Below, piece after piece: positions 1 through 64,000 of a stretch of 64,000 nucleotides of DNA. Source of the stretch: Pseudoduganella namucuonensis (GTDB lineage: Bacteria; Pseudomonadota; Gammaproteobacteria; Burkholderiales; Burkholderiaceae_D); contig NZ_FPBO01000001.1 of NCBI RefSeq assembly GCF_900116645.1, positions 132,416 to 196,415 on the forward strand. Direction: 5' to 3'. Within the stretch, counting starts at the first letter, position 1, and each line of letters begins with the position of its first letter. The notes below the pieces were generated by a model. That model had not been told where the DNA came from. It saw only the letters and a list, made by a program, of their open reading frames with translations, and made no database searches. Position numbers and translations under genes: made by a program.

Positions 1-1736
1 ATCTTCTCGGCCGCTTTCGGGTTCATCAGGCCGGTGGTGCGTTTCTCCACCAGCGCGTCGATGCCGATGCCGTCGATCAGGTCGATCGGGTCCAGCGTGT
101 TGCCCTTGGACTTGGACATCTTCTGGCCCTGCGAGTCGCGCACCAGGCCGTGCACGTACACGGTGTCGAACGGCACCTTGCCGGTGAAGTGCGCGGTCAT
201 CATCACCATCCGGGCGACCCAGAAGAAGATGATGTCGAAGCCGGTCACCAGCACGGACGAGGGCAGGAAGGCCTTCAGGTCCGGCGTTTCCTCGGGCCAG
301 CCCAGGGTGGAGAAGGGCACCAGCGCGGACGAGAACCAGGTGTCCAGCACATCGTTGTCGCGGCGCAGGGCGCCGGTGCCGCCGGCGGCCTTCTGCTTGG
401 CCAGCGCCTCCTCCTCGGTCTTGGCGACGAAGATGTTGCCTTCCTCGTCGTACCAGGCCGGGATCTGGTGGCCCCACCACAATTGACGGGAGATGCACCA
501 GTCCTGGATGTTGTTCAGCCACTGGTTGTAGGTGGTGCTCCAGTTCTCGGGCACGAACTTGATCTCGCCGGTGGCCACTTTTTCCAGCGCCACCTCGGCG
601 ATCGATTTGCCGGGGAAGAAGGTGCCTTCCGGGGCCGGCTTGCTCATGGCGACGAACCACTGGTCGGTCAGCATCGGTTCGATGACCACGCCGGTGCGGT
701 CGCCTCGCGGCACCATCAGCTTGTGCGGCTTGACCTGTTCCAGCAGGCCTTGCGCCTCCAGGTCGGCGACGATCTGCTTGCGGGCGGCGAAGCGGTCCAG
801 GCCCACGTAGGCGGCGGGCGCGTTGTCGCTGATCTTCGCGTCCAGTGTCAGGATGGAAGGCATGTCCAGCTTGTGGCGCTGGCCAACCGCGTAGTCGTTG
901 AAGTCGTGCGCGGGCGTGATCTTCACGCAGCCGGTGCCGAAGGCCTTGTCCACGTAGGAGTCGGCGATGACCGGGATTTCGCGGTCGCACAGCGGCAGCT
1001 TCAGCATCTTGCCGATCAGCGCCTCGTAACGCTCGTCGGTCGGGTCCACCGCCACGGCGACGTCGCCCAGCATGGTTTCGGGACGGGTGGTGGCCACCGT
1101 CAGCGAGCCGCTGCCGTCGGCCAGCGGGTACTTGATGTACCACATGGAGCCATCCTCCTCCTCCGACACCACTTCCAGGTCGGAGACGGCGGTGCCCAGC
1201 ACCGGGTCCCAGTTCACCAGGCGCTTGCCGCGGTAGATCAGGCCCTGCTCGTACAGGCGCACGAACACGTCGGAGACGACTTTCGAGCGCGGCTCGTCCA
1301 TCGTGAAGTACTCGCGCGCCCAGTCTGGCGAGGTGCCCATGCGGCGCATCTGGCCGGTGATGGTGGAGCCGGATTTCTCTTTCCACTCCCAGACCTTCTC
1401 GATGAACTTCTCACGGCCCAGGTCGTGGCGCGAAATCTTCTGCGCGTCCAGCTGGCGCTCCACCACGATCTGGGTCGCGATGCCGGCGTGGTCGGTGCCG
1501 GGGATCCAGGCGGTGTTATGACCCAGCATGCGGTGGTAGCGGGTCAGGCCGTCCATGATGGTCTGGTTGAACGCGTGGCCCATGTGCAGGGTGCCCGTCA
1601 CGTTCGGCGGCGGCAGCTGGATGCTGAAGGAAGGCTTGGACAGGTCGAGGGAGGCGGCGTAGTAACCGCGCTTCTCCCACTCGCTGCGCCAGAACTGTTC
1701 AATGTCGGCGGGCTCGAAAGACTTGGCTAATTCCAT
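1..1736 (-). CDS. valS: Valyl-tRNA synthetase, N-terminal 578 residues (cut by window edge)
   Basis: Class Ia aminoacyl-tRNA synthetase that charges tRNA-Val in the cytoplasm. The HIGH-type signature HMGH is at residues 51-54, directly after PPPNVTGTL. The [10 protein letters not shown] segment of the CP1 editing domain is near residue 215, and KMSKS is complete at 539-543, close to the edge. The ATG at 1736 gives the usual start [16 protein letters not shown]. The frame is still open at base 1, so the anticodon-binding domain and C-terminal coiled coil (about 370 residues in this family) lie outside the window. It is divergent from the hydrolase gene across 128 bp, with a TATAAT box on its own strand at 1775-1770. 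The identification is secure. Confidence 0.97.
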
Positions 1737-1769
1737 GGTGTTTGGGCTGAGTTGTAGGCGAAAACGACC

Positions 1770-1775
1770 ATTATA
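1770..1775 (-). promoter_or_regulatory. Candidate -10 box of valS
   Basis: Perfect TATAAT on the minus strand, 34 bp upstream of the valS ATG. No convincing -35 hexamer stands 16-18 bp further upstream, so this rests on the -10 match alone. Confidence 0.4.
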
Positions 1776-1864
1776 AGGGGCCAATGCCGCCTGCGCATGC
1801 CGCCGCCGCCGCGGTGCACAATTTTTTAACGATATAACGCTGATAAAATCACAATGTTCTTCCT

Positions 1865-2647
1865 ATGAAAGCTTCCATGAAAACCAGCGGCCGCAAGTGG
1901 CTAGCGCGCGGATTCCTCCTGTGGGCGGCGGTGTCGAGCCTATGGCTGGCCAATTCCTTCCGCACCCAGGGCGTCGCCGAGCGCGCCCTGCTGAGCGACG
2001 CGAAGACGGTGGTGTCGCAGGCCGATGCCTACCTGGCGCTTAGTCCCAAGGCGGAAGGACGGGCACCGGCGTTGCTGTTCTTCTGCGGCTCCGGCGTGGC
2101 CGCGGAAGCCTATGTGCCCTTGCTGCGGCCAGTCGCTGAAAGTGGCTACCCGGTGTACATCATCCGCCTGCCGTATCGCTTCGCGCCGCTGGAATCGAAT
2201 AAGGCCGAAGCGCTGGAGCGGGCGCGCGGCTTGATGGCCGCGCATCCCGAGGTGGCGCGCTGGGTGCTGTCCGGGCATTCGCTGGGCGGCGCGCTGGCGG
2301 CCCGTTTTGTCGGGAATGAGGGACACGGCGCCGCCGCCCTGGTCCTCGTCGGCACCACGCATCCGAAGGAGCGCAGCCTGGCCGCGCTGGGCATCCCCGT
2401 CACGAAGGTGTATGGCACCAACGACCATGTCGCGCCCGTGGACCGCGTGCTCGCCAACAAGGCGCTGCTGCCGCCGCAAACGGAATGGATCGCCATCGAG
2501 GGTGGCAACCACTCCCAGTTCGGCCACTACGGGCATCAGCTGTTCGACGGGACGGCCACCATCAGTCGCGAACTGCAGCAGGAGCGCACCCGCGACGCGC
2601 TGCTGAAGGCGCTCGCGCGCCAGCCGCAAGCACCGGCCGGGCTGTGA
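1865..2647 (+). CDS. Alpha/beta hydrolase, membrane-anchored or exported
   Basis: 260-residue serine hydrolase of the alpha/beta fold (dienelactone hydrolase / Abhydrolase_5-like). Residues 11-30 form an N-terminal hydrophobic segment after a basic start, so the enzyme is probably exported or anchored. The nucleophile elbow GHSLGG puts the catalytic Ser at 139. Asp187 in GTNDHVAP and His216 in GGNHSQFG complete a plausible triad. The core begins after an LFFCGSG oxyanion-type loop at 71-77. Its TGA shares a base with the ATG of the next gene, so these genes are co-transcribed. Substrate is unknown. An in-frame ATG four codons downstream is an alternative start. Confidence 0.85.
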   Translation: MKASMKTSGRKWLARGFLLWAAVSSLWLANSFRTQGVAERALLSDAKTVVSQADAYLALSPKAEGRAPALLFFCGSGVAAEAYVPLLRPVAESGYPVYIIRLPYRFAPLESNKAEALERARGLMAAHPEVARWVLSGHSLGGALAARFVGNEGHGAAALVLVGTTHPKERSLAALGIPVTKVYGTNDHVAPVDRVLANKALLPPQTEWIAIEGGNHSQFGHYGHQLFDGTATISRELQQERTRDALLKALARQPQAPAGL

Positions 2648-3096
2648 TGCGTCTTCCACGAACCTTCGATCGAATCGCGCGCTATTCATGGGCCGCGCCA
2701 TGCACCGCCGTGGGACTATGTCTCGCGGCGCCGGCGTTTTTGTTCGGCGCCAGGGCTCGCGTGGTCCAAGGGGTGATCGAGGTGGCCTTGACCGCGCGTG
2801 GCGAGGCGAGTCCATGGATGCGCTGGCTCCCCTTCATCGCGATCACGTTCGGCCACGTCGTGGTGGGGACCACCAGGCCGGAACTTGAACGGCTGCGGGT
2901 CCACGAGCATGAACACGTGCGCCAATACGAAAGATGGGGCGCCGCCTTTTTCGCCGCCTATCCGTTGAACAGCCTTTGGCAGCTATTGCGCGGCCGCCGG
3001 CCGTACCTGGACAACTGTTTTGAAGTACAGGCGAGGGAAAAGGAGGCCGCCGCCGTGACGGGCGACCTCACCGCTGCCCATTCCGAAAAATCATGA
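2647..3096 (+). CDS. Small membrane protein with an HExxH motif
   Basis: 149-residue protein I cannot assign to a named family. The ATG at 2647 overlaps the hydrolase stop (ATGA), and the gene's own stop overlaps the next ATG in the same way, so it sits inside a tight three-gene operon. Hydrophobic stretches at about 17-34 and 60-75 suggest two membrane passages. Residues 86-90 read HEHEH, followed by VRQYERWG, which fits HExxH and resembles zinc-peptidase-like membrane proteins that carry HExxHxxQ. No distant third ligand is obvious, so catalysis is unproven. A longer reading beginning inside the hydrolase gene is possible but has no support. Confidence 0.7.
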   Translation: MRLPRTFDRIARYSWAAPCTAVGLCLAAPAFLFGARARVVQGVIEVALTARGEASPWMRWLPFIAITFGHVVVGTTRPELERLRVHEHEHVRQYERWGAAFFAAYPLNSLWQLLRGRRPYLDNCFEVQAREKEAAAVTGDLTAAHSEKS

Positions 3097-4187
3097 GGAG
3101 ACACCGCTTGCTTCCCGTTGCATTCCTGCTTGTGCCGGCGGCTTACTTCAGCCTGTGGCCCGTCCCCATCGAGCCGGTGGCTTGGCACGCGCCAAAGGCG
3201 CCGGGCTACGCGGGCGTCCATGCGCCCAACAACAAGCTACTGGGCTTGCACAACATCTCCCTGGACGGTGAGGCCGGGCCCGAATATGTGGCGTTGGGGC
3301 CGGATGGCCTGCTGTACACCGGCGTCGCGAGTGGCCGCATATTGCGCATGAAGCAGGATGGCAGTGGGCGGCAGGTCTTCAGCACCACCGGCGGCAGGCC
3401 GCTGGGCATGGCTTTCGACGAGGGCGGCGGCCTGGTTGTCGCGGACGCGATCAAAGGGCTGCTGTCCATCGCCAAGGACGGCGAGGTAACGGTATTGGCC
3501 GACGCGGTCGAAGGCGATCCAATACGTTTTGCCGAAGGGGCCGTCGTCGCCAGGAACGGCAAGATCTTCTTCACCGACGCTTCGACGCGCTTCGCGCCAG
3601 CGCAATGGGGCGGCACCACGGAGGCCGCGACGCTCGACGTCTTTGAGCAGTCCTGCACGGGGCGCGTACTGGAATATGATCGGGCCGCCAAGGCGGCCCG
3701 CGTCGTCGCGAAAGGCCTGTGCTTCGCCAACGGCATCGCCTTGAGCGGCGATGACGAAACCTTGTTCGTCAGCGAGAGTGGCAGGTACCGGGTATGGAAG
3801 ATCGCCGTCGCGGCCCAAGGGCTCGACGTCGCGCATCAGTCGGCGCAAGCGCGTGTGCTGCTCGACAATTTGCCTGGCTATCCGGACAATCTGACGCGGG
3901 GGCTGGGTGGCAGAATATGGCTGGGCCTTGGTGGACAGCGCAATGACCTCGACCTGATGGCGGAGTGGCCATCCATGCGCAGGGTGGCGTTGCGTATTCC
4001 GCGCATCTTCTGGGCGCTGCCCAAACCTTACGGCCATGTGATCGCCTTTACCGAAGACGGCAAGGTGGTGGCCGATCTCCAAGACCCGACTGGCCATTCC
4101 CCGCTTACCACCGGGGCCACTGAAACGGTGGACCGCCTGTATATTCATAACGCCGACGCCAAGAGCCTGGGATGGATCGCGCAATAG
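3093..4187 (+). CDS. SMP-30/gluconolactonase-like (strictosidine synthase-like) beta-propeller protein
   Basis: 364-residue protein with an N-terminal hydrophobic anchor (about residues 6-23), then a six-bladed propeller-type sequence. It has recurring NHL/SMP-30-like strands such as GPDGLLYTG, the FANGIALSGDDETLFVSESG block and YPDNLTRG. These match the SMP-30 / strictosidine synthase / adipocyte plasma membrane-associated protein superfamily, whose members are lactonases or esterases with a bound metal. It probably acts in the periplasm. Its ATG overlaps the stop of the HExxH gene, so it is the third cistron of the operon. The actual substrate cannot be read from sequence. Confidence 0.8.
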   Translation: MRRHRLLPVAFLLVPAAYFSLWPVPIEPVAWHAPKAPGYAGVHAPNNKLLGLHNISLDGEAGPEYVALGPDGLLYTGVASGRILRMKQDGSGRQVFSTTGGRPLGMAFDEGGGLVVADAIKGLLSIAKDGEVTVLADAVEGDPIRFAEGAVVARNGKIFFTDASTRFAPAQWGGTTEAATLDVFEQSCTGRVLEYDRAAKAARVVAKGLCFANGIALSGDDETLFVSESGRYRVWKIAVAAQGLDVAHQSAQARVLLDNLPGYPDNLTRGLGGRIWLGLGGQRNDLDLMAEWPSMRRVALRIPRIFWALPKPYGHVIAFTEDGKVVADLQDPTGHSPLTTGATETVDRLYIHNADAKSLGWIAQ

Positions 4188-4201
4188 GGGGCAAGGAGGG
4201 A

Positions 4202-4783
4202 ATGTCCGTCGATCAGCAGTGTCTTCGGCAGCGCTTGCGCGCCATCGCGCGCGAGTCGGACTGGTTCATGCAGGCGCTGGAATCGGTGCGTTCGCTGCAA
4301 CTCGATTCCTGGTGCATAGGCGCCGGCGCGGTGCGCAACCTGGTCTGGGATCATCTGCACGGCTACGCCACGCCATCGCCCATCGCCGACGTGGATGTCG
4401 CTTACTTCGACGATGCCGACCTCCGCCCCGAAACCGAACAGGCATTGCAGGCTTTGCTGTGCGCGCGCCATCCCGGCACGCCTTGGGAGGTGACGAATCA
4501 GGCCTGGGTGCATCTGTGGTTCGAGGGCCGCTTCGGTCATCGCGTGGCGCCATTGCGTTCGCTGGAGGACGCTGTGGCGTCCTGGCCCGAATTCGCCACC
4601 TCGGTTGGCATCAAGCTCCAAGAAGACTCGGAGATCGAAGTCATCGCCCCTCATGGCTTGGAGGATCTGTTCTCCATGGTGGTGCGGCGCAATCCCGCCA
4701 GGGTCAGCGTCGAGACCTACCGCAATCGCGTAGCCGAGAAACGGTACCTTCAGCGCTGGCCACGGGTACAGATCGTAGGCTAA
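4202..4783 (+). CDS. DUF925-type nucleotidyltransferase family protein
   Basis: 193-residue protein of the NTP_transf_6 (DUF925) nucleotidyltransferase family. N-terminal features are GAGAVRNLVWDHLHG and the acidic pair in DVDVAYFD, where the metal-binding Asp residues of a minimal nucleotidyltransferase are expected. I chose the ATG at 4202 because an AAGGAGG ribosome site ends 3 bp before it. An upstream in-frame ATG at 4172 would overlap the previous gene by 16 bp. It lacks a HEPN-type partner, so I do not call it a toxin-antitoxin component. Cytoplasmic; substrate unknown. Confidence 0.85.
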   Translation: MSVDQQCLRQRLRAIARESDWFMQALESVRSLQLDSWCIGAGAVRNLVWDHLHGYATPSPIADVDVAYFDDADLRPETEQALQALLCARHPGTPWEVTNQAWVHLWFEGRFGHRVAPLRSLEDAVASWPEFATSVGIKLQEDSEIEVIAPHGLEDLFSMVVRRNPARVSVETYRNRVAEKRYLQRWPRVQIVG

Positions 4784-4804
4784 GGAGGTCGGCGGATCGC
4801 CAGT

Positions 4805-4900
4805 TGTAAGCAGATACAGCAAGTTGTAAGCACGTGTAAAGCTGGTCAACTGGTCAATCCCGGCCCGCGTTTTCAGCTCAGTGACACGGCAAGTGCACCT
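4805..4900. repeat. Direct repeat A, copy 1 (upstream element)
   Basis: 96-bp element upstream of the first alanine/lysine-rich protein gene. It matches 6541-6636 with 12 mismatches and no gaps by eye. Inside it TGTAAG/TGTAAA recurs three times (4805, about 4825 and about 4835). It ends about 30 bp before the start codon of the downstream gene. Likely carries the promoter and an activator site. Confidence 0.8.
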
Positions 4901-4931
4901 AACCTGAAACCTAAGAAAGAGAACTGCAACC

Positions 4932-5138
4932 ATGAAAAAAGCCATCGCTACCCTGATCATCGGCATGTTCGCTACCGCAGCGTTTGCACAGGCCACCACC
5001 ACCCCAACGACGGCGCCCGCCGCACCGGCAGCCCCGGTCGCGAAGGCCGAAGTGAAGGCCGAGGCCAAAGCCGAAGTCAAGACGGAAATCAAAGAATCCA
5101 AGGACGCGGCAAAGCCAGCCGCCCCGGCAGTCAAGTAA
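4932..5138 (+). CDS. Small alanine/lysine-rich exported protein, paralogue 1 (68 aa)
   Basis: 68-residue protein with a clear signal peptide (MKKAIATLIIGMFATAAFAQ, predicted cut after residue 19). The mature part is low-complexity, Ala/Pro/Lys/Glu-rich: a Thr/Pro segment, then VKAEAKAEVK-type charged helix repeats. The signal peptide is nearly the same as in the two larger paralogues at 5195 and 6687, so all three belong to one family. It lies downstream of repeat A copy 1 and 56 bp before the next paralogue, probably on the same transcript. No homologous named function is recognised. A periplasmic, largely helical or disordered protein is inferred. Confidence 0.75.
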   Translation: MKKAIATLIIGMFATAAFAQATTTPTTAPAAPAAPVAKAEVKAEAKAEVKTEIKESKDAAKPAAPAVK

Positions 5139-5158
5139 GCACCATCGCAGTAAAAACC

Positions 5159-5554
5159 GAATAAACCATTTATACAAATACTGAGGAAACCATCATGACC
5201 AAGACCATCGCTACCCTGATCGCCGGCCTGTTCGCTACCGCTGCATTCGCGCAAACCCCGGCCCCTGCCGCCGCACCCGTTCCAGCCGCCAAGGCCGAAG
5301 CCAAAGTGGTGAAGGCCGAAGCCAAGGAAACCAAGGAAGTCGCCAAGGCCGACGCGAAGGAAACCAAGGAAGTCGCCAAGGCCGACGCGAAGGAACACAA
5401 GGAAGTAGCGAAAGCCGAGGCCAAGGAAACCAAGGCCGCCGCCAACGCGAAGGAAGAAGTGGCCGGCGCCAAGGCCGATGCCAAGGTAGAGAAGGCGAAG
5501 GCCCACGCCAAGGCCGAGAAGTCGAAAGAGAAGGCGCACGCCAAAGAAGCCAAG
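5159..5554. repeat. Direct repeat B, copy 1 (gene and leader)
   Basis: 396-bp block covering the leader and most of the 147-aa gene. It matches 6651-7046 with three mismatches that I can find (5281, 5523, 5545). It ends where the second copy has a 9-bp deletion. This is far closer identity than the upstream repeat A pair shows. Confidence 0.85.
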
Positions 5555-5638
5555 GAAACCAAGCCGGCCGACAAGGCGGCGGCGGTTCCCGCGGCGGCGC
5601 CGGTGGTGGCTTCGGCAGCCACTCCAGCCGCGAAGTAA
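5195..5638 (+). CDS. Alanine/lysine-rich exported 11-mer-repeat protein, copy 1 (147 aa)
   Basis: 147 residues. Signal peptide at 1-19 (cut at AFA/Q), a Pro/Ala linker, then a highly charged Ala-Lys-Glu region. Exact 11-residue units KETKEVAKADA (twice) and KEHKEVAKAEA lie at about 44-76, followed by degenerate AKAEK/AKADAK units and an Ala/Pro tail. Eleven-residue Lys/Ala/Glu repeats are typical of LEA group 3 proteins and apolipoprotein-like amphipathic helices. That resemblance is compositional only. It has no Cys and almost no aromatic residues. GAGGAAAC precedes the start. A strong terminator follows at 5660. Function unknown; periplasmic stress or envelope role is a guess. Confidence 0.8.
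   Translation: MTKTIATLIAGLFATAAFAQTPAPAAAPVPAAKAEAKVVKAEAKETKEVAKADAKETKEVAKADAKEHKEVAKAEAKETKAAANAKEEVAGAKADAKVEKAKAHAKAEKSKEKAHAKEAKETKPADKAAAVPAAAPVVASAATPAAK
5324..5422 (+). repeat. 33-bp coding tandem repeat, three units
   Basis: Units begin at 5324, 5357 and 5390. The first two are identical over 33 bp and the third differs at several positions. Each encodes one 11-residue unit of the exported protein. Confidence 0.85.
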
Positions 5639-5659
5639 GCAGCGCGTTTTGCTAGTCAG

Positions 5660-5685
5660 TCCCCGCTACGGCGGGGATTTTTTTT
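5660..5685 (+). terminator. Rho-independent terminator
   Basis: Perfect 7-bp stem TCCCCGC/GCGGGGA with a 4-nt loop, followed at once by eight T residues. It ends the repeat-protein transcript. Confidence 0.9.
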
Positions 5686-5764
5686 GCATGTTACCATCGC
5701 GTTCGCCCCCCCCGACCGCGGCGCCACGCCGCGGCTCTGCAACCGACATGCATCGGCAACTTCA

Positions 5765-6211
5765 ATGAGCACTCCATCGCATCTGATCTCACTTCGTCCA
5801 GCCACCGCGGCCGACCTGCCGTTTCTCCTGGCGCTGCGGCGGTCCGCGATGACCCCGCATCTGCAGGCCGCCGGGATAGCGCAGGATGAGGCAGGGATGA
5901 TGGAACGCGTCCTCGTGGGCTTCGAGGGGGCCAGGATCATCGAGTTCGCTGGCGGTGCGATCGGCCTGTTGAAAATGATCAAGGGCGAGCGGGCGTGGGA
6001 TATCGTCCAAATACAGCTGCTGCCGGAATGGCAGGGGCAAGGCATAGGCGCTCTCTTGCTGTCGCAGGCTCTCGCCGAAGCGGCGGAAGCCAAGGCCACC
6101 GTCCTGCTTTCGGTCCTCAAGGTCAACAAGGCACGCCGGCTGTACGAGCGTCTCGGGTTTTCCGTCATCTCTGAAGACGAGAATTCCTATTCCATGCGGG
6201 CCATGCCATGA
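5765..6211 (+). CDS. GNAT family N-acetyltransferase
   Basis: 148-residue acetyltransferase of the GNAT fold. The acetyl-CoA pyrophosphate loop is visible as LLPEWQGQGIGALLL (Q/RxxGxG/A motif), preceded by the IVQIQ strand. The C-terminal NKARRLYERLGF helix is typical of the family. I chose the ATG at 5765 because the protein begins just before the conserved RPATAADLPFLL. A longer frame from 5684 has a non-conserved, unlikely N-terminus. Its stop overlaps the cupin ATG (ATGA), so the two are translated together. Acceptor substrate unknown. The pair sits between the two copies of the duplicated locus. Confidence 0.88.
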   Translation: MSTPSHLISLRPATAADLPFLLALRRSAMTPHLQAAGIAQDEAGMMERVLVGFEGARIIEFAGGAIGLLKMIKGERAWDIVQIQLLPEWQGQGIGALLLSQALAEAAEAKATVLLSVLKVNKARRLYERLGFSVISEDENSYSMRAMP

Positions 6212-6525
6212 AAACCGGAAACCTGTATGCGAACACGGCGCCGCCTCTGGACGGTGAGCGTTTCGAAACGCTGCTCGCGCACAAAGGCCTGGTCATCGAA
6301 CGCATCGTCAGTTCATCGAAGATCGCATCGCAGGAATACGTGCAGGAGCAGGATGAATGGGTCGTTCTGCTTCGGGGCGATGCGACACTCGATGTCGAAG
6401 GCGACGCGATCGCTTTGCAGGCGGGCGACCACGTGTTCCTTCCCTCCCGCACGCGCCATACGGTACTGAGTGTTTCCGAAGGGGCGCTCTGGCTGGCGAT
6501 TCATCTTCATTCCCAGGCGTCTTGA
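6208..6525 (+). CDS. Cupin-domain protein
   Basis: 105-residue single-domain cupin. The beta-barrel motifs are visible: EQDEWVVLLRGDATLDVEG for motif 1 (the metal-ligand positions are only partly conserved) and GDHVFLPSRTRHTV for motif 2, with one His. Soluble, cytoplasmic. It overlaps the GNAT stop by 4 bp, so the pair forms a two-gene unit. Such small cupins bind or isomerise small molecules. No specific reaction can be assigned. Confidence 0.85.
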   Translation: MKTGNLYANTAPPLDGERFETLLAHKGLVIERIVSSSKIASQEYVQEQDEWVVLLRGDATLDVEGDAIALQAGDHVFLPSRTRHTVLSVSEGALWLAIHLHSQAS

Positions 6526-6540
6526 AGTTGGAACGGTATT

Positions 6541-6636
6541 TGTAAGCAGATACAGCAACTTGTAACCACGTGTAAAGCTCGTCAACTGCCTGGTTCCGGC
6601 CCGCGTTTTTAGCTCAGTGACACGGAATGTGCACCT
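6541..6636. repeat. Direct repeat A, copy 2 (upstream element)
   Basis: 96-bp second copy of the element at 4805-4900, same length, about 87 percent identical by eye. Here it lies immediately before repeat B copy 2, without the 68-aa gene that separates A and B in the first copy. Confidence 0.8.
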
Positions 6637-6650
6637 GATGCGGTAAAACG

Positions 6651-7046
6651 GAATAAACCATTTATACAAATACTGAGGAAACCATCATGACCAAGACCAT
6701 CGCTACCCTGATCGCCGGCCTGTTCGCTACCGCTGCATTCGCGCAAACCCCGGCCCCTGCCGCCGCACCCGTGCCAGCCGCCAAGGCCGAAGCCAAAGTG
6801 GTGAAGGCCGAAGCCAAGGAAACCAAGGAAGTCGCCAAGGCCGACGCGAAGGAAACCAAGGAAGTCGCCAAGGCCGACGCGAAGGAACACAAGGAAGTAG
6901 CGAAAGCCGAGGCCAAGGAAACCAAGGCCGCCGCCAACGCGAAGGAAGAAGTGGCCGGCGCCAAGGCCGATGCCAAGGTAGAGAAGGCGAAGGCCCACGC
7001 CAAGGCCGAGAAGTCCAAAGAGAAGGCGCACGCCAAGGAAGCCAAG
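6651..7046. repeat. Direct repeat B, copy 2 (gene and leader)
   Basis: 396-bp near-identical copy of 5159-5554, carrying the leader and the start of the 142-aa paralogue. Beyond 7046 the two copies diverge in their Ala/Pro tails. Confidence 0.85.
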
Positions 7047-7115
7047 CCGGCTGACAAGTCGGCCGCCGCTCCAGCCGCAACCACCGTAGCCGCCGCCGCT
7101 CCAGCCGCCAAGTAA
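6687..7115 (+). CDS. Alanine/lysine-rich exported 11-mer-repeat protein, copy 2 (142 aa)
   Basis: 142-residue near-duplicate of the 5195 gene: same signal peptide, same linker and the same 11-residue units. A 3-residue deletion (ETK) near residue 120 and a different Ala-rich tail set it apart. The leader with GAGGAAAC is identical to copy 1. Transcription probably starts in repeat A copy 2 and ends at the perfect hairpin at 7131. The preserved reading frame and nearly identical DNA point to recent duplication or gene conversion. Function unknown. Confidence 0.8.
   Translation: MTKTIATLIAGLFATAAFAQTPAPAAAPVPAAKAEAKVVKAEAKETKEVAKADAKETKEVAKADAKEHKEVAKAEAKETKAAANAKEEVAGAKADAKVEKAKAHAKAEKSKEKAHAKEAKPADKSAAAPAATTVAAAAPAAK
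6816..6914 (+). repeat. 33-bp coding tandem repeat, copy 2
   Basis: Same three 33-bp units as at 5324-5422, shifted by 1492 bp. They encode the 11-residue repeats of the second exported paralogue. Confidence 0.85.
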
Positions 7116-7130
7116 TTCATCCGGTCTCGC

Positions 7131-7160
7131 AAAAGGCTCCTGTCACGGCGGGAGCCTTTT
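7131..7160. terminator. Strong hairpin terminator, possibly bidirectional
   Basis: Perfect 10-bp stem AAAAGGCTCC/GGAGCCTTTT with a 10-nt loop. The A-run and T-run flanks would let it work in either direction. Confidence 0.88.
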
Positions 7161-7255
7161 GCTATTTCGGGCTTGCGCACTGATTAAGGATTTCCTAAGC
7201 ACTTGCTTGCCGCTATCGGCAATGATCACGCTAACGTTATTTCAGCGGAGCAAGC

Positions 7256-7459
7256 ATGAAGAGATGGTCGCCATTGCTGAGCACAGTGGTCTGCTGTGCG
7301 GTTATCGAGCTCATTCTGCTTGCCTTTATCTTCCTGGTGGCGAGGGTTGGTTTCGATTTGCTAGGTTACATATGGCTGATTTTGGGACCGGCGAGCGCAT
7401 GGCTGGGACCACTGGTGTACCAGCACTTCAAGGCGAAAGAGGAACCGCGCCTCAAGTAG
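7256..7459 (+). CDS. Small two-pass membrane protein (67 aa)
   Basis: 67 residues with a basic N-terminus (MKRW). It has two hydrophobic segments, about 8-30 and 36-57, and a short charged C-terminus KAKEEPRLK. A GCGGAGC-type ribosome site precedes the ATG. A TTGCCG/CGGCAA hairpin lies upstream at 7207-7222. It is probably an inner-membrane protein. I recognise no family, and no neighbouring gene hints at a role. Confidence 0.6.
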   Translation: MKRWSPLLSTVVCCAVIELILLAFIFLVARVGFDLLGYIWLILGPASAWLGPLVYQHFKAKEEPRLK

Positions 7460-7532
7460 CCCGCGCGGCCCATCGCCGCTTTGCCCTATACTGCTGCACA
7501 ATTGGCAACTGGCCGCAAATTGAGAGCAGCGT

Positions 7533-9002
7533 ATGGCAAACATAGATATCAAATTGTCGCAGTCCATTGTGAGCAGCGGGCTACTGCCGGACTGGGACCT
7601 TCAAGACGGCATGCTGGCCGACCTGGTCGACGCGATGACCATCGCCGCGTCCACCTTCCCGGACAGGTTCTCGCAGGACGCGACCTGGAGCTTCGACGGT
7701 GCCACTGCGCGCCTGTCCTTCCCGGACGGTTCGTATCAACAGTTCACCGGCGTGTCGCTGGCCGACCCCACCTCCCTGCGCGGGACCGCCACCGCGACCG
7801 GCATGCAGCTGTCCGTGCCGGGCGCGGCGTCCGTCGTGGAGACGGGGCGCTACAGCTTCAGCTACGAGATCGTCAACAACCAGCTGTTCGTGCGCGGCAC
7901 CGCCTCCACGGTCACCTCGGCCAAGATCCAGACCTTGCTGAGCACATCGTCGCCCGACTATGACCAGACGCTGGGCAATGTCGGCGTCGAGCTGCGGGGT
8001 CAGCTGAATGTGGACGCCAGCGGCAACCTGGATGGCACGGTCGCCGCGATCACGCTGGCGGCGGACAAGTTCATCGCGTCGGCCAGCCTCACCGGCAGCT
8101 TCCATGTGTCGGGCAACGCGGTCAGCATCGGCGACGGCGACGGCCATATGGCGGTGGACGGCACGCTGGCGGGACTCGACGCCGTGTTCCAGGATGGCAG
8201 CCACGCCAGCATCAGCGGCATCGCCGCGGCCGTCGGCGCGGGCGCGGACCTGGGCGCCGGCCTGCTGACCGATCCCGCGCTCCTGGGCGGCAACGACACC
8301 ATCCGCGTCGAGCTGCCGGCGAGCCTGCAGGGATCCCTCACCATCGCCTCCGGCGCCGGCAACGACGCGGTCGCGGTGGGCGGCGGCCGCGGCCAGCTGA
8401 ACGTGGACGCGGGCGCGGGCAACGACATCATCACCGTGCTGTCCGGCAGCCACGACGTGGACGGCGGCGCGGGCCTGGACACCCTGGTCTATAGTGGCGG
8501 ACGCCAGCAATACACGGTGGCCAGTTCGGACCAGGGGCGCGTCATCACCGGTTCGTCCGGCTCGGACCTGGCGAGCAATGTGGAGCGGGTGAAGTTCGCC
8601 GACGGGATGCTGGCCTTCGACCTGGACGGCGGCGCGGGCCAGGCTTACCGCCTGTACCAGGCCGCATTCGACCGCGCGCCGGACGCCGCGGGCCTGGGCT
8701 ACTGGATCGACGCGATGGACCGCCAGGTCAGCCTGCGCGACGTGGCGCAAAGCTTCATCAACAGCGGCGAGTTCGCGCAGCTGTATGGCGCCAATCCCAC
8801 CACGGAGGCCTTCGTGTCGCGCCTGTACAGCAACGTGCTGCACCGCGCCCCGGACCAGGCGGGCTACGACTACTGGGTCGACGCGATGCACGGCGGCGCC
8901 TCCAAGGCCGACGTGCTGGCCAGCTTCAGCGAGGGCGGCGAGAACCGCGCGCAGGTGATCGGCATCATCCAGGACGGCATCGCCTACACGCTGGTGGGTT
9001 GA
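7533..9002 (+). CDS. RTX-like calcium-binding protein with C-terminal DUF4214 repeats
   Basis: 489 residues with no N-terminal signal peptide. Residues about 251-322 hold Gly/Asp-rich nonapeptide-like motifs (GGNDTI, GAGNDAV, GAGNDII, GGAGLDTL) like RTX calcium-binding rolls. Residues about 370-485 carry two consecutive DUF4214 units (LYQAAFDRAPDAAGLGYW and LYSNVLHRAPDQAGYDYW). The N-terminal 250 residues are beta-rich and unrecognised. This layout is typical of type I-secreted surface or extracellular proteins of Burkholderiales. Secretion is inferred, since no ABC/HlyD/TolC genes are nearby. Translation signal before the ATG is weak. Confidence 0.82.
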   Translation: MANIDIKLSQSIVSSGLLPDWDLQDGMLADLVDAMTIAASTFPDRFSQDATWSFDGATARLSFPDGSYQQFTGVSLADPTSLRGTATATGMQLSVPGAASVVETGRYSFSYEIVNNQLFVRGTASTVTSAKIQTLLSTSSPDYDQTLGNVGVELRGQLNVDASGNLDGTVAAITLAADKFIASASLTGSFHVSGNAVSIGDGDGHMAVDGTLAGLDAVFQDGSHASISGIAAAVGAGADLGAGLLTDPALLGGNDTIRVELPASLQGSLTIASGAGNDAVAVGGGRGQLNVDAGAGNDIITVLSGSHDVDGGAGLDTLVYSGGRQQYTVASSDQGRVITGSSGSDLASNVERVKFADGMLAFDLDGGAGQAYRLYQAAFDRAPDAAGLGYWIDAMDRQVSLRDVAQSFINSGEFAQLYGANPTTEAFVSRLYSNVLHRAPDQAGYDYWVDAMHGGASKADVLASFSEGGENRAQVIGIIQDGIAYTLVG

Positions 9003-9130
9003 TCGTTCCCGGGGCGCGCCTGTTAATACTGGGACGGCGCGCGGCAATATGTCTATTTTTGCAATTTTTTTGACTCCCCGCGCCTGACTGTCTACCTTGG
9101 GCTCCCTGCAAACCAACCAGGGAGACAGAA

Positions 9131-10705
9131 ATGGCAGTTCGCCTCACCGCACTACTGTACGCCGGCCTGCTGGCCGGAACGATGGGCCATATCGGTGCCG
9201 CGTCCGCGCAGCCGAAGACCGTCTGGATCACCGTGGGCGACGCCGCCTACGCGCAACTGAAGAAGTCCGCGCCGGAGCTGGTGACGCGCGAAAGCCGTTC
9301 CGCCTTGGTGTCGTCCGGCTCCGCGAAGGGCGTGGCCGCGCAGGAGAAGGTGCACCTGGTGGAGGTCGACGAACAGCAGATGCTCAAGCTGTCCAGCGCC
9401 GTGCACCGCGAACTGCACCGCTGCGGCGGCTTCATGGCGCACGCCAGCGAGGCGGCCGGCGTCTCGGCGCTGTCGCCGGCGCCCGCATCCAAGGCCGCGT
9501 CGCTGGCCGTGCCGCGTCCCCCCTACGCGATCGACCAGCAGACCGTCGTCAACCCCATGCTGCCGCAGATGCAGGCGGCGAACATCGGCCAGACCATCAC
9601 CGACCTGTCGGCCTTCACCAACCGCTACTACACCACCACCGGCGGCGTGAACGCGTCCAACTGGATCAAGAACAAGTGGGCCACGATGGCCGCCGGGCGC
9701 GCCGACATCGCGGTCACCCAGTTCACGCACGCGGCCTACGCGCAGAAGTCCGTGATCGCCACCATCGCCGGCACCGACAACGCGTCCGAGGTGGTGGTGA
9801 TCGGCGCGCACATCGACTCCATCAGCGGCGGCGGCACCGGCGAGACCACCCGCGCGCCCGGCGCGGACGACGACGCCTCCGGCGTGGCCAGCATGACGGA
9901 GGCGCTGCGCGTGATGATCGCCAGCGGCTACAAGCCGCGCCGCACCATCAAGTTCATCGGCTACGCGGCGGAGGAGGTGGGCCTGCGCGGCTCCCAGGAG
10001 ATCGCCCAGTGGCACAAGGCCAACAACGTCAACGTGGTCGGCGTGATGCAGCTGGACATGACCAACTACAAGGGTTCGCCGTCCGACGTCTACATCTACA
10101 CCGACTACACCGACAGCCTGCAGAACGACTTCGTTGTCAGGCTGCTCACCACCTACCAGCCCACGCTGACGATAGGCTACGACAAGTGCGGCTACGGCTG
10201 CTCGGACCACGCCTCGTGGACCGCGCAGGGCTACTGGGCCTCGATGCCGTTCGAGACCTCGTTCACGCAGGACAACCCGTACATCCACACCGCCAACGAC
10301 ACCTACGCCAACAGCGGCAACCAGGCCGACCACGCGCTCAAGTTCGCGCGCCTGGGCCTGTCCTTCGCCGTGGAGCTGGGCAGCGACGGCCCCGGCGTGC
10401 AGCCGCCGCCGGACGTGGTCACCACCTACACCGGCAACCTGCTGAGGAATGAGAAGAAGACCTTCGGTCCCTTCAAGGCCGGCGCGGGCGGCTTCAAGGC
10501 CTCGACCACGGGCAGCGGCGACGCCGACCTGTATGTGCGCAAGGCGACCGCGCCGACCACCACCAGTTTCGACTGCAAGTCGGACGGCTCGACCAGCGCC
10601 GAGACCTGTTCCATCACGCTGGCGGCCAATGGCGACGTGTACGTGCTGCTGAATGGCTACAGCGCGTCGAGCTACACGCTGACGGTAAGCCATCGCCCGC
10701 AATAA
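9131..10705 (+). CDS. Secreted M28 family aminopeptidase with C-terminal PPC domain
   Basis: 524 residues. Signal peptide at 1-27, propeptide-like region to about 150, M28 peptidase at about 155-420, then a PPC (pre-peptidase C-terminal) domain from about 435. The binuclear zinc set of Vibrio aminopeptidase is complete: His227 (GAHIDS), Asp247 (GADDDASG), catalytic Glu281 and ligand Glu282 (AAEEVG), Asp309 (QLDMT) and His360 (SDHASW). KCGYGC matches the disulfide pair of that enzyme. Expected role is removal of N-terminal hydrophobic residues from peptides outside the cell. GGGAGA precedes the ATG. The PPC domain is usually trimmed after secretion. Confidence 0.93.
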   Translation: MAVRLTALLYAGLLAGTMGHIGAASAQPKTVWITVGDAAYAQLKKSAPELVTRESRSALVSSGSAKGVAAQEKVHLVEVDEQQMLKLSSAVHRELHRCGGFMAHASEAAGVSALSPAPASKAASLAVPRPPYAIDQQTVVNPMLPQMQAANIGQTITDLSAFTNRYYTTTGGVNASNWIKNKWATMAAGRADIAVTQFTHAAYAQKSVIATIAGTDNASEVVVIGAHIDSISGGGTGETTRAPGADDDASGVASMTEALRVMIASGYKPRRTIKFIGYAAEEVGLRGSQEIAQWHKANNVNVVGVMQLDMTNYKGSPSDVYIYTDYTDSLQNDFVVRLLTTYQPTLTIGYDKCGYGCSDHASWTAQGYWASMPFETSFTQDNPYIHTANDTYANSGNQADHALKFARLGLSFAVELGSDGPGVQPPPDVVTTYTGNLLRNEKKTFGPFKAGAGGFKASTTGSGDADLYVRKATAPTTTSFDCKSDGSTSAETCSITLAANGDVYVLLNGYSASSYTLTVSHRPQ

Positions 10706-10749
10706 GCATTAATCGTTGCGAAGTATGTATCGCGCGGCGCCGGGAGATG

Positions 10750-10755
10750 TATAAT
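10750..10755 (+). promoter_or_regulatory. -10 box upstream of the TPP riboswitch
   Basis: Perfect TATAAT about 27 bp before the riboswitch aptamer, placing the start of transcription near 10762. No clear -35 hexamer at 17 bp. Confidence 0.55.
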
Positions 10756-10776
10756 TCGATCCGCTGCCGCAAGGCG

Positions 10777-10880
10777 GCACACGCTAGGGGTCCTGCAAAG
10801 CGCGGTTTATAAAGCCGCGCGGCGCGGGTGAGAAATACCCTCCGAACCTGATCTGGATAATGCCAGCGAAGGGAAGCTTT
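10777..10880 (+). promoter_or_regulatory. TPP (thi-box) riboswitch
   Basis: Thiamine pyrophosphate aptamer in the thiC leader. The conserved pieces are all present in order: AGGGGT pairing with ATACCC to form P2, GTGAGAAATACCC around J2-3, GAACCTGATCTGG, then TAATGCCAGCGAAGGGAA. The variable P3 arm is a GC-rich stem (GCGCGG...CCGCGC). It should switch off the thi operon when thiamine pyrophosphate is high. The aptamer ends about 107 bp before the thiC ATG. Confidence 0.95.
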
Positions 10881-10960
10881 AGGCCTTCTACCTGCCTTGT
10901 CGCGCGCCGCGGTCCATCCGCCAGCGCGCCCCGGGCCGGATTGCCGAACCCTCCTTTGCT

Positions 10961-12868
<1,908 letters not shown>

Positions 12869-12876
12869 GGCCGGCC

Positions 12877-13092
12877 ATGACGGAAGCCATGATCGAGATA
12901 GAACTGAACGGCCAGCCGCGCGGCGTGCCGCCGCGGCAAAGCCTGCAGGCGCTGGTGGAGGAGTTGGGACTGGCGCACCAGGCGCTGGCGCTGGCGGTGA
13001 ACCGCACGGTGGTGCCGCGCCAGGGCTGGGCGGCGCGCGCGCTGCAGCCGAGCGACAAGGTGGACATCGTGCGCGCCATCGGCGGCGGCTGA
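12877..13092 (+). CDS. thiS: Sulfur carrier protein ThiS
   Basis: 71-residue ubiquitin-fold protein. It carries sulfur as a C-terminal thiocarboxylate for thiazole formation by ThiG. The sequence ends in AIGGG, containing the required terminal Gly-Gly. LNGQPRGVPPRQSLQALVEEL is the usual N-terminal half. The ATG lies 8 bp after the thiC stop. A second in-frame ATG is four codons on (MIEIELNG) and would match the usual ThiS length better. No ribosome site is decisive between them. Confidence 0.93.
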   Translation: MTEAMIEIELNGQPRGVPPRQSLQALVEELGLAHQALALAVNRTVVPRQGWAARALQPSDKVDIVRAIGGG

Positions 13093-13117
13093 GTCCAGAC
13101 AATAACGGAGAAAGAAG

Positions 13118-13909
13118 ATGCGTGACCAGAACGAAGACCTGCTGACCATCGCGGGCAAGACCTATAAATCGCGCCTGCTGGTGGGCAGCGGCAAGTACAA
13201 GGACCTGCAGCAGACGCGCGAGGCCACCGACGCGGCCGGGGCGGAAATCATCACCGTGGCGATCCGCCGCGTGAACATCGGCCAGGACCCGAACGCCCCC
13301 AGCCTGCTGGACGTGGTGCCGCCGTCGCAATACACCATCCTGCCCAACACGGCCGGCTGCTACAACGCCAAGGACGCCGTCTACACGCTGCAGATGGCGC
13401 GCGAGCTGCTCAACGGCCACAAGCTGGTGAAGCTCGAGGTGCTGGGCGACGAGAAGACCCTGTTCCCCAACATGCCGGAGACGCTGGTGGCGGCCAGGGA
13501 ACTGGTGCGGGACGGCTTCGACGTCATGGTCTATTGCAGCGACGACCCGATCCAGGCCCGCATGCTGGAGGACATCGGCTGCGTGGCGGTGATGCCGCTG
13601 GCGTCGCTGATCGGCTCGGGCATGGGCATCCTGAACCCTTGGAACCTGTCGCTGATCATCGAGCAGGCCAGGGTGCCGGTGCTGGTGGACGCCGGCGTCG
13701 GCACCGCCTCCGACGCCGCCATCGCCATGGAGCTGGGCTGCGACGGCGTGCTGATGAACACCGCCATCGCCTGCGCGCAGGACCCGGTACGCATGGCGCG
13801 CGCCATGAAGCTGGGCGTGCAGGCGGGCCGCGAGGCCTACCTGGCCGGCCGCATCGCGCGCAAGTTCGCCGCGTCGCCGTCGTCGCCGATGGCCGGCCGC
13901 GTGGCATGA
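13118..13909 (+). CDS. thiG: Thiazole synthase ThiG
   Basis: 263-residue TIM-barrel enzyme. It joins DXP, dehydroglycine and ThiS thiocarboxylate into the thiazole phosphate. The Schiff-base lysine is Lys105 in LVKLEVLGD. The GIGSGMGIL-type phosphate loop and [11 protein letters not shown] near the C-terminus are present. AACGGAGAAAGA precedes the ATG. Its TGA overlaps the ATG of thiD. No thiO or thiH gene stands next to it, so the source of dehydroglycine is encoded elsewhere. Confidence 0.97.
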
Positions 13910-14784
13910 GTGGCGGCATGGGCGGCATGGGCGGCGGCCCGGGTGGCGCGGCGGCGCCGCGCGAGGCAAGGCAACCCTGCGTGCTGGTGTTCTCCGGCGC
14001 CGACCCCTCGGGCGGCGCCGGCATCGCCGCCGACATCCTGGCCATCCACGCCCAGGGCGCGCACGCGCTGCCGGTCATCACCGCGCTGACGGTGCAGGAC
14101 AACGACCGCGTCTACGAGGTGATGCCGGTGGAGCCGGAGGCGCTGCTGCGCCAGGCCCGCGCGCTGACGGCCAAGATGGCGATCCGCGCCGTCAAGATCG
14201 GCATCACCGGCAGCGCCGCCAACGCGCGCGCCATCGCGCAGGTCATCGCCGAGCTGCGCGCCCGCGCCGACATCCCGGTGGTGCTGGACCCGGTGCTGGC
14301 CAGCGGCCACGGCGACCTGCTGTCGCGCGACGACGCGGCGCAGGCGCTGGGCGCGCTGCTGCCGCTGGCCACCATGATCACCCCCAACGGCCCCGAGGCG
14401 GCCGCGCTGGCCGCCACGCTGGCGGGGGCGGCGGGGGCCGGGGACGGCGTTCCCGGCGGCGCGGCCGACCACGCGCAGGCGCGCCTGCACGCCCAGGCGC
14501 TGCTGGACGCGGGCTGCCGGCACGTGCTGATCACCGGCGGCCACGGCAAGGGCGACACCGTCATCAACCGCTGGTTCAGCGCCAACCAGGGCCAGAGCTG
14601 GAGCTGGCAGCGGCTGCCGGGCGCCTACCACGGCAGCGGCTGCACGCTGGCGGCCACCATCGCCGGCCTGCTGGCCTACGGCTACCCGGTGGCGCAGGCG
14701 CTGGTGCGGGCGCAGGGCTACACCCACCGCGCGCTGGCGGCCGCGTACGCGATCGCGCCGGGACAACTGATTCCGCAGCGCTGA
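13906..14784 (+). CDS. thiD: Hydroxymethylpyrimidine/phosphomethylpyrimidine kinase ThiD
   Basis: 292-residue ribokinase-fold enzyme that phosphorylates HMP and HMP-P. Visible motifs: [16 protein letters not shown] near the N-terminus, [25 protein letters not shown], and the C-terminal anion hole [11 protein letters not shown]. The ATG at 13906 overlaps the thiG stop. It gives an unusual Gly/Met-rich head ([11 protein letters not shown]); ATGs at 13918 and 13927 would give a shorter head. A Gly/Ala-rich insertion near residue 170-185 ([13 protein letters not shown]) is low-complexity. Confidence 0.95.
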
Positions 14785-14818
14785 GGCGCACATCATGACA
14801 ACGACAAGAGGGAACATC

Positions 14819-15454
14819 ATGCAAGGACTGTATCTGGTCACCCCGAACTGGGACGACACCCCGCGCCTGCTGGCCGCGACCGAGTTGGCGCTGGCGGCCG
14901 GCGTGGCGCTGCTGCAATACCGCAACAAGGACGCCGGCCCCGAGCTGCGCATGGAGCAGGGCCGGGCGCTGCGGGCGCTGTGCCGCCGCCACGGCGTGCC
15001 CTTCATCGTCAACGACCATGTCGACCTGTGCTTGCTGCTGGACGCGGACGGCGTCCACCTGGGCGGCACCGACGCCGAGGTGGCCAAGGTGCGCGCGCTG
15101 CTGGGGCCGGGCAAGATCATCGGCGCCTCCTGCTACGGCGACATGCAGCGCGCGCTGGACGCGCAGGCCGCCGGCGCCAGCTACGTGGCCTTCGGCGGCT
15201 TCTACCCGTCGCGCGTGAAGCAATACGCCGTCACCACCCAGCCCGCCATCCTCGACCAGGCGCGCGCGCTGATGAGCGTGCCCTACGTGGTGATCGGCGG
15301 CATGACGCCGGCCAACGCGGCGCCGCTGGCGGCGCGCGGCGCGCACATGGTGGCCGCCATCAGCAGCGTCTACCTGGCGGACGACCCGGCCGCGGCGGTG
15401 CGGGAGTTCAACGGCCTGTACAGGACAACCGAAATTCGCGACGCCGCCGCCTAG
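14819..15454 (+). CDS. thiE: Thiamine-phosphate synthase ThiE
   Basis: 211-residue TIM-barrel enzyme joining HMP-PP and thiazole phosphate. Conserved elements: QYRNKDAGPELR near residue 32, VNDHVDLCLLLDADGVHLGGTD, GASCYGD, FGGFYPSRVK and the phosphate-binding VIGGMTPANAAPL. I chose the ATG at 14819 because GAGGGA lies 8 bp before it and MQGLYLVTP is the typical start. An in-frame ATG at 14795 would add eight residues and has a poorer ribosome site. Last gene of the thi operon. Confidence 0.96.
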   Translation: MQGLYLVTPNWDDTPRLLAATELALAAGVALLQYRNKDAGPELRMEQGRALRALCRRHGVPFIVNDHVDLCLLLDADGVHLGGTDAEVAKVRALLGPGKIIGASCYGDMQRALDAQAAGASYVAFGGFYPSRVKQYAVTTQPAILDQARALMSVPYVVIGGMTPANAAPLAARGAHMVAAISSVYLADDPAAAVREFNGLYRTTEIRDAAA

Positions 15455-15463
15455 ATTACGCCT

Positions 15464-15469
15464 TATAAT
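15464..15469 (+). promoter_or_regulatory. Candidate -10 box of the ANTAR regulator gene
   Basis: Perfect TATAAT 10 bp after the thiE stop and 34 bp before the ATG of the next gene. It suggests that the regulator is transcribed separately from the thi operon. Confidence 0.5.
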
Positions 15470-15503
15470 TGGCCGGGTTAGCTTATGCTCAAGGTTGCCG
15501 ACC

Positions 15504-16133
15504 ATGAACGCACAAATCCCGGCCAAACGCCTGATCCTGATTGTCGACGACGACAAGCTGCTGGCGGAGTTCCTCAGCGAGGTGCTGCGCCACGCCGGCT
15601 ACGACGCCATGCAGGCCCACAGCGCGGACGAGGCGCTCCAGCTGATCTCCGAGCGCGAGCCGGACCTGGCCATGCTGGACATCCACATGCCCGGCATGTC
15701 CGGCCTGGAACTGGCCAAGCAGCTCAACCGCAACACCTCGGTGCCGTTCATGTTCCTGTCCGGCCGGGGCGACAGCGACGCCGCCAAGCAGGCCGCCGCC
15801 TACGGCGCGGTGGGCTTCGTGGTGAAACCGGTGGACGAGCAGCACCTGATGCCGGCCTTCGAGGCCAGCCTGGCGCGCGCCGACGAGATCCGCCAGCTGC
15901 GGCGCACCGAACTGAACCTGAACGCGGCCCTGGCCGCCGGCCGCGAGACCAGCCTGGCCGTGGGGCTGTTGATGTGCAAGTTCCAGACCGACCGCAACAC
16001 CGCCTTCGAGGTGCTGCGCGACCACGCCCGTTCCAGCCGCCGCAAGATCAACGAAATCGCCGACCAGCTGCTGGCGGCCGAGGAAATGTTGAATAGTTTA
16101 CATGTGGCATTTAACGCGCGTCTGAAAAAATAG
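15504..16133 (+). CDS. Response regulator with receiver and ANTAR RNA-binding domains (AmiR/NasT type)
   Basis: 209 residues. Receiver domain at 9-125 with acidic pocket VDDD, phospho-acceptor Asp59 (LAMLDIHMPG) and Lys108 (VVKPVD). A short coiled coil precedes an ANTAR helical domain at about 140-200 (LAVGLLMCKFQTDRNTAFE then ARSSRRKINEIAD). ANTAR proteins act as antiterminators by binding paired hairpins in leader RNA. No nitrate or amidase operon is adjacent, so its target is elsewhere or unknown. I chose the ATG at 15504, with AAGG 9 bp upstream. No cognate histidine kinase is adjacent. Confidence 0.9.
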   Translation: MNAQIPAKRLILIVDDDKLLAEFLSEVLRHAGYDAMQAHSADEALQLISEREPDLAMLDIHMPGMSGLELAKQLNRNTSVPFMFLSGRGDSDAAKQAAAYGAVGFVVKPVDEQHLMPAFEASLARADEIRQLRRTELNLNAALAAGRETSLAVGLLMCKFQTDRNTAFEVLRDHARSSRRKINEIADQLLAAEEMLNSLHVAFNARLKK

Positions 16134-16393
16134 GCCAGCGGCGCAACAAAAATTGCGCTAAACTAAGTTTGTACTGATGTCGATTTGCGGGGCCTCAACC
16201 TGCCCCGCGCATTCCCCTTATGGCCGCCCGCCCCCTGCCGCCATATCCAGATTCCTCGGCCCAACTCCGCCGATTCCCTGCCTCCTGACGTCACGCCGCC
16301 GGCCCACGCCGCAGCGTCCCCGCGCCTTCGCGGCCCAGGATCGCACAACTTTAGCGCAAGCCGCGGCCGTGTCGGCCGTGGGCGGAGAAGACG
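16134..16393. other. Intergenic stretch with two small hairpins
   Basis: 260 bp between two regulator genes. It holds GCGCAA/TTGCGC (16141-16158) and GCGGGG/CCCCGC (16187-16208), both without a T-run. They may be weak terminators or ANTAR-type leader hairpins for the downstream genes. No gene is seen. Confidence 0.35.
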
Positions 16394-16840
16394 ATGAAAA
16401 ATCTGCAAAATGTGATGGGCGACGTGATCGCCGAACTGGCCGAGGCCTGCCGCGAGGTGCCGCGCGTGCTGCATGTCGACGGCGACGGCGACGCCGCGCT
16501 GGTGCTGGCCACGCTGCTGGTGCCCGAAACCCAGGTGGTGCACGTGGCCACGCTGGCCGACGCCTTGACGGAGGTGCAACAGTCCCGCTACGCCATGGTG
16601 GTGCTGGACCCGGACCTGCCGGACGGCGACGGCGCCGAACTGCTGCATTGCCTGCGCCGCCTCGAGCGCGACCTGGAGCACACCACGCCGGTGCTGCTGT
16701 ATTCGGCGCGCCACCCCGGCCTGCGCACCCAGGCGCACGCCTTCCTGCCCAAGCCCTGGACTTCGCCGCGCCAGCTGTGGCGCACCATCTCCCACCTGCT
16801 GGGCATCGCGCCGGCGGTGCAGCAGGAGATGACATCTTGA
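16394..16840 (+). CDS. Stand-alone receiver-domain protein 1
   Basis: 148 residues, one CheY-like receiver and no output domain. It has a short N-terminal helix (1-22), an acidic cluster at HVDGDGD, the phospho-acceptor position Asp72 (VVLDPDLPDGDG) and Lys120 (FLPKPW). The alpha4 region reads LLYSARH. GGAGAAGACG precedes the ATG. Its stop codon overlaps the TTG start of the next receiver gene, so the two are co-translated. No partner kinase is adjacent. A phosphorelay or kinase-shunt role is inference. Confidence 0.85.
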   Translation: MKNLQNVMGDVIAELAEACREVPRVLHVDGDGDAALVLATLLVPETQVVHVATLADALTEVQQSRYAMVVLDPDLPDGDGAELLHCLRRLERDLEHTTPVLLYSARHPGLRTQAHAFLPKPWTSPRQLWRTISHLLGIAPAVQQEMTS

Positions 16841-17295
16841 GCGCGCCCGAACTGTGCAACATACTCTACGTCGAGGACAACCCGCGGCTGCGCTGCGTCA
16901 CCAAGATGGCGCTGGAGGTGATCGGGCGCTTTCACGTGCGCGACTGCGGCTCCGGCCGCGCCGCGCTGCTGGAGGCGGCCGGCTTCAACGCCGACCTGAT
17001 CCTGGTCGACGCCCAGTCCTGCCTCAATGACGGCCTGCGGGCGCTGGCCCGCCTGCGCCTGCTGCCGCAGCTGCGCGACACGCCGGCCATGTTCATCACC
17101 GGCCTGGCCGCCGCCGCCGACGTGACGCAGTACGTGGCGGCCGGCGCCATCGGCATCATCGCCAAGCCGCTAGAGCCGCTGCGCCTGGCCCTGCAGGTGC
17201 GCCAGCTGTGGGCCAGCCAGGACGAGTGGAGCGAGGGCGGCCGGCTCCCCGCGCCGCGCCAGCCCCGCAATACGGTCTTGCGTTCCTTGATATGA
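16837..17295 (+). CDS. Stand-alone receiver-domain protein 2
   Basis: 152 residues, a single CheY-like receiver with no output domain. Acidic pocket YVEDN, phospho-acceptor Asp58 in LILVDAQSC, and Lys110 in IIAKPLEP. The usual D-x-x-M/L-P after the acceptor is replaced by DAQSC, so switching may be altered. I chose TTG at 16837: it overlaps the previous stop (TTGA), has AGGAG 8 bp upstream, and the protein begins right before the receiver. The C-terminal tail (about 128-152) is Arg/Pro-rich and probably disordered. Confidence 0.82.
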   Translation: MSAPELCNILYVEDNPRLRCVTKMALEVIGRFHVRDCGSGRAALLEAAGFNADLILVDAQSCLNDGLRALARLRLLPQLRDTPAMFITGLAAAADVTQYVAAGAIGIIAKPLEPLRLALQVRQLWASQDEWSEGGRLPAPRQPRNTVLRSLI

Positions 17296-17337
17296 TGGGG
17301 GTTCAACCCGCATCAACACAGGACAACAGGACATTCA

Positions 17338-18444
<1,107 letters not shown>

Positions 18445-18461
18445 CACCGCATCTCCTCTTC

Positions 18462-18492
18462 GGGGCGGCCTCCCGCGCCGCCCCATTTTTTT
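18462..18492 (+). terminator. Rho-independent terminator of frmA
   Basis: Perfect 8-bp stem GGGGCGGC/GCCGCCCC with a 7-nt loop, then a run of seven T residues. Confidence 0.9.
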
Positions 18493-18540
18493 CATAATTA
18501 CCCCAGGGGTAATTTAATAATCACCCCTGGGGTAATTATG
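18493..18540. promoter_or_regulatory. Two tandem 19-bp palindromes forming an 18-bp inverted repeat
   Basis: AATTACCCCAGGGGTAATT (18496-18514) is an odd palindrome, perfect apart from its centre. AATCACCCCTGGGGTAATT (18519-18537) is the same with one mismatch. Centres are 23 bp apart, about two helical turns. Together the outer arms form a perfect 18-bp inverted repeat. This is the layout of a paired operator. It lies between the frmA terminator and the M56 gene, 166 bp before the latter's ATG. The binding protein is unknown. Confidence 0.65.
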
Positions 18541-18643
18541 CGGCCTGTTCCCCGCTGAGCGCATTCCGTCGCAATCGCCTCGCCCCGACCCTCCACGCGC
18601 GCTACAGTCATGCCCGGACCAGTCGCATCTGGAAGTAGAAAAA

Positions 18644-18667
18644 AAGTTCTAGACACGAAGTTCTAGA
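18644..18667 (+). promoter_or_regulatory. Direct repeat of AAGTTCTAGA before the M56 gene
   Basis: Two exact 10-bp copies of AAGTTCTAGA, 14 bp apart start to start, each containing the palindrome TCTAGA. They end 38 bp before the M56 start codon. Could be a regulator site overlapping the promoter. Confidence 0.45.
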
Positions 18668-18705
18668 TCATTTAATCTACATCGCATACCCAAGGAGCCC
18701 AGCCC

Positions 18706-20772
18706 ATGTATCCAGCCCAGTTGTTCGCCGCACTGATGCCAGCCCTGGGCTGGTCGCTGCTGCATTTCGTGTGGCAGGGCGTGCTGATCGGCTGGGCCGC
18801 CTCGCTGGCGCTGCACCTGCTGCGCAACGCGCGGCCCCAGGCGCGCTACGCCGTCGCCTGCGCCGCCCTGCTGCTGTGCGCGGCGCTGCCGCTGGGCGGC
18901 ACGGTCTGGCGCGTGCTCGAGGCGGCCCGGGGCTATGGCGCCGCGCCGGTCATGACGGCGATCGCGCTGCCGGCCGGTGATGTCGTCGCCGCCGCGATCG
19001 GCCCGGCCGCGCTGGATACGGACCAACTCGTTTCCTGGCGCTACCTGTTGCAGCGGCAACTGCCGTGGCTGGTGTTGCTGTGGGCCTGCGGCGCCGCCGT
19101 GATGACCCTGCGCCTGTCGATGGGGCTGCTGTGGGTGCGCGACCGCACGATGGCGTCGCGCCACGCCGGCGATCCCCACTGGCAGCGGCGCCTGGACCAG
19201 CTTGCGCGGCGCCTGGGACTGGGCCGCGCCGTGCGCCTGGCCATGGCCGACGGACTGGACGGCCCGATGACGGCCGGATGCTGGAAACCGGTGGTGCTGG
19301 TGCCCGCGTCGCTCATCACCGGCATGCCGCCGGACCTGCTGGAAGCGCTGCTGGCCCACGAGCTGGCGCACATCAAGCGCCACGACTACCTGGTGAACCT
19401 GGTGCAGAGCGCGATCGAGATTTTGCTGTTCTACCATCCCGCCGTGTGGACGCTGTCGCGCCGCATCCGCGTGGAGCGGGAACAGATAGCGGACGATTTA
19501 GCCGCAAGCACGCTCGGCGAACCGCGGCGCCTGGCACTTGCATTGACCGAGCTGGACCGGTTCCAGTTCTCCACGCCCCAACTGGCCCACGCGGCCCACG
19601 GAGGAAACCTCATGTCACGCATCAAACGCCTGGTTCGTCCCGCAAGCGAACCCCTCAGCTGGAAAATCGCCGCGCCCCTGCTGGGCTTGTGCACCGCCTG
19701 CGCCGTGCTGTACGCCCACGCCGCGCCGGCCGTTGATGCGCCCGTCGCACCGGCCACACCCGCCTTGGACGCGCCGGCCCCGCCGCCACCGCCGGTCATG
19801 GACGTCCCGGCCGTTCCAGCCCCGCCCAAGCCTGTGTCCGCCGTGCCAGCCGTCCCGGCCGTCCCGGCGGCTCCAGCGCCACCGGCGCCACCGGCCATAC
19901 CGGCGCCTCCAGCGGCCCCGCCCGCGCCAGCGCCGGAGGACGAGCACGCATCGGCCGGCGGCGCCCAGGCATGGCGTTCGCCGCGCGGCCAGGGAGGCGC
20001 GATCACCTTTGGCCACCTGTCCATCAACTACAACGCCAAGGACGCCTACGCCGTCAAGCGTGGCGACGGCTACGTGTCGGTCCACGTGGGCCGTGGCGAC
20101 ATGGAGGAAGTGCGCCGTCTGGATGGCGCCGTGAAGGGCGACTTCATCTGGTTCCGCGATGGCGGCAAGGCCTGGCTGATCAAGGATCCGGCGTTGCTGG
20201 CCAAGGCCAGCGCCGCCTGGGCCCAGTCCGACGCGCTGAACCAGAAAATGAAGGAGCAAAACCAAGTCATGGAGCAACACAACAAGGCCATGGCCGCGCT
20301 GGGCGACAGGATGCAAGCCTTGTCCGAGCAGGCGGCGCGCCAGGTGCGCGGCGAGCGGCACGGAAAAATCGAACGCCTGGCGCGCGAGCAGGAGGCCGTG
20401 GCGCGGAAAATGGAAGCGGTGGCGCGCAAGATGGAGCGCAGCCGCGACACCGGCGCCGATCGCGAAGCGCTGCGCCGCGAAATGGAAACCCTGGAAACGC
20501 GGATGGAACCGCTCAAGCGGCAAATGGGGCAGCTGTCCGCCGAGCTGGGGAAAATGCATGGCGACATGGCCGCCACACACGCTCCCATGGAGGCGCTCTC
20601 CGCGGAAATGCGCGAAGCGAGCAAACCCTTGAGGGAGCTGGGCGCCAAAATGGGCGAGCTTGGCCGCGAACAGGGCCGGCTGAGCCGCGAAGCCGACCAG
20701 ACCGTGCGCGCGCTGATCCAGGAAGCCGTGCGCAACGGCCGGGCCGAAGCCATTCCCGCGCCCAAGGGCTGA
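18706..20772 (+). CDS. M56 (BlaR1-like) membrane metallopeptidase with Pro-rich linker and C-terminal coiled coil
   Basis: 688 residues. Hydrophobic helices in the first 340 residues flank a cytosol-facing gluzincin domain with zinc motif HELAH at 218-222 (LLAHELAHIKRHDYL). A single helix near residue 325-345 is followed by an Ala/Pro repeat linker (about 345-410). The periplasmic-side part has an unrecognised globular segment (about 425-500) and a long Glu/Arg/Met-rich coiled coil (about 510-675). The family includes BlaR1/MecR1 sensors, but no penicillin-binding sensor domain and no BlaI-type repressor gene is present. CAAGGAG precedes the ATG. It probably senses an envelope signal; the substrate is unknown. 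Confidence 0.85.
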   Translation: MYPAQLFAALMPALGWSLLHFVWQGVLIGWAASLALHLLRNARPQARYAVACAALLLCAALPLGGTVWRVLEAARGYGAAPVMTAIALPAGDVVAAAIGPAALDTDQLVSWRYLLQRQLPWLVLLWACGAAVMTLRLSMGLLWVRDRTMASRHAGDPHWQRRLDQLARRLGLGRAVRLAMADGLDGPMTAGCWKPVVLVPASLITGMPPDLLEALLAHELAHIKRHDYLVNLVQSAIEILLFYHPAVWTLSRRIRVEREQIADDLAASTLGEPRRLALALTELDRFQFSTPQLAHAAHGGNLMSRIKRLVRPASEPLSWKIAAPLLGLCTACAVLYAHAAPAVDAPVAPATPALDAPAPPPPPVMDVPAVPAPPKPVSAVPAVPAVPAAPAPPAPPAIPAPPAAPPAPAPEDEHASAGGAQAWRSPRGQGGAITFGHLSINYNAKDAYAVKRGDGYVSVHVGRGDMEEVRRLDGAVKGDFIWFRDGGKAWLIKDPALLAKASAAWAQSDALNQKMKEQNQVMEQHNKAMAALGDRMQALSEQAARQVRGERHGKIERLAREQEAVARKMEAVARKMERSRDTGADREALRREMETLETRMEPLKRQMGQLSAELGKMHGDMAATHAPMEALSAEMREASKPLRELGAKMGELGREQGRLSREADQTVRALIQEAVRNGRAEAIPAPKG

Positions 20773-20814
20773 TCGGATATCCAGTGCTTTGTACCGGCGC
20801 GCGGGCCGCGCCGG

Positions 20815-20820
20815 TATAAT
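20815..20820 (+). promoter_or_regulatory. -10 box of uvrD, positioned for a leaderless transcript
   Basis: Perfect TATAAT ending 6 bp before the uvrD ATG, so transcription would start at or next to the start codon. There is no Shine-Dalgarno between the box and the ATG. The -35 match is weak. Confidence 0.5.
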
Positions 20821-20826
20821 CACCGG

Positions 20827-23136
20827 ATGCAAAATCTCCTCCACAACCTCAATCCCGAACAACTCGCCGCCGTCACGCTGCCGGCCCAGAGCGCCCTGAT
20901 CCTCGCCGGCGCCGGTTCCGGCAAGACGCGGGTGCTCACCACCCGCATCGCGTGGCTGATCCAGACCGGCCAGGTTTCGCCCGCCGGCATCCTGGCGGTG
21001 ACGTTTACCAACAAGGCGGCGAAGGAAATGCTGACGCGTCTGTCGGCGATGTTGCCGATCAATACACGCGGCATGTGGATAGGCACCTTCCACGGCCTGT
21101 GCAACCGCCTGCTGCGCACCCACTACCGCGACGCGGCGCTGCCGCAGACCTTCCAGATCCTCGATTCGCAAGACCAGCTGTCGGCCATCAAGCGCCTGCT
21201 GAAGGCGTTCAACATCGACGACGAGAAGTTCCCGGCCAAGACGGTGATGTATTTCATCAACAACGCCAAGGACGCCGGCCTGCGCGCCAACCAGGTCGAG
21301 GCCTACGACGCCAACGAGCGCAAGCTGGTGGAACTGTACGAGCTGTACGACGACCAGTGCCAGCGCGAGGGCGTGGTGGATTTCGCCGAACTGCTGCTGC
21401 GCAGCTATGAACTGCTGAGCCGCAACCAGCCGCTGCGCGAGCACTACCAGCAGCGTTTCAAGCACATCCTGGTGGACGAGTTCCAGGACACCAACGACCT
21501 GCAATACAAGTGGCTGAAGCTGCTGTCCGGCCAAGGCCAGAGCAATGGCAGCAGCGCGCTGTTCGCCGTCGGCGACGACGACCAGAGCATCTACGCCTTC
21601 CGCGGCGCCAACGTGGGCAATATGCGCGCCTTCGAGCAGGAGTTCAACGTCAAGAACCTGATCAAGCTGGAGCAGAACTACCGCTCGCACGGCCACATCC
21701 TGGACGCGGCCAACATGCTGATCGCCAACAACAGCAAGCGCCTGGGCAAGAACCTGCGCACCGACGCCGGCCACGGCGAGCCGGTGCGCATCTACGAGGC
21801 CAGCTCCGACCTGCAGGAGGCGCAATGGATCATCGAGGAATCGAAGAGCCTGATCGCCGACGGCGCGCTGCGCAGCGAAATCGCGGTGCTGTACCGCTCC
21901 AACGCGCAGTCGCGCGTGATCGAGCACGCGCTGTTCTCGGCCGGCATCCCGTACACCGTGTACGGCGGCCTGCGCTACTTCCAGCGCGCCGAGGTCAAGC
22001 ACGCGATCGCCTACCTGCAGCTGATGGACAATCCGCACAACGACTCGGCCTTCCTGCGCGTGGTGAACTTCCCCACCCGCGGCATCGGCGTGCGCTCGAT
22101 CGAGCAGCTGCAGGGCGCGGCCCAGCAGTACGGGGTCTCGCTGTACGCCGCCGTGCCGCACATGACGGGCAAGGCCGGCTCCGCGCTGGCCGGCTTCGTC
22201 CGGCTGGTCGAGGGCATGCGCTTCGAGACGCAGCAGATGGCGCTGCCGGAACTGGTGCGCGTGGTGCTGGAGGGCAGCACCCTGCTGAGCCATTACGCCA
22301 CCGAGAAGGAGGGCGCGGACCGCGTCGAGAACTTGGAGCAGATGGTCAGCGCGGCCACGCAATTCATTTCCGAGGAGGGCTACGGCCAGGGCGCGCCCGC
22401 GCACATGGGGCCGCGCTCGGACGCGCAGTCCGGCATGCCCATCGTCAGCGCGGACGGCGTCGAGATCCTGGATGCGGACGCGCCGCTGGCCACCGTGATG
22501 TCGCCGCTGTCGGCCTTCCTGTCGCACGCCTCGCTGGAGGCGGGCGACAACCAGGCATCGGCCGGGCAGGACGCGCTGCAGATGATGACGGTGCACTCGG
22601 CCAAGGGCCTGGAGTTCGACAACGTGTTCATCACCGGCCTGGAGGAGGGCCTGTTCCCGCACGAGAGCAGCTCGAAGGAGGAGGGCGGCGTGGAGGAGGA
22701 GCGGCGCTTGATGTACGTGGCCATCACGCGCGCGCGCAAGCGCCTGTACATGTGCTTCTCGCAGACCCGCATGCTGCACGGCCAGACCCGCTACAACATG
22801 AAGTCGCGCTTCTTCGACGAGTTGCCGGAGGAGTCGCTGAAGTGGCTGTCGCCCAAGGTGCAGTCGCACTGGTCCGGCACGCGCAAGTCGGCGTGGGACG
22901 ACGTGCAGGTCACCAGCGGCGCGGACAACGCGCTGGCGCAGCGCATCGCGCAGAAGGCGGGCGGCGGCAGCGGCTGGCGCATCGGCGAATCGGTCTCGCA
23001 CGGCAAGTTCGGCGAGGGCGTGATCGTCAACATCGAGGGCAGCGGCAGCAATTGCCGCGCGCAGATCAACTTCGGCAGTTTCGGGATGAAGGTGCTGGAT
23101 TTGAGCGTCGCCAAGCTGGAACGCCTGGGACGTTGA
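20827..23136 (+). CDS. uvrD: DNA helicase II (UvrD/Rep/PcrA superfamily 1)
   Basis: 769-residue 3'-5' ATP-dependent DNA helicase for nucleotide-excision and mismatch repair. Walker A GAGSGKT is at 28-34. Further SF1 motifs are LAVTFTNKAAKEM (Ia), VDEFQDTN (II), GDDDQSIYAFRGA (III), LEQNYRSH (IV), TVHSAKGLEFDNVF (V) and YVAITRARKRL (VI). The C-terminus holds the Tudor-like GESVSHGKFGEGVIVNIEG element that UvrD/PcrA uses to contact RNA polymerase. Full length. No ribosome site precedes the ATG (see the -10 box entry). Confidence 0.95.
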   Translation: MQNLLHNLNPEQLAAVTLPAQSALILAGAGSGKTRVLTTRIAWLIQTGQVSPAGILAVTFTNKAAKEMLTRLSAMLPINTRGMWIGTFHGLCNRLLRTHYRDAALPQTFQILDSQDQLSAIKRLLKAFNIDDEKFPAKTVMYFINNAKDAGLRANQVEAYDANERKLVELYELYDDQCQREGVVDFAELLLRSYELLSRNQPLREHYQQRFKHILVDEFQDTNDLQYKWLKLLSGQGQSNGSSALFAVGDDDQSIYAFRGANVGNMRAFEQEFNVKNLIKLEQNYRSHGHILDAANMLIANNSKRLGKNLRTDAGHGEPVRIYEASSDLQEAQWIIEESKSLIADGALRSEIAVLYRSNAQSRVIEHALFSAGIPYTVYGGLRYFQRAEVKHAIAYLQLMDNPHNDSAFLRVVNFPTRGIGVRSIEQLQGAAQQYGVSLYAAVPHMTGKAGSALAGFVRLVEGMRFETQQMALPELVRVVLEGSTLLSHYATEKEGADRVENLEQMVSAATQFISEEGYGQGAPAHMGPRSDAQSGMPIVSADGVEILDADAPLATVMSPLSAFLSHASLEAGDNQASAGQDALQMMTVHSAKGLEFDNVFITGLEEGLFPHESSSKEEGGVEEERRLMYVAITRARKRLYMCFSQTRMLHGQTRYNMKSRFFDELPEESLKWLSPKVQSHWSGTRKSAWDDVQVTSGADNALAQRIAQKAGGGSGWRIGESVSHGKFGEGVIVNIEGSGSNCRAQINFGSFGMKVLDLSVAKLERLGR

Positions 23137-23155
23137 TTAAAACCGACGGCGGATG

Positions 23156-23186
23156 CCGGGGTCGGACCCAGTGGGTCCGACCCCGG
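23156..23186. repeat. Intergenic REP-like palindrome (GGGTCGGACCC type)
   Basis: Perfect 15-bp inverted repeat CCGGGGTCGGACCCA/TGGGTCCGACCCCGG with one base between. It lies between convergent uvrD and the BPSS1780-family gene and followed by ATTTT. It may act as a bidirectional terminator. A related element is at 28325-28351. Confidence 0.75.
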
Positions 23187-23201
23187 ATTTTGCGGTGGGT
23201 T

Positions 23202-23975
23202 TTACTCCGCCGCCGCGGCCGGCTTGGGCACCGGCGAGCCGAAGATGTGGCGGTAGCTGGCGTAGAAGGCGCAGTGGATCAGCACCGACAGCAGCAGCAT
23301 CACGATCGGCATCACCATGGTCAAGGCGAACTGGCTGCGGCCCAGGATCAGCATGATGACCTGGGTGCACATCAAGGTCAGGCCGAATTGGCTGAGCGCG
23401 AACACGATGAAGGCCTTCAGCGAGCGCAGCACCGAGAAGAAGCTGAAGAAAATCGCCTTGCCCACGCTCATGCGCTGCCAGTAGATCAGCGGCGCGGCGA
23501 AGCAGAAGCCCATCGCCGCCGGCAGGCACACCAGGATCGTCAGCAGGAAGGCGCCGCTCAGGTTGGCCTGCCGCACCTCCTTGGACGCCGGATCGATCTG
23601 CCCCGTCAGCATTTTCATCAGCATGCCGCCGTCGGCCAGCGTCGACACGCCGATCGCCAGCCCCGCCACCACCAGGTACAGCAGGCCCACCGCGAACAGG
23701 CTGGGGAACTGCGGCTTGCGGAAGCCCGTCGCCAGCAGCGCCGGCACGATGCGCTTGCCCTGGTCGATGTCGGCGCAGGCCTGCATGAAGGCCAGCGAGA
23801 ACACGGGGATCAGGACGATGGCGCCCAGTTGGCCGACGATCGGGATGATGCTGATCACCATGTTCAGCATGGCGTACAGCAGCGCCAGCGAGGTCAGGCC
23901 GCCCGGCTGTTTCATGAAGAGGGCCAGGCCCTCCTTGATCCACAGCCAGCCGGTGCTTGCGGGGAGTTTGCTCAT
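23202..23975 (-). CDS. BPSS1780-family inner-membrane protein
   Basis: 257 residues with about six hydrophobic helices (for example 24-60, 98-118, 141-165, 170-200, 208-240). This resembles the BPSS1780 family of uncharacterised Burkholderiales membrane proteins, recognisable by the opening GWLWIKEGLALFMKQPGG and the MPIVMLLLSVLIHCAFYASYRHIF ending region. No catalytic residues are evident. It starts 4 bp after the thrB stop, so it is the last gene of the DUF2782-thrB operon. Function unknown. Confidence 0.8.
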   Translation of the reverse strand: MSKLPASTGWLWIKEGLALFMKQPGGLTSLALLYAMLNMVISIIPIVGQLGAIVLIPVFSLAFMQACADIDQGKRIVPALLATGFRKPQFPSLFAVGLLYLVVAGLAIGVSTLADGGMLMKMLTGQIDPASKEVRQANLSGAFLLTILVCLPAAMGFCFAAPLIYWQRMSVGKAIFFSFFSVLRSLKAFIVFALSQFGLTLMCTQVIMLILGRSQFALTMVMPIVMLLLSVLIHCAFYASYRHIFGSPVPKPAAAAE

Positions 23976-23979
23976 AAGG

Positions 23980-24936
23980 TCAGTACAGCGCGGGCGCGGC
24001 GACGGCGATGCGCTCGCGCAGGATGCGTTCGAAGTGGGTGGGATCGTGGGGCGTGAGCATTTCGGCCTCGCGCGGCTGGTGGAAGTCGTACAGGCGGCTC
24101 AGCCAGAAGCGCAGCGCGCCGGCGCGCAGCATAGCCTGCCAGGCCTCCTGCTCGGCTGCCGTGAACGGGCGCACCGCGTGGTAGGCGTCCAGCATGGCGC
24201 GCGTGCGGGCCGTGTCCAGCACGCCCGTGTCCAGGTCGATGCACCAGTCGTTGACCGTCACCGCCACGTCGAACAGCCAGGTGTCGCAGCCGGCGAAGTA
24301 GAAGTCGAAGAAGCCGGTCAGCTTGTCGCCGTCGAACATCACGTTGTTGCGGAACAGGTCGGCGTGCACGGGACCCTGCCGCAATTGCTTGTAGGTGTCC
24401 GAGCCGGCGAAGGCCTGCTGGAAGTGCATCTCGGCGCGCAGCAGGTCGGCCTCGGCCTCGGCCATGAAGGGCAGCACCTGCGGCGTGGCCCAGTTCCACC
24501 ATTCCAGGCCGCGCAGATTGGGCTGGTGCAGCGGGTAGTCGCCGCCGGCCAGGTGCATCTTCGCCAGCATGGCGCCCACCTCGGCGCAATGCACCGGCCG
24601 CGGGTCCAGCTGCGAGGCGCCGGCCAGCTTGGTGACCACGGAGGCCGGCTTGCCGTGCAGCGGCGTGACCAGTTCGCCTTGGGCGTTGGCGATCGGCGCG
24701 GGCACGGCCACGCCGCGCTCGGCCAGGTGGCGCATCAGGTTCAGGTAGAACGGCAGTTGCTCGAAGGACAGGTTCTCGAAGATCGTGAGGACGTATTCGC
24801 CGCTCTCGGTGGTCAGGAAGAAGTTGCTGTTCTCGATGCCGGATGCGATGCCTTTGATCGCAAGCGGTTTGCCGAGGGGGAATTGCGTGATCCACTGGCT
24901 GACGTCATCCAGGCTGACCGGGGTAAAAACTGCCAT
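23980..24936 (-). CDS. thrB: Homoserine kinase, APH-fold type
   Basis: 318-residue kinase that phosphorylates homoserine for threonine synthesis. It is the aminoglycoside-phosphotransferase-fold form, not the GHMP form. Motifs: [11 protein letters not shown] (P-loop-like), YVLTIFE with the ATP-binding strand, the Brenner motif [10 protein letters not shown] with catalytic Asp, and [17 protein letters not shown] with the metal-binding Asp. Full family length. It lies between the DUF2782 and BPSS1780 genes, a conserved neighbourhood next to polA. Confidence 0.94.
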
Positions 24937-24994
24937 GAGAATGAAGCTGAATAAGCTGTATTAAAGGTTGGGGCGGGAAGGCAAGGGCAAAAGC

Positions 24995-25393
24995 TCAGCG
25001 TTTGGCTGGCGGCGGTGGCGGGGCGGTGTCGTCCTCGGCGCCGTCTTCCTTCTGCTTGGTCTTTTTCTTGCCGATATCGAATTCCATCACCGTCCATTGC
25101 GGGCCGCGATTGGCCTGGCCGGCGGCGTCGCCGGGCAGGGCGGTCGAAGTGGCGGTGTTTTTCGGCTTCACGCTGTAGGTCGTGGGGCCGCTTTTCACCT
25201 TGGCTTCGGTCACGCGGCCGCTGTTGTCGCGCTGTTCGGAGATCTTGCGATCGTCGCCGGTCTTGTTGGTCACCGTGATCGGCGTGTCGATTTCCTCGAT
25301 TTTGTCGAGTTTGGGTGGCGCCGACGGCGTTTGCGCCTGGGCGTAGCCACTCAGGGCGAGAATGAGAACTGGCCAGATTTTGGAAGTGCGCAT
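24995..25393 (-). CDS. DUF2782 family exported protein
   Basis: 132 residues with a signal peptide (1-20, cut at AQA/Q). The compact DUF2782 core includes ITVTNKTGDDRKISEQRDNSGRV-type sequence. A Lys-rich stretch and a Pro-rich tail (APPPPPAKR) follow. The family is known mainly from its conserved place between polA and thrB in beta- and gammaproteobacteria; no function is established. It diverges from polA across 154 bp and probably leads the thrB operon. Confidence 0.85.
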   Translation of the reverse strand: MRTSKIWPVLILALSGYAQAQTPSAPPKLDKIEEIDTPITVTNKTGDDRKISEQRDNSGRVTEAKVKSGPTTYSVKPKNTATSTALPGDAAGQANRGPQWTVMEFDIGKKKTKQKEDGAEDDTAPPPPPAKR

Positions 25394-25510
25394 GATGGTA
25401 TCGCCTCGTTAGTAACCGCAATCGGTTTCTTATGTGCCATTGTAACAAACCGGGTCGGGTCTCTGTTTAAATGCGTGAAATCCTGCCAAAAGTGCGAGAA
25501 AATCATGTGC

Positions 25511-25516
25511 GATAAT
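25511..25516 (+). promoter_or_regulatory. Candidate extended -10 box of polA
   Basis: TGCGATAAT, an extended -10 (TGn plus GATAAT), 31 bp before the polA ATG. No clear -35 hexamer, as is usual for extended -10 promoters. Confidence 0.45.
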
Positions 25517-25547
25517 GTTCGATTCTCGCCAGCTTTCATTATCACTT

Positions 25548-28310
25548 ATGCAAAAGACCCTGCTGCTGGTTGACGGTTCCAGCTATCTCTACCGCGCCTT
25601 CCACGCGCTGCCCGACCTGCGCAGCCCGGACGGCCACCCGACCGGCGCCATGCACGGCATGGTCAACATGCTGCGCCGCCTGCGCGCCGACTTCCCCGCC
25701 GCCTACATCGCCTGCGTGTTCGACGCCAAGGGCAAGACCTTCCGCGACGACCTCTATCCCGAATACAAGGCCACCCGCGCCTCGATGCCGGACGACCTGC
25801 GCCTGCAGATCGAACCGATCCACGAGGCGGTGCGGGCGATGGGCTGGCCCATCCTGATGGTGGAGGGCGTGGAGGCGGACGACGTGATCGGCACCCTGTC
25901 CGTGGACGCGGCCAAGGCCGGCATGGACGTCATCGTCTCCACCGGCGACAAGGACCTGGCGCAGCTGGTCAACGCGCAGGTCACGCTGATCAACACCATG
26001 AGCAACGAGAAGCTGGACGAGGCGGGCGTGCTGGCCAAGTTCGGCGTGCCGCCGAACCGCATCATCGACTACCTGACCCTGATCGGCGACACCGTCGACA
26101 ACGTGCCCGGCGTGGCCAAGTGCGGCCCGAAAACCGCCCTCAAATGGCTGGCCGCCTACGACAGCCTGGACGGCGTGATGGCCAACGCGGACAAGATCGG
26201 CGGCGCGGTCGGCGAAAACCTGCGCGCCGCGCTGCCATGGCTGCCCAAGGGCCGCGAGCTGATCACGGTGAAGACCGACTGCGACCTGAGCGCGCACATG
26301 ATGTCGATCTCCGAAACGCTGATCGCCAAGGACGAGGACAAGGAATCGCTGCTGTCCTTCTTCAACCGCTACGGCTTCAAGACCCTGCTGCGCGAACTGA
26401 GCGCGATGACGCCGTCGACCCAGGTGCCCGGCCAGACCTCGGCCCCCGCGGCGCCCACCGGCGGCGCCACCGGCGACCTGTTCGGCGCCGCCAGCGCGCC
26501 CGCCAACGTGCACTACGAGACCGTGCTGACGGAGGCGCAGCTGGACGCCTGGATCGCGAAAATCGACGCGGCCGAACTGACCTCGGTGGACACCGAGACC
26601 ACCTCGCTGGAGCCGATGACGGCGCAAATGGTCGGCATTTCGCTGGCCACCGAGCCCGGCCTGGCCTGCTACATCCCGGTGGCGCACAGCTACCAGGGCG
26701 TGCCGGAGCAATTGAGCCGCGAGCTGGTGCTGGACAAGCTCAAGCCGTGGCTGGAGGACGCCGCCAAGGCCAAGGTCGGCCAGAACCTGAAGTACGACGC
26801 GCACATCTTCGCCAACCACGGCGTGGCGCTGCGCGGCGTGGTGCACGACACGCTGCTGCAGTCCTATGTGTTCGAATCGCACCGCACGCACGACATGGAC
26901 AGCCTGGCGCTGCGCCACCTGAACCACACCACCATCCCCTTCGTGGACGTGTGCGGCAAGGGCGCCAACCAGATCTGCTTCGACCAGGTGGAGCTGGGCC
27001 GCGCCACCGAGTACGCGGCGGAGGACGCCGACATCACGCTGCGCCTGCACATGGCCATGCACGGCCACGTGCACGGCGACGAGAACCTGACCCGCATCTA
27101 CAAGACCATCGAGCTGCCGACCGCCGTGGTGCTGCAGAAGATCGAGCGCAACGGCGTGCTGATCGACGCGGCGCTGCTGAAAACGCAGTCCGGTGAACTG
27201 GGCGCGCGCATCGTGGAACTGGAGAAGAAGGCGCACGAACTGGCCGAGCAGCCCTTCAACCTGGGTTCGCCCAAGCAGATCGGCGAGATCTTCTTCGAGA
27301 AGCTCAAGCTGCCGGTGGTGAAGAAGACCCCGAGCGGCGCGCCGTCCACCGACGAGGAGGTGCTGCAAAAGCTGGCCGAGGACTATCCGCTGCCGAAGGT
27401 GCTGCTGGAATACCGCGGCATGGCCAAGCTGAAGTCCACCTACACGGACAAGCTGCCCAACATGATCAACCAGGCCACCGGCCGCGTGCACACCAACTAC
27501 GCGCAGGCGGTGGCGGTGACGGGGCGCCTGGCGTCCAACGATCCCAACCTGCAGAACATCCCGATCCGCACGGCCGAGGGGCGCCGCATTCGCGAGGCCT
27601 TCATCGCGCCGCCGGGCAGCCATATCGTGTCGGCCGACTATTCGCAGATCGAGCTGCGCATCATGGCGCACATCTCGGGCGACGAGAACATGCTGCGCGC
27701 CTTCGCCGAGGGCGAGGACATCCACCGCGCCACGGCCGCCGAGATCTTCGGCGTGGCGCCGGCCGAGGTGACCAGCGAGCAGCGCCGCTACGCCAAGGTG
27801 ATCAACTTCGGCCTGATCTACGGCATGAGCGCCTTCGGGCTGGCGTCCAACCTGGGCATCGACCGGGCCGCCGCGCAAAGCTATATCGACCGCTACTTCG
27901 CGCGCTTCTCCGGCGTGAAGGCCTACATGGACGACACGCGCCTGCAGGCCAAGGCCAAGGGCTACGTGGAGACCGTGTTCGGCCGCCGCCTGTGGCTGCC
28001 CGAGATCAATTCCCCGAACGGCCCGCGCCGCCAGGGCGCCGAGCGCGCGGCGATCAACGCGCCGATGCAGGGCACGGCGGCGGACCTGATCAAGCTGGCC
28101 ATGATCGCGGTGCAGGACTGGCTGGAGAAGGAAGGGCTGCGGACCAAGATGATCATGCAGGTGCACGACGAGCTGGTGCTGGAAGTGCCGGACGCCGAGC
28201 TGGCGCTGGTGCGCGAGACGCTGCCCAAGCTGATGGCCGGCGTGGCCGAGTTGAAGGTGCCGCTGCTGGCCGAAGTCGGCGTCGGCAGGAACTGGGAGGA
28301 GGCGCACTAA
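25548..28310 (+). CDS. polA: DNA polymerase I
   Basis: 920-residue replication and repair polymerase with all three modules. 5'-3' exonuclease/FEN domain at 1-290 (starts LLLVDGSSYLYRAFHALP). 3'-5' proofreading domain at about 325-510, with DxE intact at Asp348 and Glu350. Family A polymerase at about 530-920, with motif A DYSQIELR (Asp697), the O-helix region RRYAKVINFGLIYGMS, and motif C VHDELVLE (Asp874). I chose the ATG at 25548 because MQKTLLLVDGSS is the conserved start; a frame from 25515 adds eleven unlikely residues. The ribosome site is weak. Confidence 0.97.
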   Translation: MQKTLLLVDGSSYLYRAFHALPDLRSPDGHPTGAMHGMVNMLRRLRADFPAAYIACVFDAKGKTFRDDLYPEYKATRASMPDDLRLQIEPIHEAVRAMGWPILMVEGVEADDVIGTLSVDAAKAGMDVIVSTGDKDLAQLVNAQVTLINTMSNEKLDEAGVLAKFGVPPNRIIDYLTLIGDTVDNVPGVAKCGPKTALKWLAAYDSLDGVMANADKIGGAVGENLRAALPWLPKGRELITVKTDCDLSAHMMSISETLIAKDEDKESLLSFFNRYGFKTLLRELSAMTPSTQVPGQTSAPAAPTGGATGDLFGAASAPANVHYETVLTEAQLDAWIAKIDAAELTSVDTETTSLEPMTAQMVGISLATEPGLACYIPVAHSYQGVPEQLSRELVLDKLKPWLEDAAKAKVGQNLKYDAHIFANHGVALRGVVHDTLLQSYVFESHRTHDMDSLALRHLNHTTIPFVDVCGKGANQICFDQVELGRATEYAAEDADITLRLHMAMHGHVHGDENLTRIYKTIELPTAVVLQKIERNGVLIDAALLKTQSGELGARIVELEKKAHELAEQPFNLGSPKQIGEIFFEKLKLPVVKKTPSGAPSTDEEVLQKLAEDYPLPKVLLEYRGMAKLKSTYTDKLPNMINQATGRVHTNYAQAVAVTGRLASNDPNLQNIPIRTAEGRRIREAFIAPPGSHIVSADYSQIELRIMAHISGDENMLRAFAEGEDIHRATAAEIFGVAPAEVTSEQRRYAKVINFGLIYGMSAFGLASNLGIDRAAAQSYIDRYFARFSGVKAYMDDTRLQAKAKGYVETVFGRRLWLPEINSPNGPRRQGAERAAINAPMQGTAADLIKLAMIAVQDWLEKEGLRTKMIMQVHDELVLEVPDAELALVRETLPKLMAGVAELKVPLLAEVGVGRNWEEAH

Positions 28311-28324
28311 CCAAGGTGGATTCG

Positions 28325-28351
28325 GGGGGCAGACCCCAAGGGTCTGTCCCC
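28325..28351. repeat. Intergenic REP-like palindrome (GGCAGACCC type), probable terminator
   Basis: Twelve-bp arms GGGGGCAGACCC/GGGTCTGTCCCC with a single G-T mismatch (a wobble pair in RNA) and a 3-nt loop. Closely related in sequence and placement to 23156-23186. It lies 14 bp after the polA stop. Confidence 0.7.
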
Positions 28352-28417
28352 GGCCTTTCGCCGTTGGTTTTGGTATCCGATCGCATAACCGAGCAGAAAA
28401 CCGGGCTGGGCGGTAAA

Positions 28418-29254
28418 ATGCCCGGTTTGCGTCGCCATGCGGGCGTGGCGCTGGGCGGATGCTCAAGAGGTTATAAAATCGATTCCATACTCATTTCCAT
28501 ACTGCTGGCCACCACGATAGGCGGCGTGATCAGCCTGTCGGCCGCGGCGGTGTTCTCGTTTACGCTGCTGTCCAAGGTGGTGGAGCGCATGGTCAGCCTG
28601 TCGGTCGGCATCATGTTGTCCACGTCGCTGCTGCACGCCTTGCCCGAGGCGTTCGAGTCCGGCGCCGACCCGCGCACCCTGTTCGCGACGCTGCTGGCGG
28701 GCCTGCTGGGCTTCTTCATGCTGGAAAAGCTGGCCATCCTGCGCCACTCGCACCACCACGAGCACGACGGCCACCACCACTCGCACGGCCACGACAAGCG
28801 CGAGGCCGGCAAGGCCGGCTGGATGATCCTGGTCGGCGACGGCATGCACAACTTCACCGACGGCATCCTGATCGCGGCCGCCTTCCTGGCCGACCCGGGC
28901 CTGGGCCTGGTGACGGGCGTGGCCATCATCGCGCACGAGATCCCGCAGGAGATCGGCGACTTCATCGTGCTGCTGAACGCCGGTTTCTCGCGCACCCGCG
29001 CCTATGTGTACAACCTGCTGTGCAGCCTGTTGGCGGTGGCGGGCGGCCTGCTGGGCTACTACACGCTGGAGCAGGCCAGCGGGCTGATACCGTACGTGCT
29101 GGTGTTCGCCTCGTCGGGCTTCATCTACATCGCCGTCAGCGACCTGATGCCGCAGATGCAGCGCCGCGCCACCATGCAGGAGACCATCCCGCAGGTGCTG
29201 CTGATCGCCGCCGGCGTCTGCATCGTCCTCTTCCTCACCGCCCACCGTCACTAG
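28418..29254 (+). CDS. ZIP family divalent-metal transporter
   Basis: 278 residues as drawn, about eight membrane helices. The His-rich cytosolic loop between helices III and IV is prominent at about 110-130 (HSHHHEHDGHHHSHGHDK). The ZIP metal site appears as HNFTDGILIAAAF in helix IV and HEIPQEIGDF in helix V. It imports zinc or a similar metal. The start is uncertain. The only in-frame ATG is 28418, giving an atypical basic head (MPGLRRHAGVALGG). The conserved protein seems to begin near KIDSILISILL, where AAGAGG stands 7 bp before an ATC at 28478. Confidence 0.88.
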   Translation: MPGLRRHAGVALGGCSRGYKIDSILISILLATTIGGVISLSAAAVFSFTLLSKVVERMVSLSVGIMLSTSLLHALPEAFESGADPRTLFATLLAGLLGFFMLEKLAILRHSHHHEHDGHHHSHGHDKREAGKAGWMILVGDGMHNFTDGILIAAAFLADPGLGLVTGVAIIAHEIPQEIGDFIVLLNAGFSRTRAYVYNLLCSLLAVAGGLLGYYTLEQASGLIPYVLVFASSGFIYIAVSDLMPQMQRRATMQETIPQVLLIAAGVCIVLFLTAHRH

Positions 29255-29260
29255 CCCGGC

Positions 29261-29283
29261 GGGCGGCGCCTAAAACGCCGCCC
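29261..29283. terminator. Hairpin after the ZIP transporter gene
   Basis: Perfect 8-bp stem GGGCGGCG/CGCCGCCC with a 7-nt loop. There is no T-run, so termination strength is unclear. Confidence 0.5.
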
Positions 29284-29363
29284 GCGTCGCGTGCCGCAAA
29301 AGCCCACCTTAACCTCAATGTTTTTGTTGACCGCCCGCTTGGAAATGACTACCATAACTAAAA

Positions 29364-29379
29364 ATGACAACGATGGACA
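29364..29379 (+). promoter_or_regulatory. Candidate LacI-type operator 1 (before the lacI-family gene)
   Basis: ATGACAACGATGGACA, 18 bp before the regulator's GTG. First of four copies of ATGACAACGATRGACA in the locus. A pseudo-dyad TGACAA-CGA-TGGACA with central CG fits a LacI-family site. The position implies autoregulation. Confidence 0.65.
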
Positions 29380-29397
29380 ATTCGAGGAGACGGTAAG

Positions 29398-30447
29398 GTG
29401 TCAACGATTCACGACGTGGCCGAAAAGGCCGGGGTGTCGATCAAAACCGTGTCGCGCGTGCTCAATGGCGCGACCGAGGTGTCGGAGAAAACCCGCAAAC
29501 GCATCGAGCAGGCCATGCACGCGCTGGACTTCGCGCCGTCCGCCGCCGCCCGCATGCTGCGCGGCCGTCCGACAGGCCTGGTCGCCGTCATCGCCGAGCG
29601 CCTGACCACCACGCCGGACTCCTCCGAGATCATCAAGGGCATCCAGTCCGTTTGCGAGGAACTGGGCAAGATGCTGATCATCGGCGAGACCGGCGGCCAG
29701 GCCAGCGTGGCCGACCGCCTGGTGGCCGACATGCGCGAACGCCGCGTCGAGGCCTTCATCTTCGCCACGCCCTTCCACCGCGAGGTGAGCCTGAAGCATA
29801 TGCTGGGCAGCACCCCCACCGTGCTGGCGAACTGCTTCGAGGCCGAAGCCCGCTATCCGCAATTGGTGCCGGACGACGAGGCGGGCGGCTACGCTGCCGC
29901 CGAGGCGGTGCTGAAGGCCGGCCACCGCAAGATCGCCTTCCTGCAGCTGATCTCCGGCATGGTGGCGACCGATCTGCGCCTGCGCGGCTTCCAGCGCGCC
30001 ATGCGGGACCACGGCGTGGCGCCCACCCCCGAATGGGTGCTGCATGGCGCCATGCCGGCCGCCGCCGCCGATGGCGTCGATGGCGGCGAATTCCGCCAGC
30101 TGGCCGACGCGATCGAGCGCCTGTTCGCCACCGCCAACCGGCCCACCGCCATCCTGTGCGGCAACGACAAGATGGCCATGCGCGTGATCTTCATCCTGCA
30201 GCGGCGCGGCCTGCGCGTGCCGGACGATGTCACCGTCGTGGGCTTCGACGATTTCCGCCTGATTTCCGAAGCGCTGGACCCCGGCCTCACCACCGTCGCC
30301 CTGCCTTACCGTGAAATGGGCGAGCTGGCGGCGCGCCGCGTCCTGGGCAACGACACGGACGGCGCGGCCACCATCCGCGTGCCGTGCCTGGCCGTCATGC
30401 GCGGCACGGTGGCGGCGCCGTCGGCCAAGCCGGGGCGCAAGCCATGA
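29398..30447 (+). CDS. LacI family transcriptional regulator of the fructan locus
   Basis: 349 residues. N-terminal LacI helix-turn-helix (TIHDVAEKAGVSIKTVSRVLNG) and hinge helix (FAPSAAARMLRG), then a periplasmic-binding-protein-like effector domain (about 60-340). Start is GTG at 29398 with GAGGAGA upstream; the protein begins exactly at the conserved STIHDVA. Its stop overlaps the ATG of the sugar-binding protein gene, so repressor and transporter are co-transcribed. Likely a repressor relieved by an imported fructo-oligosaccharide, sucrose or fructose; the effector is inferred from neighbours only. Confidence 0.92.
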   Translation: MSTIHDVAEKAGVSIKTVSRVLNGATEVSEKTRKRIEQAMHALDFAPSAAARMLRGRPTGLVAVIAERLTTTPDSSEIIKGIQSVCEELGKMLIIGETGGQASVADRLVADMRERRVEAFIFATPFHREVSLKHMLGSTPTVLANCFEAEARYPQLVPDDEAGGYAAAEAVLKAGHRKIAFLQLISGMVATDLRLRGFQRAMRDHGVAPTPEWVLHGAMPAAAADGVDGGEFRQLADAIERLFATANRPTAILCGNDKMAMRVIFILQRRGLRVPDDVTVVGFDDFRLISEALDPGLTTVALPYREMGELAARRVLGNDTDGAATIRVPCLAVMRGTVAAPSAKPGRKP

Positions 30448-31739
30448 AGCGCGCCACGAGGCCGGCCGCCGCGCGAGGAGTCCTTGCCACGCTGGTGCTT
30501 GCCGCCGCCGCGCAATCGGGCGCGGCGCCCACCGAGATCAAGGTGTGGCGCCACGATACGGGCGACGAGGAAATGGCGGCCAGCAAGGCGGCCGTTGAAC
30601 GCTTCAACCGTTCGCAGCACAAGTGGAGGGTGACCGTGCAGTCCATTCCCCAGGGCTCCTACACGGAATCCATCACGGCCGCTTCGCTGGTGGGACACCT
30701 GCCATGCGTGATCGCGATGGACCAGCCCACGGTCCCCAACTTCGCCTGGGCCGGCCACGTGCGGCCCTTGGACGAGCTGCTGCCGCGCGCCGCCGTCGCC
30801 CGCCTGCTGCAGGGCGGACGCGGCACCTACATGGGCAAGCTTTACAGCGTCGGCCAGTTCGACGTGGTGCTGGTCATGTATTCGCGCCGCTCGCGGCTCG
30901 ATGCGCTGGGCGTGCGCGTGGCGAGCATGGACCAGCCCTACACGGCCGAGGAATTCCACGACATCCTGATGAAGGTGAAGGGCAGCGGCAAGTACCGCTT
31001 CCCGGTGGACCTGAACGGCAACGCCAAGGGCGAGTGGGTCAGCTACGCGTTCTCGCCTTGGCTGCAAAGCGCGGGCGCGGACCTGATAGACCGCGCCAAC
31101 CACCTGCGCGTCGACGGCGTGCTCAATGGCGACGCCGCGCTGGGAGTGGCCCGCTACTACGCGCGCCTGTACAAGGACAAGCTGGCCGAGCGCATCCCGG
31201 CCGACGAGAAGGGCTTCGAACAGGGCAGGTCGCTGTTCCTGTACACCGGTTCCTGGAAGGCGCGCGACTACACGGCCCGTTTCGGCGGCGACCTGGTGGT
31301 GATGCCGCCGCCGGACTTCGGCCACGGGCCCAAGGTCGGCGCCGCGTCGTGGCAGTGGGCCGTCACTCGCGCGTGCCCGGCGCCGGCCGGCGCGGCGGCG
31401 TTCCTCGAGTTCATGATCTCCCCGCCGGAAATGGCGGCGATGTCGCGGGCGACCGGCCTGGTGCCGGTGAGCGAGGAGGCGGCCGCGCTCACCGAGCACT
31501 ATCGGCCCGGCGGCGACTGGCGCATCTATTTCGACTTCGCCGCCCGCTACGCCACGCCGCGCCCGGCCACGCCGGCCTATCCGGCCATCTCGTCGGCCTT
31601 CGCCAAGGCGATGGCCGACCTGCGCGGCGGCAAGGAGCCGGCCGAGGCGATGGACGAGGCGGTGGAAGCCATCGAACGCAATATCGCCCGCAACCACGGT
31701 TACGGGTTCGCCCCAAGCAAAGAGGTAGCCAAAAAATGA
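30444..31739 (+). CDS. Sugar ABC transporter substrate-binding protein (CUT1)
   Basis: 431 residues with an Arg-rich signal peptide (1-27, cut near SGA/AP). Family 1 extracellular solute-binding fold: TEIKVWRHDTGDEE at the mature start, the VERFNRSQHKWRVTVQSIPQGSYTE region, and aromatic patches such as SWQWAVTR. There is no lipobox Cys, so it is free in the periplasm. The ATG overlaps the regulator stop, and its own stop overlaps the first permease ATG. It should capture a fructan-derived oligosaccharide or sucrose delivered by the TonB receptor; the ligand is inferred. Confidence 0.9.
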   Translation: MKRATRPAAARGVLATLVLAAAAQSGAAPTEIKVWRHDTGDEEMAASKAAVERFNRSQHKWRVTVQSIPQGSYTESITAASLVGHLPCVIAMDQPTVPNFAWAGHVRPLDELLPRAAVARLLQGGRGTYMGKLYSVGQFDVVLVMYSRRSRLDALGVRVASMDQPYTAEEFHDILMKVKGSGKYRFPVDLNGNAKGEWVSYAFSPWLQSAGADLIDRANHLRVDGVLNGDAALGVARYYARLYKDKLAERIPADEKGFEQGRSLFLYTGSWKARDYTARFGGDLVVMPPPDFGHGPKVGAASWQWAVTRACPAPAGAAAFLEFMISPPEMAAMSRATGLVPVSEEAAALTEHYRPGGDWRIYFDFAARYATPRPATPAYPAISSAFAKAMADLRGGKEPAEAMDEAVEAIERNIARNHGYGFAPSKEVAKK

Positions 31740-32806
31740 AGATCCATCTCGGCCAGGACAGCTGGCTCGCCGTGGGCGGCTTCGCGGGACCGGCGCTGCT
31801 GCTGTTCGCCGCCTTCATCCTGCTGCCGCTGCTGGTGGCGGGCGGCGCCACCATGACCAACCACCGCCTGGTGTCGCCCGATCCGACCCAGTACGTGGGA
31901 TTCGAGAACTACAAGCGCCTCCTGTCGCTGGACCTGGTCGTCATCGACGCCCAGCGCGACGGCGCTGGCGAAGTCGTGCGCGACGAGGACGGCGTGCGCT
32001 TTCCCACCTGGCGCCAGACCCGCCAGGCGCGTCCCGGACTGGCCGGCTACCGCGAGGCCTTCCACGTCAAGTTCGGCGATCGCAAGCTGGTGCTGGCGGC
32101 GACCGATCCGTTGTTCTACCGTTCGCTGATCAACACTTTCCTGTTCGCGTTGCTGGTGCTGCCGCTGCAATGCGGCGCCGCGCTCGGGCTGGCGCTGCTG
32201 GTCAACCAGAAGATACGCGGCCGCATCTTCTTCCGCACCGTCTACTTCGCGCCGGTGGTGACGTCGATGGTGGTCGCCTCCATCGTCTGGTTCTTCCTGC
32301 TCAACACCGACCGCGGCATGATCAACGAACTGCTGCGTGGCGTGACGGGCGATCCCGACGCCGGACCGGACTGGCTGGGCGAGACCCGCTACGCGCTGCC
32401 GGCCATCGCCATCATGTCCGCCTGGCAGGGCGCCGGCTTCCAGATGCTGGTGTTCCTGGCCGGCCTGCAGTCGATCTCCACCGAGCAGTACGAGGCGGCC
32501 ACGCTGATGGGCGCCAACGCCTGGCAGCGCTTCGTGCACGTGACCCTGCCCGGCCTGCGCAACACCATCGTCTTCGTGCTGGTGTCGACCACGCTGCTGG
32601 CCTTCGGCCTGTTCACCCAGGTCGACGTGATGACCGGCGGCGGCCCGCTGGATTCCACCTCGACCGTCGTGTACCACTCGGTGCGCACCGGCTTCAAGGA
32701 GCAGGACATCGGCTACGGTTCGACCATCGCGCTGGTCTTCTTCGCCGTGGTGCTCGGGTTCTCCGCGCTGCAACGGGTTCTGGTTTCGAAAGGGGAGGCC
32801 AAATGA
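31736..32806 (+). CDS. Sugar ABC transporter permease 1 (MalF/UgpA-like) with extra periplasmic loop
   Basis: 356 residues. The first helix (about 12-38) is followed by FENYKRLLS. A roughly 60-residue polar insertion then precedes DPLFYRSLINTF, where CUT1 permeases usually continue directly. Four to five further helices follow, with the EAA coupling loop (EQYEAATLMGANAWQRFVHVTLPGL). AGAGG stands about 9 bp before the ATG. Overlaps both neighbours by 4 bp. The insertion resembles the enlarged P2 loop of MalF in position and may contact the binding protein. Confidence 0.92.
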   Translation: MKIHLGQDSWLAVGGFAGPALLLFAAFILLPLLVAGGATMTNHRLVSPDPTQYVGFENYKRLLSLDLVVIDAQRDGAGEVVRDEDGVRFPTWRQTRQARPGLAGYREAFHVKFGDRKLVLAATDPLFYRSLINTFLFALLVLPLQCGAALGLALLVNQKIRGRIFFRTVYFAPVVTSMVVASIVWFFLLNTDRGMINELLRGVTGDPDAGPDWLGETRYALPAIAIMSAWQGAGFQMLVFLAGLQSISTEQYEAATLMGANAWQRFVHVTLPGLRNTIVFVLVSTTLLAFGLFTQVDVMTGGGPLDSTSTVVYHSVRTGFKEQDIGYGSTIALVFFAVVLGFSALQRVLVSKGEAK

Positions 32807-33687
32807 CGCACTCCATGCAAAACACGCTGCGCCACGCCATGCTGTTCGCCATGATGTGCGCGATCGGCGTGGTGTTCGTCACGCCGCTGCTGTTCATGTT
32901 CGCGTCCTCCTTCAAGAGCGACACCGCGATCTTCGACAACCTCACCAGCTGGACCGCCTACGTGCCGTCGGCGGAGTGGTCGCTGGCGAACTACAAGGCC
33001 ATCTTCGAGAAAAGCGACCTGCCGGCCTTCCTGCTCAATTCCACCATCATCTCGGTGTGCGTGGTGGCGGGCGGGGTGCTGTTCAACAGCATGCTGGCCT
33101 ATTCCCTGTGCCGGATGCGCTGGCGCGGCCGCAAGGAGGTGCTGGCGGTGGTGGTGGCGCTGATGGTGGTGCCGTTCGAGGTGATCGCCGTGCCGCTGCT
33201 GTCGCTGGTGGCCCGCCTGCCGTGGCCGGGCTTCGAGGACGGCGCGCTGGTCATGCACACCGGCTGGTTCAACAGCCTGCACGTGCAGATCATCCCCTTC
33301 CTGGCCAACGCCTTCTGCGTCTTCCTGTTCTACCAGTTCTTCCGCGACATCCCGCCGGAACTGGACGAGGCGGCGAAGATGGACGGCGCGGGACCGTGGA
33401 CGCTGTACTTCCGCATCATCATGCCCAACAGCGGACCGGTGATCGCCACCGCCGCCATCGTGCTGTTCATCGCCGCCTGGAACCAGTACCTGTGGCCCAT
33501 CATGGTGGTGCAGGGCGAGACGGCGCGGCCGGTGCAGCCGGGCATACAGCAGTTCTTCGGACGCTCCAATTCGTGGGGACAGATCATGGCGTACGCGTCG
33601 GTGGTCACCCTGCCTGTGCTCGCGGTGTTCCTGGCGTTCCAGCGGCAGTTCGTCGCCTCGGTCGCCGGGGCCGGCATCAAGGGCTAA
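32803..33687 (+). CDS. Sugar ABC transporter permease 2 (MalG/UgpE-like)
   Basis: 294 residues, six predicted helices. The EAA loop is conserved (IPPELDEAAKMDGAGPWTLYFRIIMPNSGP), where it docks on the ATPase. The N-terminal helix is followed by the usual FKSDTAIF and LANYKAIFEKS segments. AGGGGAGG lies just before the ATG. The start overlaps the permease 1 stop. It completes the membrane half of the importer; the ATPase gene lies 4 kb downstream, after two glycosidase genes. Confidence 0.92.
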   Translation: MTHSMQNTLRHAMLFAMMCAIGVVFVTPLLFMFASSFKSDTAIFDNLTSWTAYVPSAEWSLANYKAIFEKSDLPAFLLNSTIISVCVVAGGVLFNSMLAYSLCRMRWRGRKEVLAVVVALMVVPFEVIAVPLLSLVARLPWPGFEDGALVMHTGWFNSLHVQIIPFLANAFCVFLFYQFFRDIPPELDEAAKMDGAGPWTLYFRIIMPNSGPVIATAAIVLFIAAWNQYLWPIMVVQGETARPVQPGIQQFFGRSNSWGQIMAYASVVTLPVLAVFLAFQRQFVASVAGAGIKG

Positions 33688-33705
33688 ACCTTCGACCTAT
33701 CGATC

Positions 33706-34695
33706 ATGACACTCAAACTCGACAACAAATACATCTGGGACTTCTGGCATTACGCCGAAGGCGGCCGGCAGCACCTGTTCATGCTGCAGGCGGACCGCGC
33801 CATCGGCGACCCCAACCTGCGCCACTGGAATGTCTCCATCGGCCACGCCGTGTCGCGGGACCTGCGCGAATGGGACTACCAGGGCACCGTGTTCGGCCCC
33901 TCCGCCAGCCCGGGCTGGGACGATTTCACCACCTGGACCGGTTCCGTGATCCGCGCCGAGGGCGCCTACCACCTGTTCTACACCGGCACCTGCCGCGCCG
34001 AGAACGGCCTGCGCCAGCGCATAGGCCACGCCGTGGCGGACGGCATCGAAGGCCCTTGGACGCGCGTCGACGCGGGCCTGGGCCTTGGACTGGCGCTGGA
34101 CCTCGACGAGCGCCACTACGAGGAGCACGCGGAAGGCCTGTGGCACGACCGCGCCTGGCGCGACCCGTGGGTGCTGGAACAGAAGATCGACGGCATGTAC
34201 CACATGTTCTTCACCGCGCGCCGCAAGGACGGCCCGCTGCGCGAGCGCGGCGTGATCGGCCACGCGGTGTCGCCGGACCTGCTGCACTGGGAAGCCACGG
34301 AACCCGTGTACGCGGGCGGCCATTACGGCCAGCTGGAAGTGCCGCAGGTGTTCGAGCGCGATGGCCGCTGGTACTGCACCTTCTGCAATGTCCGCGAGCA
34401 CTGGTCCGACGAGATGCGCGCGGCGCAGAATGGCGGCGTGTCCGGCACCCATTACCTGGTGGCGGACAATCCGCTGGGGCCATGGCGCCCGGCCGAGGGC
34501 TTCCTGGACGGCGACGTGCCGTGCCGCCGCTATGCCGGCAAGATCCTGCCCGACCCGGTAACCGGCGGCGACAGCCTGATGGCCTTCGCGGACACCGGCG
34601 AGGACGGACAATTCGGCGGCTACATCTGCGATCCGATTCCTCTGCTGCTGGAGGATGGCCGCTACCGTCTGGACGATTCCGCGGGCCGTGAATGA
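33706..34695 (+). CDS. Cytoplasmic five-bladed-propeller glycosidase (GH32/GH68/GH43-like)
   Basis: 329 residues without a signal peptide. The propeller hallmark is a triad of acids: Asp12 in YIWDFWHY (nucleophile position), Asp153 in WRDPWVL (the RDP transition-state stabiliser) and Glu211 in QLEVPQVF (acid/base position). Strand motifs such as TWTGSVIRAEGAYHLFYTG and DGRWYCTFCNV fit the clan. The canonical GH32 WMNDPNG block is absent, so exact family is uncertain. It probably hydrolyses imported sucrose or short fructo-oligosaccharides in the cytosol. An operator copy overlaps its stop codon. Confidence 0.78.
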   Translation: MTLKLDNKYIWDFWHYAEGGRQHLFMLQADRAIGDPNLRHWNVSIGHAVSRDLREWDYQGTVFGPSASPGWDDFTTWTGSVIRAEGAYHLFYTGTCRAENGLRQRIGHAVADGIEGPWTRVDAGLGLGLALDLDERHYEEHAEGLWHDRAWRDPWVLEQKIDGMYHMFFTARRKDGPLRERGVIGHAVSPDLLHWEATEPVYAGGHYGQLEVPQVFERDGRWYCTFCNVREHWSDEMRAAQNGGVSGTHYLVADNPLGPWRPAEGFLDGDVPCRRYAGKILPDPVTGGDSLMAFADTGEDGQFGGYICDPIPLLLEDGRYRLDDSAGRE

Positions 34696-34707
34696 CAACG
34701 ATAGACA
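34692..34707 (+). promoter_or_regulatory. Candidate LacI-type operator 2 (before the GH32 lipoprotein gene)
   Basis: ATGACAACGATAGACA overlapping the stop codon of the upstream glycosidase and 43 bp before the GH32 start. It points to an internal, separately controlled promoter. Confidence 0.65.
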
Positions 34708-34750
34708 TGCGGTAACCGGCGCAGACCGGGCACACACAAAGGAGACAAAC

Positions 34751-37696
34751 TTGAATCACGATCATTCAGGCCGGCGTTCAAGCCGCCACACCGGCCCCAT
34801 CGCCGCATCCGCGGCGGCCATGGCGACCGCGTTGCTGGCGTCCGCGTGCGGCGGCGTGCCGGCGGCCGCCGACAAGGCGCCCCCGACCACCCCATCGGCG
34901 CCAGCCACCGCCGCCGCGCCGGCGGCCCTGGCCCACTGGGCCTTCGACGAGCAACGCGGAAACCTGGCCACCGAAACGCTGTCCGGCCGCGCGGACCCGG
35001 TCAACTTCGTTTTCAACCGCGCCCGCTTCAAGCCCAACTCCGATCCCTTCTGGCGCTCGGGCCCCGCCTGCATCAAGGGCGGCTGCCTGCTGTTCGACGG
35101 CTATTCCACCGACATCGCGGCGCCCGGCCTGACGGCCGCGCAAACGAGCAAGGGCTTCACCGTGAGCGCCTGGGTCGCGCCGCACGCCTTCGAATGGGGC
35201 GACGGCGACCAGTACTCCAGCTTCCTCAGCCAGTTCGACCGGCAGTCCAGCAAGGGCTTCGCTTTCGGCGTGCACCGCTTCGGCGCCTGGGGCATCAAGA
35301 TGGGCTTCGGCGCCTCGGTGGCGGATTTCCGCGTGAAGGACCGCAAGCTGCCCAAGGACGCGTGGTCCCACGTCGCGGCCAGCTACGACCCGGCCGCCGG
35401 TGTCGTGCGTCTCTACCTCAACGGCGAACAGGTGAGCAGCGCCGCCGCGCCGGCCGGCGGCGTGTTCGGCCTGCCCGCCGTCCCGCTGACGATAGGGCGC
35501 CATTCGCAGCCGCTGTCCACCGCCGGCGTGTTCCAGTTCAACACCTATCTCGGCCTGATGGATGAGGTGCGCGTCGCCTCCGGCGTGGCCGGCGCGGCGG
35601 CCATCGCCCGCGAGTTCGCCGCCGACCTGGCCTCCCATGGCGGCAAGCCGCCCGTGCTGAAACCGGCCGACGTGTCGATCGACGCGTCGGTGTTCGACGG
35701 CGACCGCTATCGCCCGCAATTCCACGCCATGCCTGACTTCGGCTGGATGAACGAGCCGCACGCGCCGTTCTTCCACAAGGGCCAATACCATCTGTTCTTC
35801 CAGAAGAATCCCTTCGGCCCGTTCTGGCACCAGATCCACTGGGGCCATTGGGTCAGTCCGGACATGGTGCGCTGGCGCGAAGTGCCGATGGCGCTGGCGC
35901 CGGACGACGACACGCTGGCGCCGGACGGCATCTGGTCCGGCAGCGCGAACTTCACGGAGGACGGCACGCCGGCCCTGTTCTTCACCGCCGGGAACGACTC
36001 CCTGCGCCTGCGCGAGCGCAGCGGCATGGCCCTGGCCAGCGACGTCAATGACACGGACCTGGTCAACTGGTCCAAGCTGCCCGCGCCCGTCACGCTGCAA
36101 GGGGAAGGGGAGGGCCGCGCGGGCGACTTCCGCGATCCCTTCGTGTTCCGCGACGGCGCCAACCGCCGCTGGTTCCAGCTGGTCGGCTCCGTGGTCCCGG
36201 GCCGCAGCGGCGCCGCGATGGTGTACGAGTCGGCGGACCTGAAGAACTGGACCTATCGCGGCCCGCTATTCACGATCGACCCGGTCAAGTATCCATCCTT
36301 CGTGCGCACCTTCGAACTGCCCGTGCTGCTGCCCATCGGCAAAGGCAAGGATGGCCGCGAGCGCCACGTCTTCCTGGCCGACCTGGCCGCGCAGGCCTAC
36401 TACTGGACCGGCGTGTTCGACACCGCCACCGCGCGCTTCATCCCCGACAGCGAAGCGCCGCGCGTGTTCGACCTGGGCGAGGGTCATTTCTCCGGCCCCA
36501 GCGGCTTTGTCGATCCCAGGACCGGGCGCACCATCGTGTTCTCCATCGCCCAGGGCGAGCGCACCGCGCAGACGGAATGGGAAAGCGGCTGGGCGCACAA
36601 CGCCGGCTTGCCGATCGAGCTGAGGATCGGCCCCGATGGCGACCTGCGCCTGGCCCCCATCCAGGAGCTCGGCGGCCTGCGCGAGGCGCAATTGCTGGAC
36701 CTGCGCGACGCGACGCCGGCCGTCGCGGCGGCGCGCCTGGCCAGGGTGGGCGGCGACTTGCTGGAGGTGGAACTGGAGCTGGCGCCATCGAAGGCCAGCA
36801 AGGCCAGGCGCGGCCTGGTGCTGCGCAAGACGCCCGACAACGCCGAACGCACCGGCCTGTATGTGGACCCCGCCAGCCAGCGCTTCGAGATCGACCGCAC
36901 CCGCACCACGCTGGACCCGGACATGCGCTCCCACGGCGTGCAGGGCGGCGCCTTCGACCTGGCGGGCGAGAATCTGCGCCTGCGCGTGTTCCTCGACCGT
37001 TCGATGGTGGAGGCCTACGTCAACGAGCGCAAGAGCCTCACCAGCCGCGTCTTCCCGGCCCGCCTGGACGCGACGGGACTGGACCTGCTGGCCGCCCCGG
37101 ACGACCGCATCGTCAGCCTGAAGGTGTGGCGCATGGGCGCCTCCAACGGCAAGCCGGTGGCGCCGGCGCAGCCGTCCGGCGTGCGTTTCGATCCGGCCAC
37201 CGCCTTCACCACCGGTCTGCCGAACGGCGACTTCGCCAACTGCGACCTGAGTGGCTGGAACATCGTCGAGGGCGGCGCCTTCGCGAACCGGGGCGTCACG
37301 CAGGCCGTGAACGTATCGACCTACCAGTACAACGCCGCCTTCCGCATGCCGGACCGCTGCCACTTCGCCGGCGCGGGCGTGCCCGGCGGGGACGCCGCCA
37401 CCGGCGTCATGCGCTCCGCGCGCTTCGTGCTGGGCGGCGATGGCCGCATCAACTTCCTGCTGGCCGGCGGGCGCGATCCCGAGCGGCTGCACGTCGCCCT
37501 GGTGCGCGCCGCCGACGGCAAGGAGCTGATGAGGGCCGGCGCCATCGGCTTTGAACAATACCAGCGCGTGTTCTGGGACGCCTCCGCGTTCATCGGCGAG
37601 GAGCTGTACCTGCAGGCGGTGGACCGCGCCACGGGCGAGGGCGGCCACCTCAACCTGGACAGCGTCAACGTGCCTGTGGCCAGGCTGGTGAAATAG
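34751..37696 (+). CDS. GH32 fructanase (levanase/inulinase-like) lipoprotein with LamG and C-terminal modules
   Basis: 981 residues from a TTG at 34751, with AAAGGAGA 6 bp upstream. The N-terminus is a lipoprotein signal with lipobox LLASAC. Modules: LamG/concanavalin-like (about 55-295), GH32 five-bladed propeller (about 320-630), GH32 C-terminal beta-sandwich (about 650-790, LRVFLDRSMVEAYVNE), and a further carbohydrate-binding-like domain (about 805-981, starting PNGDFANCDLSGWN). Catalytic motifs: WMNEP at 332-336, with Glu335 where GH32 enzymes normally have the Asp nucleophile; RDP at 461-463; Glu522 in FELP. It probably cleaves levan or inulin at the cell surface. Codon use matches its neighbours. 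Confidence 0.88.
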   Translation: MNHDHSGRRSSRHTGPIAASAAAMATALLASACGGVPAAADKAPPTTPSAPATAAAPAALAHWAFDEQRGNLATETLSGRADPVNFVFNRARFKPNSDPFWRSGPACIKGGCLLFDGYSTDIAAPGLTAAQTSKGFTVSAWVAPHAFEWGDGDQYSSFLSQFDRQSSKGFAFGVHRFGAWGIKMGFGASVADFRVKDRKLPKDAWSHVAASYDPAAGVVRLYLNGEQVSSAAAPAGGVFGLPAVPLTIGRHSQPLSTAGVFQFNTYLGLMDEVRVASGVAGAAAIAREFAADLASHGGKPPVLKPADVSIDASVFDGDRYRPQFHAMPDFGWMNEPHAPFFHKGQYHLFFQKNPFGPFWHQIHWGHWVSPDMVRWREVPMALAPDDDTLAPDGIWSGSANFTEDGTPALFFTAGNDSLRLRERSGMALASDVNDTDLVNWSKLPAPVTLQGEGEGRAGDFRDPFVFRDGANRRWFQLVGSVVPGRSGAAMVYESADLKNWTYRGPLFTIDPVKYPSFVRTFELPVLLPIGKGKDGRERHVFLADLAAQAYYWTGVFDTATARFIPDSEAPRVFDLGEGHFSGPSGFVDPRTGRTIVFSIAQGERTAQTEWESGWAHNAGLPIELRIGPDGDLRLAPIQELGGLREAQLLDLRDATPAVAAARLARVGGDLLEVELELAPSKASKARRGLVLRKTPDNAERTGLYVDPASQRFEIDRTRTTLDPDMRSHGVQGGAFDLAGENLRLRVFLDRSMVEAYVNERKSLTSRVFPARLDATGLDLLAAPDDRIVSLKVWRMGASNGKPVAPAQPSGVRFDPATAFTTGLPNGDFANCDLSGWNIVEGGAFANRGVTQAVNVSTYQYNAAFRMPDRCHFAGAGVPGGDAATGVMRSARFVLGGDGRINFLLAGGRDPERLHVALVRAADGKELMRAGAIGFEQYQRVFWDASAFIGEELYLQAVDRATGEGGHLNLDSVNVPVARLVK

Positions 37697-37706
37697 GGGA
37701 ATCGAC

Positions 37707-38804
<1,098 letters not shown>

Positions 38805-38838
38805 TTGTGTTGCAAAAAAGACGCACGCGCGTCCGGTG

Positions 38839-38854
38839 ATGACAACGATAGACA
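38839..38854 (+). promoter_or_regulatory. Candidate LacI-type operator 3 (before the TonB receptor gene)
   Basis: ATGACAACGATAGACA, identical to operator 2, in the 221-bp gap before the receptor gene. Its start is 37 bp before that of operator 4. Confidence 0.65.
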
Positions 38855-38875
38855 TCGGACTGGCGCTGACCTAGA

Positions 38876-38891
38876 ATGACAACGATGGACA
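38876..38891 (+). promoter_or_regulatory. Candidate LacI-type operator 4 (before the TonB receptor gene)
   Basis: ATGACAACGATGGACA, identical to operator 1. Spacing of 37 bp from operator 3 would place both on one DNA face if a turn is about 10.5 bp (roughly 3.5 turns, so possibly opposite faces). Just after it, TGACATCGTCA at 38900-38910 resembles a reversed half of the same site. Confidence 0.65.
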
Positions 38892-39025
38892 GTCCACTGT
38901 GACATCGTCAAAACAAGGGAGGACCGGGAGAGAGAAAAACGATGAAGCACGGCGGGCCAGGCGCGCGGCGATAGCCGGCGATGGCCGCCGAGGGATGAAA
39001 AAAGCTAATAATGGAGACCACTATC

Positions 39026-41887
39026 ATGCGTTACTCGATTTCACGTTACATGGGCCGTTCCGCCGCACTCGCCGTTTGCCTGCTGCCAGCCATGGTGTTC
39101 GCCCAGCAGCAGAATGCCGCCGCCAACGCCGCCGCCAACGCGGGCGCCGCGCCGGCCGGCCAGCTCACCGCCGCCGAGGCCAATGACGAGGCCAAGCCCA
39201 CCGTCATCATCACCGGCGTGACGCGCACCACCACCAAGAAGAACGCGACGTTCTCGATCAACACCCTGAGCGGCGAGGACATCCAGCGCCTGGCGCCGAT
39301 GAGCACCGCCGACCTGCTGTCCAACTTCCCCGGCATCTACGCCGAGGGCAGCACGGCGGGCGAGGCCAGCAACAACATCACCGTGCGCGGCCTGCCGGTG
39401 GTGGGCGGCTTCCGCTTCGCTCCGCAACTGATCGACGGCTTGCCGGCCTACGAGGAACCCGAGGCGCCGCTGATGAACAACGACGTCTTCGTGCGCGACG
39501 ACTTGATGACCGAGGCCGTGGAAGTGGTGAAGGGCGGCACCGGCGGCATCCTGTACTCCAACGGCCTGGGCGCCACCGTCAACCACATCAGCCGCACCGG
39601 CGGCGACCAGCTCGAGGGCGGCTACAAGATCGAGTACGCCGACTACGGCTTCATCCGCCAGGACGCCTTCGTTTCCGGTCCGCTGGGCGCCAACCTGAAG
39701 GGCGCCGTGGGCGGCTTCTACCGCACCAGCAAGGGCATACGCGACACCGGCTACACCGCCGACAAGGGTGGCCAGATCCGGGGCAACCTGGTGTACACCA
39801 GCGACGACCGCACGCTGACGGCGCGCGTCGACGGCCTGCTGATCAACGACCGCACCGCCTTCTACCAGAACCTGCCGATCTCGGTGCCGCGCCTGACGCA
39901 GAGCGGCACGCCGTCCAATCCGACCATCATCGACCAGGACACCATCCAGCCGATCGGCATCCCCTTCGCGCACGGCACCACGGCCTCGCCCAACAACCGC
40001 CGCTTCAACATGATCGGCGAGTACGGCACGCGCACCATCGACCAGGCGGACGGCATCCACCCGAACTTCAAGATGCTGACGCTGAAGGTCTCCAAGGACC
40101 TGGACTCGGGCTGGAAGCTGTCCAGCGGCCTGCGCCACACGGGCGGCAGCAACGGCTTCAATGCCGTCTTCACCGGCAACGACACCACCAGCGCGTCCAC
40201 TTTCCTGAACGCGCGCTTCCAGAACGACGTGGTCTCACCCGCGCACTCGGCGGCCCTGGGCTGCAACCTCGCCAGCGCGAAGCTGGTCGGCTTCTTCAAC
40301 GTGCCCTCGTCCGGGGCCTGCGCGGCCTTCGCCAACATCAGCCGCGAGGACTTCGTGAAACGCTATGCGAAGGCGAGCGGTGTGGTCGGCCATTGGCTGA
40401 ACGACGGCAGCCAGGTGGCCGGCAACGCCAACCTGAACTTCCTGATCCCCTTCGTCGCGCGCGTGGAGGCGGCCAGCACCTCGCTGGACTTGAAGGCGCA
40501 GAAGACCTTCAACCTGCTCGGCACGCACGACGCCACCTTCGGCCTGTACGGCAGCCACTACACCTTCGACCCCAACTTCCAGGCCTCGCTGATGGTGGGC
40601 GAGAGCGCCGAGAATTCGCGCCTGGCCGAGCTGACGGTGGTGGACGCCAGCGGCGCCCGGGTCGGCCCCTCGCTGACCACCGGCAGCGCGATCCTGCCCG
40701 GCTGGTTCGGCTTCAACAGCAACGTCAAGGCCGACGGCCGAGCCGCCTACGTGATGGACCACTGGGAAACGCTGGACAACAAGCTGAAGATGGACTTCGG
40801 CGTGCGCTGGCAGGACGTGCGCGCCAACGTCGACCGCCGCGACCGCGACACCGCCACCGACCTCACGCCGGCCAGCGTGGTCCCCGGCTCGCTGCAAGAC
40901 ACCACGGCCGACAACGAGATCCTGTTCCCCGGCGCCTCGCACAAGTTGAACCGCACGTTCAGCGCGGTTGGCTGGTCGGTGGGCGCGAACTACAGCATCA
41001 GCAAGCCGCTGGCCGTGTATGGCCTGGTGTCGCGTTCCTTCCGCCTGCCCAGCCTGGAGGACTTGAACAACCTGGCCACCGCCAATCCGCCGGTGGTGGA
41101 CGGCAAGCGGGTGGATATCGACGCCATCGAGCGCATCAAGCAGTACGAGGGCGGCCTGCGCTACCTGACGCGCGGCTTCGGCGCGGCGGTGGCGGTCTTC
41201 TACAACAACTTCTCGCCGCGCGGCGCGGTCAATGTGCACAAGGACATCGAGTCGCCGCGCTGCTCGTCGCTGGGCGGCGTCACGCAGATCAATTCCTGCC
41301 CGGACGTGGCGCAGCTGTACAAGCGGGGCGTGAAGAACGTGGGCGCGGAGGTGGAGCTGAGCTGGCGCCCGCGGGAGGTGGAGGGGCTGGAGCTGAAGGG
41401 CAGCTTCGTCACGCAGAATCCGAAGATCACGGGCGCCAATTACACGTTCACGCAGGAGGACAAGAACGCGCAGGGCGTGATCACGGGCTACCACTACGTG
41501 CATGTGAGCGAGGACGGGCGCCGTCCGCGCCGGCTGGCCAAGTTCATGGCCAACTTCACGCCCTCGTATGACCTGAAGCACGCGACCGGGGTGCCGCTGA
41601 CCATTTACGGCCAGTACCAGTACAACGGCTCGCGCTTCTCGGAGGCCACCGACACCAACGTGACGCTGTACCCCGCCTATCACATCATCAACCTGGGGGC
41701 GCAGTACCAGGCCACGGAGCGGCTGAGCGCGCAGATCTTCGTCGCCAACCTGACCAACCAGCTGTCGTTCACGGAAGGCGACCCGCTGTTCCCGGACCTG
41801 CTGTCGCCGGACGGCACCCGCAACCGCGGCGTGGCGCGGCCGCTGTTCGGCCGCACCATCCGGGCCAGCCTGACGTATAGGTTCTAA
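39026..41887 (+). CDS. TonB-dependent receptor, probable fructo-oligosaccharide importer
   Basis: 953 residues from the ATG at 39026, chosen because GGAG stands 8-12 bp before it and it opens a clean signal peptide (MRYSISRYMGRSAALAVCLL...). After an Ala-rich linker, the plug domain begins near 60 (VIITGVTRTTTKKNATFSIN...ADLLSNFPGIY). It includes NITVRGLPVVGGFRF and the EVVKGGTGGILY region. The 22-strand barrel ends with the aromatic C-terminus SLTYRF. Two in-frame upstream codons could extend it slightly. Two operator copies lie upstream. Substrate is inferred from the GH32/ABC neighbours; TonB-box not clearly identified. Confidence 0.9.
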   Translation: MRYSISRYMGRSAALAVCLLPAMVFAQQQNAAANAAANAGAAPAGQLTAAEANDEAKPTVIITGVTRTTTKKNATFSINTLSGEDIQRLAPMSTADLLSNFPGIYAEGSTAGEASNNITVRGLPVVGGFRFAPQLIDGLPAYEEPEAPLMNNDVFVRDDLMTEAVEVVKGGTGGILYSNGLGATVNHISRTGGDQLEGGYKIEYADYGFIRQDAFVSGPLGANLKGAVGGFYRTSKGIRDTGYTADKGGQIRGNLVYTSDDRTLTARVDGLLINDRTAFYQNLPISVPRLTQSGTPSNPTIIDQDTIQPIGIPFAHGTTASPNNRRFNMIGEYGTRTIDQADGIHPNFKMLTLKVSKDLDSGWKLSSGLRHTGGSNGFNAVFTGNDTTSASTFLNARFQNDVVSPAHSAALGCNLASAKLVGFFNVPSSGACAAFANISREDFVKRYAKASGVVGHWLNDGSQVAGNANLNFLIPFVARVEAASTSLDLKAQKTFNLLGTHDATFGLYGSHYTFDPNFQASLMVGESAENSRLAELTVVDASGARVGPSLTTGSAILPGWFGFNSNVKADGRAAYVMDHWETLDNKLKMDFGVRWQDVRANVDRRDRDTATDLTPASVVPGSLQDTTADNEILFPGASHKLNRTFSAVGWSVGANYSISKPLAVYGLVSRSFRLPSLEDLNNLATANPPVVDGKRVDIDAIERIKQYEGGLRYLTRGFGAAVAVFYNNFSPRGAVNVHKDIESPRCSSLGGVTQINSCPDVAQLYKRGVKNVGAEVELSWRPREVEGLELKGSFVTQNPKITGANYTFTQEDKNAQGVITGYHYVHVSEDGRRPRRLAKFMANFTPSYDLKHATGVPLTIYGQYQYNGSRFSEATDTNVTLYPAYHIINLGAQYQATERLSAQIFVANLTNQLSFTEGDPLFPDLLSPDGTRNRGVARPLFGRTIRASLTYRF

Positions 41888-41894
41888 CGGCTGT

Positions 41895-41924
41895 CGGCGG
41901 CCTTGCCCAAGGGCGGGGCCGCCG
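41895..41924. terminator. Bidirectional hairpin between convergent receptor and sigma-factor genes
   Basis: Outer arms GGCGGCC/GGCCGCC enclose an inner GCCC/GGGC stem. It stands 7 bp after the receptor stop and 10 bp after the end of the convergent sigma-factor gene. No long T-run. Confidence 0.55.
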
Positions 41925-41933
41925 CGAGTGGCG

Positions 41934-42488
41934 TCAAGCCTGGCCGCGCCACTCGGCACGCACGGCGGCGCGCACCCGCGACACGCGCGACCGCACCGTG
42001 CCGACCGGGATGTCCAGCTGCTCGGCCGCCTCCTCGTAGGTCGAGTCGCCCTCCAGCACCGCCTCGAAGGTGCTGCGGATCTTGACTGGCAGCGCGTCCA
42101 GCATCGCGTCCACCTTGCCGGCGATCTGGCGCAGTTCGACCAGCATGGCCGGATCGGCGTGGCTGTCGGCGATCTGCTCCATGAAGCTTTCCTCCACCTC
42201 CTCGTACAGGTCGGCGCAGTTGCGGCGCACCTGGTTGCGCGCCAGGTTCAGGGCGATGCCGAACAGCCAGGTCGACGGCTTGGACAGGCCGGAGAAACGG
42301 TCGGCGCAGCGCATCGCCTCGATGAAGGTCTTTTGCACCACGTCCTCGGCGTCCTCGGTGCTGCGCACATAGCGCTGCACGAAGCGCAGCAGGTGCTGGC
42401 GGTGGGTGCGGTACAGCTGGTCGATGTTGATGGCGACCGGCGCCGCTGCCTGGGTTTCGACGGTGTTGAGGTTTGCGTTTGCGTTCAT
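41934..42488 (-). CDS. ECF-type RNA polymerase sigma factor
   Basis: 184 residues. Sigma2 region at about 24-90 (QHLLRFVQRYVRSTEDAEDVVQ and the promoter-melting segment STWLFGIALNLARN). Sigma4 region at about 120-178 with helix-turn-helix STYEEAAEQLDIPVGTVRSRVSRVR. The start is ATG at 42488, preceded by GGAGACC. A much longer frame upstream is non-coding in character. No FecR-type or zinc-finger anti-sigma gene follows; the next gene on this side is the convergent TonB receptor. A four-unit TGAG array lies upstream. Target promoters unknown. Confidence 0.9.
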   Translation of the reverse strand: MNANANLNTVETQAAAPVAINIDQLYRTHRQHLLRFVQRYVRSTEDAEDVVQKTFIEAMRCADRFSGLSKPSTWLFGIALNLARNQVRRNCADLYEEVEESFMEQIADSHADPAMLVELRQIAGKVDAMLDALPVKIRSTFEAVLEGDSTYEEAAEQLDIPVGTVRSRVSRVRAAVRAEWRGQA

Positions 42489-42565
42489 GTTCCGGTCTCC
42501 TGGTAGTCGTGTTTGACTGCGATGGATGAACGATATCAGCGGGCCGCGGCGGCGCGGGGATTCGG

Positions 42566-42597
42566 TGAGGATTCGTGAGACATTGAGGATTGTTGAG
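42566..42597. promoter_or_regulatory. Four-unit TGAG array upstream of the sigma-factor gene
   Basis: TGAG at 42566, 42576, 42584 and 42594, spaced 10, 8 and 10 bp, each within a GATTCGTGAG-like context. Near-helical spacing suggests a cooperative protein-binding site in the divergent control region (42489-42681). Confidence 0.4.
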
Positions 42598-42681
42598 ATT
42601 TCGGCGGGGCCGGTTTGATCGCCGACAAGGGAAAAGCGCACGGCGGGGAACCCGGGCCCCGGCCGGCGCCACCCATCCTCC

Positions 42682-43122
42682 ATGAACAATCGACAGGAAA
42701 CGACAAACATCCCCGGCGCGCTGGACGGCTCCATGGCGCGGCTCACGGGCCTGCTGCGGGAACTGGTCGAATTGACCGGGGAGGAGGCGGGCGCCGTGCC
42801 CGTGCTGGAGCTGCGGTTCGAGGACATCGTGACGCGCACCAGCGTACTGGCCTCGGACGGGAACTATCTGCTGATCACCGCGCTGCTGCCGCCATGCGGC
42901 GACGCCGGCTATGTCGCCCAGTCCAGCGGCGCGGTGTCGCTGCAGGCGGCGCAGGGCATGGAGTATCTGTGGCACGCCGACCAGGGGCGCCATGTCGGCA
43001 TGCGCACGGTGCCGGTCGCGGCGCTGCCGGACGAGCCGAGCGTGATGGACGCGATATTGACCACCTCGGACCGGGCCGCCGCGTGGTTTTCCTCCAGGCG
43101 CGGCCACGAGCCGGCCGCGTGA
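42682..43122 (+). CDS. Small acidic protein, divergent from the ECF sigma factor; weakly CesT-chaperone-like
   Basis: 146 residues, soluble, no signal peptide, no Cys in the C-terminal half. Layout is a helix (MARLTGLLRELVELTG), then strands (LELRFEDIVTRTSVLASDGNYLLITALLPP), a middle loop (GYVAQSSGAVSLQAAQGMEYLW) and a C-terminal helix (PSVMDAILTTSDRAAAWF). Size, acidity and this order recall the CesT/Tir type III secretion chaperone fold, but I see no signature that settles it and no secretion genes nearby. The intergenic region shared with the sigma gene suggests linked control. Start ATG has a poor ribosome site. Confidence 0.6.
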   Translation: MNNRQETTNIPGALDGSMARLTGLLRELVELTGEEAGAVPVLELRFEDIVTRTSVLASDGNYLLITALLPPCGDAGYVAQSSGAVSLQAAQGMEYLWHADQGRHVGMRTVPVAALPDEPSVMDAILTTSDRAAAWFSSRRGHEPAA

Positions 43123-43156
43123 GCCGCCCCGTCGCGGCGCGGCGCCGGGCGCCGGA

Positions 43157-44014
43157 TCAGGCGCCGGTGGCCACCGGCCGCGCCGGATCGGCGCACCACT
43201 CGCTCCAGGAGCCCGGATAGAGCGAGGCGCCGTGCAGGCCGGCCAGTTCCATGGCCAGCAGGTTGTGGCAGGCGGTGACGCCGGAGCCGCACTGCATGAT
43301 GGCGAAGTTCGGGTTGCTGAACAGCGGCGCGAAATCCTGCTTGAGCTGCGAGCCGGGCTTGAAGCGGCCGTCCGGCTGCAGGTTGTCCTTGAAGAAGCGG
43401 TTCTTGGCGCCGGGGATGTGGCCGCCGACCGGGTCGATGGTCTCGTTTTCGCCGCGGAAGCGGTCGGCCGCGCGGGCGTCCACCACGGTGCGCTGCCGGG
43501 TGGCCAGGTTGGCCACGATCTCCCTGGCGCCGACGGTGTGCGTCAGCGTCGGGCGCTCGGCGATGCTGCCGCGCGCGCGGGTGGCCACCGGGGTCACCAG
43601 CGGCAGGCCCTCGGACTGCCAGGCCGCCAGGCCGCCGTCCAGCACCGCCACGTTGGCGTGGCCCACCCAGCGCAGCAGCCACCACAGGCGCGCCGCGAAC
43701 ATGCCGCCGTGCGCGTCGTAGGCCGCCACCTGGCTGCCGTCGTTGACGCCCCAGGCGCGCAGCGTCTCGATCAGCGCGCCGCGCTCGGGCAGCGGATGGC
43801 GGCCGCGGAACACGCCGTCGGCGCCGGTCTTGGCGCCGGACAGGTCGTCGTCGATGCTGGCGAACTGCGCGTTCTGGATATGGCCGATGGCGTAGCCGTC
43901 GCGGCCCGCGTTCGGATTCATCAGGTCGTGCCGGCAATCGAGTATCACCCAGTTCGGATCGGTCAGGTGCTGGGCGAGGGTGGCTGCGGAGATCAGGGTG
44001 GTGTGGCTGTGCAT
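43157..44014 (-). CDS. sseA: 3-mercaptopyruvate/thiosulfate sulfurtransferase (two rhodanese domains)
   Basis: 285 residues with two rhodanese modules. The inactive N-terminal one (about 5-135) has Asp100 instead of the catalytic Cys. The C-terminal one (about 160-280) has Cys242 in the loop CGSGVTAC, the mercaptopyruvate sulfurtransferase version rather than CRKGVT of thiosulfate rhodanese. It transfers sulfur from 3-mercaptopyruvate to acceptors. ATG at 44014 with GAGGAG upstream; a frame from 44059 adds 15 unlikely residues. It starts 10 bp after the transporter stop, likely one operon. Confidence 0.93.
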   Translation of the reverse strand: MHSHTTLISAATLAQHLTDPNWVILDCRHDLMNPNAGRDGYAIGHIQNAQFASIDDDLSGAKTGADGVFRGRHPLPERGALIETLRAWGVNDGSQVAAYDAHGGMFAARLWWLLRWVGHANVAVLDGGLAAWQSEGLPLVTPVATRARGSIAERPTLTHTVGAREIVANLATRQRTVVDARAADRFRGENETIDPVGGHIPGAKNRFFKDNLQPDGRFKPGSQLKQDFAPLFSNPNFAIMQCGSGVTACHNLLAMELAGLHGASLYPGSWSEWCADPARPVATGA

Positions 44015-44024
44015 GGCGTGCTCC

Positions 44025-44948
44025 TCAAACTTCGCTGGCGATGGGATCGGTGTCGGCAATGGCCTTGCCGCGTTCTGTACTGCGCGTATTGTAAAACGTC
44101 GCGGCGCTGCCGGAGGCGAGAATGACGGCGATGCCCAGCCAGCTGTGCCAGTCGAACACGTCGGCGAACACCAGCACGCCCCAGGCGCTGGAGAACACGA
44201 TGCCGGTGTACTGCAGATTGGCCACCACCAGCGTCTTGCCCAGGCGGTAGGCGCGCGTCATCGCCATTTGCGCGGCGGTGGCGCACAGGCCCATGCCGAG
44301 CAGCAGCAGGAAGCCCTTCCAGTTGTTGATGGGGTGCCAGGCCACGGGGCCGGCGCCCGCCTCGAGCACGTGGCCGCCCACGCCGGCGATCACGTTGGTG
44401 ACGGCGAAATAGAACACCACGCGGTATTCCGGCTCGCCCGCCAGCCCCAGCTTGCGCACCTGCATATAGGCCATGGCCGACAGCACGCTGGAGGTCAGCG
44501 CGACCAGGGCGGGGCCCAGTTGGTTGGAATGGAAGGCCGGCTGCAGCAGCAGCGTGACGCCGACAAAGCTCATGAACACCGCCACGATCAGCGGCCATTC
44601 GACGTGGTTCTTGGAATGCCACCAGCCGTGCGTGAACAGCCACACGGCGATCCAGATGGGGGCCATGTAGTTGAGCGTCATTGCGGTGGCCAGCGGCAGC
44701 TTGGCGATGGAGTAGAACCACAGCCACAGCGAGACCACGCCGACGAAGCCGCGCCACAGGTGGGCCAGCGGCATGGTGGTTTTGAAACTGCCGCCCTGGA
44801 TGCGTATCATGCACGTCAGCACCGTGATGCCGATGATGCCCCGGTACATGACGAGCTCCGACGTGGAGTAGGTTTCGGAGGCCAGCTTCACGAGCACGCC
44901 CATGGCGGCGAACATGAAGCTGGCGAACAGCATCCAGAGCGAGTGCAT
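44025..44948 (-). CDS. EamA/DMT family transporter
   Basis: 307 residues, ten predicted membrane helices in two EamA repeats (about 5-140 and 150-290). The first repeat includes YRGIIGITVLTC and the internal ATAMTLNYMAPIWIAVWLF segment. The second repeats this pattern in LGKTLVVANLQYTGIVFSSAWGVLVF. Drug/metabolite family exporters move small metabolites or amino acids; the substrate is not predictable. It lies between the Rieske oxygenase and sulfurtransferase genes on the same strand. Confidence 0.92.
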   Translation of the reverse strand: MHSLWMLFASFMFAAMGVLVKLASETYSTSELVMYRGIIGITVLTCMIRIQGGSFKTTMPLAHLWRGFVGVVSLWLWFYSIAKLPLATAMTLNYMAPIWIAVWLFTHGWWHSKNHVEWPLIVAVFMSFVGVTLLLQPAFHSNQLGPALVALTSSVLSAMAYMQVRKLGLAGEPEYRVVFYFAVTNVIAGVGGHVLEAGAGPVAWHPINNWKGFLLLLGMGLCATAAQMAMTRAYRLGKTLVVANLQYTGIVFSSAWGVLVFADVFDWHSWLGIAVILASGSAATFYNTRSTERGKAIADTDPIASEV

Positions 44949-44972
44949 CGTTTCCTTGTGGTGGGGCGCGAT

Positions 44973-46073
44973 CTAAAGCGCGATCTTGCCGCGGTACCAC
45001 TCGTGGAAGTGCTGCATGCCGTCTTCCATCGGCGACTGGTACGGCCCGGCGTCGTTCTCGCCGCGCGCCAGCAGGATCTTGCGGCCCGCGTCCATGCGCA
45101 GCGCGATCTCGTCGTCCTCCACGCAGGTTTCCATGTAGGCGGCGCGCTCGGCGTCGACGAAGTCGCGCTCGAACAGCACGATCTCCTCCGGATAGTAGAA
45201 CTCGACCACGTTGCGCGTCCTCTGCGGGCCGTCCGGCCACAGCGTGGACACCACCAGCACGTGCGGATACCACTCCACCATGATGTTGGGGTAGAGCGTG
45301 AGCCAGATCGCGCCGTAGGGCGGCGGTTCGCCGTTGCGGAACTTGAGCACCTGCTCCTGCCACTTCTGGTACACCGGCGAGCCGGATTTGCGCAGGCCGC
45401 GGTTCACGCCCACGGTCTGCACGCTGTACTCGGCGCCGAATTCCCAGCGCAGGTCGTCGCAGCTGACAAAGCCGCCCAGGCCCGGATGGAAGGGCTCGAC
45501 GTGGTAGTCCTCCAGGTAGACCTCGATGAAGGTCTTCCAGTTGTAGTCGCACTCGTGCACTTCCACGTGGTCGAACATGTAGCCGCTGAAATCGAGGTCC
45601 TTGGTGACGGACATCGTCTTGAGCTTTTCCATGACGTTGTAGCCGTTCTGCTCGAACTGCAGGCCGTTCCAGCTTTGCAGCCTGGTCTTGGGCAGGTTCA
45701 GGCAGGGCGTCTCGGGGAAGTGCGGCGCGCCGATCAGCTCCCCCTTCAAGTCGTAGGTCCAGCGGTGCAGCGGGCAGACAATGTTGTTCGTATTGCCACG
45801 GCCATTGAACATCAAGGCCTGCCGGTGGCGGCAGACGTTGGACAGCACTTCCAGGCCATTGGCGTTGTGCACCAGCATGCGCCCTTCGTTCTCCGAAACG
45901 AGGGTCGCGAAATCGCCGACGTTCGGCACCATCAATTCGTGCCCGACATAGCGCGGGCCAGTTTTGAACAATTGCTGCATTTCACGCTGCAGTAGCGTTT
46001 CGTCAAAGTAGACGTTAACCGGAAGTTGCGCGTTGGAGCGCGCTAGCTTGGCGTGGGTAGCCAGATCGGACAT
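44973..46073 (-). CDS. Rieske-type aromatic-ring-hydroxylating oxygenase, alpha subunit
   Basis: 366 residues. The N-terminal Rieske [2Fe-2S] domain has ligands Cys81-x-His83 and Cys100-x2-His103. The C-terminal SRPBCC catalytic domain carries EDYHVEPFHPG, supplying the mononuclear-iron histidines. It should hydroxylate or demethylate an organic substrate using electrons from a separate reductase. No beta subunit, ferredoxin or reductase gene is adjacent, so it is a single-component terminal oxygenase relying on one elsewhere. Related to the choline-monooxygenase-like single-subunit group by length. Substrate unknown. Confidence 0.9.
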   Translation of the reverse strand: MSDLATHAKLARSNAQLPVNVYFDETLLQREMQQLFKTGPRYVGHELMVPNVGDFATLVSENEGRMLVHNANGLEVLSNVCRHRQALMFNGRGNTNNIVCPLHRWTYDLKGELIGAPHFPETPCLNLPKTRLQSWNGLQFEQNGYNVMEKLKTMSVTKDLDFSGYMFDHVEVHECDYNWKTFIEVYLEDYHVEPFHPGLGGFVSCDDLRWEFGAEYSVQTVGVNRGLRKSGSPVYQKWQEQVLKFRNGEPPPYGAIWLTLYPNIMVEWYPHVLVVSTLWPDGPQRTRNVVEFYYPEEIVLFERDFVDAERAAYMETCVEDDEIALRMDAGRKILLARGENDAGPYQSPMEDGMQHFHEWYRGKIAL

Positions 46074-46402
46074 CCCAACCCCCCTTAATTAAAGTACAGC
46101 AACCAAGAAGAGACAGAATCCGTAAAGACCTGTGTCAGTTTCAGAAACGGTATTTCGGACAGAACCGGAGATTATACCGTGAAACGCGCTACAGGCGGGC
46201 GCGGCCGTTGCGACCGCGGGTCCGCGCATTCCCCGGCGCGCCGCGGGCCGCGAAAACTAATCATATTCACAACAAATCCAGAATGCTTGGACCGCCCGGA
46301 CGCCTGTTAATTCCACTGCATTCGGTGGTTTGTTCTAAAATAACGGGCTACACTGAGCTGGCGGCTTTCCACGCCGCCCTTGCCACACAGATTTGAGTGC
46401 TT
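46074..46402. other. Divergent intergenic region between the Rieske oxygenase gene and xseB
   Basis: 329 bp with no gene I can support. Its AT content is higher than in the flanks. It contains ACGGTAT (46147-46153) and ATACCGT (46174-46180), an inverted pair 20 bp apart that could be a regulator site. It also has TTGTTC...TAAAAT-like sequence near 46330-46342 that may serve xseB. No clear -35/-10 pair. Confidence 0.4.
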
Positions 46403-46657
46403 ATGTCAAAGAAATTGATCGCCGAACCCGCGGCAGCGCCGGCCTCCTTCGAGGAAGCGATGGCCGAACTGGCGCAACTGGTAACGCAAATGGAGTCGGG
46501 CCAACTGCCGCTGGAGGCCTCGGTCGCGGCCTACGCGCGCGGTTCGGAACTGGTGAAATACTGCGCGGGCCAGCTCGACAAGGTGGAGTCGCAGGTCAAG
46601 ATCCTGGAAGGCGACATGCTGAAACCGTTCGCCGACGCCGGCGAGGTGCAGCCATGA
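46403..46657 (+). CDS. xseB: Exodeoxyribonuclease VII small subunit
   Basis: 84-residue all-helical subunit that binds XseA to make the ssDNA-specific exonuclease VII. It shows the typical SFEEAMAELAQLVTQMESGQLPLEASVAAYARGSEL core in two helices, and EGDMLKPF at the end. The ATG at 46403 gives the family start MSKK. Its TGA overlaps the ispA ATG by 4 bp, the common xseB-ispA-dxs order. XseA is not in the window. Confidence 0.95.
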   Translation: MSKKLIAEPAAAPASFEEAMAELAQLVTQMESGQLPLEASVAAYARGSELVKYCAGQLDKVESQVKILEGDMLKPFADAGEVQP

Positions 46658-47550
46658 CGGCGGCGTTCCAGGATTGGATGAAAACCATCCAGGCCGGCAT
46701 GGAGCACGACATGGACCGCTACCTGCCCGGCGCGGACGCGGTGCCGGCCAAGCTGCACGAGGCCATGCGCTACGCGCTGCTGGGCGGCGGCAAGCGCGTG
46801 CGCCCGCTGCTGGTGTACGCGGCCGGCGCGCTGTCCGGCGCGGACGCCGCGGTGCTGAGCCGCGCGGCGGCGGCGGTGGAAATGATCCACGCCTATTCGC
46901 TGGTGCACGACGACATGCCCTGCATGGACGACGACGAGCTGCGCCGCGGTAAACCGACCGTGCACGTGGCCTACGACGAGGCCACCGCGCTGCTGGTGGG
47001 GGACGCGCTGCAGTCGCAGGCCTTCCTGACCCTGTCCGAGGCCGCCGCGGCCGGGCTGCCGCCCGCCCGTCTGGTGGCCATGCTGCGTCTGCTGGCGCAC
47101 GCCTCCGGCTCGGCCGGCATGTGCGGCGGCCAGGCCATTGACCTGGACAGCGTGGGCCTGAGCCTGACGCTGGAGCAGCTCGAACGCATGCACCAGCTGA
47201 AAACCGGCGCGCTGCTGCGCGCCTCGGTGGTGCTGGGCGCGCTGGCCGGCAAGGAGCTGGCGGACGACGAGATCGCGGCGCTGGACGACTACGCGCGCGC
47301 CATCGGCCTGGCGTTCCAGGTGGTGGACGACGTGCTCGACGCGACGGCCGATTCGGCCACGCTGGGCAAGACCGCCGGCAAGGACGCGGCCGACAACAAG
47401 CCGACCTACGTGTCCATCCTGGGCCTGGAACCGTCGCGCGTGCTGGCGGAAAAATTGCGGCTCGACGCGCACGCAGCGCTCGCGCCGTTCGGAGACAAGG
47501 CTCTGCGGTTACGCGAACTCGCGGATTTGATCGTGCAGCGGAAAGCATAA
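46654..47550 (+). CDS. ispA: (2E,6E)-farnesyl diphosphate synthase
   Basis: 298-residue prenyl chain elongation enzyme making farnesyl diphosphate from IPP and DMAPP/GPP. First aspartate-rich motif DDMPCMD at 86-92 and second DDVLD at 225-229, with GGGKRVRPLL upstream and the GGQAIDLDSV segment between. The spacing before the first motif is the short-chain bacterial type. ATG overlaps the xseB stop. Its own TAA is immediately followed by the dxs ATG, so all three are one operon. Confidence 0.96.
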   Translation: MTAAFQDWMKTIQAGMEHDMDRYLPGADAVPAKLHEAMRYALLGGGKRVRPLLVYAAGALSGADAAVLSRAAAAVEMIHAYSLVHDDMPCMDDDELRRGKPTVHVAYDEATALLVGDALQSQAFLTLSEAAAAGLPPARLVAMLRLLAHASGSAGMCGGQAIDLDSVGLSLTLEQLERMHQLKTGALLRASVVLGALAGKELADDEIAALDDYARAIGLAFQVVDDVLDATADSATLGKTAGKDAADNKPTYVSILGLEPSRVLAEKLRLDAHAALAPFGDKALRLRELADLIVQRKA

Positions 47551-49419
47551 ATGAACTTGCTAGACAACATAGATGACCCGGCGGACGTGCGCAAACTGGC
47601 GCGCCACCAACTGACCCCGCTGGCGCACGAGCTGCGCAACTACCTGCTCGATTCGGTCTCCAAGACCGGCGGCCACCTGTCGTCCAACCTGGGCACGGTG
47701 GAGTTGACCGTCGCGCTGCACTACGTGTTCAACACGCCGCAAGACCGCATCGTGTGGGACGTGGGCCACCAGACCTACACGCACAAGATCCTCACCGGCC
47801 GCCGCAAGCAGATGCACACGCTGCGCCAGCTGGACGGCATCTCCGGCTTCCCGCGCCGCGTGGAGAGCGAGTACGACACCTTCGGCACGGCCCACTCGTC
47901 GACCTCGATCTCGGCCGCGCTGGGCATGGCGCAGGCGGCCAAGATCAAGGGCGAGCACCGCCACGCGATCGCCGTGATCGGCGACGGCTCGATGACCGCC
48001 GGCATGGCCTTCGAGGCGCTGAACAACGCCGGGGTGCAGGAGGACGTGAACCTGCTGGTGATCCTGAACGACAACGACATGTCGATCTCGCCGCCGGTGG
48101 GCGCCTTGAACCGCTACCTGGCGCGCCTGATGTCCGGCCAGTTCTACGCGGCCGCCAAGAACGTCGGCAAGTCGGTGCTGCCCGGCCCCGTGCTGGAGCT
48201 GGCCAAGCGTTTCGAGGAGCACGCCAAGGGCATGGTGGTGCCGGCCACGATGTTCGAGGAATTCGGCTTCAACTACATCGGCCCGATCGACGGCCACGAC
48301 CTGGATTCCCTGATCCCCACGCTGGAGAACATCAAGAAGCTCAAGGGCCCGCAGTTCCTGCACGTGGTGACCAAGAAGGGCCAGGGCTACAAGCTGGCCG
48401 AGGCCGAGCCGGTGCTGTACCACGGCACGCCCAAATTCAACCCGGCCGAGGGCATCAAACCCGGCCCGGCCGGCAAGAAGTCCTACACCGACGTCTTCGG
48501 CGACTGGCTGTGCGACATGGCCAAGGCCGACAAGCGCCTGGTCGGCATCACGCCCGCCATGCGCGAAGGCTCGGGCATGGTGCGCTTCGAGCAGGAACAG
48601 CCGGACCGCTATTTCGACGTCGGCATCGCCGAGCAGCACGCGGTGACCTTCGGCGCGGGCCTGGCCTGCGAGGGCATGAAGCCGGTGGTGGCGATCTACT
48701 CCACCTTCCTGCAGCGCGCCTACGACCAGCTGATCCACGACGTGGCGCTGCAAAACCTGGACGTGACGTTCGCGCTGGACCGCGCGGGCCTGGTGGGCGC
48801 CGACGGCGCCACCCACGCCGGCAACTACGACCTGGCCTACCTGCGCTGCATCCCGAACATGGTGGTGATGGCGGCGTCCGACGAGAACGAATGCCGCCGC
48901 ATGCTGACCACCGGCTACCAGTACAACGGCCCGGCCGCGATCCGCTACCCGCGCGGCGCCGGCATCGGCGCGGCGATCGATCCCGCGCTGACGGCCATCG
49001 AGATCGGCAAGGGCGAGATCAAGCGCCAGGGCCAGAAGATCGCCATCCTGGCCTTCGGCTCCCTGGTGGCGCCCAGCGTGGCGGCGGGCGAGCAGTTGAA
49101 CGCCACCGTGGCCAATATGCGCTTCGTGAAACCGCTGGACGTGGAACTGGTCAAGCGGCTGGCCGAACAGCACGACTGCCTGGTGACGGTGGAAGAGGGC
49201 TGCGTGATGGGCGGCGCTGGCGCCGCCGTGGCCGAGGCGCTGGCCGCCGAGGGCATCGTCAAGCCGCTGCTGATGCTCGGCCTGCCGGACAAATTCATCG
49301 ACCATGGCGATCCCGCCAAGCTGCTGGCCGGCGTGGGCCTGGACGCGAACGGCATCGCCGCCTCCATCAAGGCGCGCTTCCTGGGCGAAGAGCCACGCCT
49401 CGTGGTCAACAATGGCTGA
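47551..49419 (+). CDS. dxs: 1-deoxy-D-xylulose-5-phosphate synthase
   Basis: 622-residue thiamine-dependent enzyme, the first step of the MEP isoprenoid pathway. It condenses pyruvate and glyceraldehyde 3-phosphate to DXP, which also feeds ThiG upstream in this window. The TPP/Mg motif starts at GDGSMTAG (144-151). The N-terminal [15 protein letters not shown] and [13 protein letters not shown] elements are present. In the transketolase-like middle domain, [17 protein letters not shown] holds the catalytic Glu. Full length. Starts with no gap after ispA. Confidence 0.97.
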
Positions 49420-49428
49420 AAGTTGAAG

Positions 49429-49956
49429 ATGCCCATCAGTTCCTACCTCGACACCACCCCAAAACTGGACGAAGGCGTCTACCTGCACGAGACCGCGCAG
49501 GTGATCGGCGACGTGCGGATCGGACGCGATTCCTCCGTCTGGTGCAACACCGTGCTGCGCGGCGACGTGAACCGCATCGTCATCGGCGAGTGCAGCAACG
49601 TGCAGGACTTCGCCATGGGCCACGTCTCGCACAAGAACGCCGCCAAGCCGGACGGCTCGCCGCTGGTGATCGGCAACCACGTCACCATCGGCCATTCGGT
49701 CATCCTGCATGGCTGCGAGATCGGCGACGAATGCCTGATCGGCATGGGCTCCATCATCATGGACGACGTGGTGGTGCAAAAGCACGTGATGGTCGGCGCC
49801 GGCAGCCTGGTGTCGCCCGGGAAGGTGCTGGAAAGCGGCCACCTGTACGTGGGCCGGCCCGCCGTGCGCGTGCGCAAGCTGACGGACGAGGAAACCGCCT
49901 ACCTGAAGTACTCCGCCGAGCACTACGTGCGCGTCAAGAACAACTATCTGAAGTAA
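49429..49956 (+). CDS. Gamma-carbonic-anhydrase-like left-handed beta-helix protein
   Basis: 175 residues of hexapeptide-repeat left-handed beta-helix (VIGDVRIGRDSSVWCNTVLRGDVNRIVIG...). The expected metal-binding His positions can be seen at MGHVSHKN, GNHVTIGHS and LHGC, followed by the usual C-terminal helix. The family includes CamH-type carbonic anhydrases and CaiE/YrdA proteins. YrdA-like members often bind metal but show little activity. ATG at 49429 is 9 bp after the dxs stop; an in-frame TTG at 49423 is an alternative. Confidence 0.9.
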   Translation: MPISSYLDTTPKLDEGVYLHETAQVIGDVRIGRDSSVWCNTVLRGDVNRIVIGECSNVQDFAMGHVSHKNAAKPDGSPLVIGNHVTIGHSVILHGCEIGDECLIGMGSIIMDDVVVQKHVMVGAGSLVSPGKVLESGHLYVGRPAVRVRKLTDEETAYLKYSAEHYVRVKNNYLK

Positions 49957-50040
49957 TCCCAAGCCGCCGGCCTTGCGGCGGCCCCAGGCTTCTCCTATAT
50001 TGGTATAAACGGTTTATGCCGATTATGCGGGGAGGCCATC

Positions 50041-50811
50041 ATGAAATCCACCACGCTGTTTCTGGGGCTGAGCCTGGGACTGGGCTTGTGCGCCGGAGCG
50101 CCGGCCCAGGTGCCGGACTCCGGGCGCTGGCAGGAGCTGCGCTACGGCGCCGAGGAAGTCGGCGAACGGATGGAGGACCGCTACATCGAGCAGGTGGTGG
50201 AACTGGCCGCCGCCGGCCGCCTGGACGCGGACCGCGCGCTGCTGCGCCGCCTGCGCGCCATCAGCGCGGACCTGATCGCCGCCGCCATCGAACTGAAGCC
50301 GGAGGCCGCGAACTGGCAATGGGAAGTCCACACGGCCAGCGCGCCGGACGTGGAGGCGTCCTGCCAGGCGGGCGGCAAGCTGCTGGTGGGCTCCGAATTC
50401 GTGCGCAGGCTGGCGCTGAACGACGGCGAACTGGCGATCCTGCTGGCGCACGAGGTGGCGCACGCCATCGCCGAGCATCACCGCGAAATCCTGTCCGAGG
50501 CGCAGCTGCTCCATCGTCCGCTGGTGCCGGTGGACGTGGTGCTGGAGCGGCTGGACAGCGACCTGTCGATGCAGATCCGGCTGGCCGGGCTGTCGCGGCT
50601 GCAGGAGCGCGAGGCGGACCAGCTGGGCATGGTGATCGCGCACCGGGCGGGTTGGTCCGGCGCCGCCATGCTGGGCTTCTACCGCAAGCTGGCCGCCGAC
50701 GCCGCCCGGGGCCGCGGCGAGCCGGTGATCTCCAGCCATCCGTCGCACGCCTCCCGCGTCAGCATGTCGCGCGGCATGGCGCGCTTGCTCGATCCCTGGG
50801 TCACGCCGTAA
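50041..50811 (+). CDS. Exported M48 family metallopeptidase
   Basis: 256 residues with a signal peptide (1-22). Zinc motif HEVAH at 137-141 (ILLAHEVAHAIAEHHRE), with third ligand Glu in READQLG about 55 residues later, the usual M48 spacing. The C-terminal SHPSHASRVS block is typical. It lacks the membrane helices of HtpX and the TPR region of BepA, so it is a small periplasmic M48 peptidase or lipoprotein-like quality-control protease (LoiP/YfgC relatives). GGGGAGG precedes the ATG. Confidence 0.9.
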   Translation: MKSTTLFLGLSLGLGLCAGAPAQVPDSGRWQELRYGAEEVGERMEDRYIEQVVELAAAGRLDADRALLRRLRAISADLIAAAIELKPEAANWQWEVHTASAPDVEASCQAGGKLLVGSEFVRRLALNDGELAILLAHEVAHAIAEHHREILSEAQLLHRPLVPVDVVLERLDSDLSMQIRLAGLSRLQEREADQLGMVIAHRAGWSGAAMLGFYRKLAADAARGRGEPVISSHPSHASRVSMSRGMARLLDPWVTP

Positions 50812-50860
50812 CGCACGCGGACCCGTGACGCCAGGGCGGATCCGCGGCCGCCGGCGCATG

Positions 50861-52126
50861 TCATCGCGCAGGCGCCAGCAGCCGCGCCGCCGCCGCCGCC
50901 ATCGCCTCGTATCCCGCGTCGCCCGGATGCAGATGATCCCCCGAATCGTAGGCCGGCAGCAGCCGCGCCGGCCGCCGCGGATCGCGCAGCACCTTGTCGA
51001 AATCCACCACCGCGTCGAACGCGCCACTGTCGCGTATCCAGTCGTTCACCTTGCGCCGCACCGCGTCCTTGGCGGGGCTGTAGTGGTCCGCCAGCGGCGT
51101 GCCTTGCAGCGCGTTCTCGAACGGCGCCATCGTCGCGCCGATCACCATCACCTTGCGCTCGCGGGCGCGGGCGATCAGCTTCATGTAGCCCGCCGCCAGC
51201 GTGGCCGCGTCCATCGCCGGATCGTGCGGCGCGAAGGCGCTGCCCGGCCAGCCGATGTCGTTGATGCCCAGCGCGATCACCACCGCCGTCACGCCCGGCT
51301 GCGACAGCACGTCCCGCTCGAAGCGCGCGGCGGCGCGTTCACCCATGCCGTCGGCCAGCACGCGCGCGCCGCTGATGCCGGCGTTGGCCACCGCGACCCC
51401 CCGCGGCGCCAGGCGCGCCGCCAGGTAGTCCGGCCAGCGGCGGTCGCGGTCCGGCGTGGAGCCGTTGCCGTCGGTGATGGAGTCGCCCAGCGTCACCACG
51501 AGCGCGCCGCGCGGCGCCTCGACCTGCACGGCGCTCAGGAAGACGCGGCCCTTCAGCTCCGTGGCGCCCGCCATGTCCGCTTCCGCGGTGACGTTGCCCG
51601 ACGCGACGAAGCCCGTCTGTTGCGCACCCCAGTGGAAGGTCGTCACGGCCGCCCGTTCGGGGAAATAGGTCGACACGCTCAGCCGCTCCAGCGGACGGGC
51701 GCGGAAATCCAAGGCATCGCTGACCGCCTCCCGGCCCGGCGCGATCGTGACGGACCGGCTGCCGCCGAAGGTCAGCGGAGCCTGGGCATCCGGCGCGATC
51801 CCGCCGCTCGCCGCCGCGCCGCCGCCGCGCGTGGCGGGGCGCGCGTCCTCGGCGGGTGCGCGGGACACGCGCGCCTCGCCGATCACAAGCGGCTCCAGGC
51901 CGTAGCGGTTGGACAGCACCACCCGCAGCCGCTCGCCGCCCGTGCTGAGGCGCAGCGTTTCGCGCACGGTCTGGTCCCGCAGGCTGACGGGCACGCCGGT
52001 GGGCAGCGCGAAACCGGCGTCCCACACCGGCTGCGGGGCGGCGTACCAGCTGGTGCGCCATTGCTGCGCGGCGGCGGGCAAGGCCAGCGCGGCGGCGCAT
52101 CCCAAAGCGGCAATCGACTTGAACAT
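50861..52126 (-). CDS. Exported SGNH/GDSL hydrolase
   Basis: 421 residues. Signal peptide at 1-21 and a beta-rich N-terminal domain (about 25-205). The catalytic SGNH domain follows, with block I GDSITDG (Ser216), the Gly block at NAGISGAR, block III GIND (287-290) and block V DHLHPGDAGY with the catalytic Asp/His. Likely an esterase acting on polysaccharide or lipid esters outside the cytoplasm. ATG at 52126 with AGGAG 6 bp upstream. Divergent from the LysR gene across 104 bp and a likely target of it. Confidence 0.92.
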   Translation of the reverse strand: MFKSIAALGCAAALALPAAAQQWRTSWYAAPQPVWDAGFALPTGVPVSLRDQTVRETLRLSTGGERLRVVLSNRYGLEPLVIGEARVSRAPAEDARPATRGGGAAASGGIAPDAQAPLTFGGSRSVTIAPGREAVSDALDFRARPLERLSVSTYFPERAAVTTFHWGAQQTGFVASGNVTAEADMAGATELKGRVFLSAVQVEAPRGALVVTLGDSITDGNGSTPDRDRRWPDYLAARLAPRGVAVANAGISGARVLADGMGERAAARFERDVLSQPGVTAVVIALGINDIGWPGSAFAPHDPAMDAATLAAGYMKLIARARERKVMVIGATMAPFENALQGTPLADHYSPAKDAVRRKVNDWIRDSGAFDAVVDFDKVLRDPRRPARLLPAYDSGDHLHPGDAGYEAMAAAAARLLAPAR

Positions 52127-52204
52127 GATGATCTCCTGAATGGTTGACCAATCCATCTTCAATCATTCGCATTCAACGCGGAAGACGGAAAACCGGACTA
52201 TCAT

Positions 52205-52223
52205 TCATTCGATATTGGAATGA
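52205..52223. promoter_or_regulatory. LysR-type box between SGNH hydrolase and LysR genes
   Basis: TCATTC-GATATTG-GAATGA, perfect 6-bp arms. It contains T-N11-A (52208 and 52220), the canonical LysR recognition layout. It ends 7 bp before the LysR start codon, fitting autorepression plus control of the divergent hydrolase. Confidence 0.65.
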
Positions 52224-52230
52224 GGGGCGC

Positions 52231-53124
52231 ATGGACACCATCAGATCGTTGCAATACTTTGTGCGCGCCGTGGAGCTGGGCAGCCTGTCCGCCGTCGCGC
52301 GCGAGCACGGCACCACGCAACCGACCGTCAGCAAGGTGGTCGCCGCGCTGGAGGAAAGCCTGGGCGTGCGCCTGCTCGAGCGCAGCACCGCCAGCCTGTC
52401 GCCCACCGTGCAGGGCAGGCGCTTCTACGAGCGCGCCAGGGGCGTGCTGGAGGAATACGCCGAAGCCGTGGCCGACGCGCGCGGCCAGACGCGAACCGCG
52501 TCCGGCCTGCTGCGCGTGAACGCGCCGGTGGCGCTGGGCCAGTTCCGGCTCAACGCGCTGGTGCAGGAGTTCCTGCGGCGCTATCCGGAGATCGAAATCG
52601 AGCTGATATTGAACGACCGCATGGCCGATCTGGTGGAAGAGGGCGTGGACGTCGCGCTGCGGCTGGGCGGCGATCTGCCACCGAACGCCATCGCGCGCAG
52701 GCTGGGCGCATCGCCGCGCTATCTGGTCGCCGCGCCGTCCTACCTGAAGGGCCGCGCGCCCCTGCGCCGGCCGGAAGACCTGGCCGCGCACGACTACATC
52801 CGCTACGCCTGGCTGGCCAGCGGCGACAAGGTGGAACTGGGCGACGGGGCGCGGACGGTGGCGGTCGAAACGCGTGGCCGCTTCCGCGTCAACAACGCGC
52901 TGGCGATAAGGGAAAGCCTGGCGCTGGGCGCCGGCATCGGCCTATGCCCGGCGTGGCTGGTGCAGGACCTGCTGGATGCGCGCAAGCTGCGGCGCGTGCT
53001 GCCGAAGTGGCGGGGGACGCCGCAGGAATTGAACCTGCTCTACCCGTCGCGCCGCTACCAGCCCCTGCGCGCGCGGCTGTTCATGGACTTCGTGCGGGAG
53101 CGCCTGGCGGGATTCGAGGGTTAG
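52231..53124 (+). CDS. LysR family transcriptional regulator
   Basis: 297 residues. N-terminal winged helix-turn-helix (1-60, RSLQYFVRAVELGSLSAVAREHGTTQPTVSKVVAALE) and a substrate-binding domain of the CrgA-like branch (about 90-290, LRVNAPVALGQFRLNALVQEFLRRYPEIEIEL). The ATG at 52231 follows GAGGGG and matches the usual start. A longer in-frame reading from 52144 would run into the divergent promoter. Effector unknown; the dyad upstream suggests it controls itself and the adjacent SGNH hydrolase. Confidence 0.92.
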   Translation: MDTIRSLQYFVRAVELGSLSAVAREHGTTQPTVSKVVAALEESLGVRLLERSTASLSPTVQGRRFYERARGVLEEYAEAVADARGQTRTASGLLRVNAPVALGQFRLNALVQEFLRRYPEIEIELILNDRMADLVEEGVDVALRLGGDLPPNAIARRLGASPRYLVAAPSYLKGRAPLRRPEDLAAHDYIRYAWLASGDKVELGDGARTVAVETRGRFRVNNALAIRESLALGAGIGLCPAWLVQDLLDARKLRRVLPKWRGTPQELNLLYPSRRYQPLRARLFMDFVRERLAGFEG

Positions 53125-53126
53125 CC

Positions 53127-53143
53127 GCGCCGCTTCGCGGCGC
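53127..53143. terminator. Hairpin between convergent LysR and MORN-protein genes
   Basis: Perfect 7-bp stem GCGCCGC/GCGGCGC with a TTC loop, 2 bp after the LysR stop and 15 bp before the end of the convergent gene. No T-run. Confidence 0.5.
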
Positions 53144-53158
53144 CCGCGCCATCGCCAT

Positions 53159-55291
53159 TCACTCCCTGCCACGGAACGGTTTGTCATTCTTGAACTGGCA
53201 GGGGCCCGGCACTTCACGGACGTCGGTCCCGCGGCACACGCCTTTGCCGTGCCGCTGGCCGTCCGCGTTCGCCGGCCCGCGGAAGACGATGCCGTCCGCC
53301 GCCGGCCATTCGATGCCGCCGCGCAGCCATTTTCCGCTGAGCGTGAGCGCCGTCTTCGCGGCGGTGAACTCGCCCGCGCCATGCATGCTGCCGTCCTCGA
53401 ACTCGCCCACGTAGCGGCCGGCGGTGGTCAGCAGCTCCCCCTTGCCGGACGGCTTCATATGATCGACCCGGCCCTTGTACGAGATCGCCTCGCTGCCGGC
53501 CGGGAAGGTCACCTCGCCTTGGCCGCGCGCGATGCCGCGTTCGAATTCGCCTTGGTACACCAGGCCGCTGTCGCTAACCAGCTTCCCCCTGCCATGCGGC
53601 AGCCCCCGCGCGAAAGCCCCCTCGTAGTAGGAGCCACTGGGCATGGTCATTTTTCCCACGCCTTCCGGCTTGTTGTTGGCGACCGGGCCGGCGTACAGCG
53701 TGCCGCTGGGGTACTCGAGCCCGGCGCCGCTGGTCTTGGCGTCGTTGGCCAGATCGCCCAGCAGTTCGAAATTGTCGAGCAGCAGCGCTTCGGTATCGCG
53801 CAGTGGAGGCTTGCTGAACGCCACCGCGCTGCGCAAGGCCGACAGCGCCTCCATGGGTTTGTTCATGCGTATCAAGGCGCTCGCCAGATGGCTGAACGTC
53901 TCAGGGGCCCGCGTGTAGATGGACGCGGTATCGAAGCCCGCCACGGCTTCCTCCAGCGGTTCGCCGGCCGGCAGCAGCCGATACACCATGCCCAGGCCGT
54001 GGTAGGCCGCCGGGTAGTCGCGGTCGATCCCGATCGCGCCGCGGTAGTGGCCGCGCGCCTCGCGCGCCAAGGGCAGCCAGCCGGCGTCGCCCATGTCCTT
54101 CATGTGCTCGGCCTGCCACCGCAGCAAATCGGCGCGCAAGGTCAGCAGCCTGGGATGCCTGGGGAAGCGCTTCCCCAGTTCCGCGATGGTGGCGCCGCTT
54201 GCCATCCCGTGCAGCAGGGGCAGGACTTGGGCGTCGGCGTCGTCCGGATTGAGCTCGCGATTCTTGACCAGCAAGTCTTGGATTTCCTTACGCGAAAAAC
54301 TGCCGTACGAGGGCAGGATGCGCGCGAGGTTGGCATAGAGTCCCGGCGTGTCCAGACGGGTGACGACGGGATCGACCTTGGGGAAGTTGAACGAAGTCTT
54401 GGCCGTCAGTATCCGCACCGCCAGGCGGCGGGTGACGTAATAAATGATGTCCTTGTTCAGCTCTTCGTAGGACTTGTTGAACGCCAGCTCGGCCGCGCGG
54501 TCCTGGCGATAGCCCAGGTTGATCATTTCGATGTAGTTGCCGAGGGCGGTGCGCAGCGCGGGCGTGGAGTTGAAGTAGTGCACCGCGTAGTAGGCGGACG
54601 AGTAAAACTTCCCCATCTCGTATCGATCGTTGTTGTTGTCGCTGTCGAGCGCCAACTCGGTCGTATTGAAGATCTTGCGCGTGTCGATCGCGGCCCGGCC
54701 GGTCAGGCTGTACAAGTCGTTATCCCGGCTGCCGCCGTTGATCGTCACTCGGTCGCCCAGCCTGACGCTGGGGCCGTCGATATTGAAGGTGGCCCAGTAG
54801 TCGGCCATCCCCTCGTCCACCCAGCGCGGATAGGCCTGCGTTTTTTCGGTGAGGCGCACCATGAAGTGAAAGTACTCGTGCAGCAGGGTGGTGCGCGCCC
54901 AGCTGTCCGTTTTGTCCTCGCCGGCGTAATCGCTGATGTTGGCCAGCGCGGAGTAGCCGTCCAGCTCCATATGGAACACGCCCGCCCACAGCTTGGGCAG
55001 CCCCAGTTGGGCGAACGCGTCCTCATTGCCGATGGCGATGATGGTCAGCGGTTTGGACACCTTCAGCGCCTTCATGCCGCCCACTTCGGTTCTGAAGTAG
55101 CGCAGCGCCTCCAAGTCGTTCACCACCTGCCTGGCGGTCGCCTCCGGCTGCTCGGTGATGACGCTGAAGTTCGGGGTGTCGACCTTGATCCAGCCGCGCT
55201 TGGCGAGGGCGTTCAAGTCGGCGGCGCCGGCGGACGAGGAAAGGCAGGCGGCGCACAACAGCGCGCAAAGGGAACGGAGGGGGGGGGGCAT
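53159..55291 (-). CDS. Exported gluzincin-type peptidase-like protein with TPR-like and MORN repeats
   Basis: 710 residues with a signal peptide (1-23). Residues about 34-310 look like a peptidase-MA/DUF1570-type gluzincin domain: HEYFH at 138-142 and Glu160 in WVDEGMADYW, the 18-residue spacing of a third zinc ligand. A helical, TPR-like region follows (about 330-520). Then come at least four MORN-type units (YPSGTLYAG, MPSGSYYEGAF, DSGLVYQGEFERG, TAGRYVGEFEDGSMHGAGEF) at about 530-650. A peptidase joined to MORN repeats is unusual. Codons 2-5 sit in a run of ten C residues. The start is chosen at the signal peptide; the frame continues open far upstream without coding character. Confidence 0.8.
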   Translation of the reverse strand: MPPPLRSLCALLCAACLSSSAGAADLNALAKRGWIKVDTPNFSVITEQPEATARQVVNDLEALRYFRTEVGGMKALKVSKPLTIIAIGNEDAFAQLGLPKLWAGVFHMELDGYSALANISDYAGEDKTDSWARTTLLHEYFHFMVRLTEKTQAYPRWVDEGMADYWATFNIDGPSVRLGDRVTINGGSRDNDLYSLTGRAAIDTRKIFNTTELALDSDNNNDRYEMGKFYSSAYYAVHYFNSTPALRTALGNYIEMINLGYRQDRAAELAFNKSYEELNKDIIYYVTRRLAVRILTAKTSFNFPKVDPVVTRLDTPGLYANLARILPSYGSFSRKEIQDLLVKNRELNPDDADAQVLPLLHGMASGATIAELGKRFPRHPRLLTLRADLLRWQAEHMKDMGDAGWLPLAREARGHYRGAIGIDRDYPAAYHGLGMVYRLLPAGEPLEEAVAGFDTASIYTRAPETFSHLASALIRMNKPMEALSALRSAVAFSKPPLRDTEALLLDNFELLGDLANDAKTSGAGLEYPSGTLYAGPVANNKPEGVGKMTMPSGSYYEGAFARGLPHGRGKLVSDSGLVYQGEFERGIARGQGEVTFPAGSEAISYKGRVDHMKPSGKGELLTTAGRYVGEFEDGSMHGAGEFTAAKTALTLSGKWLRGGIEWPAADGIVFRGPANADGQRHGKGVCRGTDVREVPGPCQFKNDKPFRGRE
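55279..55288 (-). repeat. Poly-C (C10) tract at codons 2-5 of the gluzincin-MORN gene
   Basis: Ten consecutive G on the plus strand, read as C10 immediately after the ATG. A one-base length change would abolish the gene, so it may be a phase-variable contingency tract or a sequencing-sensitive spot. Confidence 0.75.
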
Positions 55292-55398
55292 GTTCGAAGT
55301 TGAGAAATAGGCAACCTCGAATGCTATCACCAACAGTTGAGGAATGGGCCAACTTGAGATCACGGAATGTGATCCCAAGTTCAAACGCGGCGTGGGGC

Positions 55399-55953
55399 CT
55401 ACTTCTTCCTGCGCTCGTGCTGCCACAGCACGTCGCTGCCGCCGGCGTGGCGGTTCAGCACGCGGGCCAGCACGAACATCAGGTCCGACAGCCGGTTCAC
55501 GTACTGGCGCGGATGGTCGTGGATGGTTTCGGCCTTGCCCAGGCCGACGATGGCGCGCTCGGCGCGGCGGCAGATGGTGCGGCACACGTGCGCGATGGAG
55601 GCGGCGCGCGAGCCGGCCGGCAGGATGAACTCGGTCAGCGCCGGCAGCGTCGCGTTGTACCTGGCCAGCAGCGCGTCCAGCTTCTCCACGTGCGCCTCCA
55701 GGATCATCTGGTGGCCGGGGATGCACAGCTCGCCGCCCAGGTCGAACAGGTCGTGCTGGATGCCCACCAGCTCGTCGCGCGTCTCGTCCGGCATGTCCTC
55801 GCACAGCAGCAGGCCCAGGTGCGAATTGAGCTCGTCGACGTCGCCGATGGCGTGGATGCGCAGGCTGTCCTTGCCGGTGCGGCTGCCGTCGCCCAGGCCG
55901 GTGGTGCCGTTGTCGCCGGTGCGGGTGGCTATTTTTGAGAGTCGGTTGCCCAT
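55399..55953 (-). CDS. Cob(I)alamin adenosyltransferase, PduO type
   Basis: 184-residue ATP:corrinoid adenosyltransferase that makes adenosylcobalamin. N-terminal ATP-binding motif TRTGDNGTTGLGDGSR, then the five-helix bundle with GDVDELNSHLGLL, the RxxCRRAER motif and YVNRLSDLMFVLAR near the C-terminus. ATG at 55953 with AGGGA upstream; an in-frame extension to 56052 is unlikely because the family starts at MGNRLSKI. Divergent from glcD. It is usually called btuR, cobO or pduO depending on the annotator. Confidence 0.94.
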   Translation of the reverse strand: MGNRLSKIATRTGDNGTTGLGDGSRTGKDSLRIHAIGDVDELNSHLGLLLCEDMPDETRDELVGIQHDLFDLGGELCIPGHQMILEAHVEKLDALLARYNATLPALTEFILPAGSRAASIAHVCRTICRRAERAIVGLGKAETIHDHPRQYVNRLSDLMFVLARVLNRHAGGSDVLWQHERRKK

Positions 55954-56084
55954 GATGATCGTCCCTTCTTCTAGAATGCAGCGAGCATACGATATATCCC
56001 TGCCCGGCGCTCGGGATTTCGCACGCTCGTGCGGGGATAGACCTACAATCACCCGTACAATCAGGGCGTTAACCGGTGAACAAC

Positions 56085-57575
56085 ATGACCACAGCCAAAT
56101 CCGATCCGACCTTCCGCCCAGAACGCCAGCGCGAAGTGGCCGAGGCGCTGCGCGCGGTGCTGCCGCCGTCCAGCGTGCTGTCCGACCTGGAGGACACCCG
56201 CCCCTACGAGTGCGACGGCCTGTCGGCCTACCGCCAGCCGCCCATGGTGGTGGCGCTGCCGGACTGCGAACGGCAGGTCATCGCGGTGCTGGACGTGTGC
56301 CGCCGGCTGAACGTGCCCATTGTGCCGCGCGGCGCCGGCACCGGCCTGTCCGGCGGCGCCATGCCGATCGCGGACGGCGTGGTGCTGTCCACCGCGCGCC
56401 TGAACCAGATCGTGCGCATGGACGCCTATTCGCGCACGGCGGTGGTGCAGCCCGGCGTGCGCAACCTGGCCATCTCCGAGGCGGCCGCGCCGCACGCGCT
56501 GTACTACGCGCCCGACCCCTCGTCGCAGATCGCCTGCACCATCGGCGGCAACGTGGCCGAGAACTCGGGCGGCGTGCATTGCCTCAAATACGGCCTCACG
56601 GTGCACAACGTGCTGCGCGTGCGCATGGTCACCATCGACGGCGAGGTGGTGGAGCTGGGCGGCGAGGCGCTGGACGCGCCCGGCCTGGACCTGCTGGCCG
56701 CCTTCATCGGCTCCGAAGGCATGCTGGGCATCGTCACCGAGGTGACGGTCAAGCTGGTGCCCAAGCCGGCCAGCGCGCGCGTCATCATGGCCTCGTTCGA
56801 CGACGTGGTCACCGGCGGCAACGCGGTGGCCAGGGTGATCGCGGCCGGCATCATCCCGGCCGGGCTGGAGATGATGGACCGCACCTCGTCGCGCATGGTG
56901 GAGCCCTTCGTGAAGGCCGGCTACGACACCGACGCCGCCGCCATCCTGCTGTGCGAGGCGGACGGCACGGCAGAGGAGGTGGACGAGGAGATCGCGCGCA
57001 TGACGGCGGTGCTGGAGGCGGCCGGCGCCAGCGCCATCCAGGTGTCGCAAAGCGAGGCGGAGCGGCTGCGGTTCTGGTCCGGCCGCAAGAACGCCTTCCC
57101 GGCGGCGGGCCGCATCTCGCCGGACTACTACTGCATGGACGGCACCATCCCGCGCAAGCACCTGGCGCGCGTGCTGACCGGCATCGCGCAAATGGAGGGC
57201 AGGCACGGCCTGCGCTGCGCCAACGTGTTCCACGCGGGCGACGGCAACCTGCATCCTTTGATCCTGTTCGACGCCAACCGGCCGGACGAGCTGGAACGCG
57301 CCGAGGCCTTCGGCGCGGAGATCCTGGCGCTGTGCGTGGAGGTGGGCGGCACCATCACCGGCGAGCACGGCGTGGGCATCGAGAAGATCGACTCCATGTG
57401 CGTGCAATTCACCGCCGCCGAGCTGGAGGCCTTCTTCGGCGTGAAGCGCGCCTTCGATCCGCCCATGCTGCTCAACCCGAACAAGGCCATCCCCACGCTG
57501 AACCGCTGCGCCGAATTCGGCAAGATGCGCGTCAGCGCGGGCCTGCTGGCGCATCCCGACCTGCCGCGTTTTTAA
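56085..57575 (+). CDS. glcD: Glycolate oxidase subunit GlcD (FAD-linked)
   Basis: 496-residue flavoprotein subunit that oxidises glycolate to glyoxylate and feeds electrons to the membrane through GlcF. FAD-binding PCMH domain at about 35-220 (IVPRGAGTGLSGGAMP, GCTIGGNVAENSGG-type segment). FAD-oxidase C domain to the end, with NVFHAGDGNLHP and TGEHGVGIEK. ATG at 56085 gives MTTAKSD; GTG at 56076 is possible. No convincing ribosome site. First gene of glcDEF; no glcC/glcG is adjacent. Confidence 0.93.
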   Translation: MTTAKSDPTFRPERQREVAEALRAVLPPSSVLSDLEDTRPYECDGLSAYRQPPMVVALPDCERQVIAVLDVCRRLNVPIVPRGAGTGLSGGAMPIADGVVLSTARLNQIVRMDAYSRTAVVQPGVRNLAISEAAAPHALYYAPDPSSQIACTIGGNVAENSGGVHCLKYGLTVHNVLRVRMVTIDGEVVELGGEALDAPGLDLLAAFIGSEGMLGIVTEVTVKLVPKPASARVIMASFDDVVTGGNAVARVIAAGIIPAGLEMMDRTSSRMVEPFVKAGYDTDAAAILLCEADGTAEEVDEEIARMTAVLEAAGASAIQVSQSEAERLRFWSGRKNAFPAAGRISPDYYCMDGTIPRKHLARVLTGIAQMEGRHGLRCANVFHAGDGNLHPLILFDANRPDELERAEAFGAEILALCVEVGGTITGEHGVGIEKIDSMCVQFTAAELEAFFGVKRAFDPPMLLNPNKAIPTLNRCAEFGKMRVSAGLLAHPDLPRF

Positions 57576-57585
57576 CGGAGCCACC

Positions 57586-58656
57586 TTGCAAGCGATCCTG
57601 GAACAATACCGCGCCCAGATAGTGGCGGCCACCGAGGCGAAGTCCCCGCTGCGTCTGCGCGGCGGCGGCAGCAAGGACTGGTACGGCGACGAGCGCGCCG
57701 GCGCCGTGCTCGACACGCGCGCCTACAGCGGCGTGGTCGATTACGAGCCCACCGAGCTGGTGATCACGGCGCGCTGCGGCACGCCGCTGGCGGACATCGA
57801 GGCGCTGCTGGCGCGCCATGGCCAGATGCTGGCGTTCGAGCCGCCGCGCCATGGCGAGGCCTCGACCATAGGCGGCGTGGTGGCGGCCGGACTGTCCGGC
57901 CCGCGCCGCGCCAGCGCCGGCGCCGTGCGCGACTTCGTGCTGGGCGCGAAGCTGGTCAACGGCAAGGGCGAGCTGCTCAACTTCGGCGGCCAGGTCATGA
58001 AGAACGTGGCGGGCTACGACGTCTCGCGGCTGCTGGCCGGGTCGATGGGGACGCTGGGCCTGATCGCCGAGGTGTCACTGAAGGTGCTGCCGCTGCCGGT
58101 GCGCGAGGCCACGCTGCGCTTCGCGATGGACGAGATCGAGGCGCTGCGCCGCCTGAACCAGTGGGCCGGCCGGCCCTTGCCGCTGTCGGCCAGCTGCTGG
58201 CTGGGCGGCGTGCTGTATCTGCGCCTGTCGGGCGCCGAGGCGGCGGTGACGGCGGCCGTGGCCGGGCTGGGCGCCGAGGCGGGCGGCGTGGCCGTGGGGG
58301 AGGAGGACGCGGCCGTGTTCTGGAGCCGCCTGCGCGACCAGGCCAACGTCTGGTTCGAGGGCGGCGCCTTGTGGCGCCTGTCCGTGCCGCCGGCGGCCAG
58401 CGCCATCATCCTCAGGGGCGAGCAGCTGATCGAGTGGGGCGGCGCGCAGCGCTGGCTGAAGGCCGACACGGCCGACACGGCGAGCGCCGCGGACATCCGC
58501 CGCGCGGTGGCGGCGGCCGGCGGCCACGCCACGCTGTACCGCGGCGACAAGCGCGCCGGCGTGTTCCACCCCATGGCGCCGGCCGTGGCGCGCATCAACC
58601 AGCGCCTGAAACAGGCCTTCGATCCCGCAGGCATCTTCAACCCCACACGGACCTAG
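57586..58656 (+). CDS. glcE: Glycolate oxidase subunit GlcE (FAD-binding)
   Basis: 356 residues, a second PCMH-type FAD subunit that pairs with GlcD. Visible parts: LRLRGGGSKDWYG, LVITARCGTPLADIEALL, STIGGVVAAGLSGPRR, and the end motif FDPAGIFNP. It starts with TTG at 57586 behind CGGAGCC, 10 bp after the glcD stop; no in-frame ATG near the conserved N-terminus. Full family length. Middle of the glcDEF operon. Confidence 0.93.
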   Translation: MQAILEQYRAQIVAATEAKSPLRLRGGGSKDWYGDERAGAVLDTRAYSGVVDYEPTELVITARCGTPLADIEALLARHGQMLAFEPPRHGEASTIGGVVAAGLSGPRRASAGAVRDFVLGAKLVNGKGELLNFGGQVMKNVAGYDVSRLLAGSMGTLGLIAEVSLKVLPLPVREATLRFAMDEIEALRRLNQWAGRPLPLSASCWLGGVLYLRLSGAEAAVTAAVAGLGAEAGGVAVGEEDAAVFWSRLRDQANVWFEGGALWRLSVPPAASAIILRGEQLIEWGGAQRWLKADTADTASAADIRRAVAAAGGHATLYRGDKRAGVFHPMAPAVARINQRLKQAFDPAGIFNPTRT

Positions 58657-58661
58657 ACGGC

Positions 58662-59903
58662 ATGCAGACCAACCTGGCGGACTTCATCAAGAACACGCGC
58701 GAAGGCGACGAGGCCGAGGCGATCCTGCGCGCCTGCGTGCACTGCGGCTTTTGCACGGCCACCTGTCCCACCTACCAGCTGCTGGGCGACGAGCTCGACG
58801 GCCCGCGCGGCCGCATCTACCTGATCAAGCAGGTGCTGGAGGGCGCGCCCGTCACGGCCAAGACGCAGACCCACCTGGACCGCTGCCTGACCTGCCGCAA
58901 CTGCGAGAGCACCTGCCCGTCCGGCGTGCAGTACGGGCGCCTGGCCGACATCGGCCGCAAGGTGGTGGAGCAGCGCGTGCAACGCCCCCTGTTGGAGCGC
59001 GTGCAGCGCTACGTGCTGAAGGAGGCCTTGCCGCGGCGCTGGCTGATGACGCCCGCGCTGCGCGCCGGGCGGCTGTTCCGGCCCCTGCTGTCCAGGGATT
59101 TGCAGGACAAGCTGCCGCCCGCCGCGGACGCCGGCCTCTGGCCGCGGCGCGAGCACGCGCGCCGGATGCTGGTGCTGGACGGCTGCGTGCAGCCGGGCAT
59201 GGCGCCCAACATCAACGCGGCCGCCGCGCGCGTGCTGGACGCCCTGGGCGTGCGGCTGCTGGCCGCGCCCAAGGCCGGCTGCTGCGGCGCGCTGCGCTAC
59301 CACATGAACGACCAGGACGGCGGCCTGGACGACATGCGCCGCAACGTGGACGCGTGGTGGCCGTACGTGTCCGGCGAGGGCGGCGCGCCGGTCGAGGCGA
59401 TCGTGATGACGGCGTCCGGTTGCGGCGTGACGGTCAAGGAATACGGTCATCTGCTGGCGCACGATCCGGCCTACGCGGACAAGGCGCGACGGATATCTGA
59501 ACTGACGCGCGACCTGTGCGAGGTCATGCCGGCGTTCGAGCAGGAACTGGCGCGGCGCATGGGGGGCAAGGTGCGCGAGCGCATCGCCTACCATCCGCCG
59601 TGCACGCTGCAGCACGGGCAGCAGATCCGCGGCAAGGTCGAGGGCCTGCTGCGCGCGGCGGGCGTGGATGTGGTGCTGTGCGCGGACAGCCACCTGTGCT
59701 GCGGCTCGGCGGGCACGTATTCGATGCTGCAGCCGGAGTTGTCGCGCCAGCTGCGCGAGCGCAAGGTGGCGAACCTGGAGGCCACGGGCGCGCGGGCCAT
59801 CGTGTCGGCCAACATCGGCTGCCTGACGCACATCCAGTCCGGCACCGAACTGCCGGTGCGGCACTGGATCGAACTGGTGGACCAGGCGCTGGCGGGCCCC
59901 TAG
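58662..59903 (+). CDS. glcF: Glycolate oxidase iron-sulfur subunit GlcF
   Basis: 413 residues. Two [4Fe-4S] clusters near the N-terminus: Cys25, 28, 31, 35 and Cys75, 78, 81, 85. Two C-terminal CCG (heterodisulfide-reductase-like) domains carry the AGCCGA-type motif near 207 and SHLCCGSAGTYS near 345. It passes electrons from GlcDE toward quinone. Starts 5 bp after glcE. Its TAG stop overlaps the TAG of the convergent GGDEF-EAL gene in a shared CTAG. Confidence 0.95.
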   Translation: MQTNLADFIKNTREGDEAEAILRACVHCGFCTATCPTYQLLGDELDGPRGRIYLIKQVLEGAPVTAKTQTHLDRCLTCRNCESTCPSGVQYGRLADIGRKVVEQRVQRPLLERVQRYVLKEALPRRWLMTPALRAGRLFRPLLSRDLQDKLPPAADAGLWPRREHARRMLVLDGCVQPGMAPNINAAAARVLDALGVRLLAAPKAGCCGALRYHMNDQDGGLDDMRRNVDAWWPYVSGEGGAPVEAIVMTASGCGVTVKEYGHLLAHDPAYADKARRISELTRDLCEVMPAFEQELARRMGGKVRERIAYHPPCTLQHGQQIRGKVEGLLRAAGVDVVLCADSHLCCGSAGTYSMLQPELSRQLRERKVANLEATGARAIVSANIGCLTHIQSGTELPVRHWIELVDQALAGP

Positions 59904-62419
59904 GGCAACCGGGCGGGGAGGGGGCTGGGGGCGTGGCCGCCGTCCTCGGCCAGTTGCGCGGCGCGCCGCCACGCGGGCGTGGGGGCGAAGCCGGCCGCCC
60001 AGTCGAGCACCTGGTCCGCCGGCATGGGGCGCGCGATGCCGTAGCCCTGCGCCAGCGTGCAGCCCAGCCGCAGCAGCTGGGCGCCGTGCTCCACCGTCTC
60101 CACGCCCTCGGCGATCACGCCGCGGTTGAAGGCGCGCGCCAGACTGACGACGGCCGACACCAGGTGCAGGTCGTCGCGGTCGATCAGCATGTTGCGCACG
60201 AAGCTCTGGTCTATCTTCAGCGTGTCCGCCGGCAGCCGCTTCAGGTAGGACAGCGACGAGTAGCCGGTGCCGAAATCGTCCAGCGCGAAGCGGATGCCGA
60301 TGGCCTGGCATTCGAGCATGATGGCGCGCACCTGGTCGATGTCCTGCAGCGCCGACGATTCCAGGATCTCCAGCTCCAGCATGCTCGGCGGCACCTCGGG
60401 GAATTCGTCCAGGATGGTCCTCAGGCGCGCGACGAAGTCCGGTTTCTGGAAGTGGCGGGCGGCGATGTTAACGCTAACCACCCAGTCCGCGTGAAGGCCG
60501 CGCCAGGCGTCGAGCTGGCGCAGCGCCTGCCGCAACACCTGATCGCCGATGTCGGCGATCAGGTCGGAGTGTTCCACCACGGGCAGGAAGTCCGCCGGTC
60601 CCACCACGCCGCGCCGCGGGTGGTTCCAGCGCAGCAGCGCCTCCATGCCGACGATGCGGCCGGCGCGCATGTCGAGCTTGGGCTGGTAGTACAGGCACAG
60701 TTCCCCGTTGCGCAGCGCGCCGCGCACCTCGGTGCGGCGGTTGTGGTGGGTGCGCACCTGCTCGTCGAGCTCCGCGTCGAAGTAATGCACCTTGTTGCGG
60801 CCGGTGAGTTTGGCCTGGTACAGCGCCTGGTCGGCGTGGCGCAGCAGGCTGTCGGCGCTGATGTCGCCGCCGGCGTGCAGCGCCACGCCGGCGCTGGCGG
60901 ACACGGACAGCGCGCGCGGCCCGGCGCGGTAGCCGTCCGCCATCAGCAGCATCAACCGCTCCAGCGCGCGCTCCACGGCGGCGCGGTCGGGCAGGTCGGG
61001 CAGCAGCAGCACGAATTCGTCGCCGCCCAGCCGCGCCGCGTAGTGCCGGGGGCCGGCGAAGTCGTGCAGGCGGCTGGCGGCTTGCTTGAGCACCTCGTCG
61101 CCCAGCGCGTGGCCGCCCTGCTCGTTGACGCGCTGGAAGTGGTCCAGGTCGAACAGGCACACGGCCAGCAGCCCGCCGCCGTCGCGCGCCAGCGCCAGTT
61201 CCTGCTCCAGCTGCGCGGCCAGCGCGGCGCGGTTCGGCAGGCCGGTCAGCACGTCGTGCTGGCTTTGCCAGGACATCTGCTGGATCAGCTGGCGCTTCTC
61301 GCTGACGTCGCGGAACACCAGCACCACTCCCTCGACCGCGTCCTCGGCGCGGTCCGGATCCAACCCGCCGCCGCCGCCGCGGCGCCGTATCGCCGCCGCC
61401 GTGTATTCGATCACATAGCTGACGCCCTCGCGCTGGCGCAGCGTCTGGTTCTTGGCGCGCACCACCGGGCCGCCGGCGCGGATGTCGCGCATGGCGTTGG
61501 CCAGCGTGCGCGAGCCGAAGTTGTTGGACAGCGTGAACACCTGCTCCAGCGGCAGGCCGCAGGCGCGCGCCCCGTGCCAGCCGGTGAGCGCCTGGGCGGC
61601 GTCGTTCATGCTGTCGATGCGGCCGTCGAGGCCGGTGGTGATGACGGCGTCGCCGATCGACGCCAGGGTCACCTCGATGCGCTCCTTCTGCTCGTGCAGC
61701 GAACGCACCAGCGCCTGCACCTGGGCGGCCATGCTGTTGAAGGTGGTGGCCACGGCGCGCCACTCGGCCGAGCCGCGCACCGCCATCCGCACGGCGTGCT
61801 CGCCGTTCTGGAAGCGCGTGGTGGCCTCGTCCAGGCGGCGCAGCATGCGGCGGTTGGCGAAGATCAGCAGGCCCAAGAGCGTATAGATGATGACCACGTT
61901 CAGCAGCGACAGCTTGGCCTGCTGCAGCAGCGCGCGCCAGACCCGGTTCAGCGGGTGCACCGGGTGGTACCACAGCGTCAGCGTGCCGGCCGCGCCGCCG
62001 GCCAGCGGCACGCGCAGGCGCTGGTGCAGCGGCTGCAGCCCGGCCAGCGGCGCCAGCCAGTCGGGGTAGTCCGGCAGGGCTTGCCGCGGCGGGGGGGCGG
62101 CGGCCAGGTCCGGGCCGTCTTCGCGGCGCCAGCGCGCGTGGGCCAGGTCGGCGTTGCGTTCGAAGGCGCGGTTCAGCAGGGCGGCGGCGGCGGCCTGTCC
62201 GGAGCGGCCCGTCAGCTCCGGCAGCGTGGCGGCGAGGTTGGCGGCCAGCTGAGCGGCGCGTTCCTCGTAGCGCAGGCGCGCGTCGGCGGATTCGGTCTCG
62301 ATCAGCAGCGAATAGCGCGCGCCGATGACGACGGCGATGACGGCGAAGATGGGGATGAACAGGCGGGAATAGCTTCCCATCCGCATCCAGGATGACGAGA
62401 GTGTCCCCAAGAATGGCAT
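59900..62419 (-). CDS. Membrane GGDEF-EAL c-di-GMP enzyme with HAMP and PAS domains
   Basis: 839 residues. First membrane helix about 17-40, periplasmic sensor about 41-170, second helix about 175-195. HAMP-like segment about 196-250, PAS about 255-385, GGDEF about 395-550, EAL about 570-820. Diguanylate cyclase motif GGDEF is intact at 465-469. Phosphodiesterase EAL at 593-595 and DDFGTGYSSL are intact, so both making and breaking c-di-GMP are possible. A Gly/Arg-rich stretch (RRRGGGGGLDPD) interrupts the PAS C-terminal part. Just downstream of an HD-GYP gene on the same strand. Confidence 0.94.
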   Translation of the reverse strand: MPFLGTLSSSWMRMGSYSRLFIPIFAVIAVVIGARYSLLIETESADARLRYEERAAQLAANLAATLPELTGRSGQAAAAALLNRAFERNADLAHARWRREDGPDLAAAPPPRQALPDYPDWLAPLAGLQPLHQRLRVPLAGGAAGTLTLWYHPVHPLNRVWRALLQQAKLSLLNVVIIYTLLGLLIFANRRMLRRLDEATTRFQNGEHAVRMAVRGSAEWRAVATTFNSMAAQVQALVRSLHEQKERIEVTLASIGDAVITTGLDGRIDSMNDAAQALTGWHGARACGLPLEQVFTLSNNFGSRTLANAMRDIRAGGPVVRAKNQTLRQREGVSYVIEYTAAAIRRRGGGGGLDPDRAEDAVEGVVLVFRDVSEKRQLIQQMSWQSQHDVLTGLPNRAALAAQLEQELALARDGGGLLAVCLFDLDHFQRVNEQGGHALGDEVLKQAASRLHDFAGPRHYAARLGGDEFVLLLPDLPDRAAVERALERLMLLMADGYRAGPRALSVSASAGVALHAGGDISADSLLRHADQALYQAKLTGRNKVHYFDAELDEQVRTHHNRRTEVRGALRNGELCLYYQPKLDMRAGRIVGMEALLRWNHPRRGVVGPADFLPVVEHSDLIADIGDQVLRQALRQLDAWRGLHADWVVSVNIAARHFQKPDFVARLRTILDEFPEVPPSMLELEILESSALQDIDQVRAIMLECQAIGIRFALDDFGTGYSSLSYLKRLPADTLKIDQSFVRNMLIDRDDLHLVSAVVSLARAFNRGVIAEGVETVEHGAQLLRLGCTLAQGYGIARPMPADQVLDWAAGFAPTPAWRRAAQLAEDGGHAPSPLPARLP

Positions 62420-62542
62420 AGAGGTTCCGCTGGGCTGGCAACTGTTGTCATTATTACTTAAAAGTTAATTCTTGGACACTGCTGTTACACAGTTTATACA
62501 ATGAGGGCCGCCGCGCGCCCGGCCGCGGGGGGAAATCCCGGG

Positions 62543-63543
<1,001 letters not shown>

Positions 63544-63547
<4 letters not shown>

Positions 63548-64000
63548 GTGGGGCTCCCGGCGGATGGCGGCTGGCAGGACGCCAGCAGGGCCTCCAGCCG
63601 CGCGTGCGCCGTGCTGAAATCGAAATCGTCGACCGCCTGCTGCAGCTCGCTCACGCGCTGCGGATCGACATGGCCCGACAGCGCCCGCGCCAGCGCGTGC
63701 ATGGTCTGGTCGTCGAAGCTGCCGCTGTCGATCGATTGGTGCAGGGTGGTGGCCAGGCCGCGCACGCGGGCCAGGTCCAACGATACCGCATGCGCGGCCG
63801 CGGCGGCGTCCGCCTGGCCGGCCGGGGCCGTCCTGGCGCCGTCGCCGCCGGCGGCGGCCAGCGCGATGGCGATGGCGCCGCAGGCGGCCGCCATCTGTTC
63901 GGCCACGGCGTGCAGCAGCGGCCCGAGGTCGGGCGGGGCGGACGCGGCGTTCCCGGCCGCGCCCCCGGCGTCGCCGCTGGCGCTGTCGGCCGCCTGCAGG
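63544..64000 (-). CDS. C-terminal end of a probable hybrid sensor kinase (cut by window edge)
   Basis: The last 151 codons of a frame that is open to the window end. The visible part is Ala/Gly-rich (low complexity to about 63790), then helical: RVSELQQAVDDFDFSTAHARLEALLAS. Such an ending is common after the last receiver or HPt region of hybrid histidine kinases. The stop overlaps the HD-GYP regulator start, consistent with a kinase-regulator pair. Kinase, HAMP and ATPase domains are not in the window, so this is an inference from position and tail type. Confidence 0.55.

Follow-up and report, generated by a model that had tools for sequence, protein, structure and literature searches.

An exported low-complexity protein family behind a conserved TGTAA-box promoter in Pseudoduganella namucuonensis

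Escherichia coli Asr is presented in the available part of its description as a disordered periplasmic chaperone (PMC10746267). In Aggregatibacter, the accessible part of the report on BilRI describes an outer-membrane protein that is assigned to LEA_4 and carries eleven 11-residue units (PMC8096337). In Bordetella, according to the part of the ChIP-seq study that is available, GTTACA was present in 391 of 430 RisA peaks and a RisA site was located at risA itself, yet autoregulation was not seen (PMC11019879). The promoter of SigAb, an ECF sigma factor of Acinetobacter, consists of the -35 element GTCAAC and the -10 element CGTT with a 17-bp spacer; the direct targets of SigAb are sigAb, relA and sabS, and it is called Acinetobacter-specific (PMC12153292).

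The locus described here lies in a stretch of 64,000 nucleotides of P. namucuonensis DNA (the window). Its three genes form a small cluster and belong to a large Oxalobacteraceae family without a curated name, whose members are exported, low-complexity proteins of the Ala/Lys/Glu(/Pro/Thr) type. The new element of the locus is the promoter architecture upstream of ORF1 and ORF3. The sequences compared below suggest that a stress regulator of the OmpR type turns the family on through a special promoter of its own, and, given this apparent control, the proteins probably shield the envelope under stress.

Genes, duplication and repeats

The features of the locus are listed in Table 1. The N-termini of ORF1, ORF2 and ORF3 all fit the pattern M-K/T-K-x-IATLI.G.FATAAFAQ (signal peptides called by eye), and the first 60 nt of ORF1 match those of ORF2 and ORF3 at 82%, in agreement with an earlier, sequence-only reading that had proposed three paralogues with a common signal peptide. 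ORF2 starts 56 nt 3' of ORF1, and the two genes are probably one operon transcribed from P1. The same reading had called the locus duplicated. This holds for ORF2 and ORF3 (402 nt, 99.0%; 5153-5554 vs 6645-7046) and for the promoter region (97 nt, 87.6%; 4804-4900 vs 6540-6636), but not for ORF1 or for the GNAT and cupin genes that sit between the copies.

Table 1. Positions of the promoters, genes, repeats and hairpins of the locus within the window
Feature	Position	Strand	Description
P1 activator box (putative)	4805..4839	+	half-sites TGTAA 4805, TACAG 4815 (degenerate), TGTAA 4825 and 4835; exact 10-bp steps
P1 core, ECF-type -35/-10	4845..4873	+	GTCAAC 4845-4850, 17 nt, CGTTTT 4868-4873; matches SigAb promoter (PMC12153292)
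ORF1	4932..5138	+	Ala/Lys/Pro-rich 68-aa protein with signal peptide
ORF2	5195..5638	+	11-mer repeat protein, 147 aa, with signal peptide
33-bp tandem repeat, ORF2	5312..5435	+	3.8 copies, 87% match
Terminator-like intrinsic hairpin and T run, 3' of ORF2	5658..5685	+	terminator scan; named for position
P2 activator box (putative)	6541..6575	+	half-sites 6541, 6551 (degenerate), 6561, 6571
P2 core	6581..6609	+	GTCAAC 6581-6586, 17 nt, CGTTTT 6604-6609
ORF3	6687..7115	+	142 aa, near-copy of ORF2, own promoter P2
33-bp tandem repeat, ORF3	6804..6927	+	3.8 copies, 87% match
Hairpin and TTTT, 3' of ORF3	7135..7160	+	terminator by eye only; absent from scan list

The terminator scan returned one element in the region against a shuffle mean of 5.1, a count that is not significant. 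No Rfam element was found in the region, the PHROGs search gave no match for the two of the three ORFs that were scanned, and Foldseek with the predicted model gave none either; the single match of the solved-structure search (E 0.51) was taken as chance.

Exact KETKEVAKADA units begin at 5324 and 5357 in ORF2 and at 6816 and 6849 in ORF3, so that the exact 11-residue units encoded by 33-bp repeats in two of the proteins were found as proposed. In the core of ORF2, residue identity was 0.58 at lag 11 and 0.07-0.43 at all other lags between 2 and 33, while ORF1 showed no 11-residue periodicity in the lag analysis. When lags 5-19 were compared in the 154 distinct family ORFs whose mature part is at least 50 aa long, lag 11 came out best in 93. 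The comparison with the nearest relatives, L001 and L010, revealed that the exact repeats represent an addition of two units (22 residues) and that the 11-mer itself predates this gain. Helical power at 3.67 residues was equalled by 6 of 2000 shuffles for ORF2 and by 7 of 2000 for ORF3, with a top scanned period of 2.22 in both, and by 773 of 2000 for ORF1; the amphipathic periodicity is real but modest in the two longer proteins and does not extend to ORF1. When the unit is placed on an 11/3 helix, its Lys, acidic and Ala/Val/Thr residues fall on largely separate sides, apart from one Asp within the Ala/Val/Thr side, and the unit could therefore lie on membranes or client proteins.

ORF1-3 are basic (pI 9.2-9.5), contain 0.33-0.38 Ala and 0.17-0.22 Lys, and lack aromatic residues and Cys. 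E. coli Asr likewise has a signal peptide (by eye) and is basic (pI 10.5), rich in Ala (0.28), Lys (0.21), Pro and Thr, and free of aromatic residues. It also has a tandem OmpR/PhoB-family box with a 10-bp step about 100-120 nt before the ATG. Unlike asr, the present family occurs in tandem clusters, is Glu-rich with 11-mers and has an ECF-type core promoter, and its box has the opposite orientation. Moreover, ORF1 scores far under the cut-off of the acid_shock_Asr model (NCBIfam NF033636; 11.8 vs 50 bits), which only 3 of 53 family members matched at E<=0.1 (best 0.0092). DUF4148 (PF13663) was rejected as well, with 15.9 vs 27 bits for ORF1 and 5 of the 53 members at E<=0.1 (best 0.0048).

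Conservation of the promoter

ORF1 and ORF3 have a promoter in common, in which TGTAA half-sites phased at 10 bp abut GTCAAC-N17-CGTTTT. No sigma-70 promoter was found in 4750-7260. P1, P2 and the family cores share GTCAAC, CGTT and the 17-bp spacer with the SigAb promoters, falling within the pattern GTCAAC, 16-17 nt, CGTT, and the core is thus putatively read by an ECF-class sigma factor. Unlike in SigAb promoters, it stands together with a response-regulator box and serves a single protein family. The search for the sigma gene by means of the exact core gave one occurrence in 30 of the 36 sigma-region-4 loci, inside a sigma ORF and not before it.

The analysis of 162 Oxalobacteraceae family ORFs, whose loci were fetched by protein alone (excluding minus-strand ORFs, those with <200 nt of upstream sequence and those whose upstream sequences were identical), showed GTCAAC-N16-18-CGTT upstream of 100, with a spacer of 17 in 98. 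TGTAA precedes the core in 99 of these 100, at 5-6 nt in 91 and at 14-16 nt in 8, and of 129 steps from one TGTAA to another, 128 have a length of 10, 19-20 or 29. The more distant position is one helical turn further than the common one. Among the 62 ORFs without the core, 46 sit <160 nt 3' of another family ORF. The remaining 16 comprise 12 members of a subfamily of ~155 aa, two ORFs that resemble it (L041 and L061), a divergent form (L055:2912) and an ORF that the loose filter picked up wrongly (L036:1749); a related 166-aa member of this subfamily in the P. namucuonensis genome is also without the promoter.

The promoter pattern was also searched for in the DNA alone. Across 60 genomes of the GTDB family it was found at 20 places, 19 of them before a family gene, and the reversed control gave 0. 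Within the genus, 73 of 74 genomes contain a match (the control gave 6; not every match was checked). In 30 fetched loci of the genus, 27 of 31 sites precede a family gene and four do not; in genome G079 such a site is the sole match. The 8.49-Mb genome of the strain itself carries GTCAAC-N16-18-CGTTTT three times, two being P1 and P2 (control, 1). Beyond the GTDB family, 368 other genomes of the class gave 5 matches, none before a family gene, vs 9 in the control.

The regulator and the function of the family

TGTAA-N5-TGTAA occurs 11 times in the P. namucuonensis genome (control, 4), including P1, P2 and a site before an OmpR gene. This gene scored 421.6 with the NCBIfam OmpR model (cut-off 331), while its RstA and CpxR scores (171.5 and 177.2) were both below the cut-offs of those models. 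Its partner kinase carries the RisS periplasmic domain (RisS_PPD, 129.3 vs 27.5) and scored 260.1 with the EnvZ model, under the cut-off of 415. The box was present at ompR in 25 of 25 loci of the same genus, with 0 boxes in 180,532 nt of flanks, and in 28 of the 29 loci that could be parsed from other genera, with 0 boxes in 198,672 nt. Of the 30 loci in the latter set, one was not parsed, one has no box and one has the box 23 nt inside the first ATG. Among five ompR loci from other GTDB families, the one that could be read has no box and four were not parsed.

As in Bordetella, an OmpR-type regulator stands beside a kinase with a RisS domain; the RisA motif GTTACA is the reverse complement of TGTAAC, and a site is reported at risA (available part of PMC11019879). 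However, the available parts of PMC11019879 and PMC5020355 give the motif as a 6-mer with spacings between 5 and 180 bp, whereas the sites here form a regular 10-bp series beside an ECF-type core. The half-sites are also not identical, being mostly TGTAAGC or TGTAAA in the family promoters and mostly TGTAAC in the ompR promoters. The accessible parts of these accounts of the RisA/RisS regulon name no such protein family (PMC11019879, PMC5020355). RisA targets have been mapped in Bordetella (PMC11019879, available part); no such regulon appeared in the part of the Oxalobacteraceae literature that was covered.

Since the promoter shares its box with the ompR gene, the envelope-stress role suggested earlier has become more plausible. 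The reading that we regard as probable is that stress induces the proteins under the control of a RisA/OmpR regulator and that they protect the envelope as disordered, Asr-like proteins. Osmotic, acid or oxidative stress of the envelope would lead the sensor kinase to activate the regulator, which would bind the phased half-sites beside the -35 element and recruit RNA polymerase to the core, of the type read by ECF sigma factors. P1 would then drive ORF1-ORF2 and P2 ORF3, and the products would be exported, cleaved at AFA|Q and act, disordered or loosely helical, as abundant non-catalytic protectants of the periplasm, much like Asr. We further suggest, more tentatively and at somewhat less than even chances, that a private two-signal promoter (RisA/OmpR box and ECF-sigma core) drives little but a tandem family of exported disordered proteins that diversifies rapidly. 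This family would be a lineage-specific arsenal of envelope protectants and the Oxalobacteraceae counterpart of the single enterobacterial Asr, with repeat number and composition as its evolving parts. For an anonymous family of low-complexity ORFs, in a lineage of soil, water and plant bacteria, this yields a regulon that can be tested, with its activator and its promoter class both predicted. If true, the idea of Asr as a disordered, charged periplasmic chaperone would be extended to a multi-gene system of varying repeats, and the promoter would be a naturally occurring example in which an activator of the OmpR type acts on an ECF-type promoter.

Tandem sites similar to the TGTAA box are used by RstA and also by CpxR. 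The box could be that of a different OmpR/PhoB-family regulator that resembles RstA or CpxR and has ompR among its targets, with general envelope damage as the trigger; the RstA box TACATNTNGTTACA is likewise stepped at 10 bp, and an exact copy of it lies 117 nt before E. coli asr. We consider this unlikely, as the box is fixed at ompR in all but one of the parsed loci of the two sets (same genus and other genera) and as Bordetella RisA, in the available part of PMC11019879, binds GTTACA as well as its own promoter region. It is about equally improbable that the proteins are true LEA group 3-type desiccation proteins that are exported, disordered in water and folded by drying into membrane-protecting amphipathic helices. 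With LEA_4 and LEA group 3, BilRI included, they share 11-residue Lys/Ala/acidic units (in ORF2 and ORF3), hydrophilicity and the lack of aromatic residues; the AlphaFold model of ORF2 has one predicted helix at 32-122, of low confidence (pLDDT 58, pTM 0.25), and BilRI is a precedent for an exported LEA_4 protein (available part of PMC8096337), which makes the earlier statement that such proteins are not normally known as exported too strong. Against this, the LEA_4 profile (PF02987) matched none of ORF1-3 at E<=1 and none of the 53 members at E<=0.1, a test in which the HMMER bias correction may penalise composition of this kind. The genome search gave no LEA_4 match and was a weak search, since 14 control genomes were silent too. 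The LEA group 3 consensus 11-mer fitted at best 6 of 9 positions, which 1901 of 2000 ORF2 shuffles reached, and lag 11 was not the best of lags 5-19 in 61 of the 154 ORFs. The LEA-3-like label of the sequence-only reading is therefore not upheld.

Least probable, in our view, is that the family consists of fast-evolving, exported low-complexity proteins that serve as filler or in a matrix (in adhesion, in biofilm, or as a polycation for LPS or exopolysaccharide) and not as stress protectants. It would agree with the invariant or nearly invariant columns of the 53 members, all of which fall within the signal peptide, and with a similar box upstream of a gmd-like gene (L107), whereas the tight conservation of the promoter across the genus, with the caveat on unchecked matches given above, argues for a regulated need.

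Exported repeat proteins and their duplication

The sequence confirmed three paralogous ORFs with a common signal peptide and exact 11-residue units encoded by 33-bp repeats, as the sequence-only reading had described. The copies of ORF2 and ORF3 agree over 402 nt at 99.0% and their promoters (P1 before ORF1 and ORF2, P2 before ORF3) over 97 nt at 87.6%; judged by its sequence, ORF3 is the product of a duplication. As the copied promoter is fused to the leader copied from ORF2, the second unit lacks a copy of ORF1. GNAT and cupin genes lie between the two units, with a nucleotidyltransferase-like gene ahead of the cluster; none of these three was found in the related loci L001-L077 at E ≤ 1e-10. 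A DUF4214 gene lies behind the cluster; in L001 one (3436-4608, 46% identity) is located between the cluster genes.

Features of the repeat-protein cluster in the window
Feature	Position	Strand	Description
Nucleotidyltransferase-like gene	4172-4783		
P1 box	TGTAA at 4805, 4825, 4835; degenerate half-site at 4815		upstream of ORF1
P1 core	GTCAAC at 4845; CGTTTT at 4868		
ORF1	4932-5138	+	68 aa; signal peptide common to ORF2 and ORF3
ORF2	5195-5638	+	147 aa; signal peptide; exact KETKEVAKADA units from 33-bp repeats
GNAT acetyltransferase gene	5765-6211		
Cupin gene	6208-6525		
P2	6541-6609		upstream of ORF3; P1 arrangement repeated
ORF3	6687-7115	+	142 aa; signal peptide; exact KETKEVAKADA units from 33-bp repeats
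DUF4214 gene	7533-9002		

The mature part of ORF2 contains 36% Ala, 22% Lys and 13% Glu, has a pI of 9.4 and is free of aromatic and Cys residues. Its lag-11 residue identity is 0.58, and in the family 93 of 154 distinct ORFs score best at lag 11 when lags 5-19 are compared. The window proteins are 22 residues, or two units, longer than those of L001 and L010. The amphipathic periodicity proposed earlier was borne out in part: of 2000 shuffles, 6 of ORF2 and 7 of ORF3 reached the observed power at the helical 11/3 period, but 773 of ORF1 did. Of the periods scanned, 2.22 residues gave the strongest signal in ORF2 and ORF3, and the mean helical moment was modest (0.23). On an 11/3 helix, the repeat unit has its Lys residues between 295 and 360 degrees, its Glu residues at 33 and 98 degrees, and Ala/Val/Thr at 65 degrees and from 131 to 262, a stretch that also takes in Asp at 164. 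The AlphaFold model predicts a single helix (residues 32-122) with low confidence (mean pLDDT 58, pTM 0.25).

The LEA-3-like label was not earned: the 11-mers are present, but the LEA_4 profile matched neither ORF1-3 (E ≤ 1), nor 53 family members (E ≤ 0.1), nor, in a search that also drew a blank in 14 control genomes, the genome, and the LEA group 3 consensus fits the window ORFs no better than it does shuffled sequences. Every Pfam and NCBIfam model stayed below its cut-off for ORF1-3, and the 53 members, chosen from 161 distinct ORFs, gave best E-values of 0.0042 (Pfam) and 0.0054 (NCBIfam). Export of an 11-mer protein is in itself no novelty, because BilRI, described as an exported bacterial protein with 11-mers assigned to LEA_4, is already known (PMC8096337).

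The 77 related loci, retained out of the top 80 among at least 108 confirmed, carry labels of Oxalobacteraceae or of its genera, except L018 (Burkholderiaceae only). A loose signal-peptide filter applied to these loci and the window gave 166 ORFs (161 distinct), often in tandem and with at least one false pick. Invariant or nearly invariant columns of the 53 members all lie within residues 1-20, and the mature parts range, by eye, from E/K 11-mers to His/Lys/Pro-rich forms. One further member (166 aa) is encoded elsewhere in the same 8.49-Mb genome, where the window occupies C38:132416-196415. The family was not found named in any paper of the literature covered, which excludes most subscription journals.

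A promoter conserved in much of the family

In P1, the steps from 4805 to 4845 are each exactly 10 bp. The core GTCAAC-N16-18-CGTT was present in 100 of 162 family ORFs with distinct upstreams (spacer 17 in 98), and TGTAA preceded it in 99 of the 100, separated from it by 5-6 nt (91) or, one helical turn farther, by 14-16 nt (8); these counts are not independent, as the sequences are related. Among the 62 ORFs without the core, 46 lie within 160 nt behind another family ORF, and 12 of the remaining 16 belong to a subfamily of about 155 aa with another upstream element. This subfamily shares the family signal peptide (L015, L021, L046, L048, L056, L058, L059, L065, L068, L071, L073, L076; an own-genome relative is in L081). 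It lacks the OmpR/GTCAAC promoter and carries, by eye, a GTACG(C/G)TAGCGTACAG-like palindrome upstream, which suggests a different regulator.

A stronger test than these counts was a DNA-pattern search blind to the proteins. Across the 60 GTDB-family genomes searched, it returned 20 places in 14 genomes (reversed control 0), 19 of them followed by a family gene, with L098 as the exception. Within the genus, a looser pattern occurred in 73 of 74 genomes and in all 71 of good quality (control matches 6); for the family, 73 is best read as a maximum, since L211, the sole listed match in genome G079, has no family gene. Of 31 sites in 30 loci taken from the genus matches listed, 27 precede a family gene, the exceptions being L188, L201, L204 and L211. 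Across 368 genomes from the rest of the class the pattern was at background (5 vs 9 in the control), and none of the five preceded a family gene. At L104, L188, L204 and L211 the core pattern is matched by a conserved element, GTCAACCTC.AG.GCA.TT...ACGTTTTCCCC, that precedes no family gene.

Only three copies of GTCAAC-N16-18-CGTTTT exist in the own genome (one in the control): those of P1 and P2, and a third elsewhere. GTCAAC, 17 nt and CGTT are exactly the core defined by mutagenesis for SigAb, an Acinetobacter ECF factor described there as Acinetobacter-specific (PMC12153292). Among the sigma-region-4 loci covered (30 of 36), the exact core was found a single time, inside a sigma ORF, and a sigma-70 promoter search of the cluster region found none.

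Candidate regulator and proposed role

TGTAA-N5-TGTAA occurs 11 times in the own genome (control 4), including P1, P2 and one site ahead of the gmd-like gene described below. One site lies 104 nt before a gene scoring as OmpR (421.6 vs cut-off 331) and under the cut-offs of the CpxR and RstA models (177.2 and 171.5). The kinase behind it has the RisS periplasmic domain (129.3 vs 27.5) and stays under the EnvZ cut-off (260.1 vs 415), which makes RisA/OmpR the most fitting name for the pair. The box accompanies ompR in 25 of 25 same-genus loci (26 of 30 were parsed; the one without a box is from another family) and, across 30 genomes representing 23 other genera, in 28 of the 29 loci that were parsed, 27 times upstream of the first ATG and once 23 nt inside it. 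The flanks of these loci (180,532 and 198,672 nt) contain zero boxes.

For Bordetella RisA, ChIP-seq is reported to give GTTACA in 391 of 430 peaks and a RisA site at risA, with no risA autoregulation detected under the conditions tested (PMC11019879). Read on the other strand, GTTACA is TGTAAC, the sequence of the first half-site at ompR in 19 of 25 same-genus and 26 of 28 other-genera loci; the Salmonella OmpR motif is given as TGTWACAW (PMC3586657). As family boxes are mostly TGTAAG and TGTAAA, their likeness to the ompR boxes is one of type, not letters. The main rival is a different OmpR/PhoB-family regulator reading the box, because the site TACATNTNGTTACA reported for the OmpR relative RstA (PMC4117788) has the same step as the family box and an exact copy at E. 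coli asr; given the box at ompR itself, we consider this unlikely.

With RisA/OmpR as the candidate, we infer, beyond the promoter, a scheme that is probably as follows. Envelope stress would activate the pair, whose dimers on the phased box would assist an ECF holoenzyme in initiating at P1 and P2, and a disordered basic protein would enter the periplasm in quantity, where it may shield proteins or membranes. Of the envelope and desiccation roles proposed earlier, the promoter makes one in envelope stress more likely. In Acidovorax citrulli, the OmpR/EnvZ operon is reported to respond to salt and pH, and the system to be critical for adaptation to high osmolarity, not to acid (PMC12170943); RisA/RisS of Bordetella bronchiseptica has been tied to oxidative stress (PMC5020355). 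The closest working model, by analogy, is E. coli Asr, a periplasmic, intrinsically disordered chaperone reported to reach ~2% of reads at pH 4.4 (PMC10746267); the family proteins are alike in design but fall outside the Asr profile.

Elsewhere in the own genome (L107, C11:161154), a GDP-mannose dehydratase-like (gmd-like) gene has three TGTAA sites ~108 nt upstream and is a possible further OmpR target; it scored 408.9 bits, under the cut-off of 415, on a stretch ending before the gene's end.
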